From an uncultured Blautia sp. (lineage in GTDB: Bacteria; Bacillota; Clostridia; Lachnospirales; Lachnospiraceae): a DNA stretch of 64,000 nt. Location: NCBI RefSeq assembly GCF_934371575.1, contig NZ_CAKRNY010000017.1, forward strand, positions 1 to 64,000. The letters run 5' to 3'. Position numbers and translations under genes: made by a program. Below the pieces are notes generated by a model. That model did not search any database and was not told where the DNA came from. It saw only the letters and a list, made by a program, of their open reading frames with translations. Below, piece by piece: positions 1 through 64,000 of the stretch; the stretch's first letter is position 1, and every line of letters starts with the position of its first letter.

Positions 1-51
1 GTCTTATTTTTATACCATAAAATAATATAATAAGAAGGAGAACACATAATT

Positions 52-510
52 ATGAAGGTGATTGATACGTATAATGCTATTGTTGGCGCAGCTGTGGCTG
101 TATTGAGCTATATCTTTGGAGAACACTGGATCCTGTTTGCATTGTTCCTGGCATTTAATGTTGCCGACTGGATCACAGGCTGGATGAAAGCCAGACTGAC
201 ACACAAGGAAAATTCCAAAGCCGGCTGGAAAGGAGTCCTGAAAAAACTGGCTTACTGGATTATGATTGCGGTAGCCTTTGGGGCATCTGCAGTGTTTGTG
301 GAGATTGGAAAGACGCTTGGCGTTGATCTGGGAATCACCACATTACTTGGCTTCTTTGTCCTGGCATCCCTGTTAGTAAATGAGATTAGGTCTATTTGTG
401 AGAATCTGGTGGAGATGGGAGTGGACGTTCCGAAGATTTTAATCAAGGGACTGGAAGTGGCAGACAAGGCAATCAATAAAGATGGAGAAGATTTTGACGA
501 GGGCGAGTGA
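52..510 (+). CDS. Phage holin, Phage_holin_4 type
   Basis: A 152-residue membrane protein with about three hydrophobic segments (near residues 10-40, 68-90 and 95-115) and a charged, acidic C-terminal tail, as in the Phage_holin_4 (toxin secretion/phage lysis holin) family. Holins form pores in the cytoplasmic membrane that let the endolysin reach the wall. The gene lies 31 bp upstream of an amidase with its own ribosome binding site, a classic lysis cassette. The start is an ATG with a GAAGGAG motif upstream at a rather long spacing. Whether it still serves a live phage cannot be seen here. Confidence 0.85.
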   Translation: MKVIDTYNAIVGAAVAVLSYIFGEHWILFALFLAFNVADWITGWMKARLTHKENSKAGWKGVLKKLAYWIMIAVAFGASAVFVEIGKTLGVDLGITTLLGFFVLASLLVNEIRSICENLVEMGVDVPKILIKGLEVADKAINKDGEDFDEGE

Positions 511-541
511 TCGCCCTCCTTTTTGGAAGGAGAATTTCAAC

Positions 542-1333
542 ATGAAATATTTTATCTGTGTAGGTCACGCGAACTATGGCGGTGGCGTCATCTCATCTGC
601 AGATGGCACCAGCAAGGGTGGTGTGAACGAATATAAATACAACAAAGAATTGGCACCTTATGTGTGCAAATGGCTTAAGGCAGCAGGTCATGAGGCAATC
701 TTGTGTATTGCTCCGGAAGGTCAGCTGCATTCCCTGAATGATGAAATCAAGTATTTCATTGAAGAAGAGCATAAACAGAACTATGATCTGTCAGTCCAGC
801 TTCATCTGAATGCCTTTAATGGAGAGGCATATGGCTGTGAAGCATACTGTTACAATGCAAATGGACTTCCGGAAGCTCAGCGGATCAGCGCGAAGCTCGG
901 CGCTGTCTGGCATGACAGAGGAGCTGAAGAACGTCCCGGCCTGTACTGGACCAGAAAAACCAAGGCAAAAGCTGTCCTGGTAGAATCTTTCTTCTGTGAT
1001 AACAAGGACGATTATGCCAAAGCGAAAAAACTTGGTATGGATGCTCACGGAAAGCTGATCGCAGAGGGCATTCTGGGAAAAACGATCACAATTGCGCCGG
1101 CGCAACCAAAAGCAAAGTATTACATCCAGGCGGGAGCCTACGGAACAAAAGAAAATGCAGATGTAATGGTGAAAGTGCTTAAGAAAAAAGGATTTTCAGC
1201 AAGTATCCGCAAAGTATCCGGTTCTGTCCCATACCGTGTCCAGGTTGGCACCTACAGAACAAAGAAGGCTGCCAACAAAGTGGTGAAGAAGCTGAAAGCA
1301 GCAGGATTCACAGTCCTGGTGAAGAACCTGTGA
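542..1333 (+). CDS. N-acetylmuramoyl-L-alanine amidase (phage endolysin) with SPOR domain
   Basis: A 263-residue zinc amidase of the Amidase_3 type that cleaves the bond between MurNAc and the stem peptide. The expected metal and catalytic residues are visible: His9 in the N-terminal GHA motif, Glu30, His88 in HLN, and Glu148 in the VES motif. A C-terminal SPOR-like repeat (about 187-263, two YRVQVG/YYIQAG-type strands) should bind denuded glycan. There is no signal peptide, which fits release through the holin encoded just upstream. The start at 542 is chosen because GGAAGGAGAA lies directly upstream. An in-frame upstream extension would overlap the holin gene. Confidence 0.88.
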   Translation: MKYFICVGHANYGGGVISSADGTSKGGVNEYKYNKELAPYVCKWLKAAGHEAILCIAPEGQLHSLNDEIKYFIEEEHKQNYDLSVQLHLNAFNGEAYGCEAYCYNANGLPEAQRISAKLGAVWHDRGAEERPGLYWTRKTKAKAVLVESFFCDNKDDYAKAKKLGMDAHGKLIAEGILGKTITIAPAQPKAKYYIQAGAYGTKENADVMVKVLKKKGFSASIRKVSGSVPYRVQVGTYRTKKAANKVVKKLKAAGFTVLVKNL

Positions 1334-1340
1334 TGTCGAA

Positions 1341-1378
1341 ATCTGTCGCACTATCTCGCACGATAAAACTCGACAGAT
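1341..1378. repeat. Short inverted repeat after the amidase gene
   Basis: ATCTGTCG (1341-1348) is repeated inverted as CGACAGAT (1371-1378) across a 22-nt loop in the AT-rich end of the prophage. It has no T-tract. It could be a recombinase or regulator site; the function is unknown. Confidence 0.4.
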
Positions 1379-1426
1379 GAGAAAGAATCTGGTACAGTAA
1401 AACTGAACATGAGATTTCCCTTAGAC

Positions 1427-1485
1427 AAGAAAAGCCTTTACAATCCCGCGAGTTGCCCCTCAGGAGAGTAAAGGCTTTTCTTCTT
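1427..1485. terminator. Hairpin terminator at the end of the prophage lysis genes
   Basis: A 15-bp perfect stem, AAGAAAAGCCTTTAC (1427-1441) with its complement at 1468-1482, encloses a 26-nt loop. The stem is flanked by A- and T-rich runs, so it may act in both directions. It separates phage transcription from the opposing cotJ genes. Confidence 0.8.
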
Positions 1486-1545
1486 ATTAAAATATTGTAT
1501 CATCATTCGTTTTAATCACATCCCTCAAAAGGTGAATATCGTCTA

Positions 1546-1659
1546 TTATAGGTTACTGACATCCGGGCCACCGTATTGGCTCATAATATACTGTGCCAGC
1601 TTCGCATTTGGTGTTGTAATATTGATAGGGTATTGCAATCTTTTTTCATAATTCCACAT
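1546..1659 (-). pseudogene. cotJC: cotJC 5' fragment, interrupted at the prophage junction
   Basis: The reading frame starts with ATG at 1659 behind a GGAGTG-type ribosome site, 6 bp after cotJB. It encodes 37 residues. About the first 33 (beginning MWNYEKRLQYP and ending QYGGPD) match the N-terminus of CotJC, a manganese-catalase-like spore coat protein normally about 190-200 residues long. After GGPD the frame reads VSNL and stops, and nothing CotJC-like follows in any frame before the prophage terminator. The gene is therefore cut, most simply by prophage insertion. Its 3' part should lie at the other end of the prophage. Either the gene is dead or it is restored by excision during sporulation. 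Confidence 0.8.
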
Positions 1660-1665
1660 AAGCGG

Positions 1666-1941
1666 TTACACTCCTTCCCTTTCCCATGGGAATGGCTGCT
1701 GAGACCATTTCCAGATGTTTTCATTGTCTGCAGTTGCTTCATCAATAGTTAAAGGACCATATTTCCTGGCATATTCAGCCATTAGTTTGTTACGCTGGTC
1801 AGAAATATCAGTAAAATAGTCCAGTGCTTTTTTATCATCAGGATGAGTGTCAAGGTAAAGGAGCATGTCATCGACAGCAAAGCTTACTTCATTGATTTGC
1901 TGTAAGAGACAAAGTCTCTGGGAAGGTTGATTTTGTATCAT
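1666..1941 (-). CDS. cotJB: Spore coat protein CotJB
   Basis: A 91-residue CotJB-family protein recognised by the LYLDTHPDD motif, the KYGPLT segment and the aromatic tail WKWSQQPFPWE. CotJ proteins are mother-cell products placed in the inner coat. The start at 1941 is chosen because it makes an ATGA overlap with the cotJA stop and has an AGAGAGGTG ribosome site; a longer in-frame start at 1977 lies inside cotJA. cotJA, cotJB and the cotJC fragment form one operon on the minus strand, read toward the prophage. Confidence 0.88.
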   Translation of the reverse strand: MIQNQPSQRLCLLQQINEVSFAVDDMLLYLDTHPDDKKALDYFTDISDQRNKLMAEYARKYGPLTIDEATADNENIWKWSQQPFPWEREGV

Positions 1942-2192
1942 CTGCGTACACCTCTCTTTCCACAGAATGGTTTGCAAAGCTGTGGGAAAATAGTCCCTGC
2001 AGACAGGGCATAGTTCAGATCATAGGCAGAGGTGAAACTCTGGTAAGGAACATAAGCCATTGCAGGCGTGAGGTGCTTCAGGTATTCATACATGTTATCG
2101 CTTTTGGGGGGATTTGCGGGAGAGGAAGTCATCATCCCACAGGTTCTATTATAAGGGCGGCAGCCAAAACGGCCCTGCTGATAATTTTCCAT
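1938..2192 (-). CDS. cotJA: Spore coat associated protein CotJA
   Basis: An 84-residue protein with the CotJA signature: MAYVPYQSF, then an aromatic and ALSAG segment, then GTIFPQLCKPF. It is Cys- and Pro-rich toward its ends, as is common in coat proteins. It is the first gene of the cotJ operon and overlaps cotJB by 4 bp. In Bacillus the operon is transcribed by SigE in the mother cell; I did not identify a convincing SigE promoter here. Confidence 0.85.
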   Translation of the reverse strand: MENYQQGRFGCRPYNRTCGMMTSSPANPPKSDNMYEYLKHLTPAMAYVPYQSFTSAYDLNYALSAGTIFPQLCKPFCGKRGVRR

Positions 2193-2291
2193 AAACAGAT
2201 CCTTTCATGTTCTATCAAGTCTTTCCTTTTAGTTTATGTAAATATACAAGGATATGTTTATTGTCGTGAAGTATTTTATTGGCAGAGCTTC

Positions 2292-2942
2292 TTAAGGCTT
2301 TGGCTTCAGCAGATATACATGCATGAAATAAATCATGGCAGGAATCAGAAAGACAAGATTTAGTCCATTCACAGAAAAGCAAGGTACAGAAGATTCCTTC
2401 ATGGTAAAGCTAAGAAAAAGATAAAGCACTCCGGTAACAGAGCTTAACATCCAGTTTCCCCATCCAAGCCATCCAAGGAGCCCGGCAATAGTAAGAGAGA
2501 GCTCGCCATAATATTGTATATAAAATCCGGGAGAGAACGGGAATACATTTCGCAGCAGATAACAGCCAAGGAGTAGAAACAGAATATTCATGGCTCTCAT
2601 GACTTCGAAAATCAGGCTGGTGCTTTTTAGCATGGAGCAGTTGTCCCATAGCTTTACATCCAGTTTGTTGGCAGCGCTGATGGCGGCTTTTGTGAAGGTT
2701 CCGTTTGTCATAACGATACAGTGATCGCAATCGTAATATTTGCCCCCGGCATAGACCTCCTGCACTGCTTTATTTCCCACAGGGTAAGAATAGTATTTAC
2801 ACTGCACTGCATATTTGGAAAATCGTTTATAGGCGATAATATCAACACCCTGATCACCGCTTTTTTTAGTGACTTCTACATGATGGAATCCTTTTCTTCG
2901 CAGCATTTTTGCACATTTATATTCAAATTTATGTCCATTCAT
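2292..2942 (-). CDS. Mrr-like restriction endonuclease domain fused to membrane segments
   Basis: A 216-residue protein. Residues 1-105 form a PD-(D/E)xK nuclease domain of the Mrr_cat type, with GDQGVDI (Asp34) and the VQCKYY core (Gln47, Lys49). The second half (about 115-210) contains three hydrophobic stretches, suggesting a membrane-tethered nuclease. Mrr proteins cut modified DNA, but membrane-fused Mrr-like proteins are also seen as orphan genes with no assigned role, so defence is an inference. No methyltransferase or other restriction subunit is adjacent. It stands alone between the cotJ operon and the trk genes. Confidence 0.7.
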   Translation of the reverse strand: MNGHKFEYKCAKMLRRKGFHHVEVTKKSGDQGVDIIAYKRFSKYAVQCKYYSYPVGNKAVQEVYAGGKYYDCDHCIVMTNGTFTKAAISAANKLDVKLWDNCSMLKSTSLIFEVMRAMNILFLLLGCYLLRNVFPFSPGFYIQYYGELSLTIAGLLGWLGWGNWMLSSVTGVLYLFLSFTMKESSVPCFSVNGLNLVFLIPAMIYFMHVYLLKPKP

Positions 2943-3341
2943 CTAATAAAATCCTTTATTTTTTCGCTTTTTTATACAAAAACAATTAAAATGACTTCAC
3001 TTTTTTTTCAAAAGTCTTTCACATTTTTATCACATTTATTTCGTATATTATTAACTGTAGAAAGCACCAAGTCTTTCTTAATTTAATATTTTTCTTTTTC
3101 ATACGCGCCGGTGCGGAAGCACCGGCCTCCTTCCATTTCAGGAAAGATTAATCCATGTAAGCAGGTATCATAAAATATTGTACTACATAAAACCAAAAAA
3201 GTAAACACCAGTTCGAATACCGGAATAATAATACTATAAGAACCAAAAGTTTTAAACATTTACTGTAAGAAAATGACTATTTCCAAAAGCATACAGTAGT
3301 GATATAATAGCACTGCTATTATTTATACATTTGGAGGAGTT
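2943..3341. other. AT-rich intergenic region upstream of trkA
   Basis: No convincing gene is present. It contains a perfect 8-bp GC stem with a GGAA loop (GCCGGTGC 3107-3114, GCACCGGC 3119-3126), without a T-tract on either strand. A TATAAT at 3303-3308, with a weak TTTCCA 17 bp upstream, could be the trkA promoter. I looked for the conserved blocks of the ydaO/yuaA (c-di-AMP) riboswitch, common before potassium transporters, and did not find them. Confidence 0.5.
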
Positions 3342-4700
3342 ATGCAGATTATAATTGTTGGGTGCGGAAAAGTTGGACGTACCCTTGCAGAGCAGCTTCA
3401 GGAAGAGGATACCGACATAACCCTGATCGATACCAATGCAGATACTCTTAATGAGATTACTGATAAAGTCGATGCAATGGGTGTTGTAGGAAATGGAGCA
3501 AGTATCAATACTCTTATGGAAGCGGGGATTGAGACGGCAGACATTCTCATCGCAGTTACCGTATCAGATGAGATGAATCTTCTGTGCTGTCTGATTGCCC
3601 AGAAGACAGGGCATTGCCATACGATCGCACGTGTTCGTAATCCGATCTATAGTAAGGAGATTGGCTTTATTAAAGAACGTCTGGGAGTAACAATGATCAT
3701 TAACCCAGAGCTGGCAGCAGCTCAGGAGATTTCCAAACTGCTTCGTTTTCCGTCTGCTATTAAGATTGACACCTTTGCCCGGGGCAAGGTAGAGCTTCTT
3801 AAATTCAAGGTAATGCCGGAATTTGGACTGGACGGAAAGAGTATTCAGCAGATTACAGAGCATTTTCGCTGTGATATTCTGTTTTGCGCTATTGAGGGCA
3901 AAGATTATACGACTATCCCAAGCGGTATGAATACTGTTCGAAATGGAGATATGATATCCATACTTGCCACCCCACAGAATGCGGCAGCTTTCTTTAAGAA
4001 AATTGGACTGAAGACAAATCAGGTAAAGAATACTGTCATTGTCGGCGGTGGTACAATTTCCTATTATCTTGCCAAAGCATTGCTTGCCATGAAGATTAAG
4101 GTCAAGGTAATTGAGAAGGACAAGAACCGCTGTGAGTTTTTAAGTGAAGAGCTTGCAGATGCTACTATTATTAACGGTGATGGTACAGATCGTTCCCTCC
4201 TTCTTGAAGAAGGTCTGGAAAATGCGGAATCTTTCGTAACACTGACTAATATGGATGAGGAGAATGTATTTCTTTCTCTTTTTGCAAAGACGATATCCAA
4301 TGCCAAGCTGGTTGCTAAAGTAAACAGACTTGCCTATGATGATATTATTGATAATCTGGATATTGGAAGTGTTATTTATCCGAAGTACATTACAGCAGAT
4401 TATATTTTACAGTATGTAAGAGCCACCCAGAATTCCATCGGAAGTAATGTGGAAACTTTATATCATATTCTTGATGGCAAGGCGGAAGCTTTGGAATTTA
4501 AGATCAGAGACAATTCTCCGATTATCGGAAAAACGCTGTCTGAGCTGAATCTGAAGAAAAACCTTTTGGTTGGCTGTCTTTACAGAAATGGAAATGTGCG
4601 TATTCCACGAGGTCATGATACTCTGGAAATTGGTGACAGAGTGGTAATTGTTACTACAAACAGAGGTCTTCGCGATATTAATGATATTGTTGAGAGGTAA
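3342..4700 (+). CDS. trkA: Trk potassium uptake system regulatory subunit TrkA
   Basis: A 452-residue cytosolic regulator made of two tandem RCK modules. The first begins with the dinucleotide-binding motif IIIVGCGKVG at residue 3. The second begins near residue 229 with VIVGGGTISYYLA. Each is followed by an RCK_C-type subdomain. TrkA binds NAD(H) or ATP and gates the TrkH channel. The ribosome site GGAGGAG is well placed. The gene is 12 bp upstream of trkH and clearly co-transcribed with it. Confidence 0.93.
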   Translation: MQIIIVGCGKVGRTLAEQLQEEDTDITLIDTNADTLNEITDKVDAMGVVGNGASINTLMEAGIETADILIAVTVSDEMNLLCCLIAQKTGHCHTIARVRNPIYSKEIGFIKERLGVTMIINPELAAAQEISKLLRFPSAIKIDTFARGKVELLKFKVMPEFGLDGKSIQQITEHFRCDILFCAIEGKDYTTIPSGMNTVRNGDMISILATPQNAAAFFKKIGLKTNQVKNTVIVGGGTISYYLAKALLAMKIKVKVIEKDKNRCEFLSEELADATIINGDGTDRSLLLEEGLENAESFVTLTNMDEENVFLSLFAKTISNAKLVAKVNRLAYDDIIDNLDIGSVIYPKYITADYILQYVRATQNSIGSNVETLYHILDGKAEALEFKIRDNSPIIGKTLSELNLKKNLLVGCLYRNGNVRIPRGHDTLEIGDRVVIVTTNRGLRDINDIVER

Positions 4701-4712
4701 AGGAGCCAGGAC

Positions 4713-6152
4713 ATGAATTATTCCATGATATCTTATATTCTTGGTTGGATCTTTAACTTTGAAGCGGCATTTATGATTCTGCCTGGAATCACTGCGATCA
4801 TTTACCGGGAAAAAAATGGTCTGGCATTTTTGATCACAATATTGATCTGCCTGGCGATTGGTATACCGCTTACCAGGAAGAAAAGAAAAAACAAAGTTTT
4901 TCATGCCAAAGAGGGTGCTGTTACAGTGGCGCTTAGCTGGCTGGTGCTCAGTGTTGCCGGAGCGCTTCCGTTTATCATATCCGGAAGTATTCCCCATCCT
5001 GTAGATGCAATATTTGAGACTGTTTCCGGTTTTACCACAACCGGAGCCAGTATTTTAAGCGATGTGGAAGCACTTTCCCATTGTATGCTGTTATGGCGAA
5101 GCTTTACCCACTGGATTGGCGGCATGGGAGTGCTTGTGTTTATTCTCTGTCTGCTGCCTCTTACAGGCGGTTATCACATGAATCTGATGAAGGCAGAGAG
5201 CCCGGGTCCTTCTGTCAGTAAGCTGGTACCAAAGGTACAGTCTACGGCGAAGATTTTGTATACTATTTATATTATGCTCACTGTTATAGAGATAATTTTC
5301 CTTCTCATCGGAAAAATGCCTTTGTTTGATACACTTTGTCTCAGCTTTGGTACTGCTGGTACCGGTGGATTTGGCATCAAAAACGACAGTATTGCCAGCT
5401 ACAGCACGTATAATCAGGTGGTAATTACAGTATTTATGATTCTTTTCGGAGTTAATTTTAATGCCTATTATCTGATCCTTACCAAGAAGATGATGCAGGC
5501 GGCGAAGAATGAAGAAGTACGTTATTACCTGGGAATTATCGGTCTGGCTATTGTAGCTATTGCCATTAATACCAGAGGAATGTTTACAAGCTTTGGAAAA
5601 GCTTTCCAGCAGGCTGCATTCCAGGTTGGCTCTATCATTACTACTACAGGATATGCAACTACAGATTTCAATGTGTGGCCTGTGTTTTCAAAGACAATAC
5701 TGGTTATCCTGATGTTTATAGGAGCATGTGCAGGAAGTACAGGCGGCGGTATTAAAGTGTCACGTCTTCTGATCCTGTGTAAATCTGCCCGCAAGGAGCT
5801 GCAGCTTTACCTGCATCCCAATGCGGTGAAGAAGATTAAGATGGATGACAAGGCGATTCCTCATGAAGTAGTGAGAGCTACAAACATGTTTCTGTTTGTT
5901 TATATTCTGATCTTTGTAACATCATTGCTGATCATCAGTCTGGACAATCTGGATATGGTTTCCAACTTTACTGCGATCACAGCAACTTTGAATAATATCG
6001 GACCTGGTCTTGGAGCAGTTGGTCCTACAGGGAACTTTAATACTTATTCATATATTTCGAAGCTTATTATGATTTTCGATATGCTGGCAGGAAGACTTGA
6101 AGTATTTCCGCTGCTTCTTTTGTTTAAACGTGATACCTGGAGAAAATTCTAA
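4713..6152 (+). CDS. trkH: Trk potassium uptake system membrane subunit TrkH
   Basis: A 479-residue polytopic membrane protein of the TrkH/KtrB superfamily. The four selectivity-filter-like loops are visible as FTTTGAS, TAGTGGFG, TTTGYAT and LNNIGPG. It mediates potassium uptake under the control of TrkA encoded immediately upstream. A strong terminator follows directly, so the operon is just trkA-trkH. Confidence 0.93.
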   Translation: MNYSMISYILGWIFNFEAAFMILPGITAIIYREKNGLAFLITILICLAIGIPLTRKKRKNKVFHAKEGAVTVALSWLVLSVAGALPFIISGSIPHPVDAIFETVSGFTTTGASILSDVEALSHCMLLWRSFTHWIGGMGVLVFILCLLPLTGGYHMNLMKAESPGPSVSKLVPKVQSTAKILYTIYIMLTVIEIIFLLIGKMPLFDTLCLSFGTAGTGGFGIKNDSIASYSTYNQVVITVFMILFGVNFNAYYLILTKKMMQAAKNEEVRYYLGIIGLAIVAIAINTRGMFTSFGKAFQQAAFQVGSIITTTGYATTDFNVWPVFSKTILVILMFIGACAGSTGGGIKVSRLLILCKSARKELQLYLHPNAVKKIKMDDKAIPHEVVRATNMFLFVYILIFVTSLLIISLDNLDMVSNFTAITATLNNIGPGLGAVGPTGNFNTYSYISKLIMIFDMLAGRLEVFPLLLLFKRDTWRKF

Positions 6153-6156
6153 AAAA

Positions 6157-6198
6157 ATGAGACGAACCTCTGTAAATAGAGGGGCGTCTCATTTTTTA
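6157..6198 (+). terminator. Rho-independent terminator after trkH
   Basis: ATGAGACG (6157-6164) pairs with CGTCTCAT (6185-6192), with an inner CCTC/GAGG stem and a run of T after the second arm. An A-run precedes the first arm, so it may also serve the opposing DUF6062 gene. Confidence 0.88.
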
Positions 6199-6214
6199 TG
6201 GGGCTGTCCACACT

Positions 6215-6997
6215 TCATTTGTCATGTTTTGGTCCGGTATATGGTTCGTCTGCCGGATATCCGCCGGCAGCCTTTTGCATGCCTCTTGGCAGTGCATCCT
6301 TGGAGGTACGCCAGTCTGCATCCTTATTACGGTAATCAAATTTGTCGCAGAACCAGTCCAGATCCTCAGAAAGACGCTGCATATTCTGTTCCATCAAAGG
6401 GAAAAGAATATCGTAGAAGGCTTTTTTTTCTTTATCGGATAAGGTTCCCTCAGCAGTTTCAACCAGATCTCCGAAGTGGGGAATACAGAAGCCCTTGCAG
6501 TTTTGGAAAAGAGGGAGAAATTCAGGATTTTTTTTAATAAGATCGAAAAAAGTATCCAGATATCTTGCAAATGTGTCTTTGTAAAAATTACAGACATAGC
6601 AGGTATCTTCCTGTTCTTTTACCCATGCGCCAAGAGAAGTTCTGGGCGTATTTGTATCCATGTTTCCTTTTTTTAATCTGGAAAAAACGGAAGTTCTGGA
6701 TGGAGCAAACATTTTGATCTGCTCATGGAGCTCTTTGGTTTTGTGCTGAAAATGAGTTTTCAGAATCAGACCTGTACCAAGACGGTTTCCATAGTCATAC
6801 ATTTTTTTATAATGAATACGGCAGAAACCTATTTTGTCAGTTTCTGCCCGCACGTCATCTTCCATATAGGAAGCTCCGGCACCAAGGACGAAGTCCATAG
6901 CATGCTGTTCCAGGTTGCGCTCTACAAAACAAAAAGGACATTCATCGTCTGCTTTAAAAGCATCCATCAGTGGAATGGTATATAATTTTTCTTTCAT
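6215..6997 (-). CDS. DUF6062 family protein, cysteine-rich
   Basis: A 260-residue soluble protein resembling the DUF6062 family, which I know mainly from Clostridia and which has no assigned function. It has two CxxC pairs (CPFC near residue 20 and CYVC near 134) and two CxxH motifs (CRIH near 58 and CIPH near 171). This could be a metal site or redox centre made of two similar halves. It lies 16 bp downstream of a TetR regulator on the same strand and is probably co-transcribed with it. Confidence 0.7.
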   Translation of the reverse strand: MKEKLYTIPLMDAFKADDECPFCFVERNLEQHAMDFVLGAGASYMEDDVRAETDKIGFCRIHYKKMYDYGNRLGTGLILKTHFQHKTKELHEQIKMFAPSRTSVFSRLKKGNMDTNTPRTSLGAWVKEQEDTCYVCNFYKDTFARYLDTFFDLIKKNPEFLPLFQNCKGFCIPHFGDLVETAEGTLSDKEKKAFYDILFPLMEQNMQRLSEDLDWFCDKFDYRNKDADWRTSKDALPRGMQKAAGGYPADEPYTGPKHDK

Positions 6998-7013
6998 GTG
7001 TAAGGTCTCTCCT

Positions 7014-7676
7014 TCAGATAGTATGGTTTAGCGCCTGTTCCATCTGATTCCCAGAAAGGGCTTCCTGATGTTTTTCATCATGTATGAATGCCTGTAAAAT
7101 ACAGTCTATTGTGCGATGCAGATAAGGACGGTATTCTGTAAGGCTGACAGGCTGAGAATGAAGAATACAGCTGTAGCTTGTGGAGCTTACCAGTTCGATA
7201 ATGGTAAAAAGAAGCAGCTCCGGAGAATCATACTGTACGTCAGACCGATCCAGAAGACTCAGATATTCCTGAAAAAAAGGAAAATCATCTTCATCTGCCT
7301 GCTCTTGAAAAGCATCTTTAAAAACTCCCCAGGACAGATTTTTGGAAATAAAACCAAGCAGACTGCTTTCCGTTTCCAGTTTGTCCAGAATATTATCTAC
7401 AATGAAATGGAGCTGTTCTGTGAAACCGACAATATGGGCAGCCTCCAGCGCTTCATGAGCCTCTGAAAAAAGTTCACCAGCCTTGTGTGAGATCAGTTTA
7501 TTTCGAATATCGTATTTATCTTTGAAATAGAGGTAAAAGGTACCTTTGGCAACACCTGCATTTTCTACAATATCGGAAATGGTTGTTTTGGCAAGCCCTT
7601 TGGTAGTAAAGAGTTCAAAGGCAGTGTTGTACAGGGCGCTTTTCTTTCTTCTTTTATTTAATTCCAGTTTTCCCAT
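7014..7676 (-). CDS. TetR/AcrR family transcriptional regulator
   Basis: A 220-residue regulator with an N-terminal TetR helix-turn-helix (about residues 10-57; TTISDIVENAGVAKGTFYLY is typical) and a helical ligand-binding C-terminal half. It is divergent from the large heptad-repeat gene. Two palindromes of the same type lie in the shared intergenic region, each overlapping the -35 of one divergent promoter, so autoregulation and repression of the neighbour are likely. The inducer is unknown. Confidence 0.88.
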   Translation of the reverse strand: MGKLELNKRRKKSALYNTAFELFTTKGLAKTTISDIVENAGVAKGTFYLYFKDKYDIRNKLISHKAGELFSEAHEALEAAHIVGFTEQLHFIVDNILDKLETESSLLGFISKNLSWGVFKDAFQEQADEDDFPFFQEYLSLLDRSDVQYDSPELLLFTIIELVSSTSYSCILHSQPVSLTEYRPYLHRTIDCILQAFIHDEKHQEALSGNQMEQALNHTI

Positions 7677-7722
7677 GCCTGTTTCTCCTCAATTTATACG
7701 TTAATAGACAAGTTTAATTTTT

Positions 7723-7750
7723 ATTTTAAACAAAAATGACTAAAAGTCAA
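7723..7750 (-). promoter_or_regulatory. Promoter of the tetR operon with palindromic operator
   Basis: Read on the minus strand: -35 TTGACT (7745-7750), 16-bp spacer, -10 TAAAAT (7723-7728). The palindrome TGACTAAAAGTCA (7737-7749) covers most of the -35 element. The same TGAC/GTCA half-sites recur in the divergent promoter. Confidence 0.65.
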
Positions 7751-7787
7751 TATCAAAAACGGAAAAGATTTGGGTAAAAAGCAGATA

Positions 7788-7816
7788 TTGACTACTGGTC
7801 AGTTTTGTTGTATAAC
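7788..7816 (+). promoter_or_regulatory. Promoter of the heptad-repeat gene with palindromic operator
   Basis: -35 TTGACT (7788-7793), 17-bp spacer, -10 TATAAC (7811-7816). TGACTACTGGTCA (7789-7801) is a TGAC-N5-GTCA palindrome over the -35 and matches the operator at 7737-7749 in its TGACTA half. A leader of roughly 100 nt follows before the start codon. Confidence 0.65.
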
Positions 7817-7925
7817 TTTCATAGGCTAAGAGATGACTAACTGATGTCGAAAGAAAAGAGAGAAAAGCTGCTGGTCAGTAAGGTAATTTACAGGCATCAG
7901 ATTTATAATTAAGGAGTGGGCTGAC

Positions 7926-10900
7926 ATGAATCGAAATAAAAGAATTTTGAATGTTACTATGGCTGCCGGAATGGCTGCTGTCCTTGGAACTTCACCGGTA
8001 ATTGCGGCAGCGCAGGAAACTGGGAATGGAGTATCAAAGGAAGAAACTGTATATGTAAATGCCACTGCAGAGGGTGAAGTAAAGGATATCACAGTATCTG
8101 ACTGGCTGAAAAATTCCGGAACTGCAGGTGGAGAGATATCTGATGTATCTGATCTTGAAGGAATCAAGAATGTAAAGGGAGATGAAACCTTTACCCAGGA
8201 TGGTGACAAGGTTACCTGGAATACAGACAGCAGTGATATCTACTATCAGGGAACCTCAAACAAAGAGCTTCCTGTAGATATGAAGATCAAATATTATCTG
8301 GATGGACAGGAGATTACTCCGGATGAGCTTGCCGGAAAAAGCGGACATCTTCGCATGGAAGTTTCCTATACTAATAAATCCAGAAAAACAGTAAAAGTTG
8401 ATAAAAAAGATATAGAAGTTTATTCTCCATTTGTTATGGTAACGGGAATGATTCTTTCTTCTGATAAATTTTCCAATGTTACTGTTGATAATGGAAAAGT
8501 AATTTCTGATGGCGATAAAGAGATGGTTGTAGGTGTTGCTGTTCCAGGATTAAAGGACAGTCTGGACTTAAGTGATGATCTTTCTGATAAAATCGACATT
8601 CCGGAAGGCTTTACAATGGAAGCTGATGTTACAGAGTGTTCTATGGGAAATACATTTACCATGGCTGTGACGGATATTCTCAGCAGTCTGAACCTTGATG
8701 ATTCTGATGATCTTGATGAGCTGCAGGATTCTCTTGATAAGCTGGATGATGCAGCTGTGAAACTGGTAGACGGATCCAAGGAACTTTTTGACGGAACAAA
8801 GGATCTCTACGATGGAACAAAGGACCTGAAGGATGGAACCAGCAAGCTTTATGATGGCGCCAGTGATCTGGATGATGGAGCAAAAGAACTGGCAGACGGA
8901 ACCGGTACTTTGTATGATGGAACAAAAGATTTGGATGATGGAGCCAAGACATTGAACACAGGTGCCGGACAGTTATATGATGGAACTTCTTCTTTATATA
9001 GCGGAACCAAAACACTTTACGATGGAACAAGAACACTCTATGGCGGAGCAAGTACACTGGCTTCCAGCTATAATGAGTTTGACGCAGGTGTTGCAAGTGC
9101 CAAGAGCGGAGCTTCCCAGTTAAACAGCGGAGCGAAATCTCTTCAGAGCGGTATCTCACAGTACACTTCAGGCGTGGACAGTCTGGCATCCGGTGTGAAC
9201 AATTATACCAAAGGGGTTGATACTGTAAATAGCAACCTGAAAGAGTACAATAAGGGAATGAAATCCCTGACAGATGGTGTGAACCAGTATGTTGCAGGTG
9301 GAAATCAGCTGGCATCCGGTGTGACAGATTATGTAAACGGAGCCCTTCAGCTGACAGATGGTGTGAGCCAGTATGTAACAGGAGCACATACACTTGCTGA
9401 GGGAACCAAGTCCTATGTGGAAGGAACAAGTGCACTGGTAGAAGGTGTTGGACAGCTGGCACCTGGAATTCAGCAGGCAGCTGACGGACTTACAAGTGCT
9501 GCAACTCAGTTATCCGGTATTGCAGAAAATGTTGCAAAAGCGGATATTCCGAATATGACTTCTAATCTGCAAACCTATGCAGCCGGAGCTACAGCTCTTG
9601 CAACTGGAATTCAGACTTATACACAGGCTGCTGAAAAGGCAGCAGCCGGAGCTGAGCAGGTAGCAGCCGGAGCCTCCAGCCTGGCAGATGGAACCTCCAG
9701 TGTAGCAGCAGGTGCTTCCGGTGTTGCAACAGCAGCAGAAGAGGTAAGTACAGGAGCTGCCGGACTTAAGAGCGGTCTGGAAGGGTTGCGGGATGAGATC
9801 AGCCAGATTGATGAGGGCTCTTCTGTAGAAAGTCAGGTAAGTAATCTTGCACAGTCTGTACGTGATGCGGCAGCCAGCATTCAGACAAGTGTGGAAGTAC
9901 AGGCAGCAGGTGTTTCCACTGGTGCGGCAGCTGGACAGATCAGTGCAGTATCCGGTTCCGTTAACAGAGCTTTGTCTAGTCTGGAAAATATTGATACTTC
10001 TGAACTTGATGAGGGAACCGCAGCTGCAATCAACAGTGCCATCAGCCAGTTGTATGCAGCAGCAGACAGCGCTGATGCAGCCCAGGGAGAACTGGCTGAT
10101 GTTGCAGCTCAGGCCGGAGGCACTGTGACAGCAGATACAAATGGAGCAGCAGTTCAGGAAACCTTAAATGCTCTTGCAGATCAGATAGACGGTGCTGTAA
10201 GTGCTTATTCAGCTGCAGATGGTAAGAACGAAGCACTTCAGACAGTAAATACGCTGATTGCAGCAGCAGATCAGGTATCTTCCGGAGCAGCCCAGCTGTC
10301 CGCCGGTGCGAAGCAGACAGCCGATGGAGCAGCTCAGACAGCAGAGGGTGCAAAGAATCTGAAAGAAGGAACTGATACACTGAACAGTGGTTTACAGCAG
10401 CTGACCAGTCAGGATGAAACTTTAAATGACGGCAGTGCAAAAGTAATCGCAGCAGGTGAGCAGGTTAATACAAGCGCTGAGGCGGTAAATAAAATTGCTT
10501 CTGGACTTACAGCGGAAAAAGTAGAAGAGATGCAGGCCCAGGTCAAAGCTTTAAGTGACGGTGCAAAACAGATTTTTGCAGGTAATGAACAGCTTCAGGA
10601 GGGCTACAGTAAGTTGCAGAAATCAGGAGCGGCAACACAGCTTACAGACGGAGCAGATAAACTGATCGCAAATGAGAGCACTCTTACAAACGGTATTACA
10701 GCACTTCAGGGTGAGGACAATGCAAATGCAAATGCCCTTCTTGGTGGAGCAGCTACATTGCAGAAAGCAAAATCCAGTCTTGACAGTGGCCTTAGTTCAA
10801 TCAGTAAGGCAACCGGACAGCTGGTTTCAGGTGTTGGTACAATTGCTGCAAACAGTATCGCACTTAGAAGTGGTGCTTCCCAGCTTACAGCAAACAGTGG

Positions 10901-11495
10901 TGATCTGAATGACGGAGCAGCACAGCTGACAGAAGGAACAAGCAGTCTTGTAAGCGGAGCAGGCACACTGGTAGCAGCAAGCGGACAGGTAAAATCCGGT
11001 ATTGCACAGCTGAAGAGCGGTGCTTCTGATTTAAGAAGTGGTGCTTCCAAGCTCAGAAGCGGTGCAAGCAGTGTAAATAACGGAACACGTGATCTGAAAG
11101 CCGGCACAGAATCTCTTGTAAGCGGAACAAAGACACTGAAGGATGGTGCGAAAGACCTGAATGACGGAGCTAAGACACTGAAGGATGGAACTGGTACATT
11201 GAAGGATGGTGCCAAGGATCTGGATAAAGGCGCAAAGGATCTGAATGACGGAGCTAAGAAGTTAAAGGATGGAGCAAAAGAACTGAAGGATGGCCAGAAA
11301 GAGTTCTATGATGACGGTATCAAGAAACTGAAAGATACTGTAGAAGACGATTTCCAGAGCGTTCTTGACCGTCTGGAAGCAATTCAGTCTGATGATGCAG
11401 CTTATACCTCTTTCACAGGAAAAGATGCTACCATGAGCGGAAATGTTAAATTTATCATTGAAACGGAAGGCTTTGATGACGGAAGTGAAGATTGA
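7926..11495 (+). CDS. Secreted giant heptad-repeat (x-x-x-Leu-x-x-Gly) protein
   Basis: A 1189-residue protein with a signal peptide (about 1-28, ending IAAA) and a non-repetitive N-terminal domain to about 275. Long arrays of 7-residue units follow, such as DLYDGTK, QLASGVT and TLKDGAK. A short C-terminal domain (about 1130-1189) contains FDDG. The repeats correspond to the x-x-x-Leu-x-x-Gly heptad family found as extracytoplasmic coiled parts of YhgE/Pip and MMPL/RND-type exporters. Here no transmembrane segments follow the signal peptide and no RND transporter is adjacent, so the protein appears to be secreted or to pair with a partner elsewhere. Its gene is divergent from, and probably repressed by, the TetR regulator. 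A terminator follows. The molecular role is unknown. Confidence 0.75.
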   Translation: MNRNKRILNVTMAAGMAAVLGTSPVIAAAQETGNGVSKEETVYVNATAEGEVKDITVSDWLKNSGTAGGEISDVSDLEGIKNVKGDETFTQDGDKVTWNTDSSDIYYQGTSNKELPVDMKIKYYLDGQEITPDELAGKSGHLRMEVSYTNKSRKTVKVDKKDIEVYSPFVMVTGMILSSDKFSNVTVDNGKVISDGDKEMVVGVAVPGLKDSLDLSDDLSDKIDIPEGFTMEADVTECSMGNTFTMAVTDILSSLNLDDSDDLDELQDSLDKLDDAAVKLVDGSKELFDGTKDLYDGTKDLKDGTSKLYDGASDLDDGAKELADGTGTLYDGTKDLDDGAKTLNTGAGQLYDGTSSLYSGTKTLYDGTRTLYGGASTLASSYNEFDAGVASAKSGASQLNSGAKSLQSGISQYTSGVDSLASGVNNYTKGVDTVNSNLKEYNKGMKSLTDGVNQYVAGGNQLASGVTDYVNGALQLTDGVSQYVTGAHTLAEGTKSYVEGTSALVEGVGQLAPGIQQAADGLTSAATQLSGIAENVAKADIPNMTSNLQTYAAGATALATGIQTYTQAAEKAAAGAEQVAAGASSLADGTSSVAAGASGVATAAEEVSTGAAGLKSGLEGLRDEISQIDEGSSVESQVSNLAQSVRDAAASIQTSVEVQAAGVSTGAAAGQISAVSGSVNRALSSLENIDTSELDEGTAAAINSAISQLYAAADSADAAQGELADVAAQAGGTVTADTNGAAVQETLNALADQIDGAVSAYSAADGKNEALQTVNTLIAAADQVSSGAAQLSAGAKQTADGAAQTAEGAKNLKEGTDTLNSGLQQLTSQDETLNDGSAKVIAAGEQVNTSAEAVNKIASGLTAEKVEEMQAQVKALSDGAKQIFAGNEQLQEGYSKLQKSGAATQLTDGADKLIANESTLTNGITALQGEDNANANALLGGAATLQKAKSSLDSGLSSISKATGQLVSGVGTIAANSIALRSGASQLTANSGDLNDGAAQLTEGTSSLVSGAGTLVAASGQVKSGIAQLKSGASDLRSGASKLRSGASSVNNGTRDLKAGTESLVSGTKTLKDGAKDLNDGAKTLKDGTGTLKDGAKDLDKGAKDLNDGAKKLKDGAKELKDGQKEFYDDGIKKLKDTVEDDFQSVLDRLEAIQSDDAAYTSFTGKDATMSGNVKFIIETEGFDDGSED

Positions 11496-11539
11496 TCCGG
11501 AAGCAGATACAGAACGGTTCGTCTGAAATGATAACAGAG

Positions 11540-11578
11540 GAAGGGAACAGAAGTAACATTCTGCTCTCTTCTTTTTTA
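11540..11578 (+). terminator. Terminator of the heptad-repeat gene
   Basis: An interrupted stem (GAAGGGAACAGAA against TTCTGCTCTCTTC) is followed by six T residues, about 45 bp after the stop codon. The dispersed repeat at 11586 begins just after the T-tract. Confidence 0.75.
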
Positions 11579-11585
11579 GTTTTTT

Positions 11586-11653
11586 GAACGCAGATCGCGA
11601 AGCGACTGCGTTCATGAGCAAGTAGCAAAGCGGATTGCGAATGTCCGCTTTAC
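11586..11653. repeat. Dispersed double-hairpin repeat, copy 1
   Basis: A 68-bp element containing two hairpins. The first (11586-11613) has arms GAACGCAG/CTGCGTTC with an inner TCGC/GCGA. The second (11627-11651) has arms AAAGCGGA/TCCGCTTT. It is almost identical to the element at 55814-55880, with about two differences in the shared 65 bases, and related to 35415-35487. It is intergenic and non-coding. Confidence 0.8.
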
Positions 11654-11693
11654 CTTTATATCATCCTTGCACCCTAAATAGGAGTCTGTTATA

Positions 11694-12962
11694 ATGAAAC
11701 AAACTGAAAAATCAGGAACAGATACAGAAACAGGTGATGAAGTGGAAAACACGAAGAAAAAATCAGCAAATGTACGGTCTGTGAAAAAAAACACCAGATC
11801 CGTTAAAAAAAGCAGGAAGTTGTTTTATAAATTCAAGTCTGATTATTATGATTTTAATTTAATAGCGGTGATCATTCTTATTATGTGCTTCGGACTGATT
11901 ATGCTTTACAGCACAAGTTCATATATGGCACAGATCAATGAAGGGGATGATATGTTTTATTTTAAAAAGCAGGCATTATACAGTATTGGCTGTCTGCTTA
12001 TGGCTATCGCAGAGTCTTATCTGGATTATCATATCCTTGCCAGGATCCCATTTTTGCTTTATGGCGTGGCGGCTTTTCTTATGATGCTGGTTAAGTCACC
12101 TCTTGGAGTTTCTTCCCATGGTGCCAGAAGATGGCTGAAGATCGGAGTACAGTTCCAGCCGGCTGAGATTGCAAAAATTGCGGTGATCGTGACCTTGTCC
12201 TATCTGATCGTTAAGATGGGAAAACAGGTAAAGACCTTAAAGGCGACGATGGTGCTGCTTGGAGCAGGTGGAGCTCAGGCGTTGATTGCGTATGTGTTTA
12301 CAGAGAATCTGAGTACTGCGATCATTATTTTTGGAATTACAGTTGGCCTTGTGTTTATTGCACATCCAAAAACCAAGCCTTTTATTATCATAGCAGCTGT
12401 GGCAGTTGTACTGATCGCATTTTTGGTTTTCAGTCTTTCCCATATGGATAAGAGCTCCAACTTCCGTCTGCGCCGTATTCAGGTATGGCTCCATCCGGAG
12501 GACTTTGCAAGCGGAGACGGTTATCAGACCTTGCAGGCGTTGTATGCAATAGGTTCCGGCGGCTTCTTTGGAAGAGGACTTGGAAACAGTATTCAGAAGC
12601 TGGGAAGTGTGCCTGAGGCACAGAACGACATGATCTTTTCCATCATCTGCGAGGAGCTTGGGATATTCGGAGCTATTATGGTACTGGCACTGTTTGCGTA
12701 CCTTTTATACAGATTGTTTTTTATAGCGCAGAATGCACCGGATATGTTCGGTTCCCTGCTGGTAAGCGGTGTGTTTGTACATATTTCCCTGCAGGTTATT
12801 TTAAACGTTGCGGTAGTGCTGAATATTATGCCAAATACAGGTGTTACCCTGCCATTTATCAGTTATGGAGGTACCTCGATCTTATTCCTGATGGCAGAGA
12901 TGGGACTGGCATTAAGTGTGGCCAGGCAGATTAAATTTCAGGAGCCGGAGTTTATTTTATAA
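11694..12962 (+). CDS. ftsW: FtsW/RodA/SpoVE family peptidoglycan glycosyltransferase
   Basis: A 422-residue SEDS protein with a Lys/Arg-rich cytoplasmic N-terminus (about 1-48), then about ten membrane segments from residue 55. The FtsW-type motifs GARRWL, PEAQNDMIF and LPFISYGGTS are present. SEDS proteins polymerise lipid II with a partner class B penicillin-binding protein. Motifs favour FtsW or SpoVE over RodA, but no division or mur genes are adjacent to decide between septal and sporulation roles. The ribosome site is AGGAG. The long charged N-terminal extension is a little unusual. Confidence 0.85.
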   Translation: MKQTEKSGTDTETGDEVENTKKKSANVRSVKKNTRSVKKSRKLFYKFKSDYYDFNLIAVIILIMCFGLIMLYSTSSYMAQINEGDDMFYFKKQALYSIGCLLMAIAESYLDYHILARIPFLLYGVAAFLMMLVKSPLGVSSHGARRWLKIGVQFQPAEIAKIAVIVTLSYLIVKMGKQVKTLKATMVLLGAGGAQALIAYVFTENLSTAIIIFGITVGLVFIAHPKTKPFIIIAAVAVVLIAFLVFSLSHMDKSSNFRLRRIQVWLHPEDFASGDGYQTLQALYAIGSGGFFGRGLGNSIQKLGSVPEAQNDMIFSIICEELGIFGAIMVLALFAYLLYRLFFIAQNAPDMFGSLLVSGVFVHISLQVILNVAVVLNIMPNTGVTLPFISYGGTSILFLMAEMGLALSVARQIKFQEPEFIL

Positions 12963-12967
12963 TCCTC

Positions 12968-12996
12968 TTGACAAATGCGCTGACAGATTATATACT
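12968..12996 (+). promoter_or_regulatory. SigA-type promoter of acpP
   Basis: TTGACA (12968-12973), 17-bp spacer, TATACT (12991-12996), 6 bp after the ftsW stop and about 70 bp before acpP. This is a near-consensus housekeeping promoter. Confidence 0.85.
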
Positions 12997-13064
12997 TTCC
13001 GCAGTGTATGACATACGGCTGATGGAAGCCGGTTTTCGAGATATTTATTAAAGGAGAATGAGCA

Positions 13065-13298
13065 ATGTTAGAAAAGATGAGTGAAATGATCGCAGAGCAG
13101 CTTAACTGCGACGCAGAGACAATTACAGCAGATACTTCTTTCAAGGATGACCTGGGAGCAGATTCCCTTGACCTCTTCGAGCTGGTTATGGCTCTGGAAG
13201 ATGAGTACAATATTGAGATTCCGGCAGAGGAGCTTACAGAGCTGAACACAGTTGGCGACGTGATCGACTATCTGAGAGATAAAGGAATCGACGCTTAA
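13065..13298 (+). CDS. acpP: Acyl carrier protein
   Basis: A 77-residue acidic protein with the phosphopantetheine attachment motif GADSLDL; Ser34 is the expected carrier residue. It shuttles acyl chains in type II fatty acid synthesis. The ribosome site AAAGGAGAATG precedes the ATG. It stands alone, with its own strong promoter and terminator and no fab genes next to it. It is most likely the housekeeping ACP, though a paralogue serving another pathway cannot be excluded. Confidence 0.9.
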   Translation: MLEKMSEMIAEQLNCDAETITADTSFKDDLGADSLDLFELVMALEDEYNIEIPAEELTELNTVGDVIDYLRDKGIDA

Positions 13299-13387
13299 TT
13301 ATTTTTCGCAGATGATGATCTTTTGCTATTGTTCACTGGTAACATTCTGCGAAGTGTGTTGCTGTGAATAGAGTGAAGAGTAACAAT

Positions 13388-13420
13388 CTCCCTGAGGCCG
13401 GGCTTCGGGGAGAATTTTTT
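13388..13420 (+). terminator. Terminator after acpP
   Basis: CTCCC (13388-13392) pairs with GGGAG within a longer stem that includes G-U pairs and closes on a GC-rich loop, followed by a T-run. Confidence 0.85.
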
Positions 13421-13424
13421 TCTA

Positions 13425-13454
13425 TGGACATTTTGAATGGATTAGGTATATAAT
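13425..13454 (+). promoter_or_regulatory. Probable promoter of gltX
   Basis: TGGACA (13425-13430), 18-bp spacer, TATAAT (13449-13454), about 70 bp before the gltX start. No T-box features (AGGGTGG antiterminator block) are visible in the leader. Confidence 0.65.
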
Positions 13455-13526
13455 GTGAAAAGGCAATTGCCATCACTGAATGGCAGCAGAAGATAAGAAA
13501 GAATAAACAGGGAGAATAGAGAAGAC

Positions 13527-14981
13527 ATGACTAAGATCAGAACCAGATTTGCACCAAGCCCTACAGGCAGAATGCATGTTGGAAATTTACGTACAGCGTT
13601 ATACGCATATCTTATTACCAAGCATGAAGGCGGAGATTTTATTCTCCGTATTGAGGATACAGACCAGGAGCGTTATGTAGAGGGCGCTGTTGATATTATT
13701 TACCGTACTATGGAGAAGACTGGTCTTCTTCACGACGAAGGTCCGGATAAAGACGGCGGATATGGTCCATACGTACAGAGCGAGCGTCAGGCACAGGGCA
13801 TTTACCTGAAATATGCCCAGCAGCTCGTAGAGCAGGGGGATGCATACTATTGCTTCTGCCAGAAGGAAGAACTGGAGAGCATGAAGCGTGTTGTTGCAGG
13901 CAAGGAGATCTCCATCTATGACAAACGCTGCCTGAAGCTTTCCAAAGAAGAGGTTCAGCGCCGTCTGGATGCAGGTGAGCCACATGTAATCCGTTTTAAC
14001 ATGCCTACAGAGGGAACGACTACCTTCCATGATGTTATTTACGGTGACATTACAGTAAACAATGAGGAGCTTGAGGATCTGATCCTGATCAAATCCGACG
14101 GATACCCGACTTATAATTTTGCAAACGTTGTAGATGACCACCTTATGGGAATCACACACGTAGTAAGAGGAAATGAGTATCTTTCCTCTTCACCGAAATA
14201 CAACCGTATTTACGAGGCATTTGGCTGGGATATTCCGGTTTATGTGCATTGCCCGCTGATCACAGATGAGACACACGCCAAGCTGTCCAAGCGTTCCGGA
14301 CATTCCTCCTACGAGGATCTTCTGGAGCAGGGATTTGTTTCCGAAGCGATCGTTAACTACGTCGCTCTTCTTGGATGGAGTCCGGCTGACAATAACGAGA
14401 TTTTCAGCCTTCAGGAACTGGTTGAGAAATTTGATTATCATCATATTAACAAATCTCCGGCTGTGTTTGACATTAACAAGCTTCGCTGGATGAATGGTGA
14501 GTACATTAAGAAAATGGATCCGGAAGTATTTTATGAGAGAGCACTTCCGTATATGAAAGAGGTTCTTAAGGGAGACTTTAACCTTAAGAAAATTGCAGGA
14601 ATGGTTCAGACCAGAATTGAGACTTTCCCGGATATTCCGGCACTGATTGATTTCTTCCAGGAGGTTCCAGAGTACGATGCCTCTATGTACTGCCATAAGA
14701 AAATGAAGACAAACGAAGAGTCTTCCCTCACTGTTCTGAAGGAAGTTCTTCCGTTGCTGGAAGCACAGGAGGATTATACCAATGATTCCCTGTTCGCTTC
14801 TTTAAGTGAATTTGTAAAGGAGAAAGGTTACAAGAACGGCTATGTAATGTGGCCTCTTCGTACAGCTGTTTCAGGCAAGCAGATGACACCGGCAGGCGCT
14901 ACTGAAATCATGGAGATCATCGGTAAGGATGAGACTATCAGCCGTGTGAAAGCTGCAATCGAGAAGCTTGAGAATCTGTAA
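13527..14981 (+). CDS. gltX: Glutamyl-tRNA synthetase
   Basis: A 484-residue class I aminoacyl-tRNA synthetase that charges tRNA with glutamate. The HIGH-type motif is HVGN near residue 18 and the KMSKS-type motif is KLSKR near 253. The length is normal for bacterial GltX. A helicase gene begins about 20 bp downstream on the same strand, so some read-through is likely. Confidence 0.95.
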
Positions 14982-15000
14982 TGAAGAATCTGTCTCAATT

Positions 15001-16830
15001 ATGAAGAAAAATCCATCTCAATTAAGGGCAATCGCCCACCTGTCAGGACCTATGATGGTTCTGGCAGGCCCCGGTTCGGGGAAAACCTCAGTTATTGTTG
15101 AACGAACTGCATATATGACTGGTGAGGGGAAGATACCTGCTTCCTCTGTTCTTGTTGTGACTTTTTCCAGGGCTGCTGCAAAAGAAATGAAGGAACGCTT
15201 TCTGAAATTTACAGGGCAGACTTCCACTGCTGTTACTTTTGGAACCTTTCATGGAGTATTTTATGGGATTTTAAAACAGGCTTACGGTCTTGGCGCAGGT
15301 AATATTCTGTCTGAAGAAGAAAAATATGCCATTTTGAAGGAAATGACACTTGAATTTGGTCAGGAACTGGCTCAGGAAGGGGATTTTCAGGAAGATGTGG
15401 CAAAGGAAATAAGTGTGGTGAAGGGAAATCGTATTTCCCTGGATCACTATTATTCCTCCTGCTGTCCGGATGAGGTATTTAAACAGATTTATAATGGATA
15501 TCAGAAAACACTGCGCCAGAGGCGAAAGCTGGATTTTGATGATATGCTTCTTTGCTGTTATCAGCTTTTTGACCAGAGAAAAGATATTCTGGCAGCATGG
15601 CAGAATAAATTTCAGTATATTATGGTAGATGAGTTTCAGGACATCAACCATCTTCAGTATGACATTGTGAGGATGCTGGCAAAGCCCAGGGACAACCTGT
15701 TTATAGTAGGGGATGATGACCAGTCTATCTATCATTTCAGGGGTGCAAAACCGGAGATCATGCTGAATTTCACCAAAGATTATCCAAAGGCAGAAACAGT
15801 TCTTCTGGATATTAATTACAGATGTACCAAAAATGTGCTTCAGGCGGCCATGAATGTGGTGAACTGTAATCAGAAACGCTTCAAAAAGAAGCTTTCTACG
15901 CCAAATGAGCAGGGAAAACCTGTGAAAGTGCTGGAATTTGACAATCCAAGAGAAGAATATGTGAAGGTGGCAGCGTTTTTGAAAAAACGACTGGATGCAG
16001 GAGAAAATCTGGAGGATACGGCAGTGCTTTTTCGAACAAATCAGGAAGCAGAGGGACTGGTAGGTGCATTGATGGAATACCAGATTCCTTTTACCATGAA
16101 AGAACAGCTGCCCAATCTGTTCCGCCACTGGATAAGCAGAAATCTGATGGCTTATCTGAAAATGGCATCAGGTGACAGAACCAGAAAAACTTTTCTGGAA
16201 ATCATGAACCGTCCCAACCGGTATATTGCAAGGGATGCCCTGACTCAGACGACAGTCTCATTTTCTGCGCTGAGAGATTTCTATAAAGATAAAGACTGGA
16301 TGTGCGACCGGATTACGACGTTTGAGACACATCTTCGGATTTTGTCTGCCATGGCACCTTATGCAGCTGTAAATTTTATTCGAAAAGGAATGGGCTACGA
16401 ACAGTATCTGATAGAATATGCCCAGTACCGTAAAATTCGTTCTGAGGAGCTTCTGGAAGTTCTTGACCGTATTCAGGAGAGCGCCAAAGGCATGAAAACT
16501 CTGGAAGAGTGGGAAAACTATATTGAGGATTATACGAAGAAGCTGACGGAGCAGGCAAAAAAACAGGAGAAAAAACGGGAAGGGCTTGTGATCTCTACGC
16601 TTCACGCTGTAAAAGGGCTGGAGTATGATAAGGTTTACATTATGAATGTGAATGAGGGCAGCATTCCCTATAAGAAAGCGGTTCTTGCAGAAGCCCTCGA
16701 GGAAGAACGGCGGCTTTTCTATGTGGGAATGACCAGGGCAAAGAAGGAGCTAATGCTTTGTTATGTGCGGCGTCAGTATGATAAAGAACGTGACCCATCC
16801 CGTTTTCTGGAGGAAACAGGGCTCTGGTAA
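15001..16830 (+). CDS. UvrD/PcrA-like superfamily 1 DNA helicase
   Basis: A 609-residue ATP-dependent 3'-5' helicase. Visible motifs are Walker A GPGSGKTS (about residue 24), motif II DEFQDI, motif III GDDDQSIYHFRGA, motif V TLHAVKGLEYD and motif VI FVGMTRAK-like (FYVGMTRAKKEL). It is shorter than PcrA (about 730), matching the compact UvrD-like helicases of Clostridia whose exact role is not settled. The start at 15001 is an ATG without a clear ribosome site; an in-frame TTG at 14968 overlaps gltX. Translational coupling to gltX would explain the weak site. Confidence 0.87.
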   Translation: MKKNPSQLRAIAHLSGPMMVLAGPGSGKTSVIVERTAYMTGEGKIPASSVLVVTFSRAAAKEMKERFLKFTGQTSTAVTFGTFHGVFYGILKQAYGLGAGNILSEEEKYAILKEMTLEFGQELAQEGDFQEDVAKEISVVKGNRISLDHYYSSCCPDEVFKQIYNGYQKTLRQRRKLDFDDMLLCCYQLFDQRKDILAAWQNKFQYIMVDEFQDINHLQYDIVRMLAKPRDNLFIVGDDDQSIYHFRGAKPEIMLNFTKDYPKAETVLLDINYRCTKNVLQAAMNVVNCNQKRFKKKLSTPNEQGKPVKVLEFDNPREEYVKVAAFLKKRLDAGENLEDTAVLFRTNQEAEGLVGALMEYQIPFTMKEQLPNLFRHWISRNLMAYLKMASGDRTRKTFLEIMNRPNRYIARDALTQTTVSFSALRDFYKDKDWMCDRITTFETHLRILSAMAPYAAVNFIRKGMGYEQYLIEYAQYRKIRSEELLEVLDRIQESAKGMKTLEEWENYIEDYTKKLTEQAKKQEKKREGLVISTLHAVKGLEYDKVYIMNVNEGSIPYKKAVLAEALEEERRLFYVGMTRAKKELMLCYVRRQYDKERDPSRFLEETGLW

Positions 16831-16857
16831 CTGGCTTTGCAGGATGTATATTTCCCC

Positions 16858-16886
16858 TTGTAAACATAAAAAATATAAAGTATAAT
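16858..16886 (+). promoter_or_regulatory. Promoter upstream of the propeller-like membrane protein
   Basis: TTGTAA (16858-16863), 17-bp spacer, TATAAT (16881-16886), about 55 bp before the next start codon. Confidence 0.65.
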
Positions 16887-16939
16887 AATGTCTGTTGTGC
16901 AAAAACAAGTGATTAAAATTGCGGAAGCAGTGCATATAA

Positions 16940-18088
16940 ATGACAAAAAAGATAAAATGGAGAAATTGTATTTTCCAGCTCAGAATCCTGCTTATGATTC
17001 TGGTTGTTGCAGGTTCTTATCTGGCATATGCCTTTGTATACAGAGGACGAAATGAGCCGCCAGCCAAGCGCAGGACAACAAACCAGGAAGCGGCTTACTA
17101 TACCCTTCGGGGACAGATCCAGATGCTTTCCCAAAAGGAAGAGCTGATGGCATTTGCCTTTGAAGACAGGAAAAAAGAGAGGGAATATGGCACCTATATT
17201 ATTCCCGGATTAAAAGCAACACGGACGCTCCTTACCAGTGAGGGCGATATGCCGGCCATGTGTACCACCATGACACCGCAGGGGCTGGCAGTAACAGAAG
17301 ACTATGTTTTCGTAAGCGCCTATTGTCATGCAAAAAAGCATAACTCTGTGATCTATATGATCGATAAAGAGTCCCATCGTTTTATAAAAGAAATTATTTT
17401 ACCCGGACAGCCTCATGTGGGCGGTCTGGCCTATGACAGTAAACATCGGATTTTGTGGTATTCATCCAATACGGAAGAGCTTGCCCAGGCAGTAAGCCTT
17501 ACTATGGAATCTATTGAATCTTATAGCTATGATGAAAGTCAGCGTCCAATTGCTGTTAATCAGATTGCCAGTCTCTACGGAATTGTCCGGGATTCCTTTA
17601 TGACATTTTATGAGGGCTGTCTTTATGTTGGCTGTTTTACAAAGTATACGGACAGCGCGATTGCAAGATACGCAGTAGATGAAAAAGGAAATCTGATAAA
17701 TACTATGGACGAAAAACTGGGAATGAATTTCGAGATGGCGGTACCGCTTGATTATTCCACTATTTCCGAGCAGGCTCAGGGAATGACATTTTATAACGAG
17801 AAGCTTCTTTTGTCCCATTCCTATGGAATTTTGCCATCAAGAGTGGTGTTTTACGAAAAATCAGATAAACGTCTTTATGTGGATGAAAATTCAGCTGTCA
17901 GCTATCGGTTTCCGGAACGGATCGAGCAGATTTTTGTGGATGGGGATGACCTGTATGTGTTATTTGAATCTGCAGCCTATGCGTACAGCTTTGCATCTGT
18001 AAATATTGTAGACAGAGTATTGAAGCTGAGCCTGCCCAGAATGGAAGAGTATCAGCAGAGCACACAGAATAATGCCAGTCAGTATTAA
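16940..18088 (+). CDS. Membrane-anchored protein with propeller-like repeats, unknown function
   Basis: A 382-residue protein with an uncleaved N-terminal membrane anchor (about 13-33) and an extracytoplasmic remainder. From about residue 90 it has repeated beta-strand stretches (for example TPQGLAVTEDYVFVSAY, GGLAYDSKHRILWYSS, QGMTFYNEKLLLSHSYG). Spacing and wording resemble YncE-like or SMP-30-like beta-propellers, but I do not recognise a named family. No catalytic residues are apparent. It lies directly upstream of spoIIIAA on the same strand with its own promoter, so a link with sporulation is only positional. Confidence 0.6.
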   Translation: MTKKIKWRNCIFQLRILLMILVVAGSYLAYAFVYRGRNEPPAKRRTTNQEAAYYTLRGQIQMLSQKEELMAFAFEDRKKEREYGTYIIPGLKATRTLLTSEGDMPAMCTTMTPQGLAVTEDYVFVSAYCHAKKHNSVIYMIDKESHRFIKEIILPGQPHVGGLAYDSKHRILWYSSNTEELAQAVSLTMESIESYSYDESQRPIAVNQIASLYGIVRDSFMTFYEGCLYVGCFTKYTDSAIARYAVDEKGNLINTMDEKLGMNFEMAVPLDYSTISEQAQGMTFYNEKLLLSHSYGILPSRVVFYEKSDKRLYVDENSAVSYRFPERIEQIFVDGDDLYVLFESAAYAYSFASVNIVDRVLKLSLPRMEEYQQSTQNNASQY

Positions 18089-18162
18089 ACAGAACAGTTG
18101 CAATATTTATGAGAATGAATCCGGGATTGTCCACATATATTAAAATTGAGAGGTGATACAAG

Positions 18163-19086
18163 ATAGAAGCAGAGCAGATTCAGAACCTGTTTGCAGGAAA
18201 TATCCGCAGACTGTTGATGGATGCAAACCTTGATTACGATAAAATATACGAGATACGCCTTAGAGTGGGAAGACCGTTGTTCTATACTTATGACGGTGGT
18301 GAGGGTTTTCTTACCGATCACGATGGGAAATACGTTGTGACAAGAGAAGATCTGAAAGAAACCATGGAATATGTAAGCGGCTATTCCCTCTATTCCTATG
18401 AAGATGAGATGCGGCAGGGGTTTCTCACTGTTCAGGGAGGGCACAGGGTTGGAGTCACCGGAAAGGTGATCCTGGATGGAAACGAGATTCGGGGAATGAA
18501 ATACATTTCCTGCATCAATGTACGGCTGGCGCATGAAATTGTAGGCTGTGCAGATCCAGTAATGCCGTATATCCGGAAAAAAGACTGGGTAGCCCACACG
18601 CTGATCGTTTCTCCGCCAAGGGGTGGAAAGACTACACTGCTTCGTGATATTATCCGACAGCTGAGTAACGGAGAAGATGCGAAAAAACTGCCGGGAATGA
18701 CGGTGGGAGTTGTGGACGAACGAAGTGAGCTTGCCGGTTCCTATCAGGGCGTTCCTCAGAATGACCTGGGAATGCGGACGGATGTACTGGATGGCTGTCC
18801 GAAGGCGGAAGGAATGGAAATGCTGATCCGCTCCATGTCTCCGGCTGTTGTTGCTGTGGATGAGCTTGGAAGAAAAGAGGATTTTAAAGCTGTGGAATCT
18901 GTCATACACAGTGGATGTAAGGTGATCGCAACCGCTCACGGGAATTCCATTGAGGATGTGATACACCAGCCCTGTTTTGCAAAGCTGGTGCGAAGACGGG
19001 TATTTGAAAGGTATATTTTCCTTGACAAGGGCGAACATGCGGGAACCATACTTGGAATTTATGACAGAAACGGGAGGCCTTGTTGA
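18163..19086 (+). CDS. spoIIIAA: Stage III sporulation protein AA (ATPase), probable ATA start
   Basis: A secretion-type ATPase of the SpoIIIA-SpoIIQ channel between mother cell and forespore. Walker A is PPRGGKTT and the Walker B-like region VVDERSE is present. The frame opens after a TGA at 18154-18156. The first standard start is TTG at 18214, which lacks a ribosome site and would leave only about 12 residues before the conserved EIRLRVG. A good site, GAGAGGTGAT (18148-18157), instead points at ATA 18163. Starting there gives 307 residues and a family-like N-terminus (EAEQIQNLF...). I therefore annotate ATA as the start; TTG 18214 is the alternative. It is the first gene of spoIIIAA-AH, normally SigE-controlled. 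Confidence 0.88.
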   Translation: MEAEQIQNLFAGNIRRLLMDANLDYDKIYEIRLRVGRPLFYTYDGGEGFLTDHDGKYVVTREDLKETMEYVSGYSLYSYEDEMRQGFLTVQGGHRVGVTGKVILDGNEIRGMKYISCINVRLAHEIVGCADPVMPYIRKKDWVAHTLIVSPPRGGKTTLLRDIIRQLSNGEDAKKLPGMTVGVVDERSELAGSYQGVPQNDLGMRTDVLDGCPKAEGMEMLIRSMSPAVVAVDELGRKEDFKAVESVIHSGCKVIATAHGNSIEDVIHQPCFAKLVRRRVFERYIFLDKGEHAGTILGIYDRNGRPC

Positions 19087-19598
19087 AAACAGCAGGAATC
19101 ATTCTGATCCTATTTTCCGGAACCGGCCTGGGGCTTTGTAAAAGCATGGAATTAAGCGCAAGGCTGAAAATTCTGGAAAAACTGGTTCAGCTTCTTTTGT
19201 TGCTGAAGGGAGAAATCCGCTGTACGGGAGCATCACTGGAAGACGCATTTCTTGATATAGCGGCAAAAGTGCCTGGAGAATACAGAGCTTTTATGGAAGA
19301 GACTGCGGTACGGTTACAAAAACGTTCCGGGATCGCTTTTGGTATTATTTTCCGGGAGAGTGCGTTAAAGAATCTTCCTTTGCAGAAAATTTCAGAGGAA
19401 GAAAGGGAATGTTTTCTTTCCCTGGGAGAAAAGCTGGGATATCTGGACAGAGAAATGCAGGTGGCGCAGCTGACACTTCTGGAGGAGGAACTGAATCATT
19501 GGATAAAGGTTCTGAAAAATAACATGCCAAAGCAGCAGAAGACTTATCAGAGCATGGGCATTCTGGGAGGAATGCTGCTGGCAATTTTGCTGTGGTAG
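19083..19598 (+). CDS. spoIIIAB: Stage III sporulation protein AB
   Basis: A 171-residue SpoIIIAB protein with hydrophobic segments at the N-terminus (about 4-20) and at the extreme C-terminus (about 155-171) enclosing a helical domain. This is the layout of the type II secretion F-protein-like subunit of the SpoIIIA complex. It overlaps spoIIIAA by 4 bp. Tandem TTG codons at 19080 and 19083 are possible starts; 19083 has the better spacing from GGGAGG (19072-19077). Confidence 0.9.
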   Translation: MKTAGIILILFSGTGLGLCKSMELSARLKILEKLVQLLLLLKGEIRCTGASLEDAFLDIAAKVPGEYRAFMEETAVRLQKRSGIAFGIIFRESALKNLPLQKISEEERECFLSLGEKLGYLDREMQVAQLTLLEEELNHWIKVLKNNMPKQQKTYQSMGILGGMLLAILLW

Positions 19599-19645
19599 AT
19601 TTTTCATACATTTAAAGGCGGATACCTGTAAGGAAGGAGGTCCCC

Positions 19646-19840
19646 TTGGAAGTCAGTATTATTTTTAAAATAGCTGCAGTGGGGATTCTGGTCTCCGTAC
19701 TTTCCCAGGTGCTGAAGCACAGCGGCAGGGAAGAACAGGCATTTCTGGTCAGTCTGGCAGGGCTTCTGGTGGTGCTGTTCTGGATTGTGCCATATATTTA
19801 TGAGCTGTTTGACAGTATTAAAAAATTATTTGAACTGTGA
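19646..19840 (+). CDS. spoIIIAC: Stage III sporulation protein AC
   Basis: A 64-residue protein with two membrane segments separated by a short polar loop containing KHSGREEQA, typical of SpoIIIAC. It starts with TTG 5 nt after a strong AAGGAGG site. It is a membrane component of the SpoIIIA channel complex and related in sequence to SpoIIIAD. Confidence 0.9.
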   Translation: MEVSIIFKIAAVGILVSVLSQVLKHSGREEQAFLVSLAGLLVVLFWIVPYIYELFDSIKKLFEL

Positions 19841-19867
19841 TCTGTTTCATTAAATGGGGCATGAAAA

Positions 19868-20254
19868 ATGGACATTATAAAGATATCATTATTAGGCGTA
19901 TGCGGTGTTATACTTGGATTTCTTATGAAAGGAACCAAACCGGAATACGCCTGTTTTATTACAGTGGGAATCGGTCTTGTGATCATGGGACTAGCTGTGG
20001 GGAAAATCCGTTATCTTTTTGAATCCCTTGATAAAATAAAAGAGAGTCTTCCGATGGATACCCGGTATATTTCCACTCTTGTAAAGATGATTGGGATCAC
20101 ATATATCGGACAGTTTGCATCCGGAATATGCAGAGATGCAGGCTACAGTACTACAGCTGCCCAGATTGAACTGTTTTGCAAATTGTCCGTGATGGTACTG
20201 AGCATGCCTGTGCTTATGGCACTTCTGAAAACCATTCAGGAGTTTATGGTATGA
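19868..20254 (+). CDS. spoIIIAD: Stage III sporulation protein AD
   Basis: A 128-residue membrane protein with about four hydrophobic stretches, including the conserved KMIGITYIGQFASGICRDAG region. It belongs to the SpoIIIA channel complex. Its stop codon overlaps the spoIIIAE start as ATGA. Confidence 0.9.
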   Translation: MDIIKISLLGVCGVILGFLMKGTKPEYACFITVGIGLVIMGLAVGKIRYLFESLDKIKESLPMDTRYISTLVKMIGITYIGQFASGICRDAGYSTTAAQIELFCKLSVMVLSMPVLMALLKTIQEFMV

Positions 20255-21438
20255 GGGATGGCGTGGGAAAACGAAGGTACTGTATGGTTATGATCTGTTT
20301 TTTGCTGGCTTTGGGAGCCATAACAGGCATATACAGAGCAGCCACTGTCAAGGGAGAAGGCAGCCGGACAGATCTGGTTATTTCAGATGGTGTTACGGAT
20401 CAGCTTGTTTCGGACATGTCTTTTTGGCAGGTGCAGACATTGATGGATGAGATGCTGGGGGCGGACAGCTTTTCCATAGGAACAGCACTGAAAAATATGA
20501 TAAACGGAAAAACAGCATTTTCAAAAGAGGCGGTGCAGCAGTTTCTGCGCAGCCTCTTTTTGAAACGTCTGGAAAATGAACGGGAAAATTTTTTTTGCAT
20601 TCTTCTTCTGGTGCTGGCTGCAGCTGTGTTTTCCAACTTTGCAGCTGTATTTGAAAACGGACAGATAGGGGACGTCAGCTTCTATATGGTATATCTTCTG
20701 TTATTTACGCTTTTGATGAACAGCTACCAGCAGCTTGGCAGTTCTCTTGGAAAATATCTGGAATGGATGATCCTGTTTATGAAAGGGCTGGCGCCAGCCT
20801 ATTTTGTAGCAGTTTCAGCGGCTTCAGGACCAGTTACTGCTTCTGTGTTTTACCAGGGTATCCTTTTTCTTGTATGGCTGGTAGAATGGCTGCTTCTCAC
20901 TTTTATTTTGCCTGGTGCTAATCTGTATGTGCTTCTTTGTCTGGTGAATCATCTTTCGAAAGAGGATATGTTGAGCAAAATGGCAGAGCTTCTGGAAACG
21001 CTGATCAGTTGGAGCCTGAAAACAATGCTGGGGGCTGTGCTTGGTCTTCAGGCAGTGCGCGGGCTGGTCGCCCCGGTTGTGGATTCACTGAAAAGAACTG
21101 CAATCGGCAAAACGGCAGGAGCTATCCCGGCTGTGGGAAATGCAGTAAATGCAGTGACAGAACTGATTCTGACAGGTGCGCTTCTGGTAAAAAACTGTCT
21201 GGGTGCAGTAGCTGTAGTGGCCCTGCTTCTGGCAGGAGCAGAGCCTGTAATTCATTATGGTCTTCTTTCACTGGGCTTTCGTTTTCTTGGTGCAGCGGCG
21301 CAGCCAGTGTCTGATAAGCGGATTGTAGGCTGTCTTGGTACGATGGCAGAAGGCTGCACTATGCTTCTTCGAATCATGCTGACTGCGGAGATTCTGTGTG
21401 TACTTACCTTTGTAATTCTGATGGCATCGGTGAACTGA
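20251..21438 (+). CDS. spoIIIAE: Stage III sporulation protein AE
   Basis: A 395-residue polytopic membrane protein with an N-terminal signal-like segment (about 10-30) and about eight hydrophobic segments, matching SpoIIIAE, the largest membrane subunit of the complex. The start is placed at 20251, giving an ATGA overlap with spoIIIAD. A longer in-frame extension would lie wholly within spoIIIAD. Confidence 0.9.
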   Translation: MRDGVGKRRYCMVMICFLLALGAITGIYRAATVKGEGSRTDLVISDGVTDQLVSDMSFWQVQTLMDEMLGADSFSIGTALKNMINGKTAFSKEAVQQFLRSLFLKRLENERENFFCILLLVLAAAVFSNFAAVFENGQIGDVSFYMVYLLLFTLLMNSYQQLGSSLGKYLEWMILFMKGLAPAYFVAVSAASGPVTASVFYQGILFLVWLVEWLLLTFILPGANLYVLLCLVNHLSKEDMLSKMAELLETLISWSLKTMLGAVLGLQAVRGLVAPVVDSLKRTAIGKTAGAIPAVGNAVNAVTELILTGALLVKNCLGAVAVVALLLAGAEPVIHYGLLSLGFRFLGAAAQPVSDKRIVGCLGTMAEGCTMLLRIMLTAEILCVLTFVILMASVN

Positions 21439-21450
21439 GGGAGTGATAAT

Positions 21451-22017
21451 TTGAAAGAAGCTGTTTACAGCTGGATCAGATGTCTTGCCATATTTTATAT
21501 TTTGCTTACAATGATCATTCATCTGGTTCCCACAGAGAAATATCAGCGCTACGTGCGTTTTTTTATGGGACTTCTGCTGATCGTAATACTGATAACACCT
21601 GTATTGTCAATCCTGGAAAAAACAAAGGCGCTGCCGGAAAGCTTTTCCAGTCTTTATGAGCAGGCGGAAAAACAGCGTATTGCGCTTGATATGGAAAATC
21701 TTCAGAAAAGCCTTCTGGAAAAAGGAATCGGGGAACAGCTGAGCTGGAATATTTCAGATGCTTTGAAAAAGAAAGGCATAGAAGTTAGTAAGTGTGAAGT
21801 ACATATAGAAGGGGAGCTGTTAAAGGTCTCCTTGTGGACAAAGGAGGTGCCGGATGCAAAGACAGAGAGGGGGATAAAGGATGAGCTTGCAGAAAACTGG
21901 GGAGTCAGGGAAGAAAACTGTGAAATCCTTACTTGGAAAAATGGGGAGCAGACAGTGGGTGATCCTTCTTCTTCTGGGGCTTCTGCTTACAGTTATTGCA
22001 CTTCCGGTGTCCGATAA
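21451..22017 (+). CDS. spoIIIAF: Stage III sporulation protein AF
   Basis: A 188-residue SpoIIIAF protein with two N-terminal membrane segments (about 8-26 and 34-52) and a soluble domain. It starts with TTG after GGGAGTGAT. The conserved part ends around residue 163 (ENCEILTW). The last 25 or so residues, rich in Gly, Ser and Thr, are encoded within the spoIIIAG reading frame, giving an overlap of 137 bp. Confidence 0.87.
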   Translation: MKEAVYSWIRCLAIFYILLTMIIHLVPTEKYQRYVRFFMGLLLIVILITPVLSILEKTKALPESFSSLYEQAEKQRIALDMENLQKSLLEKGIGEQLSWNISDALKKKGIEVSKCEVHIEGELLKVSLWTKEVPDAKTERGIKDELAENWGVREENCEILTWKNGEQTVGDPSSSGASAYSYCTSGVR

Positions 22018-22342
22018 AAAGGACAGCTCTTCGCCGGAAATAAAAAACAGTTCTTTTTTTACAGACACTTCCAATGAGCAGGAGGAACGTTCAGTACTGG
22101 AGAAAAAGCTGGAAGATCTTTTATCTCAGGCAGAAGGAGTGGGGAAAGTGCGGGTTATTCTTATGACTGGAGTGGATAAAGACAGCGAAAGCTTCTACAG
22201 TTCCGGAAACGAAGCGGTTACAGGAGTGCTGATCGCTGCAGAAGGAGCTGATAATTCTGTGGTTTCCCGGAATATTGTAGAGGCAGTTATGGCATTATTT
22301 CAGGTAGAAGCCCATAAAATAAAAGTAATCAAAATGAAATGA
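21881..22342 (+). CDS. spoIIIAG: Stage III sporulation protein AG
   Basis: A 153-residue protein with one N-terminal membrane anchor (about 27-43) and an extracytoplasmic ring-building domain related to EscJ/PrgK. The conserved region GVGKVRVILMTG is clear. The ATG at 21881 follows a GGGGGAT site well inside spoIIIAF; an internal ATG at 21941 would shorten the overlap but lacks such a site. It ends with ATGA at the head of the spoIIIAH frame. Confidence 0.87.
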   Translation: MSLQKTGESGKKTVKSLLGKMGSRQWVILLLLGLLLTVIALPVSDKKDSSSPEIKNSSFFTDTSNEQEERSVLEKKLEDLLSQAEGVGKVRVILMTGVDKDSESFYSSGNEAVTGVLIAAEGADNSVVSRNIVEAVMALFQVEAHKIKVIKMK

Positions 22343-22353
22343 GGAGAGGTAAA

Positions 22354-23046
22354 GTGAAAAAGATTCTGAAAAAGAACCAGGTAATCATTACTTCACTGGC
22401 AGTTTTGATCGCAATTGCAGGATACCTGAATTTCGCAGATGTAGATCTTGGCCTGAAAAATAAGGAGGCCAGTGCAGACAGCAGCAGTATTCTGGAGGAT
22501 GTAGACTACGATCTTTCTGATGAAACAGCCCTTCTGGATGAGAACGGGGCAGATAGCGGCCTTACGGATGTGCAGGACCAGACTGCCAGCACACCAGGGG
22601 AAGCTGTACTTACTGCGGCATCTGATTTTGCAGCGCAGGCAAAGCTTTCCAGGGAACAGATCCGTTCCCAGAACAAGGCTGACCTTCAGGCGATCATTAA
22701 TAACCAGGAGCTGGGGGATGAACAGAAACAGGAGGCTGTAAGCACTATGGTTTCCATGGCTGATCTGACAGAAAAAGAGTCAGCCGCAGAGCTTCTTCTG
22801 GAAGCCAAGGGCTTTACAAATGTGATCGTAAACCTTACCGGTGAGACTGCAGATGTGGTAGTCCCAGAAGCGGATCTGACAGAGGCAAAACGTGCACAGA
22901 TTGAGGACATTGTAAAGAGGAAAACGGGAATTGCACCGGAGAATATTGTGATCACGCCTTTAAACGAAAGTGAAGAGGAGCTGGTTAACAAAGACGAATC
23001 TCTGGAAACGTCAGTCGATATTGATGATGACACTACAGGTGAATAA
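22354..23046 (+). CDS. spoIIIAH: Stage III sporulation protein AH
   Basis: A 230-residue single-pass membrane protein. Its C-terminal domain (about 140-212) is the EscJ/YscJ-like ring module that binds SpoIIQ across the intermembrane space. The GTG start at 22354 gives the family-typical N-terminus KKILKKNQVIITSLAVL and has AGGAGAGG upstream; the ATG at 22339 would add five basic residues. An acidic linker (about 45-85) precedes the ring domain. It is the last gene of the operon. Confidence 0.9.
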   Translation: MKKILKKNQVIITSLAVLIAIAGYLNFADVDLGLKNKEASADSSSILEDVDYDLSDETALLDENGADSGLTDVQDQTASTPGEAVLTAASDFAAQAKLSREQIRSQNKADLQAIINNQELGDEQKQEAVSTMVSMADLTEKESAAELLLEAKGFTNVIVNLTGETADVVVPEADLTEAKRAQIEDIVKRKTGIAPENIVITPLNESEEELVNKDESLETSVDIDDDTTGE

Positions 23047-23071
23047 TACAGCAGATTAGTCACATACCCCC

Positions 23072-23101
23072 TTGACAGTGCAGCAGTCCTTATACTAGAA
23101 T
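23072..23101 (+). promoter_or_regulatory. Probable promoter of prfC
   Basis: TTGACA (23072-23077), 18-bp spacer, TAGAAT (23096-23101), with a leader of roughly 110 nt before the GTG start. An overlapping TATACT would be only 13 bp from the -35. Confidence 0.6.
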
Positions 23102-23218
23102 AGGAATGCTGCAAAAAAAGAAGAATACAGGCAGGCTTTGCGGACATTGTATCGATATAACAGTGGAAAGTAAAGAACTGCAGGTTTTGGAATATAGAAT
23201 TCAAATAGGAGGCTAAAC

Positions 23219-24808
23219 GTGTCGAAGTATACGAAAGAAATAGAAAAAAGAAGAACCTTTGCCATTATTTCCCACCCGGATGCAGGTAAGACTACTCTGA
23301 CAGAGAAATTCCTGCTGTATGGCGGAGCCATTAATCTGGCCGGTAGCGTTAAAGGAAAGGCGACGGCCCGCCATGCAGTATCAGACTGGATGGAAATTGA
23401 GAAGGAGAGAGGTATTTCCGTTACATCTTCCGTATTGCAGTTCCATTACGATGGATATTGCATCAATATTCTGGATACCCCGGGACATCAGGACTTCTCA
23501 GAGGATACCTACCGTACCCTGATGGCAGCAGATTCTGCAGTTATGGTGATCGACGGTTCCAAGGGTGTAGAGGCGCAGACCAGAAAGCTGTTTAAGGTCT
23601 GTGTTATGAGACACATTCCTATTTTTACATTTATTAATAAAATGGACCGTGACGCCAATGATACCTTTGATCTTCTTGATGAGATCGAGAAAGAGCTTGG
23701 AATTGCAACCTGCCCTATTAACTGGCCAATTGGTTCCGGTAAGAAATTCCGTGGCGTTTACGATCGTAATACAAATAAGATCCTTACCTTTGCTGATACC
23801 CAGAAAGGTACCAAAGAGGGAATTATCGAGGAAATTGATCTGGATGATCCTCATGCACTTGAAGTTATGGATCCGGAGCAGAAGGAGCAGCTTCTGGAGG
23901 AGATTGAACTTCTGGATGGAGCAAGTGCAGAATTTGACCAGGATATGGTAAGTAAGGGAGAACTGACTCCTGTATTTTTCGGATCTGCCCTTACAAACTT
24001 CGGTGTGGAGACATTTCTGGAGCATTTCCTGAAGATGACTACTTCACCTCTTCCAAGAATGGCAGATACAGGTCTTATAGATCCAATGAGTGATGATTTC
24101 TCAGCTTTTGTATTCAAAATTCAGGCGAATATGAATAAAGCTCACCGTGACAGAATTGCATTTATGCGTATCTGTTCCGGCAAATTCGATGCTTCCCAGG
24201 AGGTTTACCATGTACAGGGGGATAAGAAGATGAGACTTCTTCAGCCGCAGCAGATGATGGCTGAGTCCCGTCATGTTGTTGATGAGGCTTATGCCGGAGA
24301 TATTATCGGTGTTTTTGACCCGGGTATTTTCTCCATCGGAGATACCATCTGTACACCTGGAAACAAATTTGAATTTGAAGGAATTCCTACATTCGCACCG
24401 GAGCATTTTGCAAGGATAAGACTTCTGGACACCATGAAGAGAAAGCAGTTTGTAAAAGGAATCAATCAGATTGCACAGGAAGGTGCTATCCAGATTTTCC
24501 AGGAGCTTTTTGGAAACATGGAAGAGATCATCGTAGGTGTTGTTGGTGTGCTTCAGTTTGACGTTCTGAAATATCGTCTGGAAAATGAGTATAATGTGGA
24601 AATTCGTCTGGAGAATCTGCCATATGAGCATATCAGATGGATCGCAAATAAAGATGAAGTAGCTGTTGATAAGATTGTCGGAACTTCTGACATGAAGAAG
24701 GTTACAGATCTGAAGGGCAATCCTCTGCTCCTGTTTATCAATGCATGGAGTGTTGGCATGACAGAAGACAGAAATCCAGATTTAATATTAACAGAATTCA
24801 GTAAATAA
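23219..24808 (+). CDS. prfC: Peptide chain release factor 3
   Basis: A 529-residue translational GTPase that recycles RF1/RF2 after termination. The G1 motif is HPDAGKTTLTEK, G3 is DTPGHQDFSE and G4 is NKMDRDA, in the N-terminal domain. The length and the C-terminal EF-G-like domains fit RF3. It starts with GTG after AGGAGG. Confidence 0.94.
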   Translation: MSKYTKEIEKRRTFAIISHPDAGKTTLTEKFLLYGGAINLAGSVKGKATARHAVSDWMEIEKERGISVTSSVLQFHYDGYCINILDTPGHQDFSEDTYRTLMAADSAVMVIDGSKGVEAQTRKLFKVCVMRHIPIFTFINKMDRDANDTFDLLDEIEKELGIATCPINWPIGSGKKFRGVYDRNTNKILTFADTQKGTKEGIIEEIDLDDPHALEVMDPEQKEQLLEEIELLDGASAEFDQDMVSKGELTPVFFGSALTNFGVETFLEHFLKMTTSPLPRMADTGLIDPMSDDFSAFVFKIQANMNKAHRDRIAFMRICSGKFDASQEVYHVQGDKKMRLLQPQQMMAESRHVVDEAYAGDIIGVFDPGIFSIGDTICTPGNKFEFEGIPTFAPEHFARIRLLDTMKRKQFVKGINQIAQEGAIQIFQELFGNMEEIIVGVVGVLQFDVLKYRLENEYNVEIRLENLPYEHIRWIANKDEVAVDKIVGTSDMKKVTDLKGNPLLLFINAWSVGMTEDRNPDLILTEFSK

Positions 24809-24811
24809 CTC

Positions 24812-24840
24812 TTTTCATTTTTGACGCATTTTGCTATAAT
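24812..24840 (+). promoter_or_regulatory. Probable promoter of the Asp23/Gls24 gene
   Basis: TATAAT (24835-24840) with TTTTCA (24812-24817) 17 bp upstream. A TTGACG at 24821 is too close to the -10 to act as its partner. Confidence 0.5.
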
Positions 24841-24880
24841 AGTAATACTTAGTGAAAGTATACCTAGGAGGTTTGTGAGC

Positions 24881-25267
24881 ATGGCAGAGAAGAGAACAAC
24901 ATATAAAATACAGGATATTGAAGGGATCGGAGAGGTTCAGATCGCAGACGAGGTAGTTACCATCATTGCAGGACTTGCTGCTACAGAGGTAGACGGTGTT
25001 GCTTCTATGGCTGGTAATATTACCAATGAGCTGGTAAGCAAGCTTGGAATGAAAAATCTTTCCAAGGGAGTTAAGGTAGAGATTATTGACCGCGTTGTGA
25101 GCGTGGATCTTACTTTGAATATTGAGTACGGCATGAATATTCTTGAGACCAGTAAGAAGGTTCAGGAGAAAGTGAAAGCAGCCATCGAGAATATGACAGG
25201 TCTTGAGGTTGCTGATGTCAATATTCATATTGCAAGTGTAGATATGGAGAACGAAAAAGGAAAGTAA
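24881..25267 (+). CDS. Asp23/Gls24 family envelope stress protein
   Basis: A 128-residue Asp23/Gls24 (DUF322) protein, membrane-associated and linked to cell-envelope stress in Firmicutes. The typical segments VVTIIAGLAATEVDGVASM and VSVDLTLNIEYG are present. In Clostridia it regularly lies just upstream of nusB, as here. The ATG at 24881 is chosen for its AGGAGG site; an upstream in-frame TTG overlaps the promoter. Confidence 0.9.
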   Translation: MAEKRTTYKIQDIEGIGEVQIADEVVTIIAGLAATEVDGVASMAGNITNELVSKLGMKNLSKGVKVEIIDRVVSVDLTLNIEYGMNILETSKKVQEKVKAAIENMTGLEVADVNIHIASVDMENEKGK

Positions 25268-25283
25268 ACCTTTCCTTTTTTTT
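25254..25283 (+). terminator. Terminator overlapping the end of the Asp23/Gls24 gene
   Basis: AAAAAGGAAAG pairs with CTTTCCTTTTT around the stop codon, followed by a T-run. The first arm is within the coding sequence. Confidence 0.8.
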
Positions 25284-25341
25284 CTATGAAAGTCCCGAAG
25301 GCTTTGTATTGTTAAGTGGGAGTTAGATATCAGGAGGAAAC

Positions 25342-25899
25342 ATGAGAAGAAGGGAACAGAGAGAACACATTTTTAAGCTGCTTTTTATCAGCGAGTTTAA
25401 CACACAGAAAGAAATGGAGGAGCAGCTTGCCTTATATTTGTCAGATATTGAGAATCTGGAAGAGAGTGACAGGGACTATATCAGTCGTAAATATATGAAC
25501 ATTATGAATCATACAGAAGAGCTGGATGAGAAACTGAACAGCATCAGTATGGGATGGAAGACCAGCCGTATGAATCGTGTTGACCTGACAGTCCTTCGTC
25601 TGGCAGTGTATGAGCTTGAATATGAGAAAGAAGAAGTGCCGGTAGGAGTTGCAATCAATGAGGCTGTAGAGCTGGCGAAATGCTTTGGCTCTGAGGAGTC
25701 CGGTGCATTTGTAAACGGAATCCTTGGAAAGATCGCCAATCCGGATAAGAAGGTTGCTGTAAGAAAGGCACCTGCCAGAGATGCAGAACAGGTATCTGCA
25801 AGACCGAAGTCCGGATTTAAGGTGAAGGATCCTTCCAAAAAGGTAGTTGTTGTTAACCGTAATGTAAGCTCCAGGGCACCGGAAAATAAGAATGAATAA
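25342..25899 (+). CDS. nusB: Transcription antitermination factor NusB, with basic tail
   Basis: Residues 1-135 form the all-helical NusB domain (REHIFKLLF near the start, RLAVYELEY and GVAINEAVELAKCFG in the core). NusB binds boxA RNA with S10 in rRNA antitermination. The protein is 185 residues instead of about 140; the extra Lys/Arg-rich tail looks disordered. It overlaps xseA by 8 bp and begins a dense run of co-oriented genes. Confidence 0.92.
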   Translation: MRRREQREHIFKLLFISEFNTQKEMEEQLALYLSDIENLEESDRDYISRKYMNIMNHTEELDEKLNSISMGWKTSRMNRVDLTVLRLAVYELEYEKEEVPVGVAINEAVELAKCFGSEESGAFVNGILGKIANPDKKVAVRKAPARDAEQVSARPKSGFKVKDPSKKVVVVNRNVSSRAPENKNE

Positions 25900-27106
25900 T
25901 GTCTATTCTGTTGGCCAGGTAAACCGTTATGTAAAAAACATGTTTACCCAGGATTACTTTTTACAGAATATTTATGTTAAGGGAGAGGTGTCCAACTGCA
26001 AATACCACTCCACAGGCCACATTTATTTTACCCTGAAGGATGAGGGCGGAACCTTAAAATGTGTTATGTTCGCAGGCTCCAGAAAGGGTCTTGCTTTCCG
26101 CATGAAAGACGGGGACAAGGTTGTGGCAGGAGGCAGGGTGGATGTCTATGAACGAGATGGCGTTTATCAGTTCTATGCAAAGGAGATCACTCTGGAAGGT
26201 GCAGGTGCACTTTATGAAAGGTATCTTGCCCTGAAGCAGGAACTGGAAGATATGGGAATGTTTGCACAGGAATATAAGCAGCCCATACCTGAATTTGCCC
26301 ACCGTGTGGGTATTGTCACATCACCTACAGGTGCAGCGATCAAAGATATTGTCAATGTTTCCGGCAGAAGGAACCCTTTTATCCAGAGCATTTTATATCC
26401 GGCTCTTGTGCAGGGCGAGGGAGCGGCTGCAAGTATTGTACAGGGAATCCGTATGCTGGATGAAGCCAATGTGGATATTATTATTGTGGGACGCGGCGGC
26501 GGCTCTATTGAGGAGCTGTGGGCTTTTAATGAGGAGGCTGTGGCACGGGCAATTTTTGAATGCCATACACCTGTGATCTCTGCAGTAGGACATGAGACAG
26601 ATTTTACCATTGCAGATTTCGTGGCAGATCTTCGTGCTCCTACACCGTCAGCAGCGGCAGAACTGGCATATTTTGACTGCAGAAGCTTTCTGGATTCCAT
26701 GCAGGGATATAAGGAGCGGCTGGAACGTGCTGTTTGGAATAAAACTGATATAAACAGGGCAAGGCTGGAAAGATACCGGACACGGCTTTCTTATCTGAAT
26801 CCGGAGAGCCGGCTGCGTGACCGGCAGCAATATGTGACGGATATGCAGAACCGGATCCAGACTGCCATGGAACAAAAGATAAAAGAGAAACGACACAGAC
26901 TGTCCCTTTATCTGGAGCGGTTTAATGGTCTTTCCCCTCTGCGCAAGCTGAATCAGGGCTATGCTTATGTTTCCGATAAAGAGGGGAAGACGCTGACCTC
27001 CGTTTCACAGGTGAAAAAAGGGGATGGTCTGCTGATTTATGTGACAGATGGTACTATAGAAGCGGTTGTTCAGAATACAAAAAAGGAGGTGCGGGATGAT
27101 GGCTGA
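25892..27106 (+). CDS. xseA: Exodeoxyribonuclease VII large subunit
   Basis: A 404-residue XseA. An N-terminal OB-fold (about 1-100) is followed by the catalytic region with GIVTSPTGAAIKDI, GRGGGSIEELWAFN and GHETDFTIADFVADLRAPTPSAA. It then has a coiled-coil stretch and a C-terminal beta segment. With XseB it degrades single-stranded DNA to short oligonucleotides. The ATG overlaps the end of nusB. Confidence 0.94.
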   Translation: MNNVYSVGQVNRYVKNMFTQDYFLQNIYVKGEVSNCKYHSTGHIYFTLKDEGGTLKCVMFAGSRKGLAFRMKDGDKVVAGGRVDVYERDGVYQFYAKEITLEGAGALYERYLALKQELEDMGMFAQEYKQPIPEFAHRVGIVTSPTGAAIKDIVNVSGRRNPFIQSILYPALVQGEGAAASIVQGIRMLDEANVDIIIVGRGGGSIEELWAFNEEAVARAIFECHTPVISAVGHETDFTIADFVADLRAPTPSAAAELAYFDCRSFLDSMQGYKERLERAVWNKTDINRARLERYRTRLSYLNPESRLRDRQQYVTDMQNRIQTAMEQKIKEKRHRLSLYLERFNGLSPLRKLNQGYAYVSDKEGKTLTSVSQVKKGDGLLIYVTDGTIEAVVQNTKKEVRDDG

Positions 27107-27320
27107 TGAAAAAAAGGAAAAAACTCTGGAAGAGGCTTTTGAAGAGCTGGATATTCTGGCAGGCAGGCTGGAAGACCGTGAGACCTCCCTGGAGGATTCT
27201 TTCCGTCTGTATAAACAGGGAATGGAGCTTCTGAAATACTGTAATGATAAACTGGATACTGTAGAGAAAAAAATGCTTCAGATGAATGAGGATGGTAGCC
27301 TTGGTGAATTTTCAAGATGA
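27096..27320 (+). CDS. xseB: Exodeoxyribonuclease VII small subunit
   Basis: A 74-residue helical protein with the XseB signature: TLEEAFEELDILAGRLEDRE, then LEDSFRLYKQGMELL. It partners XseA. It starts 11 bp inside the xseA end with an AGGAGG site 6 nt upstream of the ATG at 27096; a second ATG follows immediately. Confidence 0.92.
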   Translation: MMADEKKEKTLEEAFEELDILAGRLEDRETSLEDSFRLYKQGMELLKYCNDKLDTVEKKMLQMNEDGSLGEFSR

Positions 27321-28200
27321 ATTAAATAGAAGAACGGAAGAAACTGAGAAAGTGCTTGCGTCTTATCTTCCCAAGGAGGAAGGATTTGCGAAGACTATGG
27401 CACAGGCAATGAATTACAGTGTTCTGGCAGGGGGGAAACGACTTCGTCCCATGCTGATCCTGGAGACACTGAGGATGTTTGGCGGTGAGGAAAAGCTGGC
27501 ATATCCTTTTATGGCGGCCATGGAAATGATTCATACCCATTCCCTGGTACATGATGATCTGCCGGTGCTTGATAATGATGATTACCGGAGAGGACGCCTT
27601 ACCACACATAAGGTTTACGGGGAAGCAATGGGGGTACTCAGTGGTGTGGCATTGCTGAATTATGCCTATGAAGTGATGTTCTCTGCTTTTGACAGGGCAG
27701 ATACCCCGAAGGATCAGGCAAATATAATCCAGGCACTGAAGGTAATGTCCCATAAGACAGGACTTTACGGAATGCTTGGAGGACAAAGCGTTGACGTGGA
27801 GAACGACGGTAAACCTATGAACCGGCAGATGCTGGACTATATTTACGAGAATAAGACTTCCGCTCTTATAGAGGCTTCCATGATGACCGGAGCAATACTG
27901 GGTGGAGCCTCTGCTGAAGAGGTTGCAGCAATTGAGAAAGCTGCGAAAAACGTAGGTCTTGCTTTCCAGATCCAGGACGATATTCTGGATGTGACCAGTA
28001 CAGCAGAGGAACTGGGAAAGCCAATCCACAGTGATGAGAAGAACCATAAGACCACCTATGTGACGATCATGGGAATCGAGAAAGCGTCACAGCAGGTAAA
28101 AGAACTGTCTGACGAGGCGGTTGAGCTGCTGGAAGGACTGAACAAGAAAAACGAATTTTTGTTTACACTGGTGAAAGAACTGGTGGGACGCAGAAAGTGA
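27304..28200 (+). CDS. ispA: Farnesyl/geranyl diphosphate synthase (short-chain polyprenyl synthase)
   Basis: A 298-residue trans-prenyltransferase with both aspartate-rich motifs: DDLPVLDNDD near residue 80, and FQIQDDILD near 220. It condenses IPP with allylic diphosphates to give C10-C15 products and sits directly before dxs, the first step of the MEP pathway supplying IPP. The start is uncertain. GTG at 27304 gives the family-like NFQDELNRR N-terminus and overlaps xseB; TTG 27301 and ATG 27292 are alternatives. Confidence 0.92.
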   Translation: MNFQDELNRRTEETEKVLASYLPKEEGFAKTMAQAMNYSVLAGGKRLRPMLILETLRMFGGEEKLAYPFMAAMEMIHTHSLVHDDLPVLDNDDYRRGRLTTHKVYGEAMGVLSGVALLNYAYEVMFSAFDRADTPKDQANIIQALKVMSHKTGLYGMLGGQSVDVENDGKPMNRQMLDYIYENKTSALIEASMMTGAILGGASAEEVAAIEKAAKNVGLAFQIQDDILDVTSTAEELGKPIHSDEKNHKTTYVTIMGIEKASQQVKELSDEAVELLEGLNKKNEFLFTLVKELVGRRK

Positions 28201-28213
28201 AAGAAGGATACAA

Positions 28214-30085
28214 ATGATTCTGGATAAAATAAAAAAGCCTAACGATATTCACAAAATCCCTCTGGCTGAATTTCCTCAGCTGGCCGATGAAATACGAAGC
28301 TTTTTGATTGAGTCCGTTAGCAGGACCGGAGGACATCTGGCATCCAATCTTGGAGTGGTGGAGCTTACACTGGCGCTGCATAATGTACTGGATTTTCCAG
28401 ATGACAGGCTGATCTGGGATGTAGGTCATCAGGCATACACCCACAAAATACTTACCGGACGAAAAGATGAGTTTGATACCCTGCGTAAAGAAGGCGGCTT
28501 AAGCGGTTTTCCAAAAAGAGGGGAAAGCAGCTGCGATTCTTTTGATGCGGGACACAGCTCAGATTCCATTTCAGCAGGGCTTGGCTATGTTTGGGCCAGG
28601 GATCTTCTTGGAGAAAAATATCATGTGGTTTCTGTAATCGGAGATGGTGCTCTTACAGGCGGAATGGCTTATGAAGCGCTGAATAATGCAGCCGAGCTGG
28701 ATACTAATTTTATTATTGTATTGAATGATAATAATATGTCAATCTCTCCGAATGTAGGAGGAATGTCAAATTATCTCAGTGCTCTTCGTACTGCGGAGGC
28801 ATATACCGGAATGAAAATGAGCCTGAATAAGGCAGTCAAAAAGATTCCCCATGTGGGAACTGCAATGGTGGATGCCATGAGAAGGACAAAAAGCAGCATT
28901 AAGCAGCTTTTTATTCCCGGAATGCTGTTTGAAAATATGGGACTTACTTACCTTGGTCCTGTGGACGGGCATAATATGCGCCAGATGATGCGTCTTTTCA
29001 ATGAGGCAAAGCGTGTGAAAGGTCCGGTTGTGGTTCATGTTCTTACAGAAAAGGGACGTGGCTATGAACCTGCAAGACAGAACCCGGATATGTTTCATGG
29101 AATTGGACCATTTGACATCAAGACTGGAAAGCCAACCCAGAAGAAGACCTGTCCGGGGTATACAGATGTGTTTTCGGATGTCTTGTGCCAGGTTGCTGCA
29201 GAAGAAGAGAAACTGGTTGCCATTACAGCAGCCATGCCGGATGGTACCGGCCTGAAAAAGTTTTCCCAGAGATTTCCGGACCGTTTCTTTGATGTGGGAA
29301 TTGCAGAAGAGCATGCAGTCTCTTTTGCAGCCGGACTTGCCCTGGGAGGCGTGATCCCTGTTGTTGCCATCTATTCTTCCTTTTTGCAAAGAGCAGTGGA
29401 TCAGATGCTTCACGATGTGTGTATGCAGAAGCTTCATGTGATTTTTGCTGTGGACAGGGCTGGACTTGTGGGGGCAGATGGTGAGACCCATCAGGGAAAC
29501 TTTGATATTTCCTATCTCAGCATGATGCCAGGGATGACCGTGATGGCTCCGAAGAATGACTGGGAACTGAAAGAAATGGTACGCTTTGCCGTACACGCAG
29601 AAGGACCGGTTGCAATCCGTTATCCAAGAGGAAATGCATTTAGGGGGCTGCAGGAATATCAGGCGCCTGTAGTATCCGGTAAAAGTGAAGTTCTTCACAA
29701 AGGAAGCCAGGTGGCAGTTCTGGCGCTTGGCAGTATGGTGGAAGTTTGTGAGGATGTCTGTCGGAAATTAAAAGAAACCGGAGATGATCCTACTTTTGTG
29801 AATGTCAGGTTTGTGAAACCACTGGATACAGCGTTGCTGGATCTGCTGGCAGAAGATCACAGCCTTATAGTGACAGTAGAAGAAAATGTGCAAAATGGAG
29901 GTTTTGGACAGCATGTGTGCAGCTATATGGAAGAACATCATCCAGGTGTTCAGGTGCTGCCTGTTGCAATTCTGGACCGTTTCATACCTCATGGGGGTGT
30001 GGACAGTCTTCGGGCGCAGATTGGGCTGGATGCCTCTGGTATTGCAGATCGGATAAAGAATATTTCGGAAGGAAAAAGAGAATGA
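28214..30085 (+). CDS. dxs: 1-deoxy-D-xylulose-5-phosphate synthase
   Basis: A 623-residue thiamine-diphosphate enzyme that joins pyruvate and glyceraldehyde 3-phosphate in the first step of the MEP isoprenoid pathway. Visible features are the GHQAYTHK segment, the ThDP-binding GDGALTGGMAYEALNNA motif, and the transketolase-type DVGIAEEHAVSFAAGLA. It is downstream of ispA and overlaps tlyA by ATGA. Confidence 0.95.
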   Translation: MILDKIKKPNDIHKIPLAEFPQLADEIRSFLIESVSRTGGHLASNLGVVELTLALHNVLDFPDDRLIWDVGHQAYTHKILTGRKDEFDTLRKEGGLSGFPKRGESSCDSFDAGHSSDSISAGLGYVWARDLLGEKYHVVSVIGDGALTGGMAYEALNNAAELDTNFIIVLNDNNMSISPNVGGMSNYLSALRTAEAYTGMKMSLNKAVKKIPHVGTAMVDAMRRTKSSIKQLFIPGMLFENMGLTYLGPVDGHNMRQMMRLFNEAKRVKGPVVVHVLTEKGRGYEPARQNPDMFHGIGPFDIKTGKPTQKKTCPGYTDVFSDVLCQVAAEEEKLVAITAAMPDGTGLKKFSQRFPDRFFDVGIAEEHAVSFAAGLALGGVIPVVAIYSSFLQRAVDQMLHDVCMQKLHVIFAVDRAGLVGADGETHQGNFDISYLSMMPGMTVMAPKNDWELKEMVRFAVHAEGPVAIRYPRGNAFRGLQEYQAPVVSGKSEVLHKGSQVAVLALGSMVEVCEDVCRKLKETGDDPTFVNVRFVKPLDTALLDLLAEDHSLIVTVEENVQNGGFGQHVCSYMEEHHPGVQVLPVAILDRFIPHGGVDSLRAQIGLDASGIADRIKNISEGKRE

Positions 30086-30906
30086 AGAAACGATTGGATA
30101 TGATGCTGGTGGAGCGCGCTCTTGCACCTTCCAGAGAAAAAGCAAAAGCATATATCATGGCTGGCCAGGTTTATGTAGATGGCCAGAAAGAAGATAAAGC
30201 AGGCTCCATGTTTGCGGATACGGTGAAAGTGGAGGTAAGAGGAAACACACTTCCCTATGTAAGCCGTGGCGGTCTGAAGCTTGAGAAAGCCATGAATGAA
30301 TTTGACGTAAGCCTTGAAGGAAAGGTCTGCATGGATGTAGGCGCTTCCACAGGCGGTTTTACAGACTGCATGCTGCAAAACGGAGGTGTGAAGGTTTACT
30401 CTATTGATGTGGGATACGGTCAGTTAGACTGGAAGCTTCGCAATGATCCCCGCGTAGTCTGTATGGAGAAAACCAACATCCGTTATGTGGTTCCGGAGGA
30501 TATCCGGGAGAAACCTGCATTTTCCTCCATCGATGTTTCCTTTATTTCCCTGACGAAAGTACTGGGACCTGTGAGAAATCTTCTTACAGAGGATGGAGAG
30601 ATCGTCTGCCTGATCAAACCCCAGTTTGAGGCGGGCAGAGAGAAGGTTGGAAAGAAAGGCGTTGTCCGCGATCCGGCTGTTCACGAGGAAGTAATAGAGA
30701 AGGTAAGAGACTTCGCAATGAGCATTGCGCTGGAGCCCTGTCATCTTTCTTTTTCTCCTATCAAGGGACCGGAAGGGAATATTGAATACCTGCTGCATCT
30801 GAAAAAAAGAGCAGAAGGAACTGAAGTTTCGGACTGTCTTACTGTAAAGGTGGAGGATGTGGTCGCACAGGCTCACGGAGCATTGGATAAACCTGCTGTA
30901 AATTAA
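30082..30906 (+). CDS. tlyA: TlyA family S4-domain rRNA methyltransferase
   Basis: A 274-residue protein with an N-terminal S4 RNA-binding domain (about 3-62) and an FtsJ/RrmJ-like methyltransferase domain (CMDVGASTGGFTDCML at about 85). TlyA proteins 2'-O-methylate rRNA; older annotations call them hemolysin A. The start at 30082 gives an ATGA overlap with dxs. This position between dxs and nadK is typical of Firmicutes. Confidence 0.92.
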   Translation: MKKRLDMMLVERALAPSREKAKAYIMAGQVYVDGQKEDKAGSMFADTVKVEVRGNTLPYVSRGGLKLEKAMNEFDVSLEGKVCMDVGASTGGFTDCMLQNGGVKVYSIDVGYGQLDWKLRNDPRVVCMEKTNIRYVVPEDIREKPAFSSIDVSFISLTKVLGPVRNLLTEDGEIVCLIKPQFEAGREKVGKKGVVRDPAVHEEVIEKVRDFAMSIALEPCHLSFSPIKGPEGNIEYLLHLKKRAEGTEVSDCLTVKVEDVVAQAHGALDKPAVN

Positions 30907-30922
30907 AACAGGAACTAAAGCT

Positions 30923-31801
30923 ATGGATAAGTTTTATATTATAACAAACAGTGAAAAAGATAATAACCTGGAGTTTACCGGTCAGGTAACAGATTACCTT
31001 GAAAAAAATGGCGGACACTGTGAAGTGCAGCTTGCCGGAAGACAGGATGAGGGGCTTTTTCACTATACAGATCCGAGAAAAATCCCGGAAGAAACACAGT
31101 GCATTATTGTGCTTGGCGGGGATGGTACCCTTCTGCAGGCTGCCCGTGATATTCAGGCTGCCCATGATGGGAAACGCAGTCAGATTCCTCTTTTAGGGGT
31201 AAATCTTGGAAATCTGGGATATCTGGCAGAGGTAGACCGGCAGTCGGTATACCAGGCACTTGACAAGCTGCTTGCAGATGTCTATGAAGTGGAAGAACGG
31301 ATGATGCTTTCTGGCAGAGTTTATCGGGGGGATAGGATTATTGGGGAGGATATTGCCTTAAATGATATTGTAATTGCAAGGGAAGGACCTCTTCGTGTAG
31401 TAAGGTTTAAAAACTTTGTCAATGATGAGTATCTGAATTCCTATAATGCAGATGGAATCATTATTTCCACCCCTACCGGGTCTACCGGATACAGTCTTTC
31501 CGTAGGCGGTCCTATTGTCTCGCCAAGCGGTGAGATGACGATTATGACGCCGATCGCACCCCATACACTGAACAGCCGGAGTATTGTTTTTCCGGCAGAA
31601 GATGTAATCACAGTGGAGATGGGAGAAGGACGTCATCAGGATTGCGAGAAGGGGCTGGCTTCTTTTGATGGGGATTCTGAAATACCTATGATTACGGGAG
31701 ACAGGATCGTGATTCGCAAGGCAGAGGTGAAGACAAGAATTTTGAAACTGAATCATCTCAGCTTTGTTGAGGTGTTAAGGCAAAAAATGAGAGACAGCTG
31801 A
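30923..31801 (+). CDS. nadK: NAD kinase
   Basis: A 292-residue ATP-NAD kinase producing NADP. The GGDGT motif is at about residue 62 and the NADGIIISTPTGSTGYSLS substrate region is near 180. It lies 16 bp after tlyA and 28 bp before argR, in the conserved tlyA-nadK-argR-recN order. Confidence 0.95.
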   Translation: MDKFYIITNSEKDNNLEFTGQVTDYLEKNGGHCEVQLAGRQDEGLFHYTDPRKIPEETQCIIVLGGDGTLLQAARDIQAAHDGKRSQIPLLGVNLGNLGYLAEVDRQSVYQALDKLLADVYEVEERMMLSGRVYRGDRIIGEDIALNDIVIAREGPLRVVRFKNFVNDEYLNSYNADGIIISTPTGSTGYSLSVGGPIVSPSGEMTIMTPIAPHTLNSRSIVFPAEDVITVEMGEGRHQDCEKGLASFDGDSEIPMITGDRIVIRKAEVKTRILKLNHLSFVEVLRQKMRDS

Positions 31802-31829
31802 CAGACAGAGTCCCAAGGGAGGTTTTTAG

Positions 31830-32288
31830 GTGAAATTAGCAAGACATGAGAAGATTATTGAGCTTATCAAAGCGCATGACATAGATACACAGGAAGAGCT
31901 TGCAGCCAGATTAAATGAAGCTGGTTTTAAGGTGACACAGGCGACGGTTTCCAGGGATATCCGCGCATTGAAAATGACCAAGGTTGCAGGAAAAGACGGG
32001 AAATCCCGCTATGCCATTCTGCAGGATACAACACATCCGGGGCTTGGGGATCAGTATACCAGAGTGCTAAATGATGCTGTAGTGTCTATTGAAGTAGGAC
32101 AGAATCTGGTTGTGATCAAGACCGTTACTGGCATGGCGATGGGCGTTGCAACTGCCCTGGACGCCTTGAAATGGCCGGAAATATTGGGCTGTATTGCAGG
32201 AGATGATACTATTATGTGTGCCTGCAAGAGCACAGAACTGGCAGAAAATGTTATGGAGAAGCTGGGCAGTATATTGAACAGAAGATAA
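31830..32288 (+). CDS. argR: Arginine repressor
   Basis: A 152-residue ArgR/AhrC. The N-terminal winged helix (TQATVSRDIRALKM) binds ARG boxes and the C-terminal oligomerisation domain (GCIAGDDTIMCAC near 129) senses arginine. It starts with GTG after AAGGGAGG. It keeps its usual place before recN. Confidence 0.94.
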   Translation: MKLARHEKIIELIKAHDIDTQEELAARLNEAGFKVTQATVSRDIRALKMTKVAGKDGKSRYAILQDTTHPGLGDQYTRVLNDAVVSIEVGQNLVVIKTVTGMAMGVATALDALKWPEILGCIAGDDTIMCACKSTELAENVMEKLGSILNRR

Positions 32289-32305
32289 AAGTAAGTATGA
32301 TAAAG

Positions 32306-32337
32306 CAATCGGGCAGGAGAAGTTTCCTGCTCGATTG
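32306..32337 (+). terminator. Hairpin between argR and recN
   Basis: CAATCGGGCAGGA pairs with TCCTGCTCGATTG (one G-T pair). The downstream side has only a short T-poor stretch, so it may be an attenuator-like or partial terminator rather than a full stop. Confidence 0.5.
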
Positions 32338-32389
32338 TTGCTATAGATATGGAGTTTTCAAACATGAGAAAACAGTAAGGAGGTCAACC

Positions 32390-34072
32390 TTGTTAGTACA
32401 TTTGCACGTAAAAAACCTTGCACTCATAGATGAAATCGAAGTAGAATTTGGACCTGGACTTAATATCCTTACAGGTGAGACAGGAGCAGGTAAATCTATT
32501 CTTCTTGGTTCCATGCAGCTGATCCTGGGAGGAAAGACTTCCAGAAGCATGATCAGGGAAAATGCACCTTATGCCCTGGTAGAGCTTTTGTTTCAGGTGG
32601 AAAATACGAAAGCAAAAGAAGCACTTGCCGCACTTGATATTTATCCGGAGGACGGACAGGTTCTTATGTCAAGAAAAATTATGGATGGCAGGAGCATCAA
32701 CAAAATAAATGGTGAGACAAGTACTGTCAGCCAGATGAAGGCTGCCGCAGCATGCCTTCTGGACATCCACGGGCAGCATGAGCATCAGTCTCTTCTCTAC
32801 GAAGAGAAGCAGCTGGAGATTCTGGATGCGTATGGCCGGGAAAAAATCCTTCTGGAAAAAGAAAAGGTAAAGGCTGCCTATGGGGAATACAAGAAGTGCC
32901 AGGCAGAGCTGAAGTCTCTTGATATGGACGAAGAGCAGAAGAATCGGGAAATGGCTTTTCTGGAATTTGAGATCAACGAGATTGAGAAAGCAGCTCTTGT
33001 GCCGGGTGAGGATGAAGAACTGGAAAAACAGTACAGAAAGCTTTCAAATGGGCGCAGAATTATTGACTCGCTTCAAAGTGTCCATTCCCTTACCGGGTAT
33101 GACGGACAGGGAGCTGGTGATGCAGTGGGAGAAGCTATGCGGGAGCTTTCCAGGGTGACAGAATACGATGAGCAGCTGGAAGCCCTTTCCCAGACCTTAA
33201 GCGAGGTGGATGGACTTCTCAATGATTTTAACCGTGAATTGTCTTCCTATATGGATGATATGACATTTGATGAGTCTGTATTTTATGAAACAGAACGCCG
33301 TCTGGATCTGCTCAATGGTCTGAAGGCAAAATATGGCCAGCAGATAGAAGAAATTCTGGACTATCAGAAAAAACAGCAGGAGAAGCTGAATAAACTCCAG
33401 AAGTACGAAGAAATTTTTGAAGCTGCCCAGCAAGAACTGAAAAAAGCAGAGAAAAAACTGGAAGCCGCCTGCAGCCATCTGTCCGAAATCAGAAAGGAAT
33501 ACAGCAGACAGCTGGAAGAGAAGGTTATCCAGGGACTGAAAGATCTGAACTTCCTGGATGTGAACTTTGCAATCACTTTTGACAGAAAAAACAGTTTTAC
33601 AGATAATGGTTTTGATGAGATACAATACGAGATTTCCACAAATCCGGGAGAAAGCCTGAAGCCCCTTGGGAAAATCGTATCAGGCGGTGAGCTCTCCAGA
33701 ATCATGCTTGCCCTGAAAGCAATCCTGGCAGACAGAGACCAGATCGAGACTCTGATTTTCGATGAGATTGATACCGGAATCAGCGGCAGAACCGCTCAGA
33801 AGGTATCCGAAAAAATGGCAGTGATCGGTCACCATCATCAGGTACTTTGCATCACTCATCTGCCTCAGATCGCAGCTATGGCAGATTTTCATTTTGAAAT
33901 TGAGAAGCAGGTGGATGGAACAAAGACTACCACGCAGATACATACGCTTGATGAAGAAGCATCTGTCCGTGAGCTTGCACGTCTTCTCGGAGGCGCCCGG
34001 ATTACAGACGCCGTTCTCGAGAATGCCTGTGAGATGAAAAAACTGGCAGAGACGTGTAAGGCAGAACTGTAG
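32390..34072 (+). CDS. recN: DNA repair protein RecN
   Basis: A 560-residue SMC-like ATPase. Walker A is GETGAGKSILLGS near residue 30, a long coiled-coil centre (about 150-370) follows, then the signature IVSGGELSRIMLAL and Walker B LIFDEIDTGISG. It holds DNA ends together in double-strand break repair. The TTG at 32390 has AAGGAGG 6 nt upstream; longer in-frame starts fall inside argR. It converges on spoIVB with only 7 bp between the stop codons. Confidence 0.93.
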   Translation: MLVHLHVKNLALIDEIEVEFGPGLNILTGETGAGKSILLGSMQLILGGKTSRSMIRENAPYALVELLFQVENTKAKEALAALDIYPEDGQVLMSRKIMDGRSINKINGETSTVSQMKAAAACLLDIHGQHEHQSLLYEEKQLEILDAYGREKILLEKEKVKAAYGEYKKCQAELKSLDMDEEQKNREMAFLEFEINEIEKAALVPGEDEELEKQYRKLSNGRRIIDSLQSVHSLTGYDGQGAGDAVGEAMRELSRVTEYDEQLEALSQTLSEVDGLLNDFNRELSSYMDDMTFDESVFYETERRLDLLNGLKAKYGQQIEEILDYQKKQQEKLNKLQKYEEIFEAAQQELKKAEKKLEAACSHLSEIRKEYSRQLEEKVIQGLKDLNFLDVNFAITFDRKNSFTDNGFDEIQYEISTNPGESLKPLGKIVSGGELSRIMLALKAILADRDQIETLIFDEIDTGISGRTAQKVSEKMAVIGHHHQVLCITHLPQIAAMADFHFEIEKQVDGTKTTTQIHTLDEEASVRELARLLGGARITDAVLENACEMKKLAETCKAEL

Positions 34073-34079
34073 ATTCACA

Positions 34080-35288
34080 TTAATTTTCCATATCCAGCAT
34101 ATTTTCTATAAAAATCCCATATCCGCTGGCTGCATCCTGGACGAAAACATGTGTGACAGCTCCAATGATTTTTCCATTCTGGAGAATCGGGCTGCCAGAC
34201 ATACCCTGGACAATGCCGCCGGTGGTGTTAAGGAGCTCCTGGTCGGTGATGCGGATGACAAAACTTTTGTTGGTATCCTCGTGATTCATATCAATTTTTG
34301 TGATCTCTGCCTCGTATTCTTTTACACCATTTCCTATGTCACAAAGAACAGAGGCGGGGCCGGTCCGGACATCCTGTTTGAACCCAAGCTTCATCCGGTG
34401 AAGGGCAACCTGCTGCTGATCATTTTCAGTAAAATTGCCATATATTCCGTTAGTGCTGTTTGCGCGAATCTTCCCGATCACATTGTCATTTCTGTAACGA
34501 ATCAGTCCGGAAAGCTCTCCGGGACTTCCTTTTTCACCTTTCTGAACCCCCAGAATCTGGGCGCAATACAGATTTCCGCCTTTGATGGAAAGAAGATTTC
34601 CTGTATCAATGTCGCTGATTCCATGTCCAAGAGCTCCGAAATTTCCATTTTCTGTCACATAGGTAAGAGTTCCGATTCCCTGTGTATCGTCCCGCACCCA
34701 GATTCCCAGTTTATATTTTCCTGAAGCATCCTGTACAGGAGTAAGAGAAACCGGAATGGTGCTGTTGTCACGCCGTATATCTACAGTGACCGTTTTTCCG
34801 TCAATGTTTTCCAGGTCATGGATCAGGTCTTTCTTGCAGGATATTTTCTGCTGGTTCAGCGCAATAATATAGTCACCTGGTTTTAAGATATTTTTTGCAG
34901 GATCCTGCAGCTGACCGCTTTCAGAAAGGATTTCGCCGGTATCGATCACCAGAACTCCGGCTGTTTCCATATAAATTCCCACTGTACTGCCGCTGACAAG
35001 AACACTGTCTGTTTTGGCTGGTGTTACCTTGATATTTTTAAAAGCAATTTTACCAAAAAGCTTACAGGGCAATTGGTAGCTTTCTCCGCCGGAAACTGTG
35101 ACAGCTTCCTCAAAAGATACAAAGGGAAGCCTTAAAATCTGTGAAAGGTCTGATTCTGAAGCTCTGTCAATGTGTATTTCATCCGGAATTTTCCGGTCAA
35201 GATAACGATATCCCGGGAATACCATTGCCAGAAGGTCAAAAACGAGACAGAACAGAATAAAAGCTTTGTATTTCTGTTTCGTGTACAT
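34080..35288 (-). CDS. spoIVB: SpoIVB serine peptidase (inverted orientation)
   Basis: A 402-residue S55-family signalling protease with an N-terminal membrane segment (about 9-26), a PDZ domain (about 95-185) and a peptidase domain with His222 in ALGHGISD and Ser about 364 in QGMSGSPI. In Bacillus, forespore SpoIVB cleaves SpoIVFA to trigger SigK activation in the mother cell. Between recN and spo0A it is normally read in the same direction as both; here it lies on the opposite strand. All domains look intact. The start at 35288 follows a GGAAGTG-type site. Confidence 0.92.
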   Translation of the reverse strand: MYTKQKYKAFILFCLVFDLLAMVFPGYRYLDRKIPDEIHIDRASESDLSQILRLPFVSFEEAVTVSGGESYQLPCKLFGKIAFKNIKVTPAKTDSVLVSGSTVGIYMETAGVLVIDTGEILSESGQLQDPAKNILKPGDYIIALNQQKISCKKDLIHDLENIDGKTVTVDIRRDNSTIPVSLTPVQDASGKYKLGIWVRDDTQGIGTLTYVTENGNFGALGHGISDIDTGNLLSIKGGNLYCAQILGVQKGEKGSPGELSGLIRYRNDNVIGKIRANSTNGIYGNFTENDQQQVALHRMKLGFKQDVRTGPASVLCDIGNGVKEYEAEITKIDMNHEDTNKSFVIRITDQELLNTTGGIVQGMSGSPILQNGKIIGAVTHVFVQDAASGYGIFIENMLDMEN

Positions 35289-35414
35289 GTGTTCACTTCC
35301 TTTTCTTTTGTTTTTTGTAAAAATACTTATGACGGATTTCCTTTTTAGTATGGAAAAAAATCAGAATTTCACTCTTGTATTTTTATGAACGGATTCCATT
35401 TCTTACAATTATTT

Positions 35415-35487
35415 AACTGAATGAGCTGCGAAGCTATTCGGTTATGAGCAGTCTGCAAAGCGGATTCTGAGTATCTGCCGGATTCCG
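35415..35487. repeat. Dispersed double-hairpin repeat, diverged copy 3
   Basis: This is related to the 11586 and 55814 elements by the shared blocks GCGAAGC, ATGAGCA and GCAAAGCGGATT and by the same two-hairpin plan. The arms have changed in compensating ways: GAAT/ATTC with AGCT/AGCT in the first hairpin and GCGGAT/ATCTGC in the second. It lies beside the inverted spoIVB. Confidence 0.6.
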
Positions 35488-35559
35488 AAAAAAGGAAAAA
35501 ACAGGCAGAAAAACGCGAAATAAATCGAACGAAAATGCAGTAAAATCGGCACTTTCGGC

Positions 35560-35589
35560 TTGATTTCCCCATGGCAGTTCCACTATAAT
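35560..35589 (+). promoter_or_regulatory. SigA-type promoter of spo0A
   Basis: TTGATT (35560-35565), 18-bp spacer, TATAAT (35584-35589). It leaves a leader of about 145 nt before the ATG. Confidence 0.65.
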
Positions 35590-35740
35590 AGACGTTGTTA
35601 CAGAAAAGGAAAATTTTTCTGAAAAATGTGCAAGAGCGAACAGGGCCCTGCTGTTTTGTACAGGTAATGAAAAGTAGTAAATAGATTTCCGGATGTAGTT
35701 TGCCGGAGAATTTTCAAAATAGTAGGAGGAGAATAGCCTC

Positions 35741-36547
35741 ATGGAAAAATTGAATGTGGCAATTGCAGACGATAATGAGAAAATGGTGGAAGTATTAAGC
35801 CGGATCATTGATCAGGATGAAGATCTGAAACTGGTTGGAAAAGCGCATAATGGGGAAGAAATCTGTAACATTATTAAAGAAAAACAGCCGGATGTGGTTG
35901 TTTTGGATATTATTATGCCGAAAGTAGACGGGCTTTCTGTGATGGAGCGCTTCAGTCATGATGAAAATCTGAAAAAAGTGCCGTCATTTATAGTGGTTTC
36001 GGCAGTGGGACAGGAACGGATCACAGAGGACGCATTTGATCTTGGGGCTGATTATTTTATGCTGAAGCCTTTTGACAATAAAATGCTGCTGAACAGGATC
36101 AAACACATCCGCAGGGCAGGAGAACGACGTGCCAGGGAGATGAACCGTCCAAGACAAAAGGAAGAAGAGAATTCATACAATTCAGGTAATCTGGAAACAG
36201 ATGTGACAGATATTATACATGAGATTGGAGTTCCTGCACATATTAAAGGATATCAGTATCTGCGAGATGCAATCATTTTATCTGTAAATGATATGGAAAT
36301 GCTGAATTCCATTACAAAAATTTTGTATCCTACCATAGCCAAACGTCATCAGACAACGCCAAGCCGTGTGGAACGAGCCATTCGTCACGCCATAGAAGTG
36401 GCATGGAGCCGTGGAAAAATGGATACCATTGACCAGCTGTTTGGTTATACTGTGAGTAATGGGAAGGGAAAACCCACCAATTCTGAATTCATTGCACTGA
36501 TTGCAGATAAAATCCGGCTGGAATATAAAAATCGTTCTTTCCAATAA
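35741..36547 (+). CDS. spo0A: Sporulation transcription factor Spo0A
   Basis: A 268-residue response regulator. The receiver domain has Asp10/Asp11 and phospho-acceptor Asp56 in VVVLDIIMP. The C-terminal Spo0A DNA-binding domain (about 150-268) contains the characteristic [18 protein letters not shown] recognition helix. It is the master regulator of entry into sporulation. The gene has a GGAGGAG ribosome site. It is followed by glgA, not by a phosphorelay gene. Confidence 0.96.
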
Positions 36548-36605
36548 GAGAATTATGGGGTATAATGAAAGTTATAAGAAGCTATTACTAAGGAGGGTTT
36601 TTTGA

Positions 36606-38051
36606 ATGAGAAGAATTCTTTTTGCAACATCCGAAGCAGTGCCTTTTATAAAGACCGGTGGGTTGGCTGACGTAGCCGGTTCACTGCCGAAATGCTTTGA
36701 TAAACGTTATTTTGATATTCGCGTAATCTTACCGAAATATGCCTGTATGAAACAGGAATGGAAAGATAAAATGGAATATGTTACACATTTTTATATGGAT
36801 TTGGGCTATAAGAACTGCTATGTAGGTGTTCTCCAGATGGAGTATGACGGTATTCAGTTCTATTTTATAGACAATGAATATTATTTCAGTGGTCCGAAGC
36901 CATATGACAGTGCTCCGTGGGATCTGGAGAAATTTGCATTCTTCTCCAAGGCAGTACTTTCCGTGCTTCCTGTGATTGGTTTCCGTCCGGACATTATTCA
37001 CTGCCATGACTGGCAGACAGGTCTTGTTCCTGTTTATCTTCATGACAGCTTCCAGCAGAATCAGTTCTTCTGGGGAATTAAGACAGTTATGACCATCCAT
37101 AATCTGAAATTCCAGGGTGTATATGATGTGAAGACGATCAAAGAGCTTACAGGCCTTTCAGACTATTACTTCACACCGGATAAACTGGAGGCATATAAGG
37201 ATGGTAACTTCCTGAAAGGTGGTATTGTATTTGCGGATGCTGTTACTACAGTAAGTAATACATATGCAGATGAGATTAAAACACCGTTCTATGGAGAGGG
37301 ACTGGACGGATTACTCCGTGCGCGTTCCAACAGCCTGCGCGGAATTGTAAACGGTATTGATTATACAGAGTTCAATCCGGAGACTGACCGCAATCTGACA
37401 GCGTGCTACAATGCGACTACATTCCGCAAGGAGAAGGTTAAGAATAAGCTTCAGCTGCAGAAGGATCTGGGACTTGAGCAGGATCCGAAAGCTATGATGA
37501 TCGGTATTGTGTCCCGTCTGACTGACCAGAAGGGATTTGACTTGATTGCTTATGTTATGGATGAGCTTTGCCAGGATTCTGTACAGATCGTGGCTCTTGG
37601 TACCGGCGATGAGCGTTATGAAAATATGTTCCGTCATTTTGACTGGAAATATCATGGCAAGGTTTCTGCACAGATTTACTATGATGAGAGCATGTCTCAC
37701 AGAATTTATGCAGCTTCCGATGCATTCCTGATGCCATCCCTGTTTGAGCCATGTGGCCTGAGCCAGCTGATGAGCCTTCGTTACGGTACACTTCCGATTG
37801 TCAGAGAGACTGGCGGTCTGAAGGATACGGTAGAGCCTTATAATGAATTTGAGGGAACCGGAACAGGCTTTTCCTTCAGTAATTATAATGCACACGAGAT
37901 GCTTTCCACTATCCGCTATGCTGAGCGTATTTACTATGACAAGAAGCGTGAGTGGAACAAGATGGTAGACCGTGCCATGGCAAAGGATTTCTCATGGGGC
38001 AATTCCGCACGTCAGTATGAAGAGATGTATAACTGGCTGATCGGGGAATAA
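36606..38051 (+). CDS. glgA: Glycogen synthase (ADP-glucose)
   Basis: A 481-residue GT5 glycosyltransferase that extends alpha-1,4-glucan from ADP-glucose. The N-terminal KTGGLADVAGSLPK motif binds ADP-glucose, HCHDWQTG is near residue 137, and the C-terminal FEPCGLSQLMSLRYGTLPIVRETGGL holds the catalytic loop. The ribosome site is AAGGAGG. No other glg genes are adjacent. Placement beside spo0A might reflect storage-polysaccharide use during sporulation, which is inference. Confidence 0.94.
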   Translation: MRRILFATSEAVPFIKTGGLADVAGSLPKCFDKRYFDIRVILPKYACMKQEWKDKMEYVTHFYMDLGYKNCYVGVLQMEYDGIQFYFIDNEYYFSGPKPYDSAPWDLEKFAFFSKAVLSVLPVIGFRPDIIHCHDWQTGLVPVYLHDSFQQNQFFWGIKTVMTIHNLKFQGVYDVKTIKELTGLSDYYFTPDKLEAYKDGNFLKGGIVFADAVTTVSNTYADEIKTPFYGEGLDGLLRARSNSLRGIVNGIDYTEFNPETDRNLTACYNATTFRKEKVKNKLQLQKDLGLEQDPKAMMIGIVSRLTDQKGFDLIAYVMDELCQDSVQIVALGTGDERYENMFRHFDWKYHGKVSAQIYYDESMSHRIYAASDAFLMPSLFEPCGLSQLMSLRYGTLPIVRETGGLKDTVEPYNEFEGTGTGFSFSNYNAHEMLSTIRYAERIYYDKKREWNKMVDRAMAKDFSWGNSARQYEEMYNWLIGE

Positions 38052-38112
38052 ATCAGATACATAATAAGATAAAAATGTGGGCATACTGCTTTTTGTAAGG
38101 TGCCCGGTTCAG

Positions 38113-38145
38113 AATACAGGAGGACCTTGGTTCTCCTGTATTTGT
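38113..38145 (+). terminator. Terminator after glgA
   Basis: AATACAGGAG (38113-38122) pairs perfectly with CTCCTGTATT (38133-38142), with an inner ACC/GGT, followed by a short T-containing tail. Confidence 0.7.
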
Positions 38146-38219
38146 GTTGAAGATCCAAATGCAGATGTATTCATGGATGATCCGGGCTCCGGGAATATTA
38201 TGAACAGGAGGCTGGTAAA

Positions 38220-38405
38220 ATGAATCAGATTTCAGAACTGGATCTACAGAATTTAAGACACCTGATCGGCGGTTTTGACACAACCCACTGTAAAATGGAT
38301 GAGTATGCAGGCCAGGCTACGGATGCCCAGGTGAAGCAGTTTTTCCAGAAGTCTGCCCAGTCGGCAGTGGACTGCAAAAATCAGCTTATGCAGTATTTAC
38401 AGTAG
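38220..38405 (+). CDS. Small coat-associated-type protein
   Basis: A 61-residue helical protein with an AGGAGG ribosome site, 12 bp before a CotF-like gene. The sequence (HLIGGFDTTHCKMDEYAGQA then QVKQFFQKSAQSA) resembles short proteins that accompany CotF-domain coat proteins in Clostridia. It has a single Cys and no membrane segment. The assignment rests on its neighbour and general similarity and is tentative. Confidence 0.6.
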   Translation: MNQISELDLQNLRHLIGGFDTTHCKMDEYAGQATDAQVKQFFQKSAQSAVDCKNQLMQYLQ

Positions 38406-38417
38406 GAGGTGGCACAG

Positions 38418-38666
38418 ATGAATGAAAAAGTGATGGTAGCAGATACACTTGCCGGAATTAACGGCGAGCTGACACGTTATGGGGAAATGATTCCGCAGAC
38501 GGAGAATCCACAGCTGAAGCAGACATTGAAGCAGATGAGGAATCAGTGTGAGATGTCTCAGGAGGAAATATATCAGATTGCCCGTGCAAAAGGCTATTAT
38601 GTACCCGCTGCCCAGGCTACAAGAGAAGAAGTGGAGCATGTGAGAAGTGTGCTGAATCAGGGATAA
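38418..38666 (+). CDS. CotF-like spore coat protein
   Basis: An 82-residue protein resembling the coat F domain: two amphipathic helices with LAGINGELTRYGEMI and the C-terminal IARAKGYYVPA motif typical of CotF-like proteins. The ATG at 38418 is chosen because AGGAGG (38404-38409) lies 8 nt upstream; a GTG at 38409 overlaps that site. It is paired with the 61-residue gene upstream and followed by a strong hairpin. Confidence 0.72.
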   Translation: MNEKVMVADTLAGINGELTRYGEMIPQTENPQLKQTLKQMRNQCEMSQEEIYQIARAKGYYVPAAQATREEVEHVRSVLNQG

Positions 38667-38697
38667 GGGAAAAGAAGAAACGAAACACCGTTATTTG

Positions 38698-38740
38698 TCC
38701 GGAATTGCAGGAAATATTTCTTGTAATTCCGGATATTTTG
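38698..38740 (+). terminator. Terminator after the coat protein pair
   Basis: A 16-bp stem with one G-T pair, TCCGGAATTGCAGGAA (38698-38713) against TTCTTGTAATTCCGGA (38718-38733), with a 4-nt loop. The T-tract is interrupted (ATATTTTG). Confidence 0.75.
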
Positions 38741-38904
38741 CTATATAGTAGAATTACTGACAGGAAACAGTTCTGTAAAGAACGTGTATAAATCATTTCA
38801 ATTTACCGGAGCTTCGTTTATCTCCGGCGTACATAAGAATTTCCCACCCGCATTCCGGGATGACTCCACAGTCAAAATAAAATTTTTATATGGTGAGTAG
38901 GGGC

Positions 38905-38933
38905 TTGACAAGTGAACTGATTTAAGATACTAT
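38905..38933 (+). promoter_or_regulatory. recA promoter
   Basis: TTGACA (38905-38910), 17-bp spacer, TACTAT (38928-38933). The start point would fall just upstream of the LexA box. The leader to the recA ATG is about 130 nt. Confidence 0.8.
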
Positions 38934-38949
38934 GTAGTACAGAAAGAAA

Positions 38950-38963
38950 CGAACATAGGTTCG
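38950..38963. promoter_or_regulatory. LexA (SOS) operator of recA
   Basis: CGAACATAGGTTCG fits the Gram-positive LexA/DinR box (CGAAC-N4-GTTCG). It lies immediately downstream of the recA -10, where bound LexA would block transcription. Confidence 0.85.
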
Positions 38964-39068
38964 TATTTGCGCGATCAGAAGTGCTTTACAGTCCGATTAA
39001 TGGTCATGGAAGTTATTGTGAGATTGATTATGGATGGACTGGATTATTAAGAATAGGAGATTTGGATT

Positions 39069-40139
39069 ATGATAAATGAAGAGAAGAAGAAAGCGCTGGA
39101 AGCAGCCCTTGGACAGATTGAGAAGCAGTATGGTAAGGGCTCTGTGATGAAGCTTGGTGAATCCAGTGCCAATATGCAGGTAGAGACAGTTCCAACAGGT
39201 TCTTTGAGCCTTGATATTGCACTTGGTGTCGGTGGTGTGCCCAAGGGACGTATTGTAGAGATTTACGGTCCGGAGTCCAGTGGTAAGACCACAGTTGCTT
39301 TACATATGGTGGCTGAGGTGCAGAAGAGAGGCGGAATTGCAGGCTTTATTGATGCTGAGCATGCACTTGACCCGGTATATGCGAAGAATATCGGTGTAGA
39401 CATTGATAACCTCTATATTTCCCAGCCGGATAACGGTGAGCAGGCTCTTGAGATTGCAGAGACCATGGTCCGTTCCGGTGCAGTTGATATTATTATTGTG
39501 GACTCTGTTGCAGCTCTGGTTCCCAAGGCTGAAATCGACGGTGATATGGGTGACAGCCACGTAGGTCTGCAGGCACGTCTGATGTCTCAGGCACTCCGTA
39601 AGCTGACTGCCATTATCAGTAAGTCGAACTGTGTTGTAATCTTTATCAATCAGCTCCGCGAGAAGGTTGGTGTGATGTTTGGCAATCCGGAGACCACTAC
39701 CGGTGGACGTGCCCTTAAGTTTTATTCTTCTGTACGTCTTGATGTACGCCGTGTAGAGACACTGAAACAGGGCGGCGAGATGGTTGGTAACCATACCAGA
39801 ATCAAGGTGGTTAAGAATAAGGTGGCTCCGCCGTTTAAGCAGGCTGAATTTGATATTATGTTTGGTACCGGTATTTCTAAGGAAGGGGATATCCTTGATC
39901 TTGCAGCAGAGAATTCTATTGTGAATAAGAGCGGTGCATGGTATGCCTATGAGGGAAACAAGATTGGGCAGGGACGTGAGAATGCCAAGCTGTTCCTGAA
40001 GGAACATCCGGATATCTGTGATGAGATCGAACGAAAAGTGCGTATTCATTATAATCTGCTGCCAGGTGAAGAAGAGACGCAGGATGTGAAGAAGGCAGAT
40101 GCAGCTCAGGCAGCCGATACATCAGCAGAAGAGGAATAA
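39069..40139 (+). CDS. recA: Recombinase RecA
   Basis: A 356-residue RecA with Walker A GPESSGKT near residue 66, the Walker B region [10 protein letters not shown] near 140, loop L1 ([13 protein letters not shown]) and loop L2 ([25 protein letters not shown]). It catalyses strand exchange and LexA self-cleavage. A Glu/Ala-rich acidic tail ends the protein. It is SOS-controlled by the upstream LexA box and is followed 3 bp later by recX. Confidence 0.97.
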
Positions 40140-40142
40140 AAT

Positions 40143-40631
40143 ATGGCGGTTACACCTGAAGAGCAAAAGAGTGTCAGAAGAAAGGCAATGCTTCTTCTGG
40201 AGCATATGGACCGCACAGAGAAAGGCCTGTCTGACCGGCTGCGTCAGGCAGGCTTTTCAGCAGAAGCGGCAGAGGATGCCATGGATTATGTACGTTCCTA
40301 TGGTTATCTTAATGACCAGCGCTATGCTGTGAATTATATTTCTTTCAGAATGGGAACAAAGAGCCGTCAGAAAATCCTTCAGGAGCTTGCCAGAAAGGGC
40401 ATTGACAGAGAGGTTGCGCTTGCCGCCTGGGAAGAGGCCGCAGAGATAGAAGAGCCAGATGAACTGGCTGTTCTTCGCACTGCAGTCAATAAGAAATGTC
40501 AGCCGGATACTGTACTGGATGAGAAGGGAATGCGCAGGCTGCAGGGCTTTCTTCTTCGAAGAGGTTTCTCTTATGGGGATATTTCCCATGTATTGGATGA
40601 GATGAACATTACCTGTGAAAGAGAATATTAA
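40143..40631 (+). CDS. recX: RecA regulator RecX
   Basis: A 162-residue helical protein of the RecX family with three tandem three-helix repeats (for example RLRQAGFSAEAAEDAMDYVRSYGYLNDQRYA). RecX modulates RecA filaments. It is coupled to recA with a 3-bp gap, so it shares the SOS promoter. In related genomes rny commonly follows; here an 11.5-kb signalling block intervenes. Confidence 0.9.
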   Translation: MAVTPEEQKSVRRKAMLLLEHMDRTEKGLSDRLRQAGFSAEAAEDAMDYVRSYGYLNDQRYAVNYISFRMGTKSRQKILQELARKGIDREVALAAWEEAAEIEEPDELAVLRTAVNKKCQPDTVLDEKGMRRLQGFLLRRGFSYGDISHVLDEMNITCEREY

Positions 40632-40722
40632 TATTAATTTCTGACACAGACAAAGGCGTATGAACGCGAAATGAAAAGTAGAATCTTGTAAAGAATTATT
40701 ACTTTAAAGAGGCAAAAATTTA

Positions 40723-40751
40723 TAGACATGATATATCACCAATGCTATAAT
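40723..40751 (+). promoter_or_regulatory. Promoter of the riboswitch-controlled operon
   Basis: TAGACA (40723-40728), 17-bp spacer, TATAAT (40746-40751). The predicted start is about 20 nt before the riboswitch aptamer. Confidence 0.75.
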
Positions 40752-40771
40752 TAGACATATTTTTATGGCAT

Positions 40772-40880
40772 ATTTATTGGCAAACCGGTTGAAAAGCCGG
40801 GACGCAAAGCTAGAAGGAGCTAAAGTCAGTTAGAAATCTGACCATGCTAGCCAGTTGCATCATGCCTCAGTAATAATAAA
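40772..40880 (+). promoter_or_regulatory. Cyclic-di-GMP riboswitch, class I (GEMM-I)
   Basis: The GEMM-I hallmarks are in order: GGCAAACC, a hairpin loop carrying GAAA, GGGACGCAAAGC, then a second hairpin (TCAG/CTGA) and the closing GCTAGCCAG-type segment. The aptamer binds c-di-GMP between its two helices. It is followed by an intrinsic terminator and then a c-di-GMP-related HD-GYP gene, so ligand binding should set read-through into the operon. Direction (on or off) cannot be told by eye. Confidence 0.9.
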
Positions 40881-40905
40881 GGTAAATGTTAAGTGGGTAT
40901 TATGG

Positions 40906-40946
40906 AAAAAGTTCCTGTAAATTTTTTACATGGGACTTTTTTTGCT
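40906..40946 (+). terminator. Riboswitch expression-platform terminator
   Basis: AAAAAGTTCC, then TGTAA pairing with TTACA, then TGGGACTTTTTTT: a long stem ending in at least seven T residues, about 25-30 nt after the aptamer and 30 nt before the first gene. Confidence 0.85.
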
Positions 40947-40977
40947 CAAATTTGAGGAAAAGTAAAGGTATGAAGAT

Positions 40978-42495
40978 ATGGACAAAAGACAAAATATACT
41001 TATTGTAGATGATGCAGAATTTAACAGAGCTATATTAAAGGAATTTCTTGGAGAAGCCTATAGCTATTTAGAAGCAGAAAATGGAAATCAGGCAATCCAG
41101 ATTTTGGAGGAAAATCCGGAAATCGACCTGATGCTTTTGGATATCAACATGCCGCAGATGAACGGCTTTGAAGTCCTGGAATGGATGAACCGGCTCCATT
41201 GGATTGATGAAACTCCTGTTATCATGATCTCTTCAGAAGAATCTGTTGATGCCATGCGTAAAGCTTATGAAATGGGAATCACAGATTATATTACACGCCC
41301 CTTTGACTCTGTTATTGTAAAGAAAAGAGTCCAGAATACTTTGGGGCTTTATGCAAACCAAAAGCGTCTGGTCAATGTGGTTGTAGACCAGGTTTATGAA
41401 AAAGAAGAAAATAATAATATTATGATTGGAATCCTGAGCAATGTACTTGGATTTCGTAACAGCGAGAGCAGGGAGCATATTTTACATATTCGCACCGCAA
41501 CGGAAATGATGCTGAGAAAGCTGGTAAAAACAACGGATGCCTATCATCTGACAGAGACGGATATTGCTTTGATCACAACGGCATCCTCCCTTCATGATAT
41601 CGGTAAGGTTGGCATCCCGGAGGAAATACTGAATAAACCGGGCAGACTGACTGATGAAGAGTTTAAGATCATGAAAACCCACAGTGAAATAGGAGCATCC
41701 CTGATTCAGGATATGCGCTTCCAGAAAGATAAACCGTTGGTGCATACTGCATGGGAAATCTGCAGATGGCATCATGAAAGGTGGGATGGAAAGGGGTATC
41801 CGGATGGACTGAAAGGTGAAGAGATACCGATTTCTGCACAGGTTGTATCGATTGTGGATGTATATGATGCACTTACCAGCGAAAGATGTTATAAAAAAGC
41901 ATTTGATCATGATACAGCGATTCAAATGATTCTGGATGGGCAGTGTGGACAGTTCAATCCGGTTCTGCTTAAGTGTCTGAAGGAGCTTAGCCCTCAGCTC
42001 TCCAAAATGTTTAATAACGAGATGGATGACAATAAACAGTATTATGAAGCGCAGAGGCTCTCTGACGAAATATTACGGGAAAAGTCTTTACCTCGTAAAA
42101 ATTATTCCCGGCGTGTCATTAAGCTTATGCAGGAAAAGATAGAGTTTTTTAAAACGAACAGCAGCAGGAATTCCATTGAGTACAATGTAATTTCTGGCCA
42201 ATTAACCGTAATAAACGGAAAACAGCAGACGTTATATCAGAGAGATAATCCGAAATTTGATGTATTCAAAATATTTGAAGTAAGTGAAGAAGAGGTTCAG
42301 CATATCGTAGATTTGTTGAATCAGACATCCATAGAAAATAAAGAAATATCATTGCAGGTAATGGCAAAGGTGGAAAATAAAAGACAGATGTATGATCTGA
42401 AGCTGCATACGTTATGGTCTCCTTTAATGAAAGACGGATTTATAGGAATTGTGGGATATTTTGATATTGCAAAACAGGAAAATGCAAAAGAGTAG
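40978..42495 (+). CDS. Response regulator with HD-GYP c-di-GMP phosphodiesterase domain
   Basis: A 505-residue regulator. An N-terminal receiver domain (about 5-122; Asp55 in LMLLDINMP) is followed by an HD-GYP domain (about 150-345) with HDIGK (His206-Asp207) and HHERWDGKGYP (265-275). A C-terminal region of about 130 residues looks PAS-like but I cannot name it. HD-GYP proteins hydrolyse c-di-GMP, so placement behind a c-di-GMP riboswitch suggests feedback control. It is the first gene of a five-gene operon and the most likely soluble output for the downstream kinases. Enzymatic activity is inferred from motifs. Confidence 0.9.
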   Translation: MDKRQNILIVDDAEFNRAILKEFLGEAYSYLEAENGNQAIQILEENPEIDLMLLDINMPQMNGFEVLEWMNRLHWIDETPVIMISSEESVDAMRKAYEMGITDYITRPFDSVIVKKRVQNTLGLYANQKRLVNVVVDQVYEKEENNNIMIGILSNVLGFRNSESREHILHIRTATEMMLRKLVKTTDAYHLTETDIALITTASSLHDIGKVGIPEEILNKPGRLTDEEFKIMKTHSEIGASLIQDMRFQKDKPLVHTAWEICRWHHERWDGKGYPDGLKGEEIPISAQVVSIVDVYDALTSERCYKKAFDHDTAIQMILDGQCGQFNPVLLKCLKELSPQLSKMFNNEMDDNKQYYEAQRLSDEILREKSLPRKNYSRRVIKLMQEKIEFFKTNSSRNSIEYNVISGQLTVINGKQQTLYQRDNPKFDVFKIFEVSEEEVQHIVDLLNQTSIENKEISLQVMAKVENKRQMYDLKLHTLWSPLMKDGFIGIVGYFDIAKQENAKE

Positions 42496-42511
42496 CAGGA
42501 ATGGAAGGAAG

Positions 42512-43327
42512 ATGAAAGTAAAACGAATGATTGCAGGCGTTCTGCTTGTGGGAGTTTTAGCGACTGTCCTTACAGGATGCAGAAACGCAGATGTCAGTAA
42601 AGAAGAAACAGAAAAGCCTGTCATCACGCTGGGCAGTGACAGTTATCCACCATACAATTATCTAAATGAAGACGGAATCCCCACAGGGATAGATGTAGAA
42701 CTGGCGACAGAAGCTTTCGATAGAATGGGTTATCAGGTAGATGTTGTCCAGATCAACTGGGAAGAGAAAAAAGAACTGGTAGAGAGCGGGGAGATTGACT
42801 GTATCATGGGCTGTTTTTCCATGGAAGGACGCCTTGACGATTACCGCTGGGCAGGACCGTACATAGCAAGCCGTCAGGTGGTTGCTGTAAATGAGAGCAG
42901 TGATATCTATAAGCTGAGTGACCTGGAGGGAAAGAACCTTGCCGTCCAGTCCACAACCAAACCGGAAGGCATTTTTCTGAACCGGACGGATACGAGAATC
43001 CCCAGGCTGGGCAATCTGATCAGCCTTGGGCACAGGGAACTGATCTATACCTTTCTGGGAAAAGGATATGTTGATGCAGTAGCCGCACACGAAGAATCTA
43101 TCGTCCAGTATATGAAGGATTATGATGCAAGCTTCCGCATCCTGGAAGAACCTTTGATGATCACCGGAATAGGTGTTGCTTTCGCAAAAAACGACGACAG
43201 AGGGATCTGTGAGCAGATGGAACAGACACTGGAAGAGATGAGGCAGGATGGTACGACTCTGAAAATTATTGAAAAATATCTGGATGATCCCCAGAAGTAT
43301 CTGGAGGTGGATGATCTTGGATATTAA
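42512..43327 (+). CDS. Family 3 solute-binding lipoprotein, probable sensory partner
   Basis: A 271-residue lipoprotein with a signal peptide ending in the lipobox LTGC (Cys about 22). It is followed by an SBP_bac_3 domain typical of amino-acid binding proteins (SDSYPPYNYLNEDGIPTGIDVELA; DCIMGCFSMEGRLDDYRWAGPY). No ABC permease or ATPase is nearby; the next gene is a membrane hybrid kinase that it overlaps by about 10 bp. I infer that it delivers ligand to that kinase rather than to a transporter. The start at 42512 follows GGAAGGAAG. Confidence 0.85.
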   Translation: MKVKRMIAGVLLVGVLATVLTGCRNADVSKEETEKPVITLGSDSYPPYNYLNEDGIPTGIDVELATEAFDRMGYQVDVVQINWEEKKELVESGEIDCIMGCFSMEGRLDDYRWAGPYIASRQVVAVNESSDIYKLSDLEGKNLAVQSTTKPEGIFLNRTDTRIPRLGNLISLGHRELIYTFLGKGYVDAVAAHEESIVQYMKDYDASFRILEEPLMITGIGVAFAKNDDRGICEQMEQTLEEMRQDGTTLKIIEKYLDDPQKYLEVDDLGY

Positions 43328-45515
43328 GAGAAAGAAAAAAGAAAAACGAATCCAGCTGATCGGAGGCCTGATTGGATTCTGTGTGGCTGTAGTCTCTCTG
43401 TTTTATTTCTTTCATGCGGAGAAAGCGGAAGCAGAGAAAAGAATGGTGGAGATTGTAAATTATGTAAAAGTACAGTGTTCTACCTACACTCATTATAATG
43501 AATCTTCGGAATCCAAAAGTCTTCTCCGTGCCATTGAAAGTGCCAGACAGATGAGTACAAATATCGACATGGAAATAGAAAACGGCGGTCAGCTAAGCCA
43601 GAAGTTTCTGAAAGAAAACCTGCAGACTCTCTGGGTGGATGGTATCATTGTACTGGATACAGAAGGAAAGACGGACTGTGAATACAGCACGGACGAGGCT
43701 CTGGCTAATGAGATTACGGAGTATCTGCAAAAAGAAATTATTATGGATTTTGCCGGATATGAAGAAAGATCTTATTCGGAACGGTTTACCAGGGAAAACG
43801 GATCACGTATCGACATTGCAGCCTGCGCCAGAAAAGATGCACCAGGTATCGTTGCAATTTATTATTATACATCTCCCGAATTTGTCAGGAACTATACACT
43901 GACCATACAGGGGCTTTTAAATGGCTATAGTGTCCAGAAAGATGGAACGATTATTGTTGCAGACAATGGGATTGTTGTTGCCAGTAATGATGAAAGCCTG
44001 TTGGGGCAGAATACAGCCGGTAATGAGGTCGTTCAGGCAATGAAAAAGCATACAGACAGCCAGCACATCTACCATTTGAAGAATGAAGGAACCAGATGCT
44101 ACGGAATCATGCTGAAGCAGCGGGATTACTATATTTATGCATATCTTCCGGATACAGAAGTGTTCCATAATCTTCCATTAAGTGTGATAAGTGTTATTTT
44201 TCTTTATTTTCTGCTGTTCAGTTTATTCTGGTTCTGGACATACAGAACCAATCTGGCGCACCGGAAACAGGAACAGGAAAAAGATGAAAAATATAAAGCT
44301 GAACTTCTGATAGCAGCAAAAAAGGCAGAAGCCGCCAATGAGGCAAAAACCGAGTTTCTCCAGCGGATGAGTCATGATATCAGGACTCCGATCAATGGAA
44401 TCTGTGGTATGATTGATGTGGCAGACCATTATGCAGACAATATGGAGAAACAGACGGAATGCAGAGAAAAGGTCAAAGAGGCATCCAATCTGTTGCTGGA
44501 ACTGGTAAATGATGTTCTGGACATGAGTAAGCTTGAATCAGATGAAATTGTTCTGGAAGAGATTCCATTTAATCTAAGCAGTATTTCCAGGGAAGTATTT
44601 GTTGTGATCGAGCAGATGGCTGCAGAACAGAATATCCAGATCGAGTGGGAGAAAAAAGAAATCATACACCGGGATTTTATAGGAAGTCCAGGGTATGTGA
44701 AACGGGTGATGATGAATATCCTGTCCAATGCGGTGAAATATAACAGACAAAACGGACATATCTATATCAGCTGCATGGAAATCCCATCCGAACAGCCAGA
44801 AATGACCACAATGGAATTTGTCTGCCGGGATACAGGAATCGGAATGACTGAGGAGTTCCAGAAATGTGTATTTGAACCATTTGCACAGGAACATACAGGA
44901 AGCCGCACAAAATTTGCCGGAACAGGACTTGGAATGTCGATTGCAAAGAATCTGGTCGAGAAAATGGGCGGAACCATTACCTTTGAAAGTGAAGAAGGCA
45001 CAGGAACTACATTTGTGATCCGGGTTCCGTTCAAAATAGATATGAATGCGGATAAACGTGAAAAACAGAAGGATGTATCAGAAAAATCTATAAAGGGGCT
45101 CCACATTCTTCTGGCAGAAGACAATGACTTGAATATGGAAATTGCTGAATTTATGCTTCAGAACGAAGGGGCTGTCGTGACGAAAGCATGGAATGGACAG
45201 GAGGCTGTGGAAATATTCAGAAAAAGCGGATCTGGTGAATTTGATGTTATTCTTATGGACATTATGATGCCGGTCATGAATGGATATGAAGCAGCAAAGA
45301 CGATCCGCTCCATGGACAGAGAGGACGCAAAGGTGGTTCCAATCATTGCAATGACAGCAAATGCGTTCACAGAGGACAGACTGAGGGCAAGGGAAGCAGG
45401 AATGGATGAACATATAGCAAAGCCTGTTGATGGAAAATTATTGATAAAGGTAATTCATAAACTGGTGAAACACGATTTCAGGGAGCGTCATAATGAAAAA
45501 GAAAAAACGGAATAA
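43317..45515 (+). CDS. Hybrid sensor histidine kinase with receiver domain
   Basis: About 732 residues. Membrane segments near 13-31 and 283-305 enclose an extracytoplasmic Cache-like sensor. HisKA carries MSHDIRTPING (phospho-acceptor His about 353), the HATPase has DTGIGM and GTGLGMSIAKNLV, and a C-terminal receiver has Asp about 648 in DVILMDIMMP. The start is uncertain: TTG 43317 has GGAGGTGG at good spacing, while ATG 43311 is too close to it. The gene overlaps both neighbouring lipoprotein genes, so translation is probably coupled. No HPt domain protein is seen in the operon. Confidence 0.9.
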   Translation: MDIKRKKKEKRIQLIGGLIGFCVAVVSLFYFFHAEKAEAEKRMVEIVNYVKVQCSTYTHYNESSESKSLLRAIESARQMSTNIDMEIENGGQLSQKFLKENLQTLWVDGIIVLDTEGKTDCEYSTDEALANEITEYLQKEIIMDFAGYEERSYSERFTRENGSRIDIAACARKDAPGIVAIYYYTSPEFVRNYTLTIQGLLNGYSVQKDGTIIVADNGIVVASNDESLLGQNTAGNEVVQAMKKHTDSQHIYHLKNEGTRCYGIMLKQRDYYIYAYLPDTEVFHNLPLSVISVIFLYFLLFSLFWFWTYRTNLAHRKQEQEKDEKYKAELLIAAKKAEAANEAKTEFLQRMSHDIRTPINGICGMIDVADHYADNMEKQTECREKVKEASNLLLELVNDVLDMSKLESDEIVLEEIPFNLSSISREVFVVIEQMAAEQNIQIEWEKKEIIHRDFIGSPGYVKRVMMNILSNAVKYNRQNGHIYISCMEIPSEQPEMTTMEFVCRDTGIGMTEEFQKCVFEPFAQEHTGSRTKFAGTGLGMSIAKNLVEKMGGTITFESEEGTGTTFVIRVPFKIDMNADKREKQKDVSEKSIKGLHILLAEDNDLNMEIAEFMLQNEGAVVTKAWNGQEAVEIFRKSGSGEFDVILMDIMMPVMNGYEAAKTIRSMDREDAKVVPIIAMTANAFTEDRLRAREAGMDEHIAKPVDGKLLIKVIHKLVKHDFRERHNEKEKTE

Positions 45516-47343
45516 GTTACTTGCTGTACTTCTGGTGATGGCGACAGGCACATCACTTTTGTCAGGCTGTGGCAGAAAAAGTGCAGAAAAAGAAGATGCA
45601 GAAACCATCACGGTATATTTATGGAGCACCAGCCTGTATGAGAAATATGCACCATACATCCAGGAACAGCTTCCGGATATCAATGTTGAATTTGTTGTAG
45701 GCAATAATGATCTGGACTTTTATAAGTTTCTTGATGAAAACGGTGGATTGCCGGATATTATAACCTGCTGCCGGTTTTCCCTGCATGATGCAAGTTCACT
45801 GAAGGACAGTCTGATGGATCTTTCCACAACCAATGCGGCAGGTGCTGTCTATGATACCTACCTCAGCAACTTTATGAACGAGGATGGCAGCGTAAACTGG
45901 CTTCCTGTGTGTGCAGATGCCCATGGTTTTGTAGTGAACAAGGATCTTTTTGAAAAGTATGAGATTCCGCTGCCAACCGATTATGAAAGCTTCGTTTCTG
46001 CCTGCCAGGCATTTGACGAGGTGGGAATCCGCGGCTTTACAGCGGACTATTATTACGATTATACCTGTATGGAAACCCTGCAGGGGCTGTCTGCATCAGA
46101 ATTGTCTTCTGTAGACGGGCGCAAGTGGCGCACCACCTACAGTGACCCGGATAATACAAAGAGAGAAGGCCTGGACGGTACCGTCTGGCCAGAGGCTTTT
46201 GAACGCATGGAACAGTTTATCCAGGATACAGGGCTGAATCAGGACGATCTGGATATGAATTATGATGATATAGTTGAGATGTACCAGAGTGGTAAGCTTG
46301 CCATGTACTTCGGCAGCTCAGCTGGTGTAAAAATGTTTCAGGATCAGGGCATCAACACAACATTTCTTCCATTCTTCCAGGAGAATGGCGAAAAGTGGCT
46401 GATGACGACCCCATATTTCCAGGTGGCCTTAAACCGTGACCTGACACAGGACGAGACGCGCCGGAAGAAAGCAATGAAGGTACTGAATACAATGCTTTCA
46501 GAGGATGCACAGAACCGGATCATTTATGATGGACAGGATCTGTTAAGCTACAGTCAGAATGTGGATCTTAAGCTTACAGAGTATCTGAAGGATGTGAAAC
46601 CTGTGATCGAAGAAAACCATATGTATATCCGCATTGCGTCAAATGACTTTTTCTCTGTTTCCAGGGATGTGGTGTCTAAAATGATCTCAGGAGAATACGA
46701 TGCAGAGCAGGCTTATCAGTCATTTAATACCCAGCTTCTTGCGGAAGAATCTGCTTCAGAGAATATCGTGCTGGATTCACAGAAATCCTATTCCAACCGC
46801 TTCCATAGCAGTGGAGGAAATGCTTCATATTCTGTTATGGCAAATACTCTGCGTGGCATCTATGGGACGGATGTGCTGATCGCAACCGGAAACAGCTTTA
46901 CCGGAAGTGTGCTGAAAGCCGGCTATACGGAAAAAATGGCAGGCGACATGATCATGCCAAACAGTCTTTCGGCCTATAGCTGCAAGGTAAGCGGGGCAGA
47001 ACTGACAGAGATGGTCAGAAACTTTGTAGAAGGCTACCAGGGATGCTTCATTCCCTTTAACCGGGGCTCTCTGCCTGTGGTCAGCGGCATTTCCGTGGAA
47101 GTCAAAGAAACAGAGGATGGCTATACATTGAGTAAAGTTACAAAAGATGGAAAAAAAGTTCAGGACAAAGATACATTCACGGTAACCTGCCTTGCGATAC
47201 CCAAACACATGGAAGCTTATCCCACAGATGAGAATATTGTGTTTAAGGGAGAAAACACCTTTGTGAAAGATACCTGGACAGAATATATTTCAGATGGTGA
47301 TGCCATTCTTGCAGAGCCTGAAGATTACATGACTCTGAGGTGA
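45493..47343 (+). CDS. Family 1 solute-binding lipoprotein fused to a 5'-nucleotidase C-terminal-like domain
   Basis: A 616-residue lipoprotein with lipobox LSGC (Cys about 26). Residues about 36-400 form an SBP_bac_1-type binding domain (ITVYLWSTS, then GLPDIITCCRFS). From about 435 the sequence changes to a 5_nucleotid_C-like domain (YSVMANTLRGIYGTDVLIATGNS, then SAYSCKVSGAELTEMVRNFVEG). The metallophosphatase domain that normally precedes it in 5'-nucleotidases is absent. No transporter is adjacent; the gene lies between two hybrid kinases. I infer a ligand sensor with two binding modules. Confidence 0.8.
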   Translation: MKKKKRNKLLAVLLVMATGTSLLSGCGRKSAEKEDAETITVYLWSTSLYEKYAPYIQEQLPDINVEFVVGNNDLDFYKFLDENGGLPDIITCCRFSLHDASSLKDSLMDLSTTNAAGAVYDTYLSNFMNEDGSVNWLPVCADAHGFVVNKDLFEKYEIPLPTDYESFVSACQAFDEVGIRGFTADYYYDYTCMETLQGLSASELSSVDGRKWRTTYSDPDNTKREGLDGTVWPEAFERMEQFIQDTGLNQDDLDMNYDDIVEMYQSGKLAMYFGSSAGVKMFQDQGINTTFLPFFQENGEKWLMTTPYFQVALNRDLTQDETRRKKAMKVLNTMLSEDAQNRIIYDGQDLLSYSQNVDLKLTEYLKDVKPVIEENHMYIRIASNDFFSVSRDVVSKMISGEYDAEQAYQSFNTQLLAEESASENIVLDSQKSYSNRFHSSGGNASYSVMANTLRGIYGTDVLIATGNSFTGSVLKAGYTEKMAGDMIMPNSLSAYSCKVSGAELTEMVRNFVEGYQGCFIPFNRGSLPVVSGISVEVKETEDGYTLSKVTKDGKKVQDKDTFTVTCLAIPKHMEAYPTDENIVFKGENTFVKDTWTEYISDGDAILAEPEDYMTLR

Positions 47344-47348
47344 GAAGA

Positions 47349-50300
47349 ATGGATATTAAGAAGCATAACAAAGGCAGAGAAAAGACTGTTATGAGAAAAC
47401 GATTCCGGATAACTGTCTTTACAGCTGTTTTACTGGGAATTGTTCTGATGGTTTTCCGATATTTTGACTTTGTGTCGAAAACCATTTATGAGGAAAGTGT
47501 TTCCCATCTGACGGAGGTTTTTCATCAGTCTGATAATATGTTAAGAGAACTGACAGATAAGAACCTGACCTATCTTCATATGTGGGGGGAGAATCTGCAG
47601 AATACCTCCAGCGAAGATGAAATTCGTGATTATATAAAGAAAGCGCAGGAAGATGCCGGATTTTTGGATTTCTTTTTTCTGTCAGCCGACGGGAACTATA
47701 AGATGGTGACAGGGGAAACCGGGTATCTTGGATTACAGGAAAATATTGAAGAGGACATCCGGCAGGGAAATGATGTGATATCAAATGCAGCAGTTCCAGG
47801 AAAATCCCAGCTGCTTGTTTTTGCCACTCCCAAGGCTCATGGAAACTATCAGGGATTTGAATATGATGCCATTGCCATTGCTTATGAAAACTCTGATATC
47901 GTAGATGTACTGGATATTTCTGCTTTCGATGGAAATGCCCAGAGTTTTATTGTCCATCCGGATGGCCGTGTTGTGGTGGATCATTCTTCTGAGGCATGGG
48001 GAAATGTGTATAATTTCTTCGGTGTTCTGAGAGAGTATTCTGATATGTCTGAAAAAGAGGTCAATGAGCTTTCGGAGAAGTTTAAAGCAGGATATACCGG
48101 TGCGATGCTGGTAAATCTGGATGGAAGGAACTATTATCTGGTCTATGAAAAATCGGATATTCAGGACTGGGTATTTCTGGGACTTGTACAGGCGGATATT
48201 GTCAATGCCAGTATGAACAGCCTGCAGCGTAGTACAATGTTCCTTGTGGTTGCAGTTGTGCTCTGTATTGCCGCTTTACTTATCAGTTTTATTATTCAAA
48301 AAAGCAGGGCAAGTCTTAGAAGAAAAGATGCAGAGATCCTGTACAGGGACGAGCTGTTTCAAAAGCTGTCAATGAATGTGGATGACGTTTTCCTGATGCT
48401 GGATGCAAAAACATATCAGGCAGATTACGTCAGCCCGAATGTGGAAAAGCTGCTGGGCATTACCGTAGAACAGATCCGCAAAGATATCAGTATTCTTGGA
48501 AAACTGCATACAGGGGAGTCAGAAGATCCGGAGAAAAATTATCTGGAGAAAATCCAGGTTCATGAACAAGAAGAATGTGATTTTGAATATGTTCACCAGA
48601 AAACCGGGGAAAAACGCTGGTTCCATAATATTGTAATGGGTAGTGAGGTAAACGGGAAAAAGAAATATATCCTGGTTTTGTCGGACCGTACCGCTGACTG
48701 GAAAATGAACCAGGCACTCTCTGAGGCAGTACGTGCGGCGGAAACTGCAAACAAGGCAAAGAGTACCTTCCTCTCCAATATGTCTCACGATATCCGGACC
48801 CCAATGAATGCGATCATCGGCTTTACCACACTGGCTGTAAGCAATATTGATGATAAAAACAGGGTCCGGGATTATTTGGGCAAGATCCTTTCCTCCAGTA
48901 ACCATCTGCTTTCCCTGATCAATGATATCCTGGATATGAGCCGGATTGAGAGTGGAAAGATCCATCTGGAAGAAACGGAGGTCAGTCTGTCAGATGTGCT
49001 TCATGATCTGAAGACCATAATCAGTGGGCAGATTCATGCGAAACAGCTGGAGCTTTATATGGATGCCATGGATGTTACCAATGAGGATGTCTATTGTGAT
49101 AAGACGAGACTAAACCAGGTGCTTTTAAATCTTCTGTCCAATGCGATCAAGTTTACTCCTGCTGGAGGAACCGTTTCTGTCCGGCTGAAACAGTATCCGG
49201 GGCTCCAAAGAGGCAGTGAACTGTACGAGATCCGGGTAAAGGATAACGGAATCGGTATGAGTCAGGAATTTGTACAGAAGATCTTTTCTCCTTTTGAGCG
49301 GGAGCGGACTTCTACTGTGAGCAGGACTCAGGGCACAGGGCTTGGCATGGCCATCACCAAGAATATTGTGGATATGATGGGCGGCACCATTGAGGTTCGG
49401 ACCGAACAGGGAAAAGGCACCGAATTTATCGTCCGTCTGCCATTCCGGACTCAGCCTGAGCACCAACGTATAGAGAAGATCATAGAGCTGGAAGGCCTTA
49501 AGGCTCTGGTGGTAGATGACGATTTTAATACCTGTGACAGTGTGACAAAGATGCTTGTAAAGGTTGGAATGCGTTCGGAATGGACACTTTCCGGTAAGGA
49601 GGCTGTTCTGCGTGCACGGCAGTCTATGGAGCTTGGGGATGCCTTTCATGCCTATATCATCGACTGGCGTCTGCCAGATATGAATGGTATTGAGGTCACC
49701 AGACAGATCCGCAGTCTTGGTGACGATACACCGATCATTATTCTGACTGCTTATGACTGGTCAGACATCGAAGTGGAAGCCAGGGCAGCAGGGGTAACTG
49801 CATTCTGCGCGAAACCTCTGTTTATGTCCGATATCAGAGATACCCTGATGGCTGCCATCGGCCAGAAGCAGGCAGATGCAGAGGACACAATCCTTCCGGC
49901 GGCAGGTTCAGATTTCCGAGGTAAATGTATTTTGCTTGTGGAAGACAATGAACTGAACAGTGAAATTGCGGTGGAGATCCTGAATGAATATGGCTTCCTG
50001 GTTGATACTGCAGAAAACGGGGCAGAGGCAGTAGAGAAGGTTAAGAGTTCGAAACCGGGTGGCTATGATCTGGTGCTGATGGATGTGCAGATGCCGGTAA
50101 TGAACGGATATGAGGCCACGAAGCAGATCCGTGCCCTTAGGGATCCGGCACTGGCAGGAATTACCATCCTTGCCATGACTGCCAATGCTTTTGACGAGGA
50201 CAGAAAGAAAGCACTGGAATGCGGTATGAATGGATTCTTATCCAAACCAATTGTTATAGAGGAATTGATCAGTACGTTACAAAATAATCTGGTAGATTAG
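47349..50300 (+). CDS. Hybrid sensor histidine kinase with PAS and two receiver domains
   Basis: 983 residues in this order: membrane segment (about 20-38), Cache-like extracytoplasmic domain, second membrane segment (about 293-313), PAS domain (about 330-450), HisKA with MSHDIRTPMN (His about 480), and HATPase with DNGIGM and GTGLGMAITKNIV. Two receivers follow, with Asp about 772 in YIIDWRLP and Asp about 912 in LVLMDVQMP. The ATG at 47349 has GAGGTGA 5 nt upstream. It is the last gene of the operon; a terminator follows directly. Confidence 0.92.
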   Translation: MDIKKHNKGREKTVMRKRFRITVFTAVLLGIVLMVFRYFDFVSKTIYEESVSHLTEVFHQSDNMLRELTDKNLTYLHMWGENLQNTSSEDEIRDYIKKAQEDAGFLDFFFLSADGNYKMVTGETGYLGLQENIEEDIRQGNDVISNAAVPGKSQLLVFATPKAHGNYQGFEYDAIAIAYENSDIVDVLDISAFDGNAQSFIVHPDGRVVVDHSSEAWGNVYNFFGVLREYSDMSEKEVNELSEKFKAGYTGAMLVNLDGRNYYLVYEKSDIQDWVFLGLVQADIVNASMNSLQRSTMFLVVAVVLCIAALLISFIIQKSRASLRRKDAEILYRDELFQKLSMNVDDVFLMLDAKTYQADYVSPNVEKLLGITVEQIRKDISILGKLHTGESEDPEKNYLEKIQVHEQEECDFEYVHQKTGEKRWFHNIVMGSEVNGKKKYILVLSDRTADWKMNQALSEAVRAAETANKAKSTFLSNMSHDIRTPMNAIIGFTTLAVSNIDDKNRVRDYLGKILSSSNHLLSLINDILDMSRIESGKIHLEETEVSLSDVLHDLKTIISGQIHAKQLELYMDAMDVTNEDVYCDKTRLNQVLLNLLSNAIKFTPAGGTVSVRLKQYPGLQRGSELYEIRVKDNGIGMSQEFVQKIFSPFERERTSTVSRTQGTGLGMAITKNIVDMMGGTIEVRTEQGKGTEFIVRLPFRTQPEHQRIEKIIELEGLKALVVDDDFNTCDSVTKMLVKVGMRSEWTLSGKEAVLRARQSMELGDAFHAYIIDWRLPDMNGIEVTRQIRSLGDDTPIIILTAYDWSDIEVEARAAGVTAFCAKPLFMSDIRDTLMAAIGQKQADAEDTILPAAGSDFRGKCILLVEDNELNSEIAVEILNEYGFLVDTAENGAEAVEKVKSSKPGGYDLVLMDVQMPVMNGYEATKQIRALRDPALAGITILAMTANAFDEDRKKALECGMNGFLSKPIVIEELISTLQNNLVD

Positions 50301-50305
50301 TAATA

Positions 50306-50364
50306 AAAAAACCTGCTAAGAAGTTCGGTTAACAAGTTTGGTTAACAACTTTTTAGCAGGTTTT
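50306..50364. terminator. Bidirectional terminator between kinase and diguanylate cyclase genes
   Basis: AAAAAACCTGCTAA pairs with TTAGCAGGTTTTT, with inner AGTT/AACT and TTAAC/GTTAA pairs. The A-run and T-run on either side serve the two convergent genes. Confidence 0.9.
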
Positions 50365-50369
50365 TAAAT

Positions 50370-52130
50370 TTATTCGGAAAATTTATCACTGTAACGAAGA
50401 TGCATATCTTCCCAATCCATGAACAATACATAAAATACTTTTCCGTATTGCTGGCTTTCTACGATTCTTCCATGGTCAAGCACAGAAAGATAAGTTCCGT
50501 CAGCTTTTCGAAGATGAAAGTGAATATAGTCATTTTCATTGCCTCTGTCAATCTGTTTCCAGATGCTTGCTTCAATCTTTTGCTGTTCATCTTGGCAGAT
50601 CAGATTGCGGAACCTTTTTTGGGTAAGCCTGAATAGTTCATCCATACTCTTATAACCAGTCATATGAAGAAATTCGTGGTTTGCATAAAAGAGCTCATCA
50701 TCTTCTTTGTCTGCTCTATATATGATAAATGCTCCTGGCAGGTGTTCAGAGATATCCTTAAGTGCAAATCCAAGCTGTTTGCGGACTCCTGACTGGAGAC
50801 CTTTTCTGTAAGCCATACATCCGTTTTTTCCATGGAGTTTTATTTCATAAAGAGCTGCATCTGCACAGCGCATAAGCTGTGAATGGCTGGCTGCAAATGT
50901 TGGATATTCTGCATATCCGAGAGATATATAAAATGCATGTTCTTTACCGTGATGTGAAAATGTTTTTGGAAGCTTAGTGAATTGCTGCAGCTGTTCATCT
51001 GCCTCATTAAAGGTACAATTTGGTAAAAGAATGCAGAATTCGTCACCACCATTTCTTCCAAGCAATGCATCGGATGGGAAAAAAGCTTTCATACTGTCTG
51101 CCAGACTCTTTAATGCTTTGTCTCCGTAACTATGGCCATAGATATCATTGATAAACTTAAAGTCATCAATATCAAGGAGCGCAGCCACAAAATGTGTTTG
51201 CGGATTTTTAGAAATTATTTTTTCAGCTAATTCATCAAATCCATAGCGATTATAAATATTCGTAAGAGAATCTGTGCGCGCCAGTATTTTATATTTGTTC
51301 TTGTGTTCTTTTGCTACAAGCCATACTCTGGTAAGCGCTGACAGAAGAAAGCTTATAGTAAGAAATATTCCACTGATAATTATCAGTAGTGTGTTATTTC
51401 TCCATCCGGTTTTAGGAGTTATCTCAAATTTCCAGGTTTCATCTCCTATTGTAAATATATAAGAAACCGGATGATCTATTTGACCATCGGACTGATAAAC
51501 CACTGTATAAGTATCACTCCAGGGAGTGTCTGTTTTTAAAATTTTGTATTCATATCCAAAATTGGAAAGTGCACTGACTGCATCTGAAAAAATATTCGGA
51601 ACACGCAGGATAGCAATGGTAAATCCCCAGAAATACTCTTGTCCGTCGTTATCTTTCAGGTAGACTGGATTGCGGACTGCAATTCCATAACCGCCCTGTT
51701 TTAATTCGAAGGGTCCCTGCGTAATGATTGTATGGTTATCTCTTGCGTAGCAGGAAATCTCTTTACGGTCTTTATCATGGAGCAGATCAATCTTACCTGC
51801 TTCATTTCCTTCAGCCGGATAAATATCTGTTACAACACCATTGGGAGCGAGCTGCACGCTTTCAATAGAATCAGACATAAGATTCCCGGCAATCGTGTCA
51901 AACTGGTGAATCTCGCCATTTTCACTGATTAAGATCTGTTCCAAAGCATCTGTAATTTCAATTCCATTTGCAATTTCATTCTTTATGCGTTCACCATAGG
52001 TGGTTGCGTTTAATTGTGCCAATATGTGTCTCTGATTTTTTTCATGGGTGTCTGTTTTGTATAAAATCAAACCAGCAAGGCATATGCCCAGTAAAAAAAT
52101 AATAAGAGGCACAAGTGTTTTCTTCTTCAC
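50370..52130 (-). CDS. Membrane diguanylate cyclase: CHASE-GGDEF-PAS
   Basis: A 586-residue protein with a membrane segment (about 4-24), an extracytoplasmic CHASE-like domain (about 40-245), a second membrane segment (about 250-272) and a GGDEF domain with the intact GGDEF motif near residue 360. A C-terminal PAS-like domain (about 455-580) follows. It should make c-di-GMP from GTP; no upstream RxxD inhibitory site stands out. The GTG at 52130 is preferred because GAGGTGA lies 6-7 nt upstream; another GTG three codons earlier overlaps that site. It converges on the c-di-GMP riboswitch operon and probably feeds the same pool. Confidence 0.9.
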   Translation of the reverse strand: MKKKTLVPLIIFLLGICLAGLILYKTDTHEKNQRHILAQLNATTYGERIKNEIANGIEITDALEQILISENGEIHQFDTIAGNLMSDSIESVQLAPNGVVTDIYPAEGNEAGKIDLLHDKDRKEISCYARDNHTIITQGPFELKQGGYGIAVRNPVYLKDNDGQEYFWGFTIAILRVPNIFSDAVSALSNFGYEYKILKTDTPWSDTYTVVYQSDGQIDHPVSYIFTIGDETWKFEITPKTGWRNNTLLIIISGIFLTISFLLSALTRVWLVAKEHKNKYKILARTDSLTNIYNRYGFDELAEKIISKNPQTHFVAALLDIDDFKFINDIYGHSYGDKALKSLADSMKAFFPSDALLGRNGGDEFCILLPNCTFNEADEQLQQFTKLPKTFSHHGKEHAFYISLGYAEYPTFAASHSQLMRCADAALYEIKLHGKNGCMAYRKGLQSGVRKQLGFALKDISEHLPGAFIIYRADKEDDELFYANHEFLHMTGYKSMDELFRLTQKRFRNLICQDEQQKIEASIWKQIDRGNENDYIHFHLRKADGTYLSVLDHGRIVESQQYGKVFYVLFMDWEDMHLRYSDKFSE

Positions 52131-52296
52131 TTGGTTCACCTCATTTTATGCATTGGATTTTTTATAATAAAGCATTATATCATAGACGTTAAAAAAGAAA
52201 ATAATGTTTCTGAAAAAAGACAATATATTTTGGGGCTTTCTCTTTGCATATGATGAAGCTTGACGAAATTTAAATTTTCTTTTTATGTAGAAAAAC

Positions 52297-52325
52297 TTGA
52301 CATAATTCTAAAAAAAAGATAAACT
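52297..52325 (+). promoter_or_regulatory. Promoter of rny
   Basis: TTGACA (52297-52302), 17-bp spacer with an A-run, TAAACT (52320-52325), about 50 bp before the GTG start. Confidence 0.75.
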
Positions 52326-52375
52326 TGTATTATTGTGATTGCACAATGAAAATTAAATATTGAGGAGGTGCTCCT

Positions 52376-53932
52376 GTGACAACAATTATTGTTGCAGTTG
52401 TCGCTGTAGTAGCCACTCTACTGATTGCAGTTCCTATTACTAGTAAAGTTTCTGTGGATAACAAAGTTAAGAAAGATGCAGAAACAGTTGGGTTAGCAGA
52501 AGACAAGGCCAGAGGAATTATTGATGAAGCGTTAAAAACGGCCGAAACAAAGAAACGTGAAACCTTATTGGAAGTAAAGGAAGAATCTCTCCGTACAAAG
52601 AATGAACTGGAGAAAGAAACCAAGGAACGTAGAAACGAACTGCAGAAATATGAGAAGCGTGTCTTAGCGAAGGAAGAAACCGTCGATAAGAAAGCTGAAG
52701 CAGTTGAGAAGCGCGAGGCAGAGTGCACAGCGAGATTTGCTGAATTGCAGAAGAAAGAAAAGAGAGTAGATGAACTCGAGCTGAAAGGAGTACAGGAACT
52801 GGAACGTGTTTCCGGTCTGACCTCCGAACAGGCAAAAGAAGAATTGCTCAGATCTGTGGAAGACGATGTAAAAGTTGATGTTGCCAGACTTTACAAAGAG
52901 CTTGAGAGCCAGGCGAAGGAAGAAGCAGGAAAGAAAGCCAAGGAATATGTGGTAAATGCCATTCAGAAATGTGCGGTAGACCATGTTGCTGAGACTACTA
53001 TTTCTGTTGTACAGCTTCCAAGCGATGAGATGAAGGGGCGTATTATCGGACGCGAGGGACGTAATATCCGTACTATGGAGACTCTGACAGGTGTGGATCT
53101 TATCATTGATGATACACCAGAAGCAGTCGTTCTCTCATCCTTTGATCCTATCAGACGTGAGGTTGCAAGAGTAGCACTTGAGAAGCTGATCGTAGATGGA
53201 CGTATTCATCCGGCCAGAATTGAAGAAATGGTTGAAAAAGCACAGAAAGAAGTTGAGACTCAGATCCGCGAGGATGGTGAGAATGCAGCTATGGATGTTG
53301 GAGTTCATGGCATTCATCCAGAACTTCTGAAGCTTCTTGGCCGCATGAAATTCCGTTCAAGCTATGGACAGAATGCACTGAAGCATTCTATTGAGGTTGC
53401 ACAGCTTTCCGGTCTTCTTGCCGGTGAGATTGGTGTGGATGTACGCATGGCGAAACGTGCCGGTCTTCTTCATGATATTGGTAAATCCATTGACCATGAG
53501 GTTGAGGGATCCCACATTGAAATTGGTGTAAACCTTTGTAAGAAATATAAGGAATCACCGCTTGTGATCAATGCAGTAGCAGCGCATCATGGGGATGTGG
53601 AGCCTGAGAGCCTTATTGCCTGTATCGTGCAGGCAGCAGATGCAATTTCTGCCGCACGTCCAGGTGCAAGAAGAGAGACACTGGAGACTTATACCAACAG
53701 GCTGAAGCAGCTTGAGGATATCACAAACCAGTTTAAGGGAGTTGAGAAATCCTTTGCAATTCAGGCTGGTAGAGAGATTCGTGTTATGGTAGTTCCTGAT
53801 CATGTGAACGATTCTGAGATGGTACTTCTTGCAAGAGACATAGCGAAGCAGATTGAGGCTGAGCTTGAGTATCCGGGTCAGATTAAGGTTAATGTGATCC
53901 GCGAGAGCAGAGCTATTGATTATGCCAAATAA
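52376..53932 (+). CDS. rny: Ribonuclease Y
   Basis: A 518-residue membrane-anchored endoribonuclease that initiates mRNA decay. It has an N-terminal membrane segment (about 2-22), a long charged coiled coil (about 28-200), a KH domain ([28 protein letters not shown]) and an HD domain ([17 protein letters not shown]). The length is canonical. It starts with GTG after GAGGAGGTG. Confidence 0.95.
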
Positions 53933-53963
53933 TCGGAGTTAATTTACATTAAGAAATATTAAG

Positions 53964-54015
53964 AAACCGCTTCCGTATTTTTCTATAACAGGAGAAATAC
54001 GGAGGTGGTTTTTTT
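53964..54015 (+). terminator. Terminator after rny
   Basis: AAACCGCTTCCGTATTT (53964-53980) pairs, with one mismatch and one G-T pair, with AAATACGGAGGTGGTTT, followed by a T-run. Confidence 0.85.
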
Positions 54016-54110
54016 GTATAATTTTGTAAGGGAAGGATTCAGAAGCGGTGAAATGGTAAAAGTCCTGCATAAAAAGAAAAAAATGGCGTACAATGGTACA
54101 GGGTGAATAT

Positions 54111-54710
54111 ATGGAAAATGTATTCAGTAATAAAACAAAGAGCAGTTTTCCTGGACTGGCGTTACTGCTTGCGGGATTCCTTGCCGGGATGCTGATTCCC
54201 AATTTTATTTATCGGTTTTCCTGGAAACAGCAGGCATTTTCTGCTGTTTATCTTTTGACAACCTATGGGAAAACCGGAGCAGAAGGTACAGATTATCTGT
54301 TTTTGATTCTGCAAATGAGGAGTGGAATTTATTTTCTTTCCCTGTTATGCGGCTTTACAGTATTTGGAGTACCGATAGCGGTTACGGCAATGTTTTTTAT
54401 CGGTCTGGGATTGGGAATGGTATTTTCCATGTCTGTTTTACAGTTTGGACTTACAGGAGGCCTGGTTGCAGTGGGAATTCTGTTTCCTCAATATCTGATC
54501 TATCTGCCGCTGTGGAATGCTGTATATGGTATGGTTTACAGGGAATCTAAGGGAATCTGGCGCAATCATGGGATTTTTTCACGGAAGGTAAGTGAGTATC
54601 TTTTGAAAACTGTAATGTATACGGTATTATACAGTGTGGGAATATTTCTTGAATGGCGTGTAAATCCCTGGATATTAAGTAAAATCCTGGATTTCTCAAA
54701 TTTTTTTTGA
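54111..54710 (+). CDS. spoIIM: SpoIIM-like membrane protein
   Basis: About 199 residues with five or so hydrophobic segments and an arrangement like SpoIIM (stage II sporulation protein M), which with SpoIID and SpoIIP drives peptidoglycan hydrolysis during engulfment. The family-type GLGLGMVFSMSVLQFGLTGG segment is present. Position before xerD agrees with spoIIM-xerD adjacency in Firmicutes. ATG 54111 follows AGGGTGA; ATG 54093 would add six residues. Confidence 0.82.
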   Translation: MENVFSNKTKSSFPGLALLLAGFLAGMLIPNFIYRFSWKQQAFSAVYLLTTYGKTGAEGTDYLFLILQMRSGIYFLSLLCGFTVFGVPIAVTAMFFIGLGLGMVFSMSVLQFGLTGGLVAVGILFPQYLIYLPLWNAVYGMVYRESKGIWRNHGIFSRKVSEYLLKTVMYTVLYSVGIFLEWRVNPWILSKILDFSNFF

Positions 54711-54770
54711 GTAAAAATCAAGTTAAAAATACAAGATATAGTATTGGTTACCATAAAATCTGCTTTATTT

Positions 54771-54803
54771 TGTAAAAAGAGCAGGAAAAGCCTGTTTTTA
54801 TAC
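54771..54803. terminator. Hairpin terminator after spoIIM
   Basis: GTA, an A-run and CAGG pair with CCTG, a T-run and TAC around an AAAAG loop, about 60 bp after the stop. Confidence 0.6.
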
Positions 54804-54825
54804 GAATTTTTAAGGAAAAAAAGGT

Positions 54826-54854
54826 TTGATTTTATGTCAATTACAAAGTATAAT
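54826..54854 (+). promoter_or_regulatory. Promoter of xerD
   Basis: TTGATT (54826-54831), 17-bp spacer, TATAAT (54849-54854), about 40 bp before the ATG. Confidence 0.75.
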
Positions 54855-54892
54855 ACAGATACTTTATAACAAAAGAGACGGGAAGTAAACAT

Positions 54893-55774
54893 ATGGAACA
54901 GGAAATACGCGAGTTTATAGATTATTTACATAATACCAAAAAAACATCCAGAAACACAGAAGTTTCCTATCAGCGCGATCTGAATAAGATGGCAGCATAT
55001 CTGGAAATGAAAGGAATCACTGTAGCTGCGGAAGTACGCGAATTTGATCTTATGGGTTATATGGATTATATGGAAAAAGAAAGCTTCGCGTCATCCACAA
55101 TTTCCAGAAGTGTTGCATCTATGCGGGCTTTTTTTCAGCATATGTTTACCCTTCGAAAAATAGAGGAGAATCCTACGGATAATCTGAAATCACCTAAGGT
55201 GGAGAAGAAGCTTCCGGAAATCCTCACCATTCAGGAGGTAGACGATCTTCTGAAGCAGCCTGATCTGACCACACCTAAGGGGATTCGGGATAAGGCTATG
55301 CTGGAACTTTTGTATGCTACAGGCATGCGTGTAAGTGAATTGATCCATCTGGAAATCACAGATGTGAATCTGCAGCTTGGCTATGTAGTATGTCAGGAAA
55401 ACAAAGAGCGTATTATTCCAATCGGAAATGTCAGTAAAGAGGCATTGACTCTTTATCTGGATAAGGGACGTAAGGTATTTGTGAAAGATGATGCAGAGCC
55501 AGCTCTGTTTACCAATTGTTCCGGAAAGGCCATGAGCCGTCAGGGTTTCTGGAAAATGCTGAAAGCCTATGCGCAGGAAGCCGGAATTCACAGAGATATT
55601 ACACCCCATACACTGAGGCATTCTTTTGCAGTGCATATGCTGCAGAATGGTGCTGATATTAAGAGCGTTCAGGAAATGCTGGGACATTCAGATATTTCCA
55701 CTACACAGGTGTATTTGAGTATGAATATTAACAGGATGAGGGATGTGTATATGAAGGCGCATCCGAGACATTGA
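54893..55774 (+). CDS. xerD: Site-specific tyrosine recombinase XerD
   Basis: A 293-residue tyrosine recombinase with an N-terminal SAM-like DNA-binding domain (about 1-85) and a catalytic domain. Catalytic residues are Arg in ATGMRVSELIHL, the HTLRHSFAVHML box (HxxR), His in LGHSDISTTQ and Tyr in VYLSMN. It resolves chromosome dimers at dif. Size and position fit the housekeeping XerD rather than a phage integrase. Its terminator carries an inserted repeat. Confidence 0.93.
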   Translation: MEQEIREFIDYLHNTKKTSRNTEVSYQRDLNKMAAYLEMKGITVAAEVREFDLMGYMDYMEKESFASSTISRSVASMRAFFQHMFTLRKIEENPTDNLKSPKVEKKLPEILTIQEVDDLLKQPDLTTPKGIRDKAMLELLYATGMRVSELIHLEITDVNLQLGYVVCQENKERIIPIGNVSKEALTLYLDKGRKVFVKDDAEPALFTNCSGKAMSRQGFWKMLKAYAQEAGIHRDITPHTLRHSFAVHMLQNGADIKSVQEMLGHSDISTTQVYLSMNINRMRDVYMKAHPRH

Positions 55775-55795
55775 GAAAAATCATATAAAAATAAG

Positions 55796-55903
55796 AACAG
55801 CTGCCAAGAGTTTGAACGCAGGTCGCGAAGCGACTGCGTTCATGAGCAAGTAGCAAAGCGGATTGCGAATGCCCGCTTTACGCTTTCCTGGCAGCTGTTT
55901 TTA
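55796..55903 (+). terminator. xerD terminator with the double-hairpin repeat in its loop
   Basis: AACAGCTGCCA (55796-55806) is perfectly complementary to TGGCAGCTGTT (55889-55899), which runs into a T-tract. The loop is about 82 nt instead of a few, because a copy of the dispersed repeat occupies it. Confidence 0.8.
55814..55880. repeat. Dispersed double-hairpin repeat, copy 2
   Basis: It is nearly identical to 11586-11653, with the first hairpin at 55814-55841 and the second at about 55855-55879. It lies inside the loop of the xerD terminator, so its own hairpins stack within the larger stem. Confidence 0.85.
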
Positions 55904-55930
55904 TAGGGAATTTCCTATTACATAAAACTA

Positions 55931-56090
55931 GAGCCTGTTTGAAAAATCATTCCTGCAATCTGCACGCCCCACTTTGCGGTATATTTCACCCGAATTCGGT
56001 TGTCGTAGCCCGCTACGACGCCCTCATCCGGGCAAAATCTCCCACAAATTGTGACGCACATCTTGCAGAAAGCCTTTTTCAAACACGCTC
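55931..56090. mobile_element. 160-bp palindromic TA-flanked element (MITE-like)
   Basis: Two 80-base arms form an imperfect palindrome over the whole length. The ends are GAGC(C/G)TGTTTGAAAAA in inverted orientation and the centre is GTCGTAGC/GCTACGAC. TA occurs directly outside both ends (55929-55930 and 56091-56092), as expected for a TA target duplication. It encodes no protein. The TA on the right is part of the stop codon of the DAHP synthase gene. It could be a MITE or a large hairpin terminator exapted from one. I cannot name the parental transposase family. Confidence 0.7.
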
Positions 56091-57121
56091 TAGCACATTT
56101 CTGCAATTGTATACAGCAGCTTCTCAGATTCCTCCCATCCAAGACAAGCATCTGTAATTGATTTACCATATACATGGTTTGGTCCGATCTTCTGGTTGCC
56201 TGATTCGATGTAGCTTTCAATCATAAGACCCTTAACCAGACCACGGACATCTGAGTCAACCTGACGGCTGTGAAGGACTTCCTTGGCAATACGAACCTGC
56301 TGCTCATACTGCTTGTTGGAGTTGGAATGGTTGGTGTCTACGATGGTAGCCATATTTTTCAGGTTTTTTGCAGAATATTTCTCAAAAAGAAGACGAAGAT
56401 CCTCGTAGTGGTAATTTGGAATAGCCTCTCCATGTTTGTTTACAGCACCACGAAGAATAGTATGTGTCAGCTCATTTCCGGTAGTCTCAACTTCCCATCC
56501 TCTGTAAATGAAGGTATGGCTTCCCTGAGCTGCAACAACAGAATTCAGCATAACGCCAAAATCTCCGCTGGTAGGGTTTTTCATTCCGGCTGGAACGTCC
56601 ATACCGCTGACTGTGAGACGGTGCTGCTGATCCTCAACAGAACGTGCACCTACAGCCACATAGGAAAGAAGATCAGAAAGATAGCGCCAGTTTTCAGGAT
56701 AAAGCATCTCATCTGCACATGTGAAACCACTTTCTTCAATGGCGCGAATGTGCATTTTACGGATGGCTACAAGACCTGCCAGCATATTCGGCTTCTTTTC
56801 CGGGTCTGGCTGGTGAACCATGCCTTTGTATCCCTCTCCGGTAGTACGTGGCTTGTTTGTATAAACTCGGGGAATAATTAAAACTTTATCCGCGATCTTG
56901 TCCTGAACTTTACGAAGTCTCAGCAGATAGTCGCATACAGCATCTTCATTATCTGCAGAACAGGGTCCAATGATTGCAAGAAATTTATCGGATTTTCCAG
57001 TGAATACGTCACGGATCTCCGCATCACGTTTCTCTTTCAGTGCCTTGATCTTTGCATCAATGGGATATTGGTTGCGGATTTCGTCGGGTGTCGGAAGCTT
57101 TTTGATGAATTCAAATCCCAT
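56090..57121 (-). CDS. aroF: 3-deoxy-7-phosphoheptulonate (DAHP) synthase, class I
   Basis: A 343-residue AroF/G/H-type enzyme joining phosphoenolpyruvate and erythrose 4-phosphate, the first step of the shikimate pathway. Motifs include IIGPCSADNEDAV near residue 52, RVYTNKPRTTGEGYKGM near 85, and MKNPTSGD with DTNHSNSNKQYEQQ farther on. The symbol is generic; feedback specificity cannot be read. ATG 57121 has AAAAGGAG upstream; a longer start at 57145 overlaps that site. The stop codon TAG is formed with the TA flanking the palindromic element. Confidence 0.93.
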   Translation of the reverse strand: MGFEFIKKLPTPDEIRNQYPIDAKIKALKEKRDAEIRDVFTGKSDKFLAIIGPCSADNEDAVCDYLLRLRKVQDKIADKVLIIPRVYTNKPRTTGEGYKGMVHQPDPEKKPNMLAGLVAIRKMHIRAIEESGFTCADEMLYPENWRYLSDLLSYVAVGARSVEDQQHRLTVSGMDVPAGMKNPTSGDFGVMLNSVVAAQGSHTFIYRGWEVETTGNELTHTILRGAVNKHGEAIPNYHYEDLRLLFEKYSAKNLKNMATIVDTNHSNSNKQYEQQVRIAKEVLHSRQVDSDVRGLVKGLMIESYIESGNQKIGPNHVYGKSITDACLGWEESEKLLYTIAEMC

Positions 57122-57164
57122 GGTATTTTCTCCTTTTATCGGCAAAATTTGCTTTCAACTCAAC

Positions 57165-57193
57165 ATTATAGTCGATGATGGAAAAAATGTCGA
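57165..57193 (-). promoter_or_regulatory. Promoter of the DAHP synthase gene
   Basis: On the minus strand: TCGACA (57188-57193), 17-bp spacer, TATAAT (57165-57170), about 45 bp before the start codon. No T-box or other riboswitch motif is seen in the short leader. Confidence 0.7.
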
Positions 57194-57212
57194 TAGGTAA
57201 ATTTCGTGAAAA

Positions 57213-58541
57213 TTACTCTGATAAATCCATTTTGTTTAGAAAAATGAAATGAAGAAGGGTGAGAATCAGCTGTGAAAGAAGCATTCCGTAAAAATATCCC
57301 CGGATACCAATAATGGGGATGGAAAAGAAAACGAATCCGATTCGAATGCATACACCGGCTATATTGTGAAAAAGGCAGGCATCCGGACGGCCAAGTCCAT
57401 TTAAAATACTTTCCAGTGCTGTGTTGGTGTAAAGAAAAGGACAGATAAAAGCCAGAGTCTTTATGTAGAGACCGGCTGTTTCACTATGGAAAAGAAAACT
57501 TCCAAGTGTATTTCCGAAAAAAAAGAAAAATAAAGTACAGAATACACCGAAGAAAAAACAGCTTTCCCAGGTTCGGCGGATCACATAGCGGATTCTGTTT
57601 TCGCGGCCAAGTGCCTGTAAGCCAGCCACAGAGGGCATAAGCATAACAGATGCGGAGTTTGTAAGCGTTGCAGGGAAAAGAATCAGAGGCAGAGCCATTC
57701 CTGTGAAAATTCCATATACGGACAGAGAATCAGCCCGATTCATTCCAGCCAGAAGCAGTCTCTGGGGGATCAGCACCATTTCAATAGCTGAAAGCAGGGT
57801 AAGCAGCAGTCTGTTAACAGAATGGGGAACTGCAATGTGCAGAATCTCCCCTGCAAGGGATTTACCGGAACCAGATCTATGGGTAAGCAGGTTTTTTTGT
57901 GTTTTTGATGAAAAATCGATCCCCAGAGCCAGCAGACTGGCTGTTACAGCTACCACTTCACTGAAAAGCGCACCTCCTGCTGCAATCACAGGAGTGATTT
58001 CTTTTTGCTGAGACATCAGGATCAGATAGATCATATAAGTACTGCCAATTCGTGAGAACTGTTCAAGAAGCTGGATAAAGGCCGGAATTCCTGTTTTTTT
58101 GCGGGCATAATAAAAGCTGTTTATGCATGAATGCAGAACTGAAAGCGGAAAACTAAAGGAAAGAATGCGAAGAAGAGGGGCTGTGCGAGGTTCTTTCAGA
58201 AGTAAAACAGCAGTGAAGTCAGCATTTAAATAAACAGCAAATGAAAAAACGGCAGAGCTTCCTGTTGCGAGGAGGGCTCCGATGAGAAGAACATTTCGGG
58301 CTTCTTTTTCTTTTTTCAGGGCAGTAAAAGAGGCACACAGTCTGGAAATAGCAGCCTGAATTCCCATACAGCAGGCAGCCAGTACGATTGCGTGAACGGG
58401 AATTGTGAGCTGATAAATTCCAACTCCCTGTGCACCAATGGTATGGGATAAGAATATTCTATAGAAGAAACCCATAAGACGGCTGGCAAGACCGGTAAGA
58501 GTAAGTATAAGGGTTCCCCGGAGAAAAAGTCTGTCAGACAT
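57213..58541 (-). CDS. spoVB: SpoVB-like MOP-family lipid flippase
   Basis: A 442-residue protein with about 12-14 membrane segments of the polysaccharide biosynthesis/MurJ-MATE superfamily. The N-terminus LTLTGLASRLMGFFYRIFLSHTIGAQGVGIYQL is highly typical of SpoVB and its Clostridial relatives, which are needed for spore cortex formation as probable lipid II flippases. The family has several paralogues per genome, so SpoVB against a general flippase (YtgP-like) is not settled. Confidence 0.82.
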   Translation of the reverse strand: MSDRLFLRGTLILTLTGLASRLMGFFYRIFLSHTIGAQGVGIYQLTIPVHAIVLAACCMGIQAAISRLCASFTALKKEKEARNVLLIGALLATGSSAVFSFAVYLNADFTAVLLLKEPRTAPLLRILSFSFPLSVLHSCINSFYYARKKTGIPAFIQLLEQFSRIGSTYMIYLILMSQQKEITPVIAAGGALFSEVVAVTASLLALGIDFSSKTQKNLLTHRSGSGKSLAGEILHIAVPHSVNRLLLTLLSAIEMVLIPQRLLLAGMNRADSLSVYGIFTGMALPLILFPATLTNSASVMLMPSVAGLQALGRENRIRYVIRRTWESCFFFGVFCTLFFFFFGNTLGSFLFHSETAGLYIKTLAFICPFLYTNTALESILNGLGRPDACLFHNIAGVCIRIGFVFFSIPIIGIRGYFYGMLLSQLILTLLHFIFLNKMDLSE

Positions 58542-58590
58542 ATAGACCTGCCTATCTGTCTTTTTAGTTAGTTTATGCTGTAAATGTGCC

Positions 58591-58619
58591 TTGACAGAAC
58601 TGTTATTATCTGGTAAAGT
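58591..58619 (+). promoter_or_regulatory. Promoter of the cysteine desulfurase operon
   Basis: TTGACA (58591-58596), 17-bp spacer, TAAAGT (58614-58619), about 120 bp before the ATG. No IscR gene is adjacent and I could not identify an IscR site with confidence. Confidence 0.7.
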
Positions 58620-58739
58620 TAACTAGAAATCCAAGCGAAATACTAGGAAATAGAAAAGTACCTAAGGAGATAGATGAAACAACCCTTTCCCGGGAGTCTT
58701 TCATATCGAATTGATACCAATAAACCAGGAGGAAGAAAA

Positions 58740-59927
58740 ATGGGAAAAATGATATATCTGGATAATGCGGCTACTACCAAAACCGCTCCGGAAGTTGTAG
58801 AAGCAATGCTTCCTTATTTTACCGAAATATATGGAAATCCATCCAGTATTTATGATTTTGCATCCAAAAGTAAAGAGGGTGTCAGCAGGGCAAGAGGCCT
58901 GATCGCAGATGCACTTGGGGCAAAGAAAGAAGAAATTTATTTTACAGCCGGTGGATCAGAGTCTGACAACTGGGCACTGAAAGCCACTTTTGAAGCATAT
59001 AAATCCAAAGGAAACCATATTATCACAACCAAAATCGAGCATCATGCCATCCTTCATACCTGCGAATATCTTGAGAAAGAGCGCGGAGCGAAGATCACTT
59101 ATCTGGATGTAGATGAGAATGGTATTGTGAAGCTTGATGAGCTTGAGAAAGCTATCACACCGGAGACGATTCTGATTTCCGTTATGTTTGCAAATAACGA
59201 GATAGGATCTATCCAGCCGATCAGGGAAATCGGTGCAATTGCGAAAGAACACGGAATCCTGTTCCACACAGATGCAGTACAGGCTTTTGGACAGGTGCCG
59301 ATCAATGTTGATGAGTTAGGCATTGATATGCTCAGTTCCAGTGGACATAAGCTGAACGGACCGAAAGGAATTGGTTTCCTTTATATCCGTAAGGGCGTTA
59401 AGATCCGTTCTTTTGTACACGGTGGAGCTCAGGAGAGAAAGCGCCGTGCAGGTACAGAGAATGTTCCCGGAATCGTAGGATACGGTGTTGCAGCAGAACG
59501 CGCTATCCGTACAATGGAGGAGCGTACTGCGAAGGAAATTCAGGTAAGAGATCATTTTATTGACAGAATCCTGAATGAGATCCCATATGTGAAATTAAAC
59601 GGTCACCGTACCACACGTCTCCCTAATAATGTGAATGTAAGCTTCCAGTTTATTGAAGGAGAGTCCATGCTGCTTATGCTTGATAATTACGGTATCTGTG
59701 CATCCAGTGGTTCCGCCTGTACATCAGGTTCTCTGGATCCGTCTCATGTACTTCTTGCAATTGGGCTTCCTCATGAGATTGCACATGGTTCCCTGCGTAT
59801 GACATTAAGCGAAGAGACAACCATGGAAGATGCAGATTTCGTAGTAGATAAGCTGAAAGAAATTGTAGCATACCTGCGATCAATGTCTCCATTATATGAA
59901 GATTTTATAAAAAAACAGAAAAATTGA
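58740..59927 (+). CDS. nifS: Cysteine desulfurase (NifS/IscS family)
   Basis: A 395-residue PLP enzyme that moves sulfur from cysteine to scaffold proteins. The N-terminal YLDNAATTKT, the PLP lysine in SSGHKLNGPKG near residue 206, and the catalytic cysteine in SSGSACTSGSLDPSH near 328 are clear. ATG 58740 follows AGGAGGAAG; an upstream in-frame ATG at 58674 lacks such support. It is co-transcribed with the IscU gene 28 bp downstream. Confidence 0.93.
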   Translation: MGKMIYLDNAATTKTAPEVVEAMLPYFTEIYGNPSSIYDFASKSKEGVSRARGLIADALGAKKEEIYFTAGGSESDNWALKATFEAYKSKGNHIITTKIEHHAILHTCEYLEKERGAKITYLDVDENGIVKLDELEKAITPETILISVMFANNEIGSIQPIREIGAIAKEHGILFHTDAVQAFGQVPINVDELGIDMLSSSGHKLNGPKGIGFLYIRKGVKIRSFVHGGAQERKRRAGTENVPGIVGYGVAAERAIRTMEERTAKEIQVRDHFIDRILNEIPYVKLNGHRTTRLPNNVNVSFQFIEGESMLLMLDNYGICASSGSACTSGSLDPSHVLLAIGLPHEIAHGSLRMTLSEETTMEDADFVVDKLKEIVAYLRSMSPLYEDFIKKQKN

Positions 59928-59955
59928 TTAAAACACTTGCCAGGAGGAAAAAAAG

Positions 59956-60402
59956 ATGTATAGTGAGAAAGTAATGGATCATTTCCAGCATCCACGTAAT
60001 GTTGGAGAAATAGAGAATGCAAGCGGTGTCGGTACAGTAGGAAATGCCAAATGCGGCGATATTATGAGAATTTTCCTGGATATCGATGACGAGACACATA
60101 TTATCAAAGACTGCAAGTTCAAAACCTTTGGCTGTGGTGCTGCAGTAGCGACCAGCAGTATGGCTACTGAGATGGTAAAAGGAAAAACAATCGAAGAAGC
60201 TATGCAGATCACAAATAAGGCAGTTATGGAAGCTCTTGACGGACTTCCGCCAGTGAAAGTACACTGTTCTCTTCTTGCAGAGGAGGCTGTACATGCTGCG
60301 CTGTGGGATTACGCACAGAAGCATCACATCGAGATCGAAGGTCTGAAGCAGCCGAAGTCCGATATCCATGAGGGTGAAGAGGACGAGGCAGAAGAGTATT
60401 AA
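59956..60402 (+). CDS. iscU: Iron-sulfur cluster scaffold IscU/NifU-like
   Basis: A 148-residue scaffold with the IscU N-terminus (SEKVMDHFQHPRNVGEIENA) and the three conserved cysteines in NAKCGD, FGCGAA and VHCSLL. It assembles [2Fe-2S]/[4Fe-4S] clusters with sulfur from the adjacent desulfurase. The C-terminus ends in a Glu-rich stretch. A tRNA-thiolase gene (mnmA) often follows in Clostridia but is absent here. Confidence 0.92.
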   Translation: MYSEKVMDHFQHPRNVGEIENASGVGTVGNAKCGDIMRIFLDIDDETHIIKDCKFKTFGCGAAVATSSMATEMVKGKTIEEAMQITNKAVMEALDGLPPVKVHCSLLAEEAVHAALWDYAQKHHIEIEGLKQPKSDIHEGEEDEAEEY

Positions 60403-60518
60403 TTGTCGTCATCGATAAAAAAATAATATTTTTTACAGGAAACCGAATCCTTAAGCATATTTATTTCGTTACAGATAAATAAGTAGTAAAGATGAGGCAG
60501 ACCGTAAAGTGAATTCAT

Positions 60519-60544
60519 CAGGGCGGATGTTATCATCTGCCCTG
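60519..60544. other. Stem-loop upstream of the P-type ATPase gene
   Basis: CAGGGCGGATG pairs with CATCTGCCCTG (one G-T) around a TTAT loop. No T-tract follows. It may be a structured leader or a weak terminator. Confidence 0.45.
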
Positions 60545-60622
60545 AATTTCATATAAAGGGAAAGCAAAAAGAGCAAAAACTGAAACATCCTTAAAGAAAA
60601 CGTAAGAATGAAGGAAGCAACG

Positions 60623-63199
60623 ATGACAGGATTGACAAACGAACAGGTACAACAAAGAATTGAAGAGGGAAAAGTCAACGCCAATGAGAACCCGAATACA
60701 AGGAGCTATAAGCAGATTGTAAAGGAAAATGTGCTTACATTTTTCAACTTTCTGAACCTTGCCCTTATGATCATGGTATTGCTGGTGGGATCCTATAAGA
60801 ATTCTATGTTTATGGGAATTATTGTGATCAATACGGTGATCGGAATCATACAGGAGGTACGTGCTAAGAAAACTCTGGATAAGCTGGCTATCCTGACTGA
60901 GAGCAAGGCAGTAGTCTTGCGTGAAGGGAAAAAATGGACCATTTCTACAGAAAAGCTGGTATTGGATGATATTCTTTTTCTGAAAACAGGAGATCAGGTG
61001 CCGGCAGATGCAAAGGTCCTGGAGGGAAATATTGAGGTCAACGAGTCACTTCTCACAGGAGAATCGGATAATCTTCAGAAAGCCCAGGGGGATGAGCTTT
61101 TTTCCGGAAGCTTTGTTACATCCGGAGAAGCCTGCTGTCAGGTTATCCACGTTGGCAAGGACAATTACGCATCCCAGATCACCAGCGAGGCCAAGGAATT
61201 TAAGAGGCATAATTCAGAACTTCGTAACTCTCTGAATGCTATTTTGAAAACTATCAGTGTAATCATTGTTCCTATGGGTATGCTGCTGTTTTATAAACAG
61301 TATTACATTGCAGGAAACGGCATTCGTGACGCAGTAGTGAATATGGTTGCGGCTGTTCTGGGAATGATCCCGGAAGGTCTGGTGCTGCTTACCAGTGTGG
61401 CACTGACACTTGGCGCGCTGACACTGACACGGAAGAATACACTGGTACAGGAACTGTACTGTATTGAAACTCTGGCAAGAGTAGATACTCTTTGCCTGGA
61501 CAAGACTGGCACCATTACAGCCGGAACTATGTGCGTAGAGCAGGTACAGCCCTATGTGGAAGGAATGGAAATCAAGGCTCCGGATGGGGCGAATGAGAGT
61601 AAAATTGAAAGGACTATAAATGGGACTGCGGAGTCGGAGCTGGCTGTTACGGAAGTACAGTCTGGAACAGCAACTGTAACAGGATTACCGACGGAGTTTG
61701 GCCTGGAAACATTAGCGGGAACAGTTCAGAGGAATACTGAAACTGATTTAGCCATCAGCGGCGCCCAGCCAGAACTGACCCTTGGCGAGATCGAGCGCGT
61801 TATGGCAAATATGATGTCTGTTTTAAAGGACAAAAATGCCACCGCAGATGCGCTTGGAAAGCGTTTTTCCAGACGGACGGATATGCCTGTGGACCATTGT
61901 ATTCCATTCTCCTCTGACCGAAAATACAGTGGCGTGGCTTTTAAGGAAGAGGGAACCTATCTGATGGGAGCTGCCCAGTTCCTTTTCCCGGATGGAAATG
62001 AAGACCTGATTAAGCAGTGTGCTTCTTATGGAAAAGAAGGGCTGCGTGTGCTGGTACTGGCTCACAGCCCAAACCTGAATCAGGAAAACGAAATTCCAGA
62101 GGGATTGAAACCGGTTGCTTTGTTCATGCTTACCGATATTATCCGAGACAATGCACCTGAAACTCTGGCATTTTTCAAAGACCAGGGTGTAGATCTGAAA
62201 GTGATCTCTGGTGATGATCCTGTGACTGTTTCTGCCATTGCAAAAAAGGCAGGACTGGAAAATGCAGATAAATATATTGATGCCACTACCATCACCACAC
62301 CGGAGGATATGGAGCGTGCCGTTGCAGAGTGTTCCGTATTCGGCCGTGTAACTCCGCAACAGAAGAAAGAAATGGTGCTTGCCCTTAAGAAACAGAAGCA
62401 TACAGTTGCCATGACAGGAGACGGTGTCAACGATGTTCTGGCTCTGAAAGAGGCAGACTGCAGCGTAGTTATGGCAGAAGGAAGTGATGCGGCCAAGAAC
62501 ATTGCAAATGTAGTGCTTATGGATTCCAATTTCGCTTCGATGCCGGAAATTGTGAATCAGGGCCGCCGCGTTGTCAACAATATCCGTACTGCCGCATCCA
62601 TGTTCCTGATCAAGACCATTTTTTCCGTGTTGCTTTGTCTGATCACCATTTTCTGGGGCGAGAGCTATCCATTCGAGCCAATCCAGATGTCCCTGATCAG
62701 CGCCTGTGCAGTAGGTATTCCAACCTTCCTGCTTGCCCAGGAAAACAACTTTAACAAAATTGAGAGCGGTTTCCTTCGGTACGTATTTATGAATGCTTTT
62801 CCGGCAGCAGTGACCATCACAGGATGCGTGTTTACCATCATGCTGGTCTGCCAGAACGTTTACCACAGCAATACGATGCTCAGCACTGCCTGCTTCCTGG
62901 TAACCGGCTGGAACTATATGGCAGCACTGAAGACAGTATATGCACCACTTAGCAGATACCGTAAGATTATTATTTACGGTATGCAGTTTATTTTCTTTTT
63001 TGCAGCCGTATGCGTACAGAACCTGCTGGCACTTGGCTCACTGGAATTCGGAATGATTATTCTGGTATTTATTCTGATGACATTTTCACCCATCGTGATC
63101 GAGGCAATCACGGAATGGTGCAGAGCGATGTACAATAAGGCGCAGGAAAAAGAGAAAAAAGGACTTATTTCTTTGTTTTTGGAAAAGGTGCAGAAATAA
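60623..63199 (+). CDS. P-type cation-transporting ATPase (CtpE-like)
   Basis: An 858-residue P-type ATPase. The actuator motif TGES is near residue 142, IPEGL lies in the M4 region, and the phosphorylation motif DKTGT has Asp about 293. MTGDGVNDVLALKEADC forms the hinge, and six or so C-terminal membrane segments follow. It resembles the CtpE/Lmo0841-like branch of calcium-type pumps, but ion specificity is not readable. Between about 315 and 390, where the nucleotide domain begins, there is a Thr/Glu/Ala-rich stretch (ATVTGLPTEFGLETLAGTV) not typical of the family. ATG 60623 has GAAGGAAG upstream. Confidence 0.88.
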   Translation: MTGLTNEQVQQRIEEGKVNANENPNTRSYKQIVKENVLTFFNFLNLALMIMVLLVGSYKNSMFMGIIVINTVIGIIQEVRAKKTLDKLAILTESKAVVLREGKKWTISTEKLVLDDILFLKTGDQVPADAKVLEGNIEVNESLLTGESDNLQKAQGDELFSGSFVTSGEACCQVIHVGKDNYASQITSEAKEFKRHNSELRNSLNAILKTISVIIVPMGMLLFYKQYYIAGNGIRDAVVNMVAAVLGMIPEGLVLLTSVALTLGALTLTRKNTLVQELYCIETLARVDTLCLDKTGTITAGTMCVEQVQPYVEGMEIKAPDGANESKIERTINGTAESELAVTEVQSGTATVTGLPTEFGLETLAGTVQRNTETDLAISGAQPELTLGEIERVMANMMSVLKDKNATADALGKRFSRRTDMPVDHCIPFSSDRKYSGVAFKEEGTYLMGAAQFLFPDGNEDLIKQCASYGKEGLRVLVLAHSPNLNQENEIPEGLKPVALFMLTDIIRDNAPETLAFFKDQGVDLKVISGDDPVTVSAIAKKAGLENADKYIDATTITTPEDMERAVAECSVFGRVTPQQKKEMVLALKKQKHTVAMTGDGVNDVLALKEADCSVVMAEGSDAAKNIANVVLMDSNFASMPEIVNQGRRVVNNIRTAASMFLIKTIFSVLLCLITIFWGESYPFEPIQMSLISACAVGIPTFLLAQENNFNKIESGFLRYVFMNAFPAAVTITGCVFTIMLVCQNVYHSNTMLSTACFLVTGWNYMAALKTVYAPLSRYRKIIIYGMQFIFFFAAVCVQNLLALGSLEFGMIILVFILMTFSPIVIEAITEWCRAMYNKAQEKEKKGLISLFLEKVQK

Positions 63200-63208
63200 G
63201 AGTAAAAT

Positions 63209-63245
63209 AAAAAAGAAGTCGCGATATGAAACGGCTTCTTTTTTT
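63209..63245. terminator. Bidirectional terminator after the P-type ATPase
   Basis: AAAAAAGAAGTCG pairs with CGGCTTCTTTTTTT (one G-T), with an A-run and a T-run on the two sides, between convergent genes. Confidence 0.88.
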
Positions 63246-63253
63246 ATACAATA

Positions 63254-64000
63254 TTATAGTTTTATAAATTCAGGCTTTCGGCTGCTGAAAATGGTGTAAT
63301 ATTTAAAACCGCAATCTGTGAGAACCTGTGCTGCTTTGTCAAAATCGTAGCCGATTTTATCCGGTGTATGAGCATCGGCGCCAATGGTGATGATTTCGCC
63401 GCCCAGTTCCTTATAGCGTCGGATGATGGTAGTGCATGGGTTGGCTTCTCCCAGACCATAGTGATAGCCGCCGGTGTTGACCTCAAGTCCTACATTTGTG
63501 TCCACCAGCTTTTTCAGAATCGCATCCAGAATATCCTGGTATCTTTTATAGGAATAAAACTGGTTCTTATTTGGACCATAGCGAACGATATAATCCAGAT
63601 GTCCATAGGTATCCATTTCGTGAAATGCATCCAGATTCTCCAGAATGGATTCAAAATATTCGAGATATGCCTGTTCCTCGTCCCTGCCCTGGAAAAATTC
63701 CGGGTAGTAGGGATCTGCACCGTGAACCAGGTGTGAGGAACCAATCACAAGGTCAAAGGGATACTCTTTTAAAAGATTGTGAAAATATTGTCTAAGGTGA
63801 GGCTGCAATCCGATCTCAATGCCAAAATGGATGGCAATCTGATCTTTGTAAGCTTCCTTTAGCTCCATAAGCCTGGTGTAATAGGCGGGAAGATCCAGGG
63901 AAAATTCCAGATTATCCGGTGTGGGTGGATAATCCGGATCCAGATGTTCCGTAAAGCAGATTCCTTTAAAGCCAAGTTTGATGGAGCGAAGAATCATATC
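63254..64000 (-). CDS. HisJ-family PHP phosphatase, partial at window edge
   Basis: About 249 residues of a PHP-domain phosphoesterase; the N-terminal 20-25 residues with the first metal-binding HxH motif lie past the right edge, and the frame stays open to 64000. Visible motifs are ICFTEHLDPDYP, the FGIEIGL glutamate, SSHLVHGADPYY, HLDYIVRYG and the C-terminal GADAHTPDKIG, fitting histidinol-phosphatase (HisJ/HisK). Other PHP enzymes of this family act on different phosphates, so a role in histidine synthesis is probable but not proven. No his genes are visible. Confidence 0.82.
   Translation of the reverse strand, partial: DMILRSIKLGFKGICFTEHLDPDYPPTPDNLEFSLDLPAYYTRLMELKEAYKDQIAIHFGIEIGLQPHLRQYFHNLLKEYPFDLVIGSSHLVHGADPYYPEFFQGRDEEQAYLEYFESILENLDAFHEMDTYGHLDYIVRYGPNKNQFYSYKRYQDILDAILKKLVDTNVGLEVNTGGYHYGLGEANPCTTIIRRYKELGGEIITIGADAHTPDKIGYDFDKAAQVLTDCGFKYYTIFSSRKPEFIKL

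What the first reader, a model, noticed from the sequence alone, without database searches (positions are those of the whole stretch)
40723..52130. A c-di-GMP riboswitch heads a five-gene sensory operon facing a diguanylate cyclase
Seen: riboswitch and terminator, then HD-GYP regulator, family-3 binding lipoprotein, hybrid kinase, family-1/5'-nucleotidase-like lipoprotein and a second hybrid kinase, with small gaps or overlaps. A CHASE-GGDEF protein converges from the other side. There is no transporter gene. Inference: two external ligands are bound by lipoproteins and passed to two kinases, with c-di-GMP turnover as output and c-di-GMP as operon-level feedback. I do not know a described system with this exact set.
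Basis: partly seen in the sequence, partly recalled or inferred. Interest (0 to 1): 0.75.

Follow-up and report, generated by a model that had tools for sequence, protein, structure and literature searches.

The report
Mobile c-di-GMP-gated sensory kinase cassette
A block of sensor genes that has moved between different gut bacteria sits behind an RNA switch that probably shuts it off when the cell's own signal molecule c-di-GMP is high, so the cell would sense outside nutrients only in one of its lifestyle states.

Summary
A c-di-GMP-I riboswitch (68.9 bits) heads HD-GYP regulator, family-3 binding lipoprotein (SBP3), hybrid kinase HK1, family-1 lipoprotein with a weak 5'-nucleotidase-like C-terminus (SBP1N) and hybrid kinase HK2. 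A CHASE-GGDEF gene converges; no permease or transport ATPase is present.

The context changes the picture. All of this is an ~11.6-kb island between recX and rny; that site is empty in 7 of 8 relatives checked. SBP3-HK1-SBP1N-HK2 recurs in other Lachnospiraceae genera with fewer silent changes than recA (42 of 42 comparisons), so it spreads horizontally. The five-gene set is not conserved. The stable units are two pairs, SBP1N-HK2 (13 of 13 close copies) and SBP3-HK1 (11 of 13); HD-GYP is intact in 3 of 13. In 12 cassette-bearing genomes 31 of 48 c-di-GMP-I riboswitches head SBP or kinase genes, against 4 of 38 sampled elsewhere. Folding predicts OFF switches. A single-domain HPt lies beside REC-HD-GYP genes in 5 of 12 genomes and inside one complete array in A. 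hallii.

Best model (inferred): lipoprotein, hybrid kinase, HPt, REC-HD-GYP phosphodiesterase, with receptor expression gated off by high c-di-GMP. Components are known; the mobile, riboswitch-gated repertoire appears to be a new variant.

The parts
40632..52272 (.). island inserted between recX and rny (boundaries approximate: left between 40632 and 40720, right between 52227 and 52272)
   Evidence: recX and rny (in L059 recA and rny) adjacent in 7 of 8 relatives with both genes on the contig; rny promoter homology begins at 52272-52291; DNA match to L009 runs to 52227
40723..40751 (+). promoter, TAGACA-17-TATAAT with extended TG
   Evidence: 11 of 12 matches; leader DNA from 40720 matches B. 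wexlerae L003 at 88.6%
40769..40862 (+). c-di-GMP-I riboswitch aptamer
   Evidence: RF01051 68.9 bits
40815..40821 (+). AGGAGCU, predicted antiterminator strand inside the aptamer; pairs with 40910-40916
   Evidence: pair probabilities 0.85-0.93 before the terminator 3' arm is made
40907..40943 (+). intrinsic terminator (bulged hairpin plus T run)
   Evidence: conserved in L003, L006 and L008
40978..42495 (+). REC-HD-GYP response regulator, predicted c-di-GMP phosphodiesterase
   Evidence: PF00072, PF13487; motifs present
42512..43327 (+). SBP3: family-3 (amino-acid type) solute-binding lipoprotein
   Evidence: PF00497; lipobox LTGC; PDB amino-acid SBPs
43311..45515 (+). HK1: membrane hybrid histidine kinase, HisKA-HATPase-REC (ORF opens at TTG 43269; ATG 43311 more likely)
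45493..47343 (+). SBP1N: family-1 (sugar type) solute-binding lipoprotein with degenerate 5'-nucleotidase-like C-terminal domain
47340..50300 (+). HK2: weak dCache, weak PAS, HisKA-HATPase-REC-REC hybrid kinase
50370..52139 (-). CHASE-GGDEF-PAS diguanylate cyclase, convergent
   Evidence: 94% in Fusicatenibacter L009 at NG86 dS 0.12

Best explanation
A horizontally spreading sensory cassette of gut Lachnospiraceae. Two lipid-anchored solute-binding proteins each signal to the hybrid kinase encoded next to them (SBP3 to HK1, SBP1N to HK2). The kinases pass phosphate through their own receiver domains to a genome-encoded HPt hub and on to REC-HD-GYP regulators, changing c-di-GMP breakdown. Transcription is gated by a c-di-GMP-I riboswitch that is predicted to terminate when c-di-GMP is high, so receptors are made in the low c-di-GMP state. 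Because this operon also carries the phosphodiesterase, the predicted loop is double-negative and could latch. Shown: gene content, pairing, mobility, riboswitch association, HPt neighbourhood in some relatives. Inferred: docking, ligands, phosphotransfer, OFF logic in vivo.
For: Riboswitch and genes. Pairing: SBP1N-HK2 13 of 13 close copies, SBP3-HK1 11 of 13, order shuffled. SBP_bac_3-kinase fusions in nearby genes, 5 of 9 proteins scanned. Mobility: empty site in 7 of 8; pS of the four cassette genes 0.29-0.52 against recA 0.54-0.80, lower in 42 of 42 comparisons; the Blautia group is present in the recA tree (89/88, below the tool's star) but rejected by SBP1N+HK2 DNA, p-AU 0.0055. Riboswitch association: 31 of 48 against 4 of 38; a 110-nt leader at 95% identity or more in 11 of 397 genomes, before different receptor genes. 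OFF logic: antiterminator and terminator compete, 134 of 136 inner pairs kept over 17 distinct type A leaders. Relay: 1-3 Hpt against 24-37 HisKA matches per genome; HPt beside REC-HD-GYP in 5 of 12 genomes and inside the riboswitch-kinase-kinase-HPt-HD-GYP array L266.
Against: A tblastn with one HPt query found none in the window, and the window's own genome is not held. In 6 of 12 genomes the fetched HPt has no REC-HD-GYP gene within the stretch read (L272-L277). HD-GYP is not intact in 10 of 13 cassettes, so c-di-GMP output may not be the general case. Three of 13 cassettes (L007, L008, L011) lack the riboswitch; in L008 promoter and terminator remain and the aptamer is gone. Antiterminator: in L131 it is only 57-61% populated and not the minimum-energy fold; two leaders (L139, L147) were left out of the pair count because their 3' segment does not fit the pattern; type C leaders were not analysed. 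AlphaFold models were poor (mean pLDDT 52.5 and 50.2), so there is no structural support for docking. No ligand is known. No transcript data.
Confidence: 0.6

Rival explanations
1. The kinases do not act on c-di-GMP: they control transcription factors or other regulators elsewhere, and HD-GYP and GGDEF genes are incidental hitch-hikers.
For: HD-GYP intact in only 3 of 13 cassettes and GGDEF adjoining 2 of 13; no HPt match in the window; in 6 of 12 genomes the fetched HPt is not beside a REC-HD-GYP gene.
Against: HPt, the middle step for most hybrid kinases (general knowledge), sits beside REC-HD-GYP genes in 5 of 12 genomes and inside one riboswitch array with the window-type HD-GYP; the GGDEF family recurs near riboswitch-kinase arrays in G005, G006 and G110, though not in the other 6 genomes that have it.
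Confidence: 0.25
2. The lipoproteins are orphan uptake proteins that serve distant ABC permeases, and the kinases sense through their own Cache domains.
For: HK2 has a weak dCache match; both lipoproteins belong to transport families.
Against: Near-invariant adjacency and overlap with kinases; no BPD_transp or ABC_tran in 20 neighbours picked for testing; SBP_bac_3 domains fused to kinases in sister genes.
Confidence: 0.15
3. The riboswitch is an ON switch, so c-di-GMP raises receptor expression.
For: A class II c-di-GMP riboswitch activates the CmrRST signalling operon of C. difficile (passages of PMC8844915).
Against: The antiterminator strands overlap the aptamer and the terminator 5' arm in leader types A and B, which fits ligand-induced termination; the flgB riboswitch of C. 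difficile is also negative (same passages; listed as c-di-GMP-I in passages of PMC11477304).
Confidence: 0.15
4. Vertical inheritance with extreme protein conservation rather than gene transfer.
For: B. schinkii and A. hallii share a longer block including a ZIP gene downstream.
Against: Silent-site divergence is below recA in all 42 comparisons, which protein conservation does not explain; patchy presence, close copies in 9 of 397 genomes; empty sites; group rejected.
Confidence: 0.04

Closest known systems
CuaDSR three-component system of Ruminiclostridium cellulolyticum (PMC10384115; abstract and passages seen) and XylFII-LytS, cited there
   Same: A solute-binding lipoprotein encoded beside a sensor kinase and reported to bind it.
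   Different: There a two-component kinase and regulator control genes of a cellodextrin transporter; here hybrid kinases, two SBPs, HD-GYP gene and riboswitch control.
CmrRST of Clostridioides difficile (PMC8844915 and PMC11477304; passages seen)
   Same: A c-di-GMP riboswitch heads a signal-transduction operon.
   Different: Class II, activating, with two response regulators and a phase switch; not described there with SBPs.
LuxP-LuxQ-LuxU of Vibrio (recalled) and the HptB network of Pseudomonas aeruginosa (passages of PMC5812489)
   Same: Periplasmic SBP plus hybrid kinase (LuxPQ); several hybrid kinases converging on one HPt with effects on c-di-GMP (HptB).
   Different: Gram-negative; output regulator HsbR is not REC-HD-GYP; riboswitch gating not known to me there; HPt is unlinked in our window.
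BvgS/EvgS hybrid kinases (PDB 4q0c BvgS is a weak hit of SBP3)
   Same: Family-3 SBP domains feed a hybrid kinase; the ~950-aa sister kinases in these arrays share this layout.
   Different: In the window SBP and kinase are separate genes.

Membership tests
c-di-GMP-I riboswitch (RF01051) | score above Rfam gathering cut-off over the full model | tested here: met
   68.9 against 35 bits, model positions 1-87
c-di-GMP-I riboswitch (RF01051) | binds c-di-GMP and changes transcription | not testable with these tools
   folding only
SBP-kinase three-component system | lipoprotein SBP gene stably linked to a membrane kinase gene | tested here: met
SBP-kinase three-component system | no cognate permease beside the SBP | tested here: met
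   none in the window's operon; 0 of 20 chosen neighbour proteins in relatives with BPD_transp or ABC_tran, one with ABC_trans_CmpB
SBP-kinase three-component system | SBP binds the kinase ectodomain | not testable with these tools
   AlphaFold models of single chains poor
HPt phosphorelay (LuxPQ-LuxU / HptB like) | hybrid kinases with H and D sites plus an HPt in the same genome | tested here: inconclusive
   HPt in 12 of 12 relatives; the window's own genome is not held; no HPt match in the window with one query
HD-GYP phosphodiesterase | HD and HHExxDGxGYP motifs | tested here: met
diguanylate cyclase | GGDEF motif | tested here: met
   RNGGDEF; no RxxD inhibition site upstream (site recalled from general knowledge)
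5'-nucleotidase (UshA type) | PF02872 C-terminal domain above cut-off and a metallophosphatase domain | tested here: not met
   19.5 against 23.6 bits and no phosphatase domain

The most novel reading that the evidence does not exclude
Gut Lachnospiraceae share an exchangeable receptor repertoire: a near-identical promoter-riboswitch-terminator module is placed in front of different SBP-kinase receptors, spreads between genera, and plugs each receptor into one HPt hub that sets c-di-GMP. Sensing as a whole is switched off once c-di-GMP is high, making the choice of lifestyle bistable.
Probability: 0.4. Interest if true: 0.78.

Novelty: new variant of a known kind. Interest (0 to 1): 0.62.

Why it matters
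If true, several gut bacteria (Blautia, Fusicatenibacter, Anaerobutyricum, Coprococcus and relatives) exchange ready-made sensory modules the way other bacteria exchange resistance or capsule genes, and the modules are expressed only in one c-di-GMP state. It gives a concrete, testable function to c-di-GMP in commensal Lachnospiraceae: a many-to-one HPt relay ending in HD-GYP enzymes, with a riboswitch closing the loop.

Tried and rejected
Fixed five-gene operon: rejected, gene content and order vary. Flanking repeats at the island ends: no shared word of 9 or more bases between the two boundary regions, direct or inverted. Compositional foreignness: GC 0.422 against 0.437 for the rest of the window, uninformative. 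Carriage by integrative elements: recombinase genes lie within 4 kb upstream of 6 of 31 receptor-headed riboswitches against 0 of 17 others (p 0.077). This is weak and partly circular: three of the six (L002, L005, L009) are the loci that prompted the test and supplied its queries, some upstream stretches were cut by contig ends, and the elements may lie outside the cassette. AlphaFold2 of SBP1N and HK1: mean pLDDT 52.5 and 50.2; Foldseek hits to sugar SBPs and kinase cores add little beyond sequence. A profile of 13 SBP1N-family proteins found sugar SBPs in the PDB but no 5'-nucleotidase. A general rule that c-di-GMP-I riboswitches control kinases in the family: rejected by the control sample, 2 of 38 first genes and 4 of 38 within two genes, two of these being tandem copies at one locus. 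That sample is every third of the about 130 listed rows from genomes outside the cassette set, 40 in all, two of them without a downstream ORF; the listing itself was capped, and G123, which has a 36% SBP1N relative, was allowed in. In one search the seed taken for L265 was an ORF on the wrong strand; that label is disregarded and the HPt there rests. Literature: searches found no paper; the capped listings show none whose title or abstract start describes this set; PMC8050422 is not held.

Full report
WHAT IS THERE. One Rfam hit above gathering score in 64 kb, c-di-GMP-I at 40769-40862, 68.9 bits, lies just after a promoter with 11 of 12 consensus matches and before a bulged terminator. Five co-directional genes follow with small gaps or overlaps: REC-HD-GYP, SBP_bac_3 lipoprotein, hybrid kinase HK1, SBP_bac_1/8 lipoprotein SBP1N, hybrid kinase HK2. 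Both lipoproteins have lipoboxes, and HDIGK, HHERWDGKGYP and GGDEF motifs are present; the histidine and aspartate sites of both kinases were read by eye in the translations. A CHASE-GGDEF-PAS gene converges. The 5'-nucleotidase resemblance of SBP1N is weak (19.5 against a cut-off of 23.6 bits; a paralogue in L009 scores 26.4), and no phosphatase domain is present, so it is a binding protein with an extra domain, not an enzyme (inference).

AN ISLAND. Upstream are glgA, recA and recX; downstream are rny and two genes that I labelled spoIIM and xerD from memory without scanning them. In relatives recX (in L059 recA) is followed directly by rny: 7 of 8 loci where both genes are on the contig (L052, L053, L054, L056, L057, L058, L059); L060 has other genes between; L055 and L061 end early. 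The window's DNA match to Fusicatenibacter L009 runs from 42497 to 52227 at 89.6%, through the GGDEF gene and its promoter region, and rny-promoter homology to Blautia starts at 52272-52291. So about 11.6 kb was inserted there. No flanking repeat marks the ends, and no recombinase is among the genes of the island.

IT MOVES. A genome-contig scan gave 11 loci in 10 genomes of other Lachnospiraceae with SBP1N at 84-91% identity; a further copy is in G110, making 13 close copies with the window. Against the window, synonymous p-distance is 0.54-0.80 for recA (10 genomes) but 0.29-0.52 for SBP3, HK1, SBP1N and HK2; all 42 comparisons lie below the recA value of the same genome. recA was the only yardstick. 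A. hallii recA is 77% identical while its HK2 is 90%. The recA protein tree groups the window with three Blautia (support 89/88, not starred; the tree is poorly resolved); the SBP1N+HK2 DNA tree rejects that group (p-AU 0.0055) and puts the window with Fusicatenibacter copy b (90/99). In a 397-genome family draw 25 have a match at E 1e-20 or better, 9 of them at 84% or more (only three candidates were scored per genome).

WHAT IS CONSERVED. Not the set but two pairs. SBP1N is followed by HK2 in 13 of 13 close copies, and by an HK2-family kinase in the six diverged loci mapped (L063, where the kinase is shorter; L064; L066, with an SBP paralogue in between; L067; L068; L073); SBP3-HK1 overlap in 11 of 13 (absent in L005 and L062). 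Order is shuffled: L002 has HD-GYP in the middle, L006 has HD-GYP-SBP1N-HK2-SBP3-HK1, L005 and L062 only SBP1N-HK2. HD-GYP is intact in 3 of 13 (window, L002, L006), with DNA of its 3' part left in L062. Of 9 nearby proteins scanned, five, all of ~950 aa, are SBP_bac_3-kinase-REC fusions, a natural fusion of what SBP3 and HK1 are as two genes. Among 20 neighbours picked for testing no BPD_transp or ABC_tran domain was seen; one has ABC_trans_CmpB.

THE RIBOSWITCH IS PART OF THE SYSTEM. Ten of 13 cassettes are headed by a c-di-GMP-I riboswitch, counting L009, where it heads the co-directional array that leads into the cassette. L007, L008 and L011 lack it; L008 keeps promoter and terminator with the aptamer gone. 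In 12 cassette-bearing genomes 48 riboswitches exceed the cut-off; 31 have an SBP or hybrid-kinase gene among the first two genes, 29 as the first; one (L115) has no ORF before its contig ends (recounted by script). In a sample of 40 from other genomes of the family, 38 with an ORF, it is 4 (2 as first gene; the other two are tandem riboswitches at one locus). Fisher p is 2e-7, or 6e-5 after removing ten riboswitches that head the cassettes by which the genomes were chosen (21 of 38); members are not independent. A 110-nt leader (type A) is 95-100% identical in 11 of 397 genomes (only two candidates scored per genome), and such leaders head different receptor genes.

SWITCH LOGIC. In type A leaders the aptamer's 3' strand can pair with the terminator's 5' arm; over 17 distinct leaders 134 of 136 inner pairs are kept, and 4 or 5 of 5 outer pairs. 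These leaders are closely related, and two (L139, L147) with a different 3' segment were left out. In the window (type B) AGGAGCU inside the aptamer pairs with AGUUCCU of the terminator at probability 0.85-0.93 before the terminator is complete; the same holds in L117 (0.87-0.93), while in L131 it is 0.57-0.61 and the minimum-energy fold differs. Ligand would stabilise the aptamer and free the terminator: OFF at high c-di-GMP (inference).

OUTPUT. Hybrid kinases usually need an HPt (general knowledge). Each of the 12 genomes has 1-3 Hpt matches against 24-37 HisKA matches. The HPt gene is beside a REC-HD-GYP gene in 5 of 12 genomes (L267-L271). In A. hallii L266 one array reads riboswitch (10313-10388, minus), SBP3-kinase, SBP3-kinase, HPt, window-type REC-HD-GYP (79%) with gaps of 47-78 bp; in L264 the array ends in HPt; in L265 a 94% identical HPt frame follows the array but carries stops. 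Short HPt-like fragments follow kinase genes in L008 and L009. In six genomes (L272-L277) the HPt read has no REC-HD-GYP gene near it, three further Hpt matches (in G001, G009 and G322) were not looked at, and none was matched in the window. This supports, without proving, kinase to HPt to HD-GYP. The GGDEF family (78-94%, 9 of 12 genomes) lies near riboswitch-kinase arrays in G005, G006 and G110 only.

VERDICT. Every part is of a known kind; the combination, a horizontally spreading, riboswitch-gated SBP-hybrid-kinase repertoire with a probable HPt/HD-GYP outlet, did not turn up in the listings searched. Closest are CuaDSR (PMC10384115, abstract and passages), CmrRST (PMC8844915, passages), the HptB network (PMC5812489, passages) and, from memory, LuxPQ-LuxU. 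Ligands, docking, phosphate flow and the riboswitch response remain to be tested at the bench.

Noticed in passing
L008:6623-7015: C. fessum keeps the cassette's promoter and terminator but the aptamer between them is missing: a natural aptamer-loss allele.
   Followed up: partly
L005:7362-9167 and L227:1644-3398: Serine recombinases 98.8% identical in Fusicatenibacter and B. wexlerae, each about 700 bp upstream of a receptor-headed riboswitch of a different leader type; the shared DNA ends about 93 bp past the stop.
   Followed up: partly
L009:20218-20304 and L008:14808-14879: Short fragments (29 and 24 residues) resembling the HPt protein right after kinase genes, possibly remnants of array-end HPt genes.
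   Followed up: no
L107, L108, L109, L110, L111, L148, L149: A third leader type (C) heads ~930-1100-aa hybrid kinases in several genera; one of them (L003:801-4007, the same gene as in L107) has PAS domains.
   Followed up: no
L183, L191 (G138 C29): Several c-di-GMP-I riboswitches along one contig ahead of small genes, many of about 140-190 aa.
   Followed up: no
L001 and L010: B. schinkii and A. hallii share a ZIP transporter gene (92%) directly after the array, so the shared block can extend beyond the kinases.
   Followed up: partly
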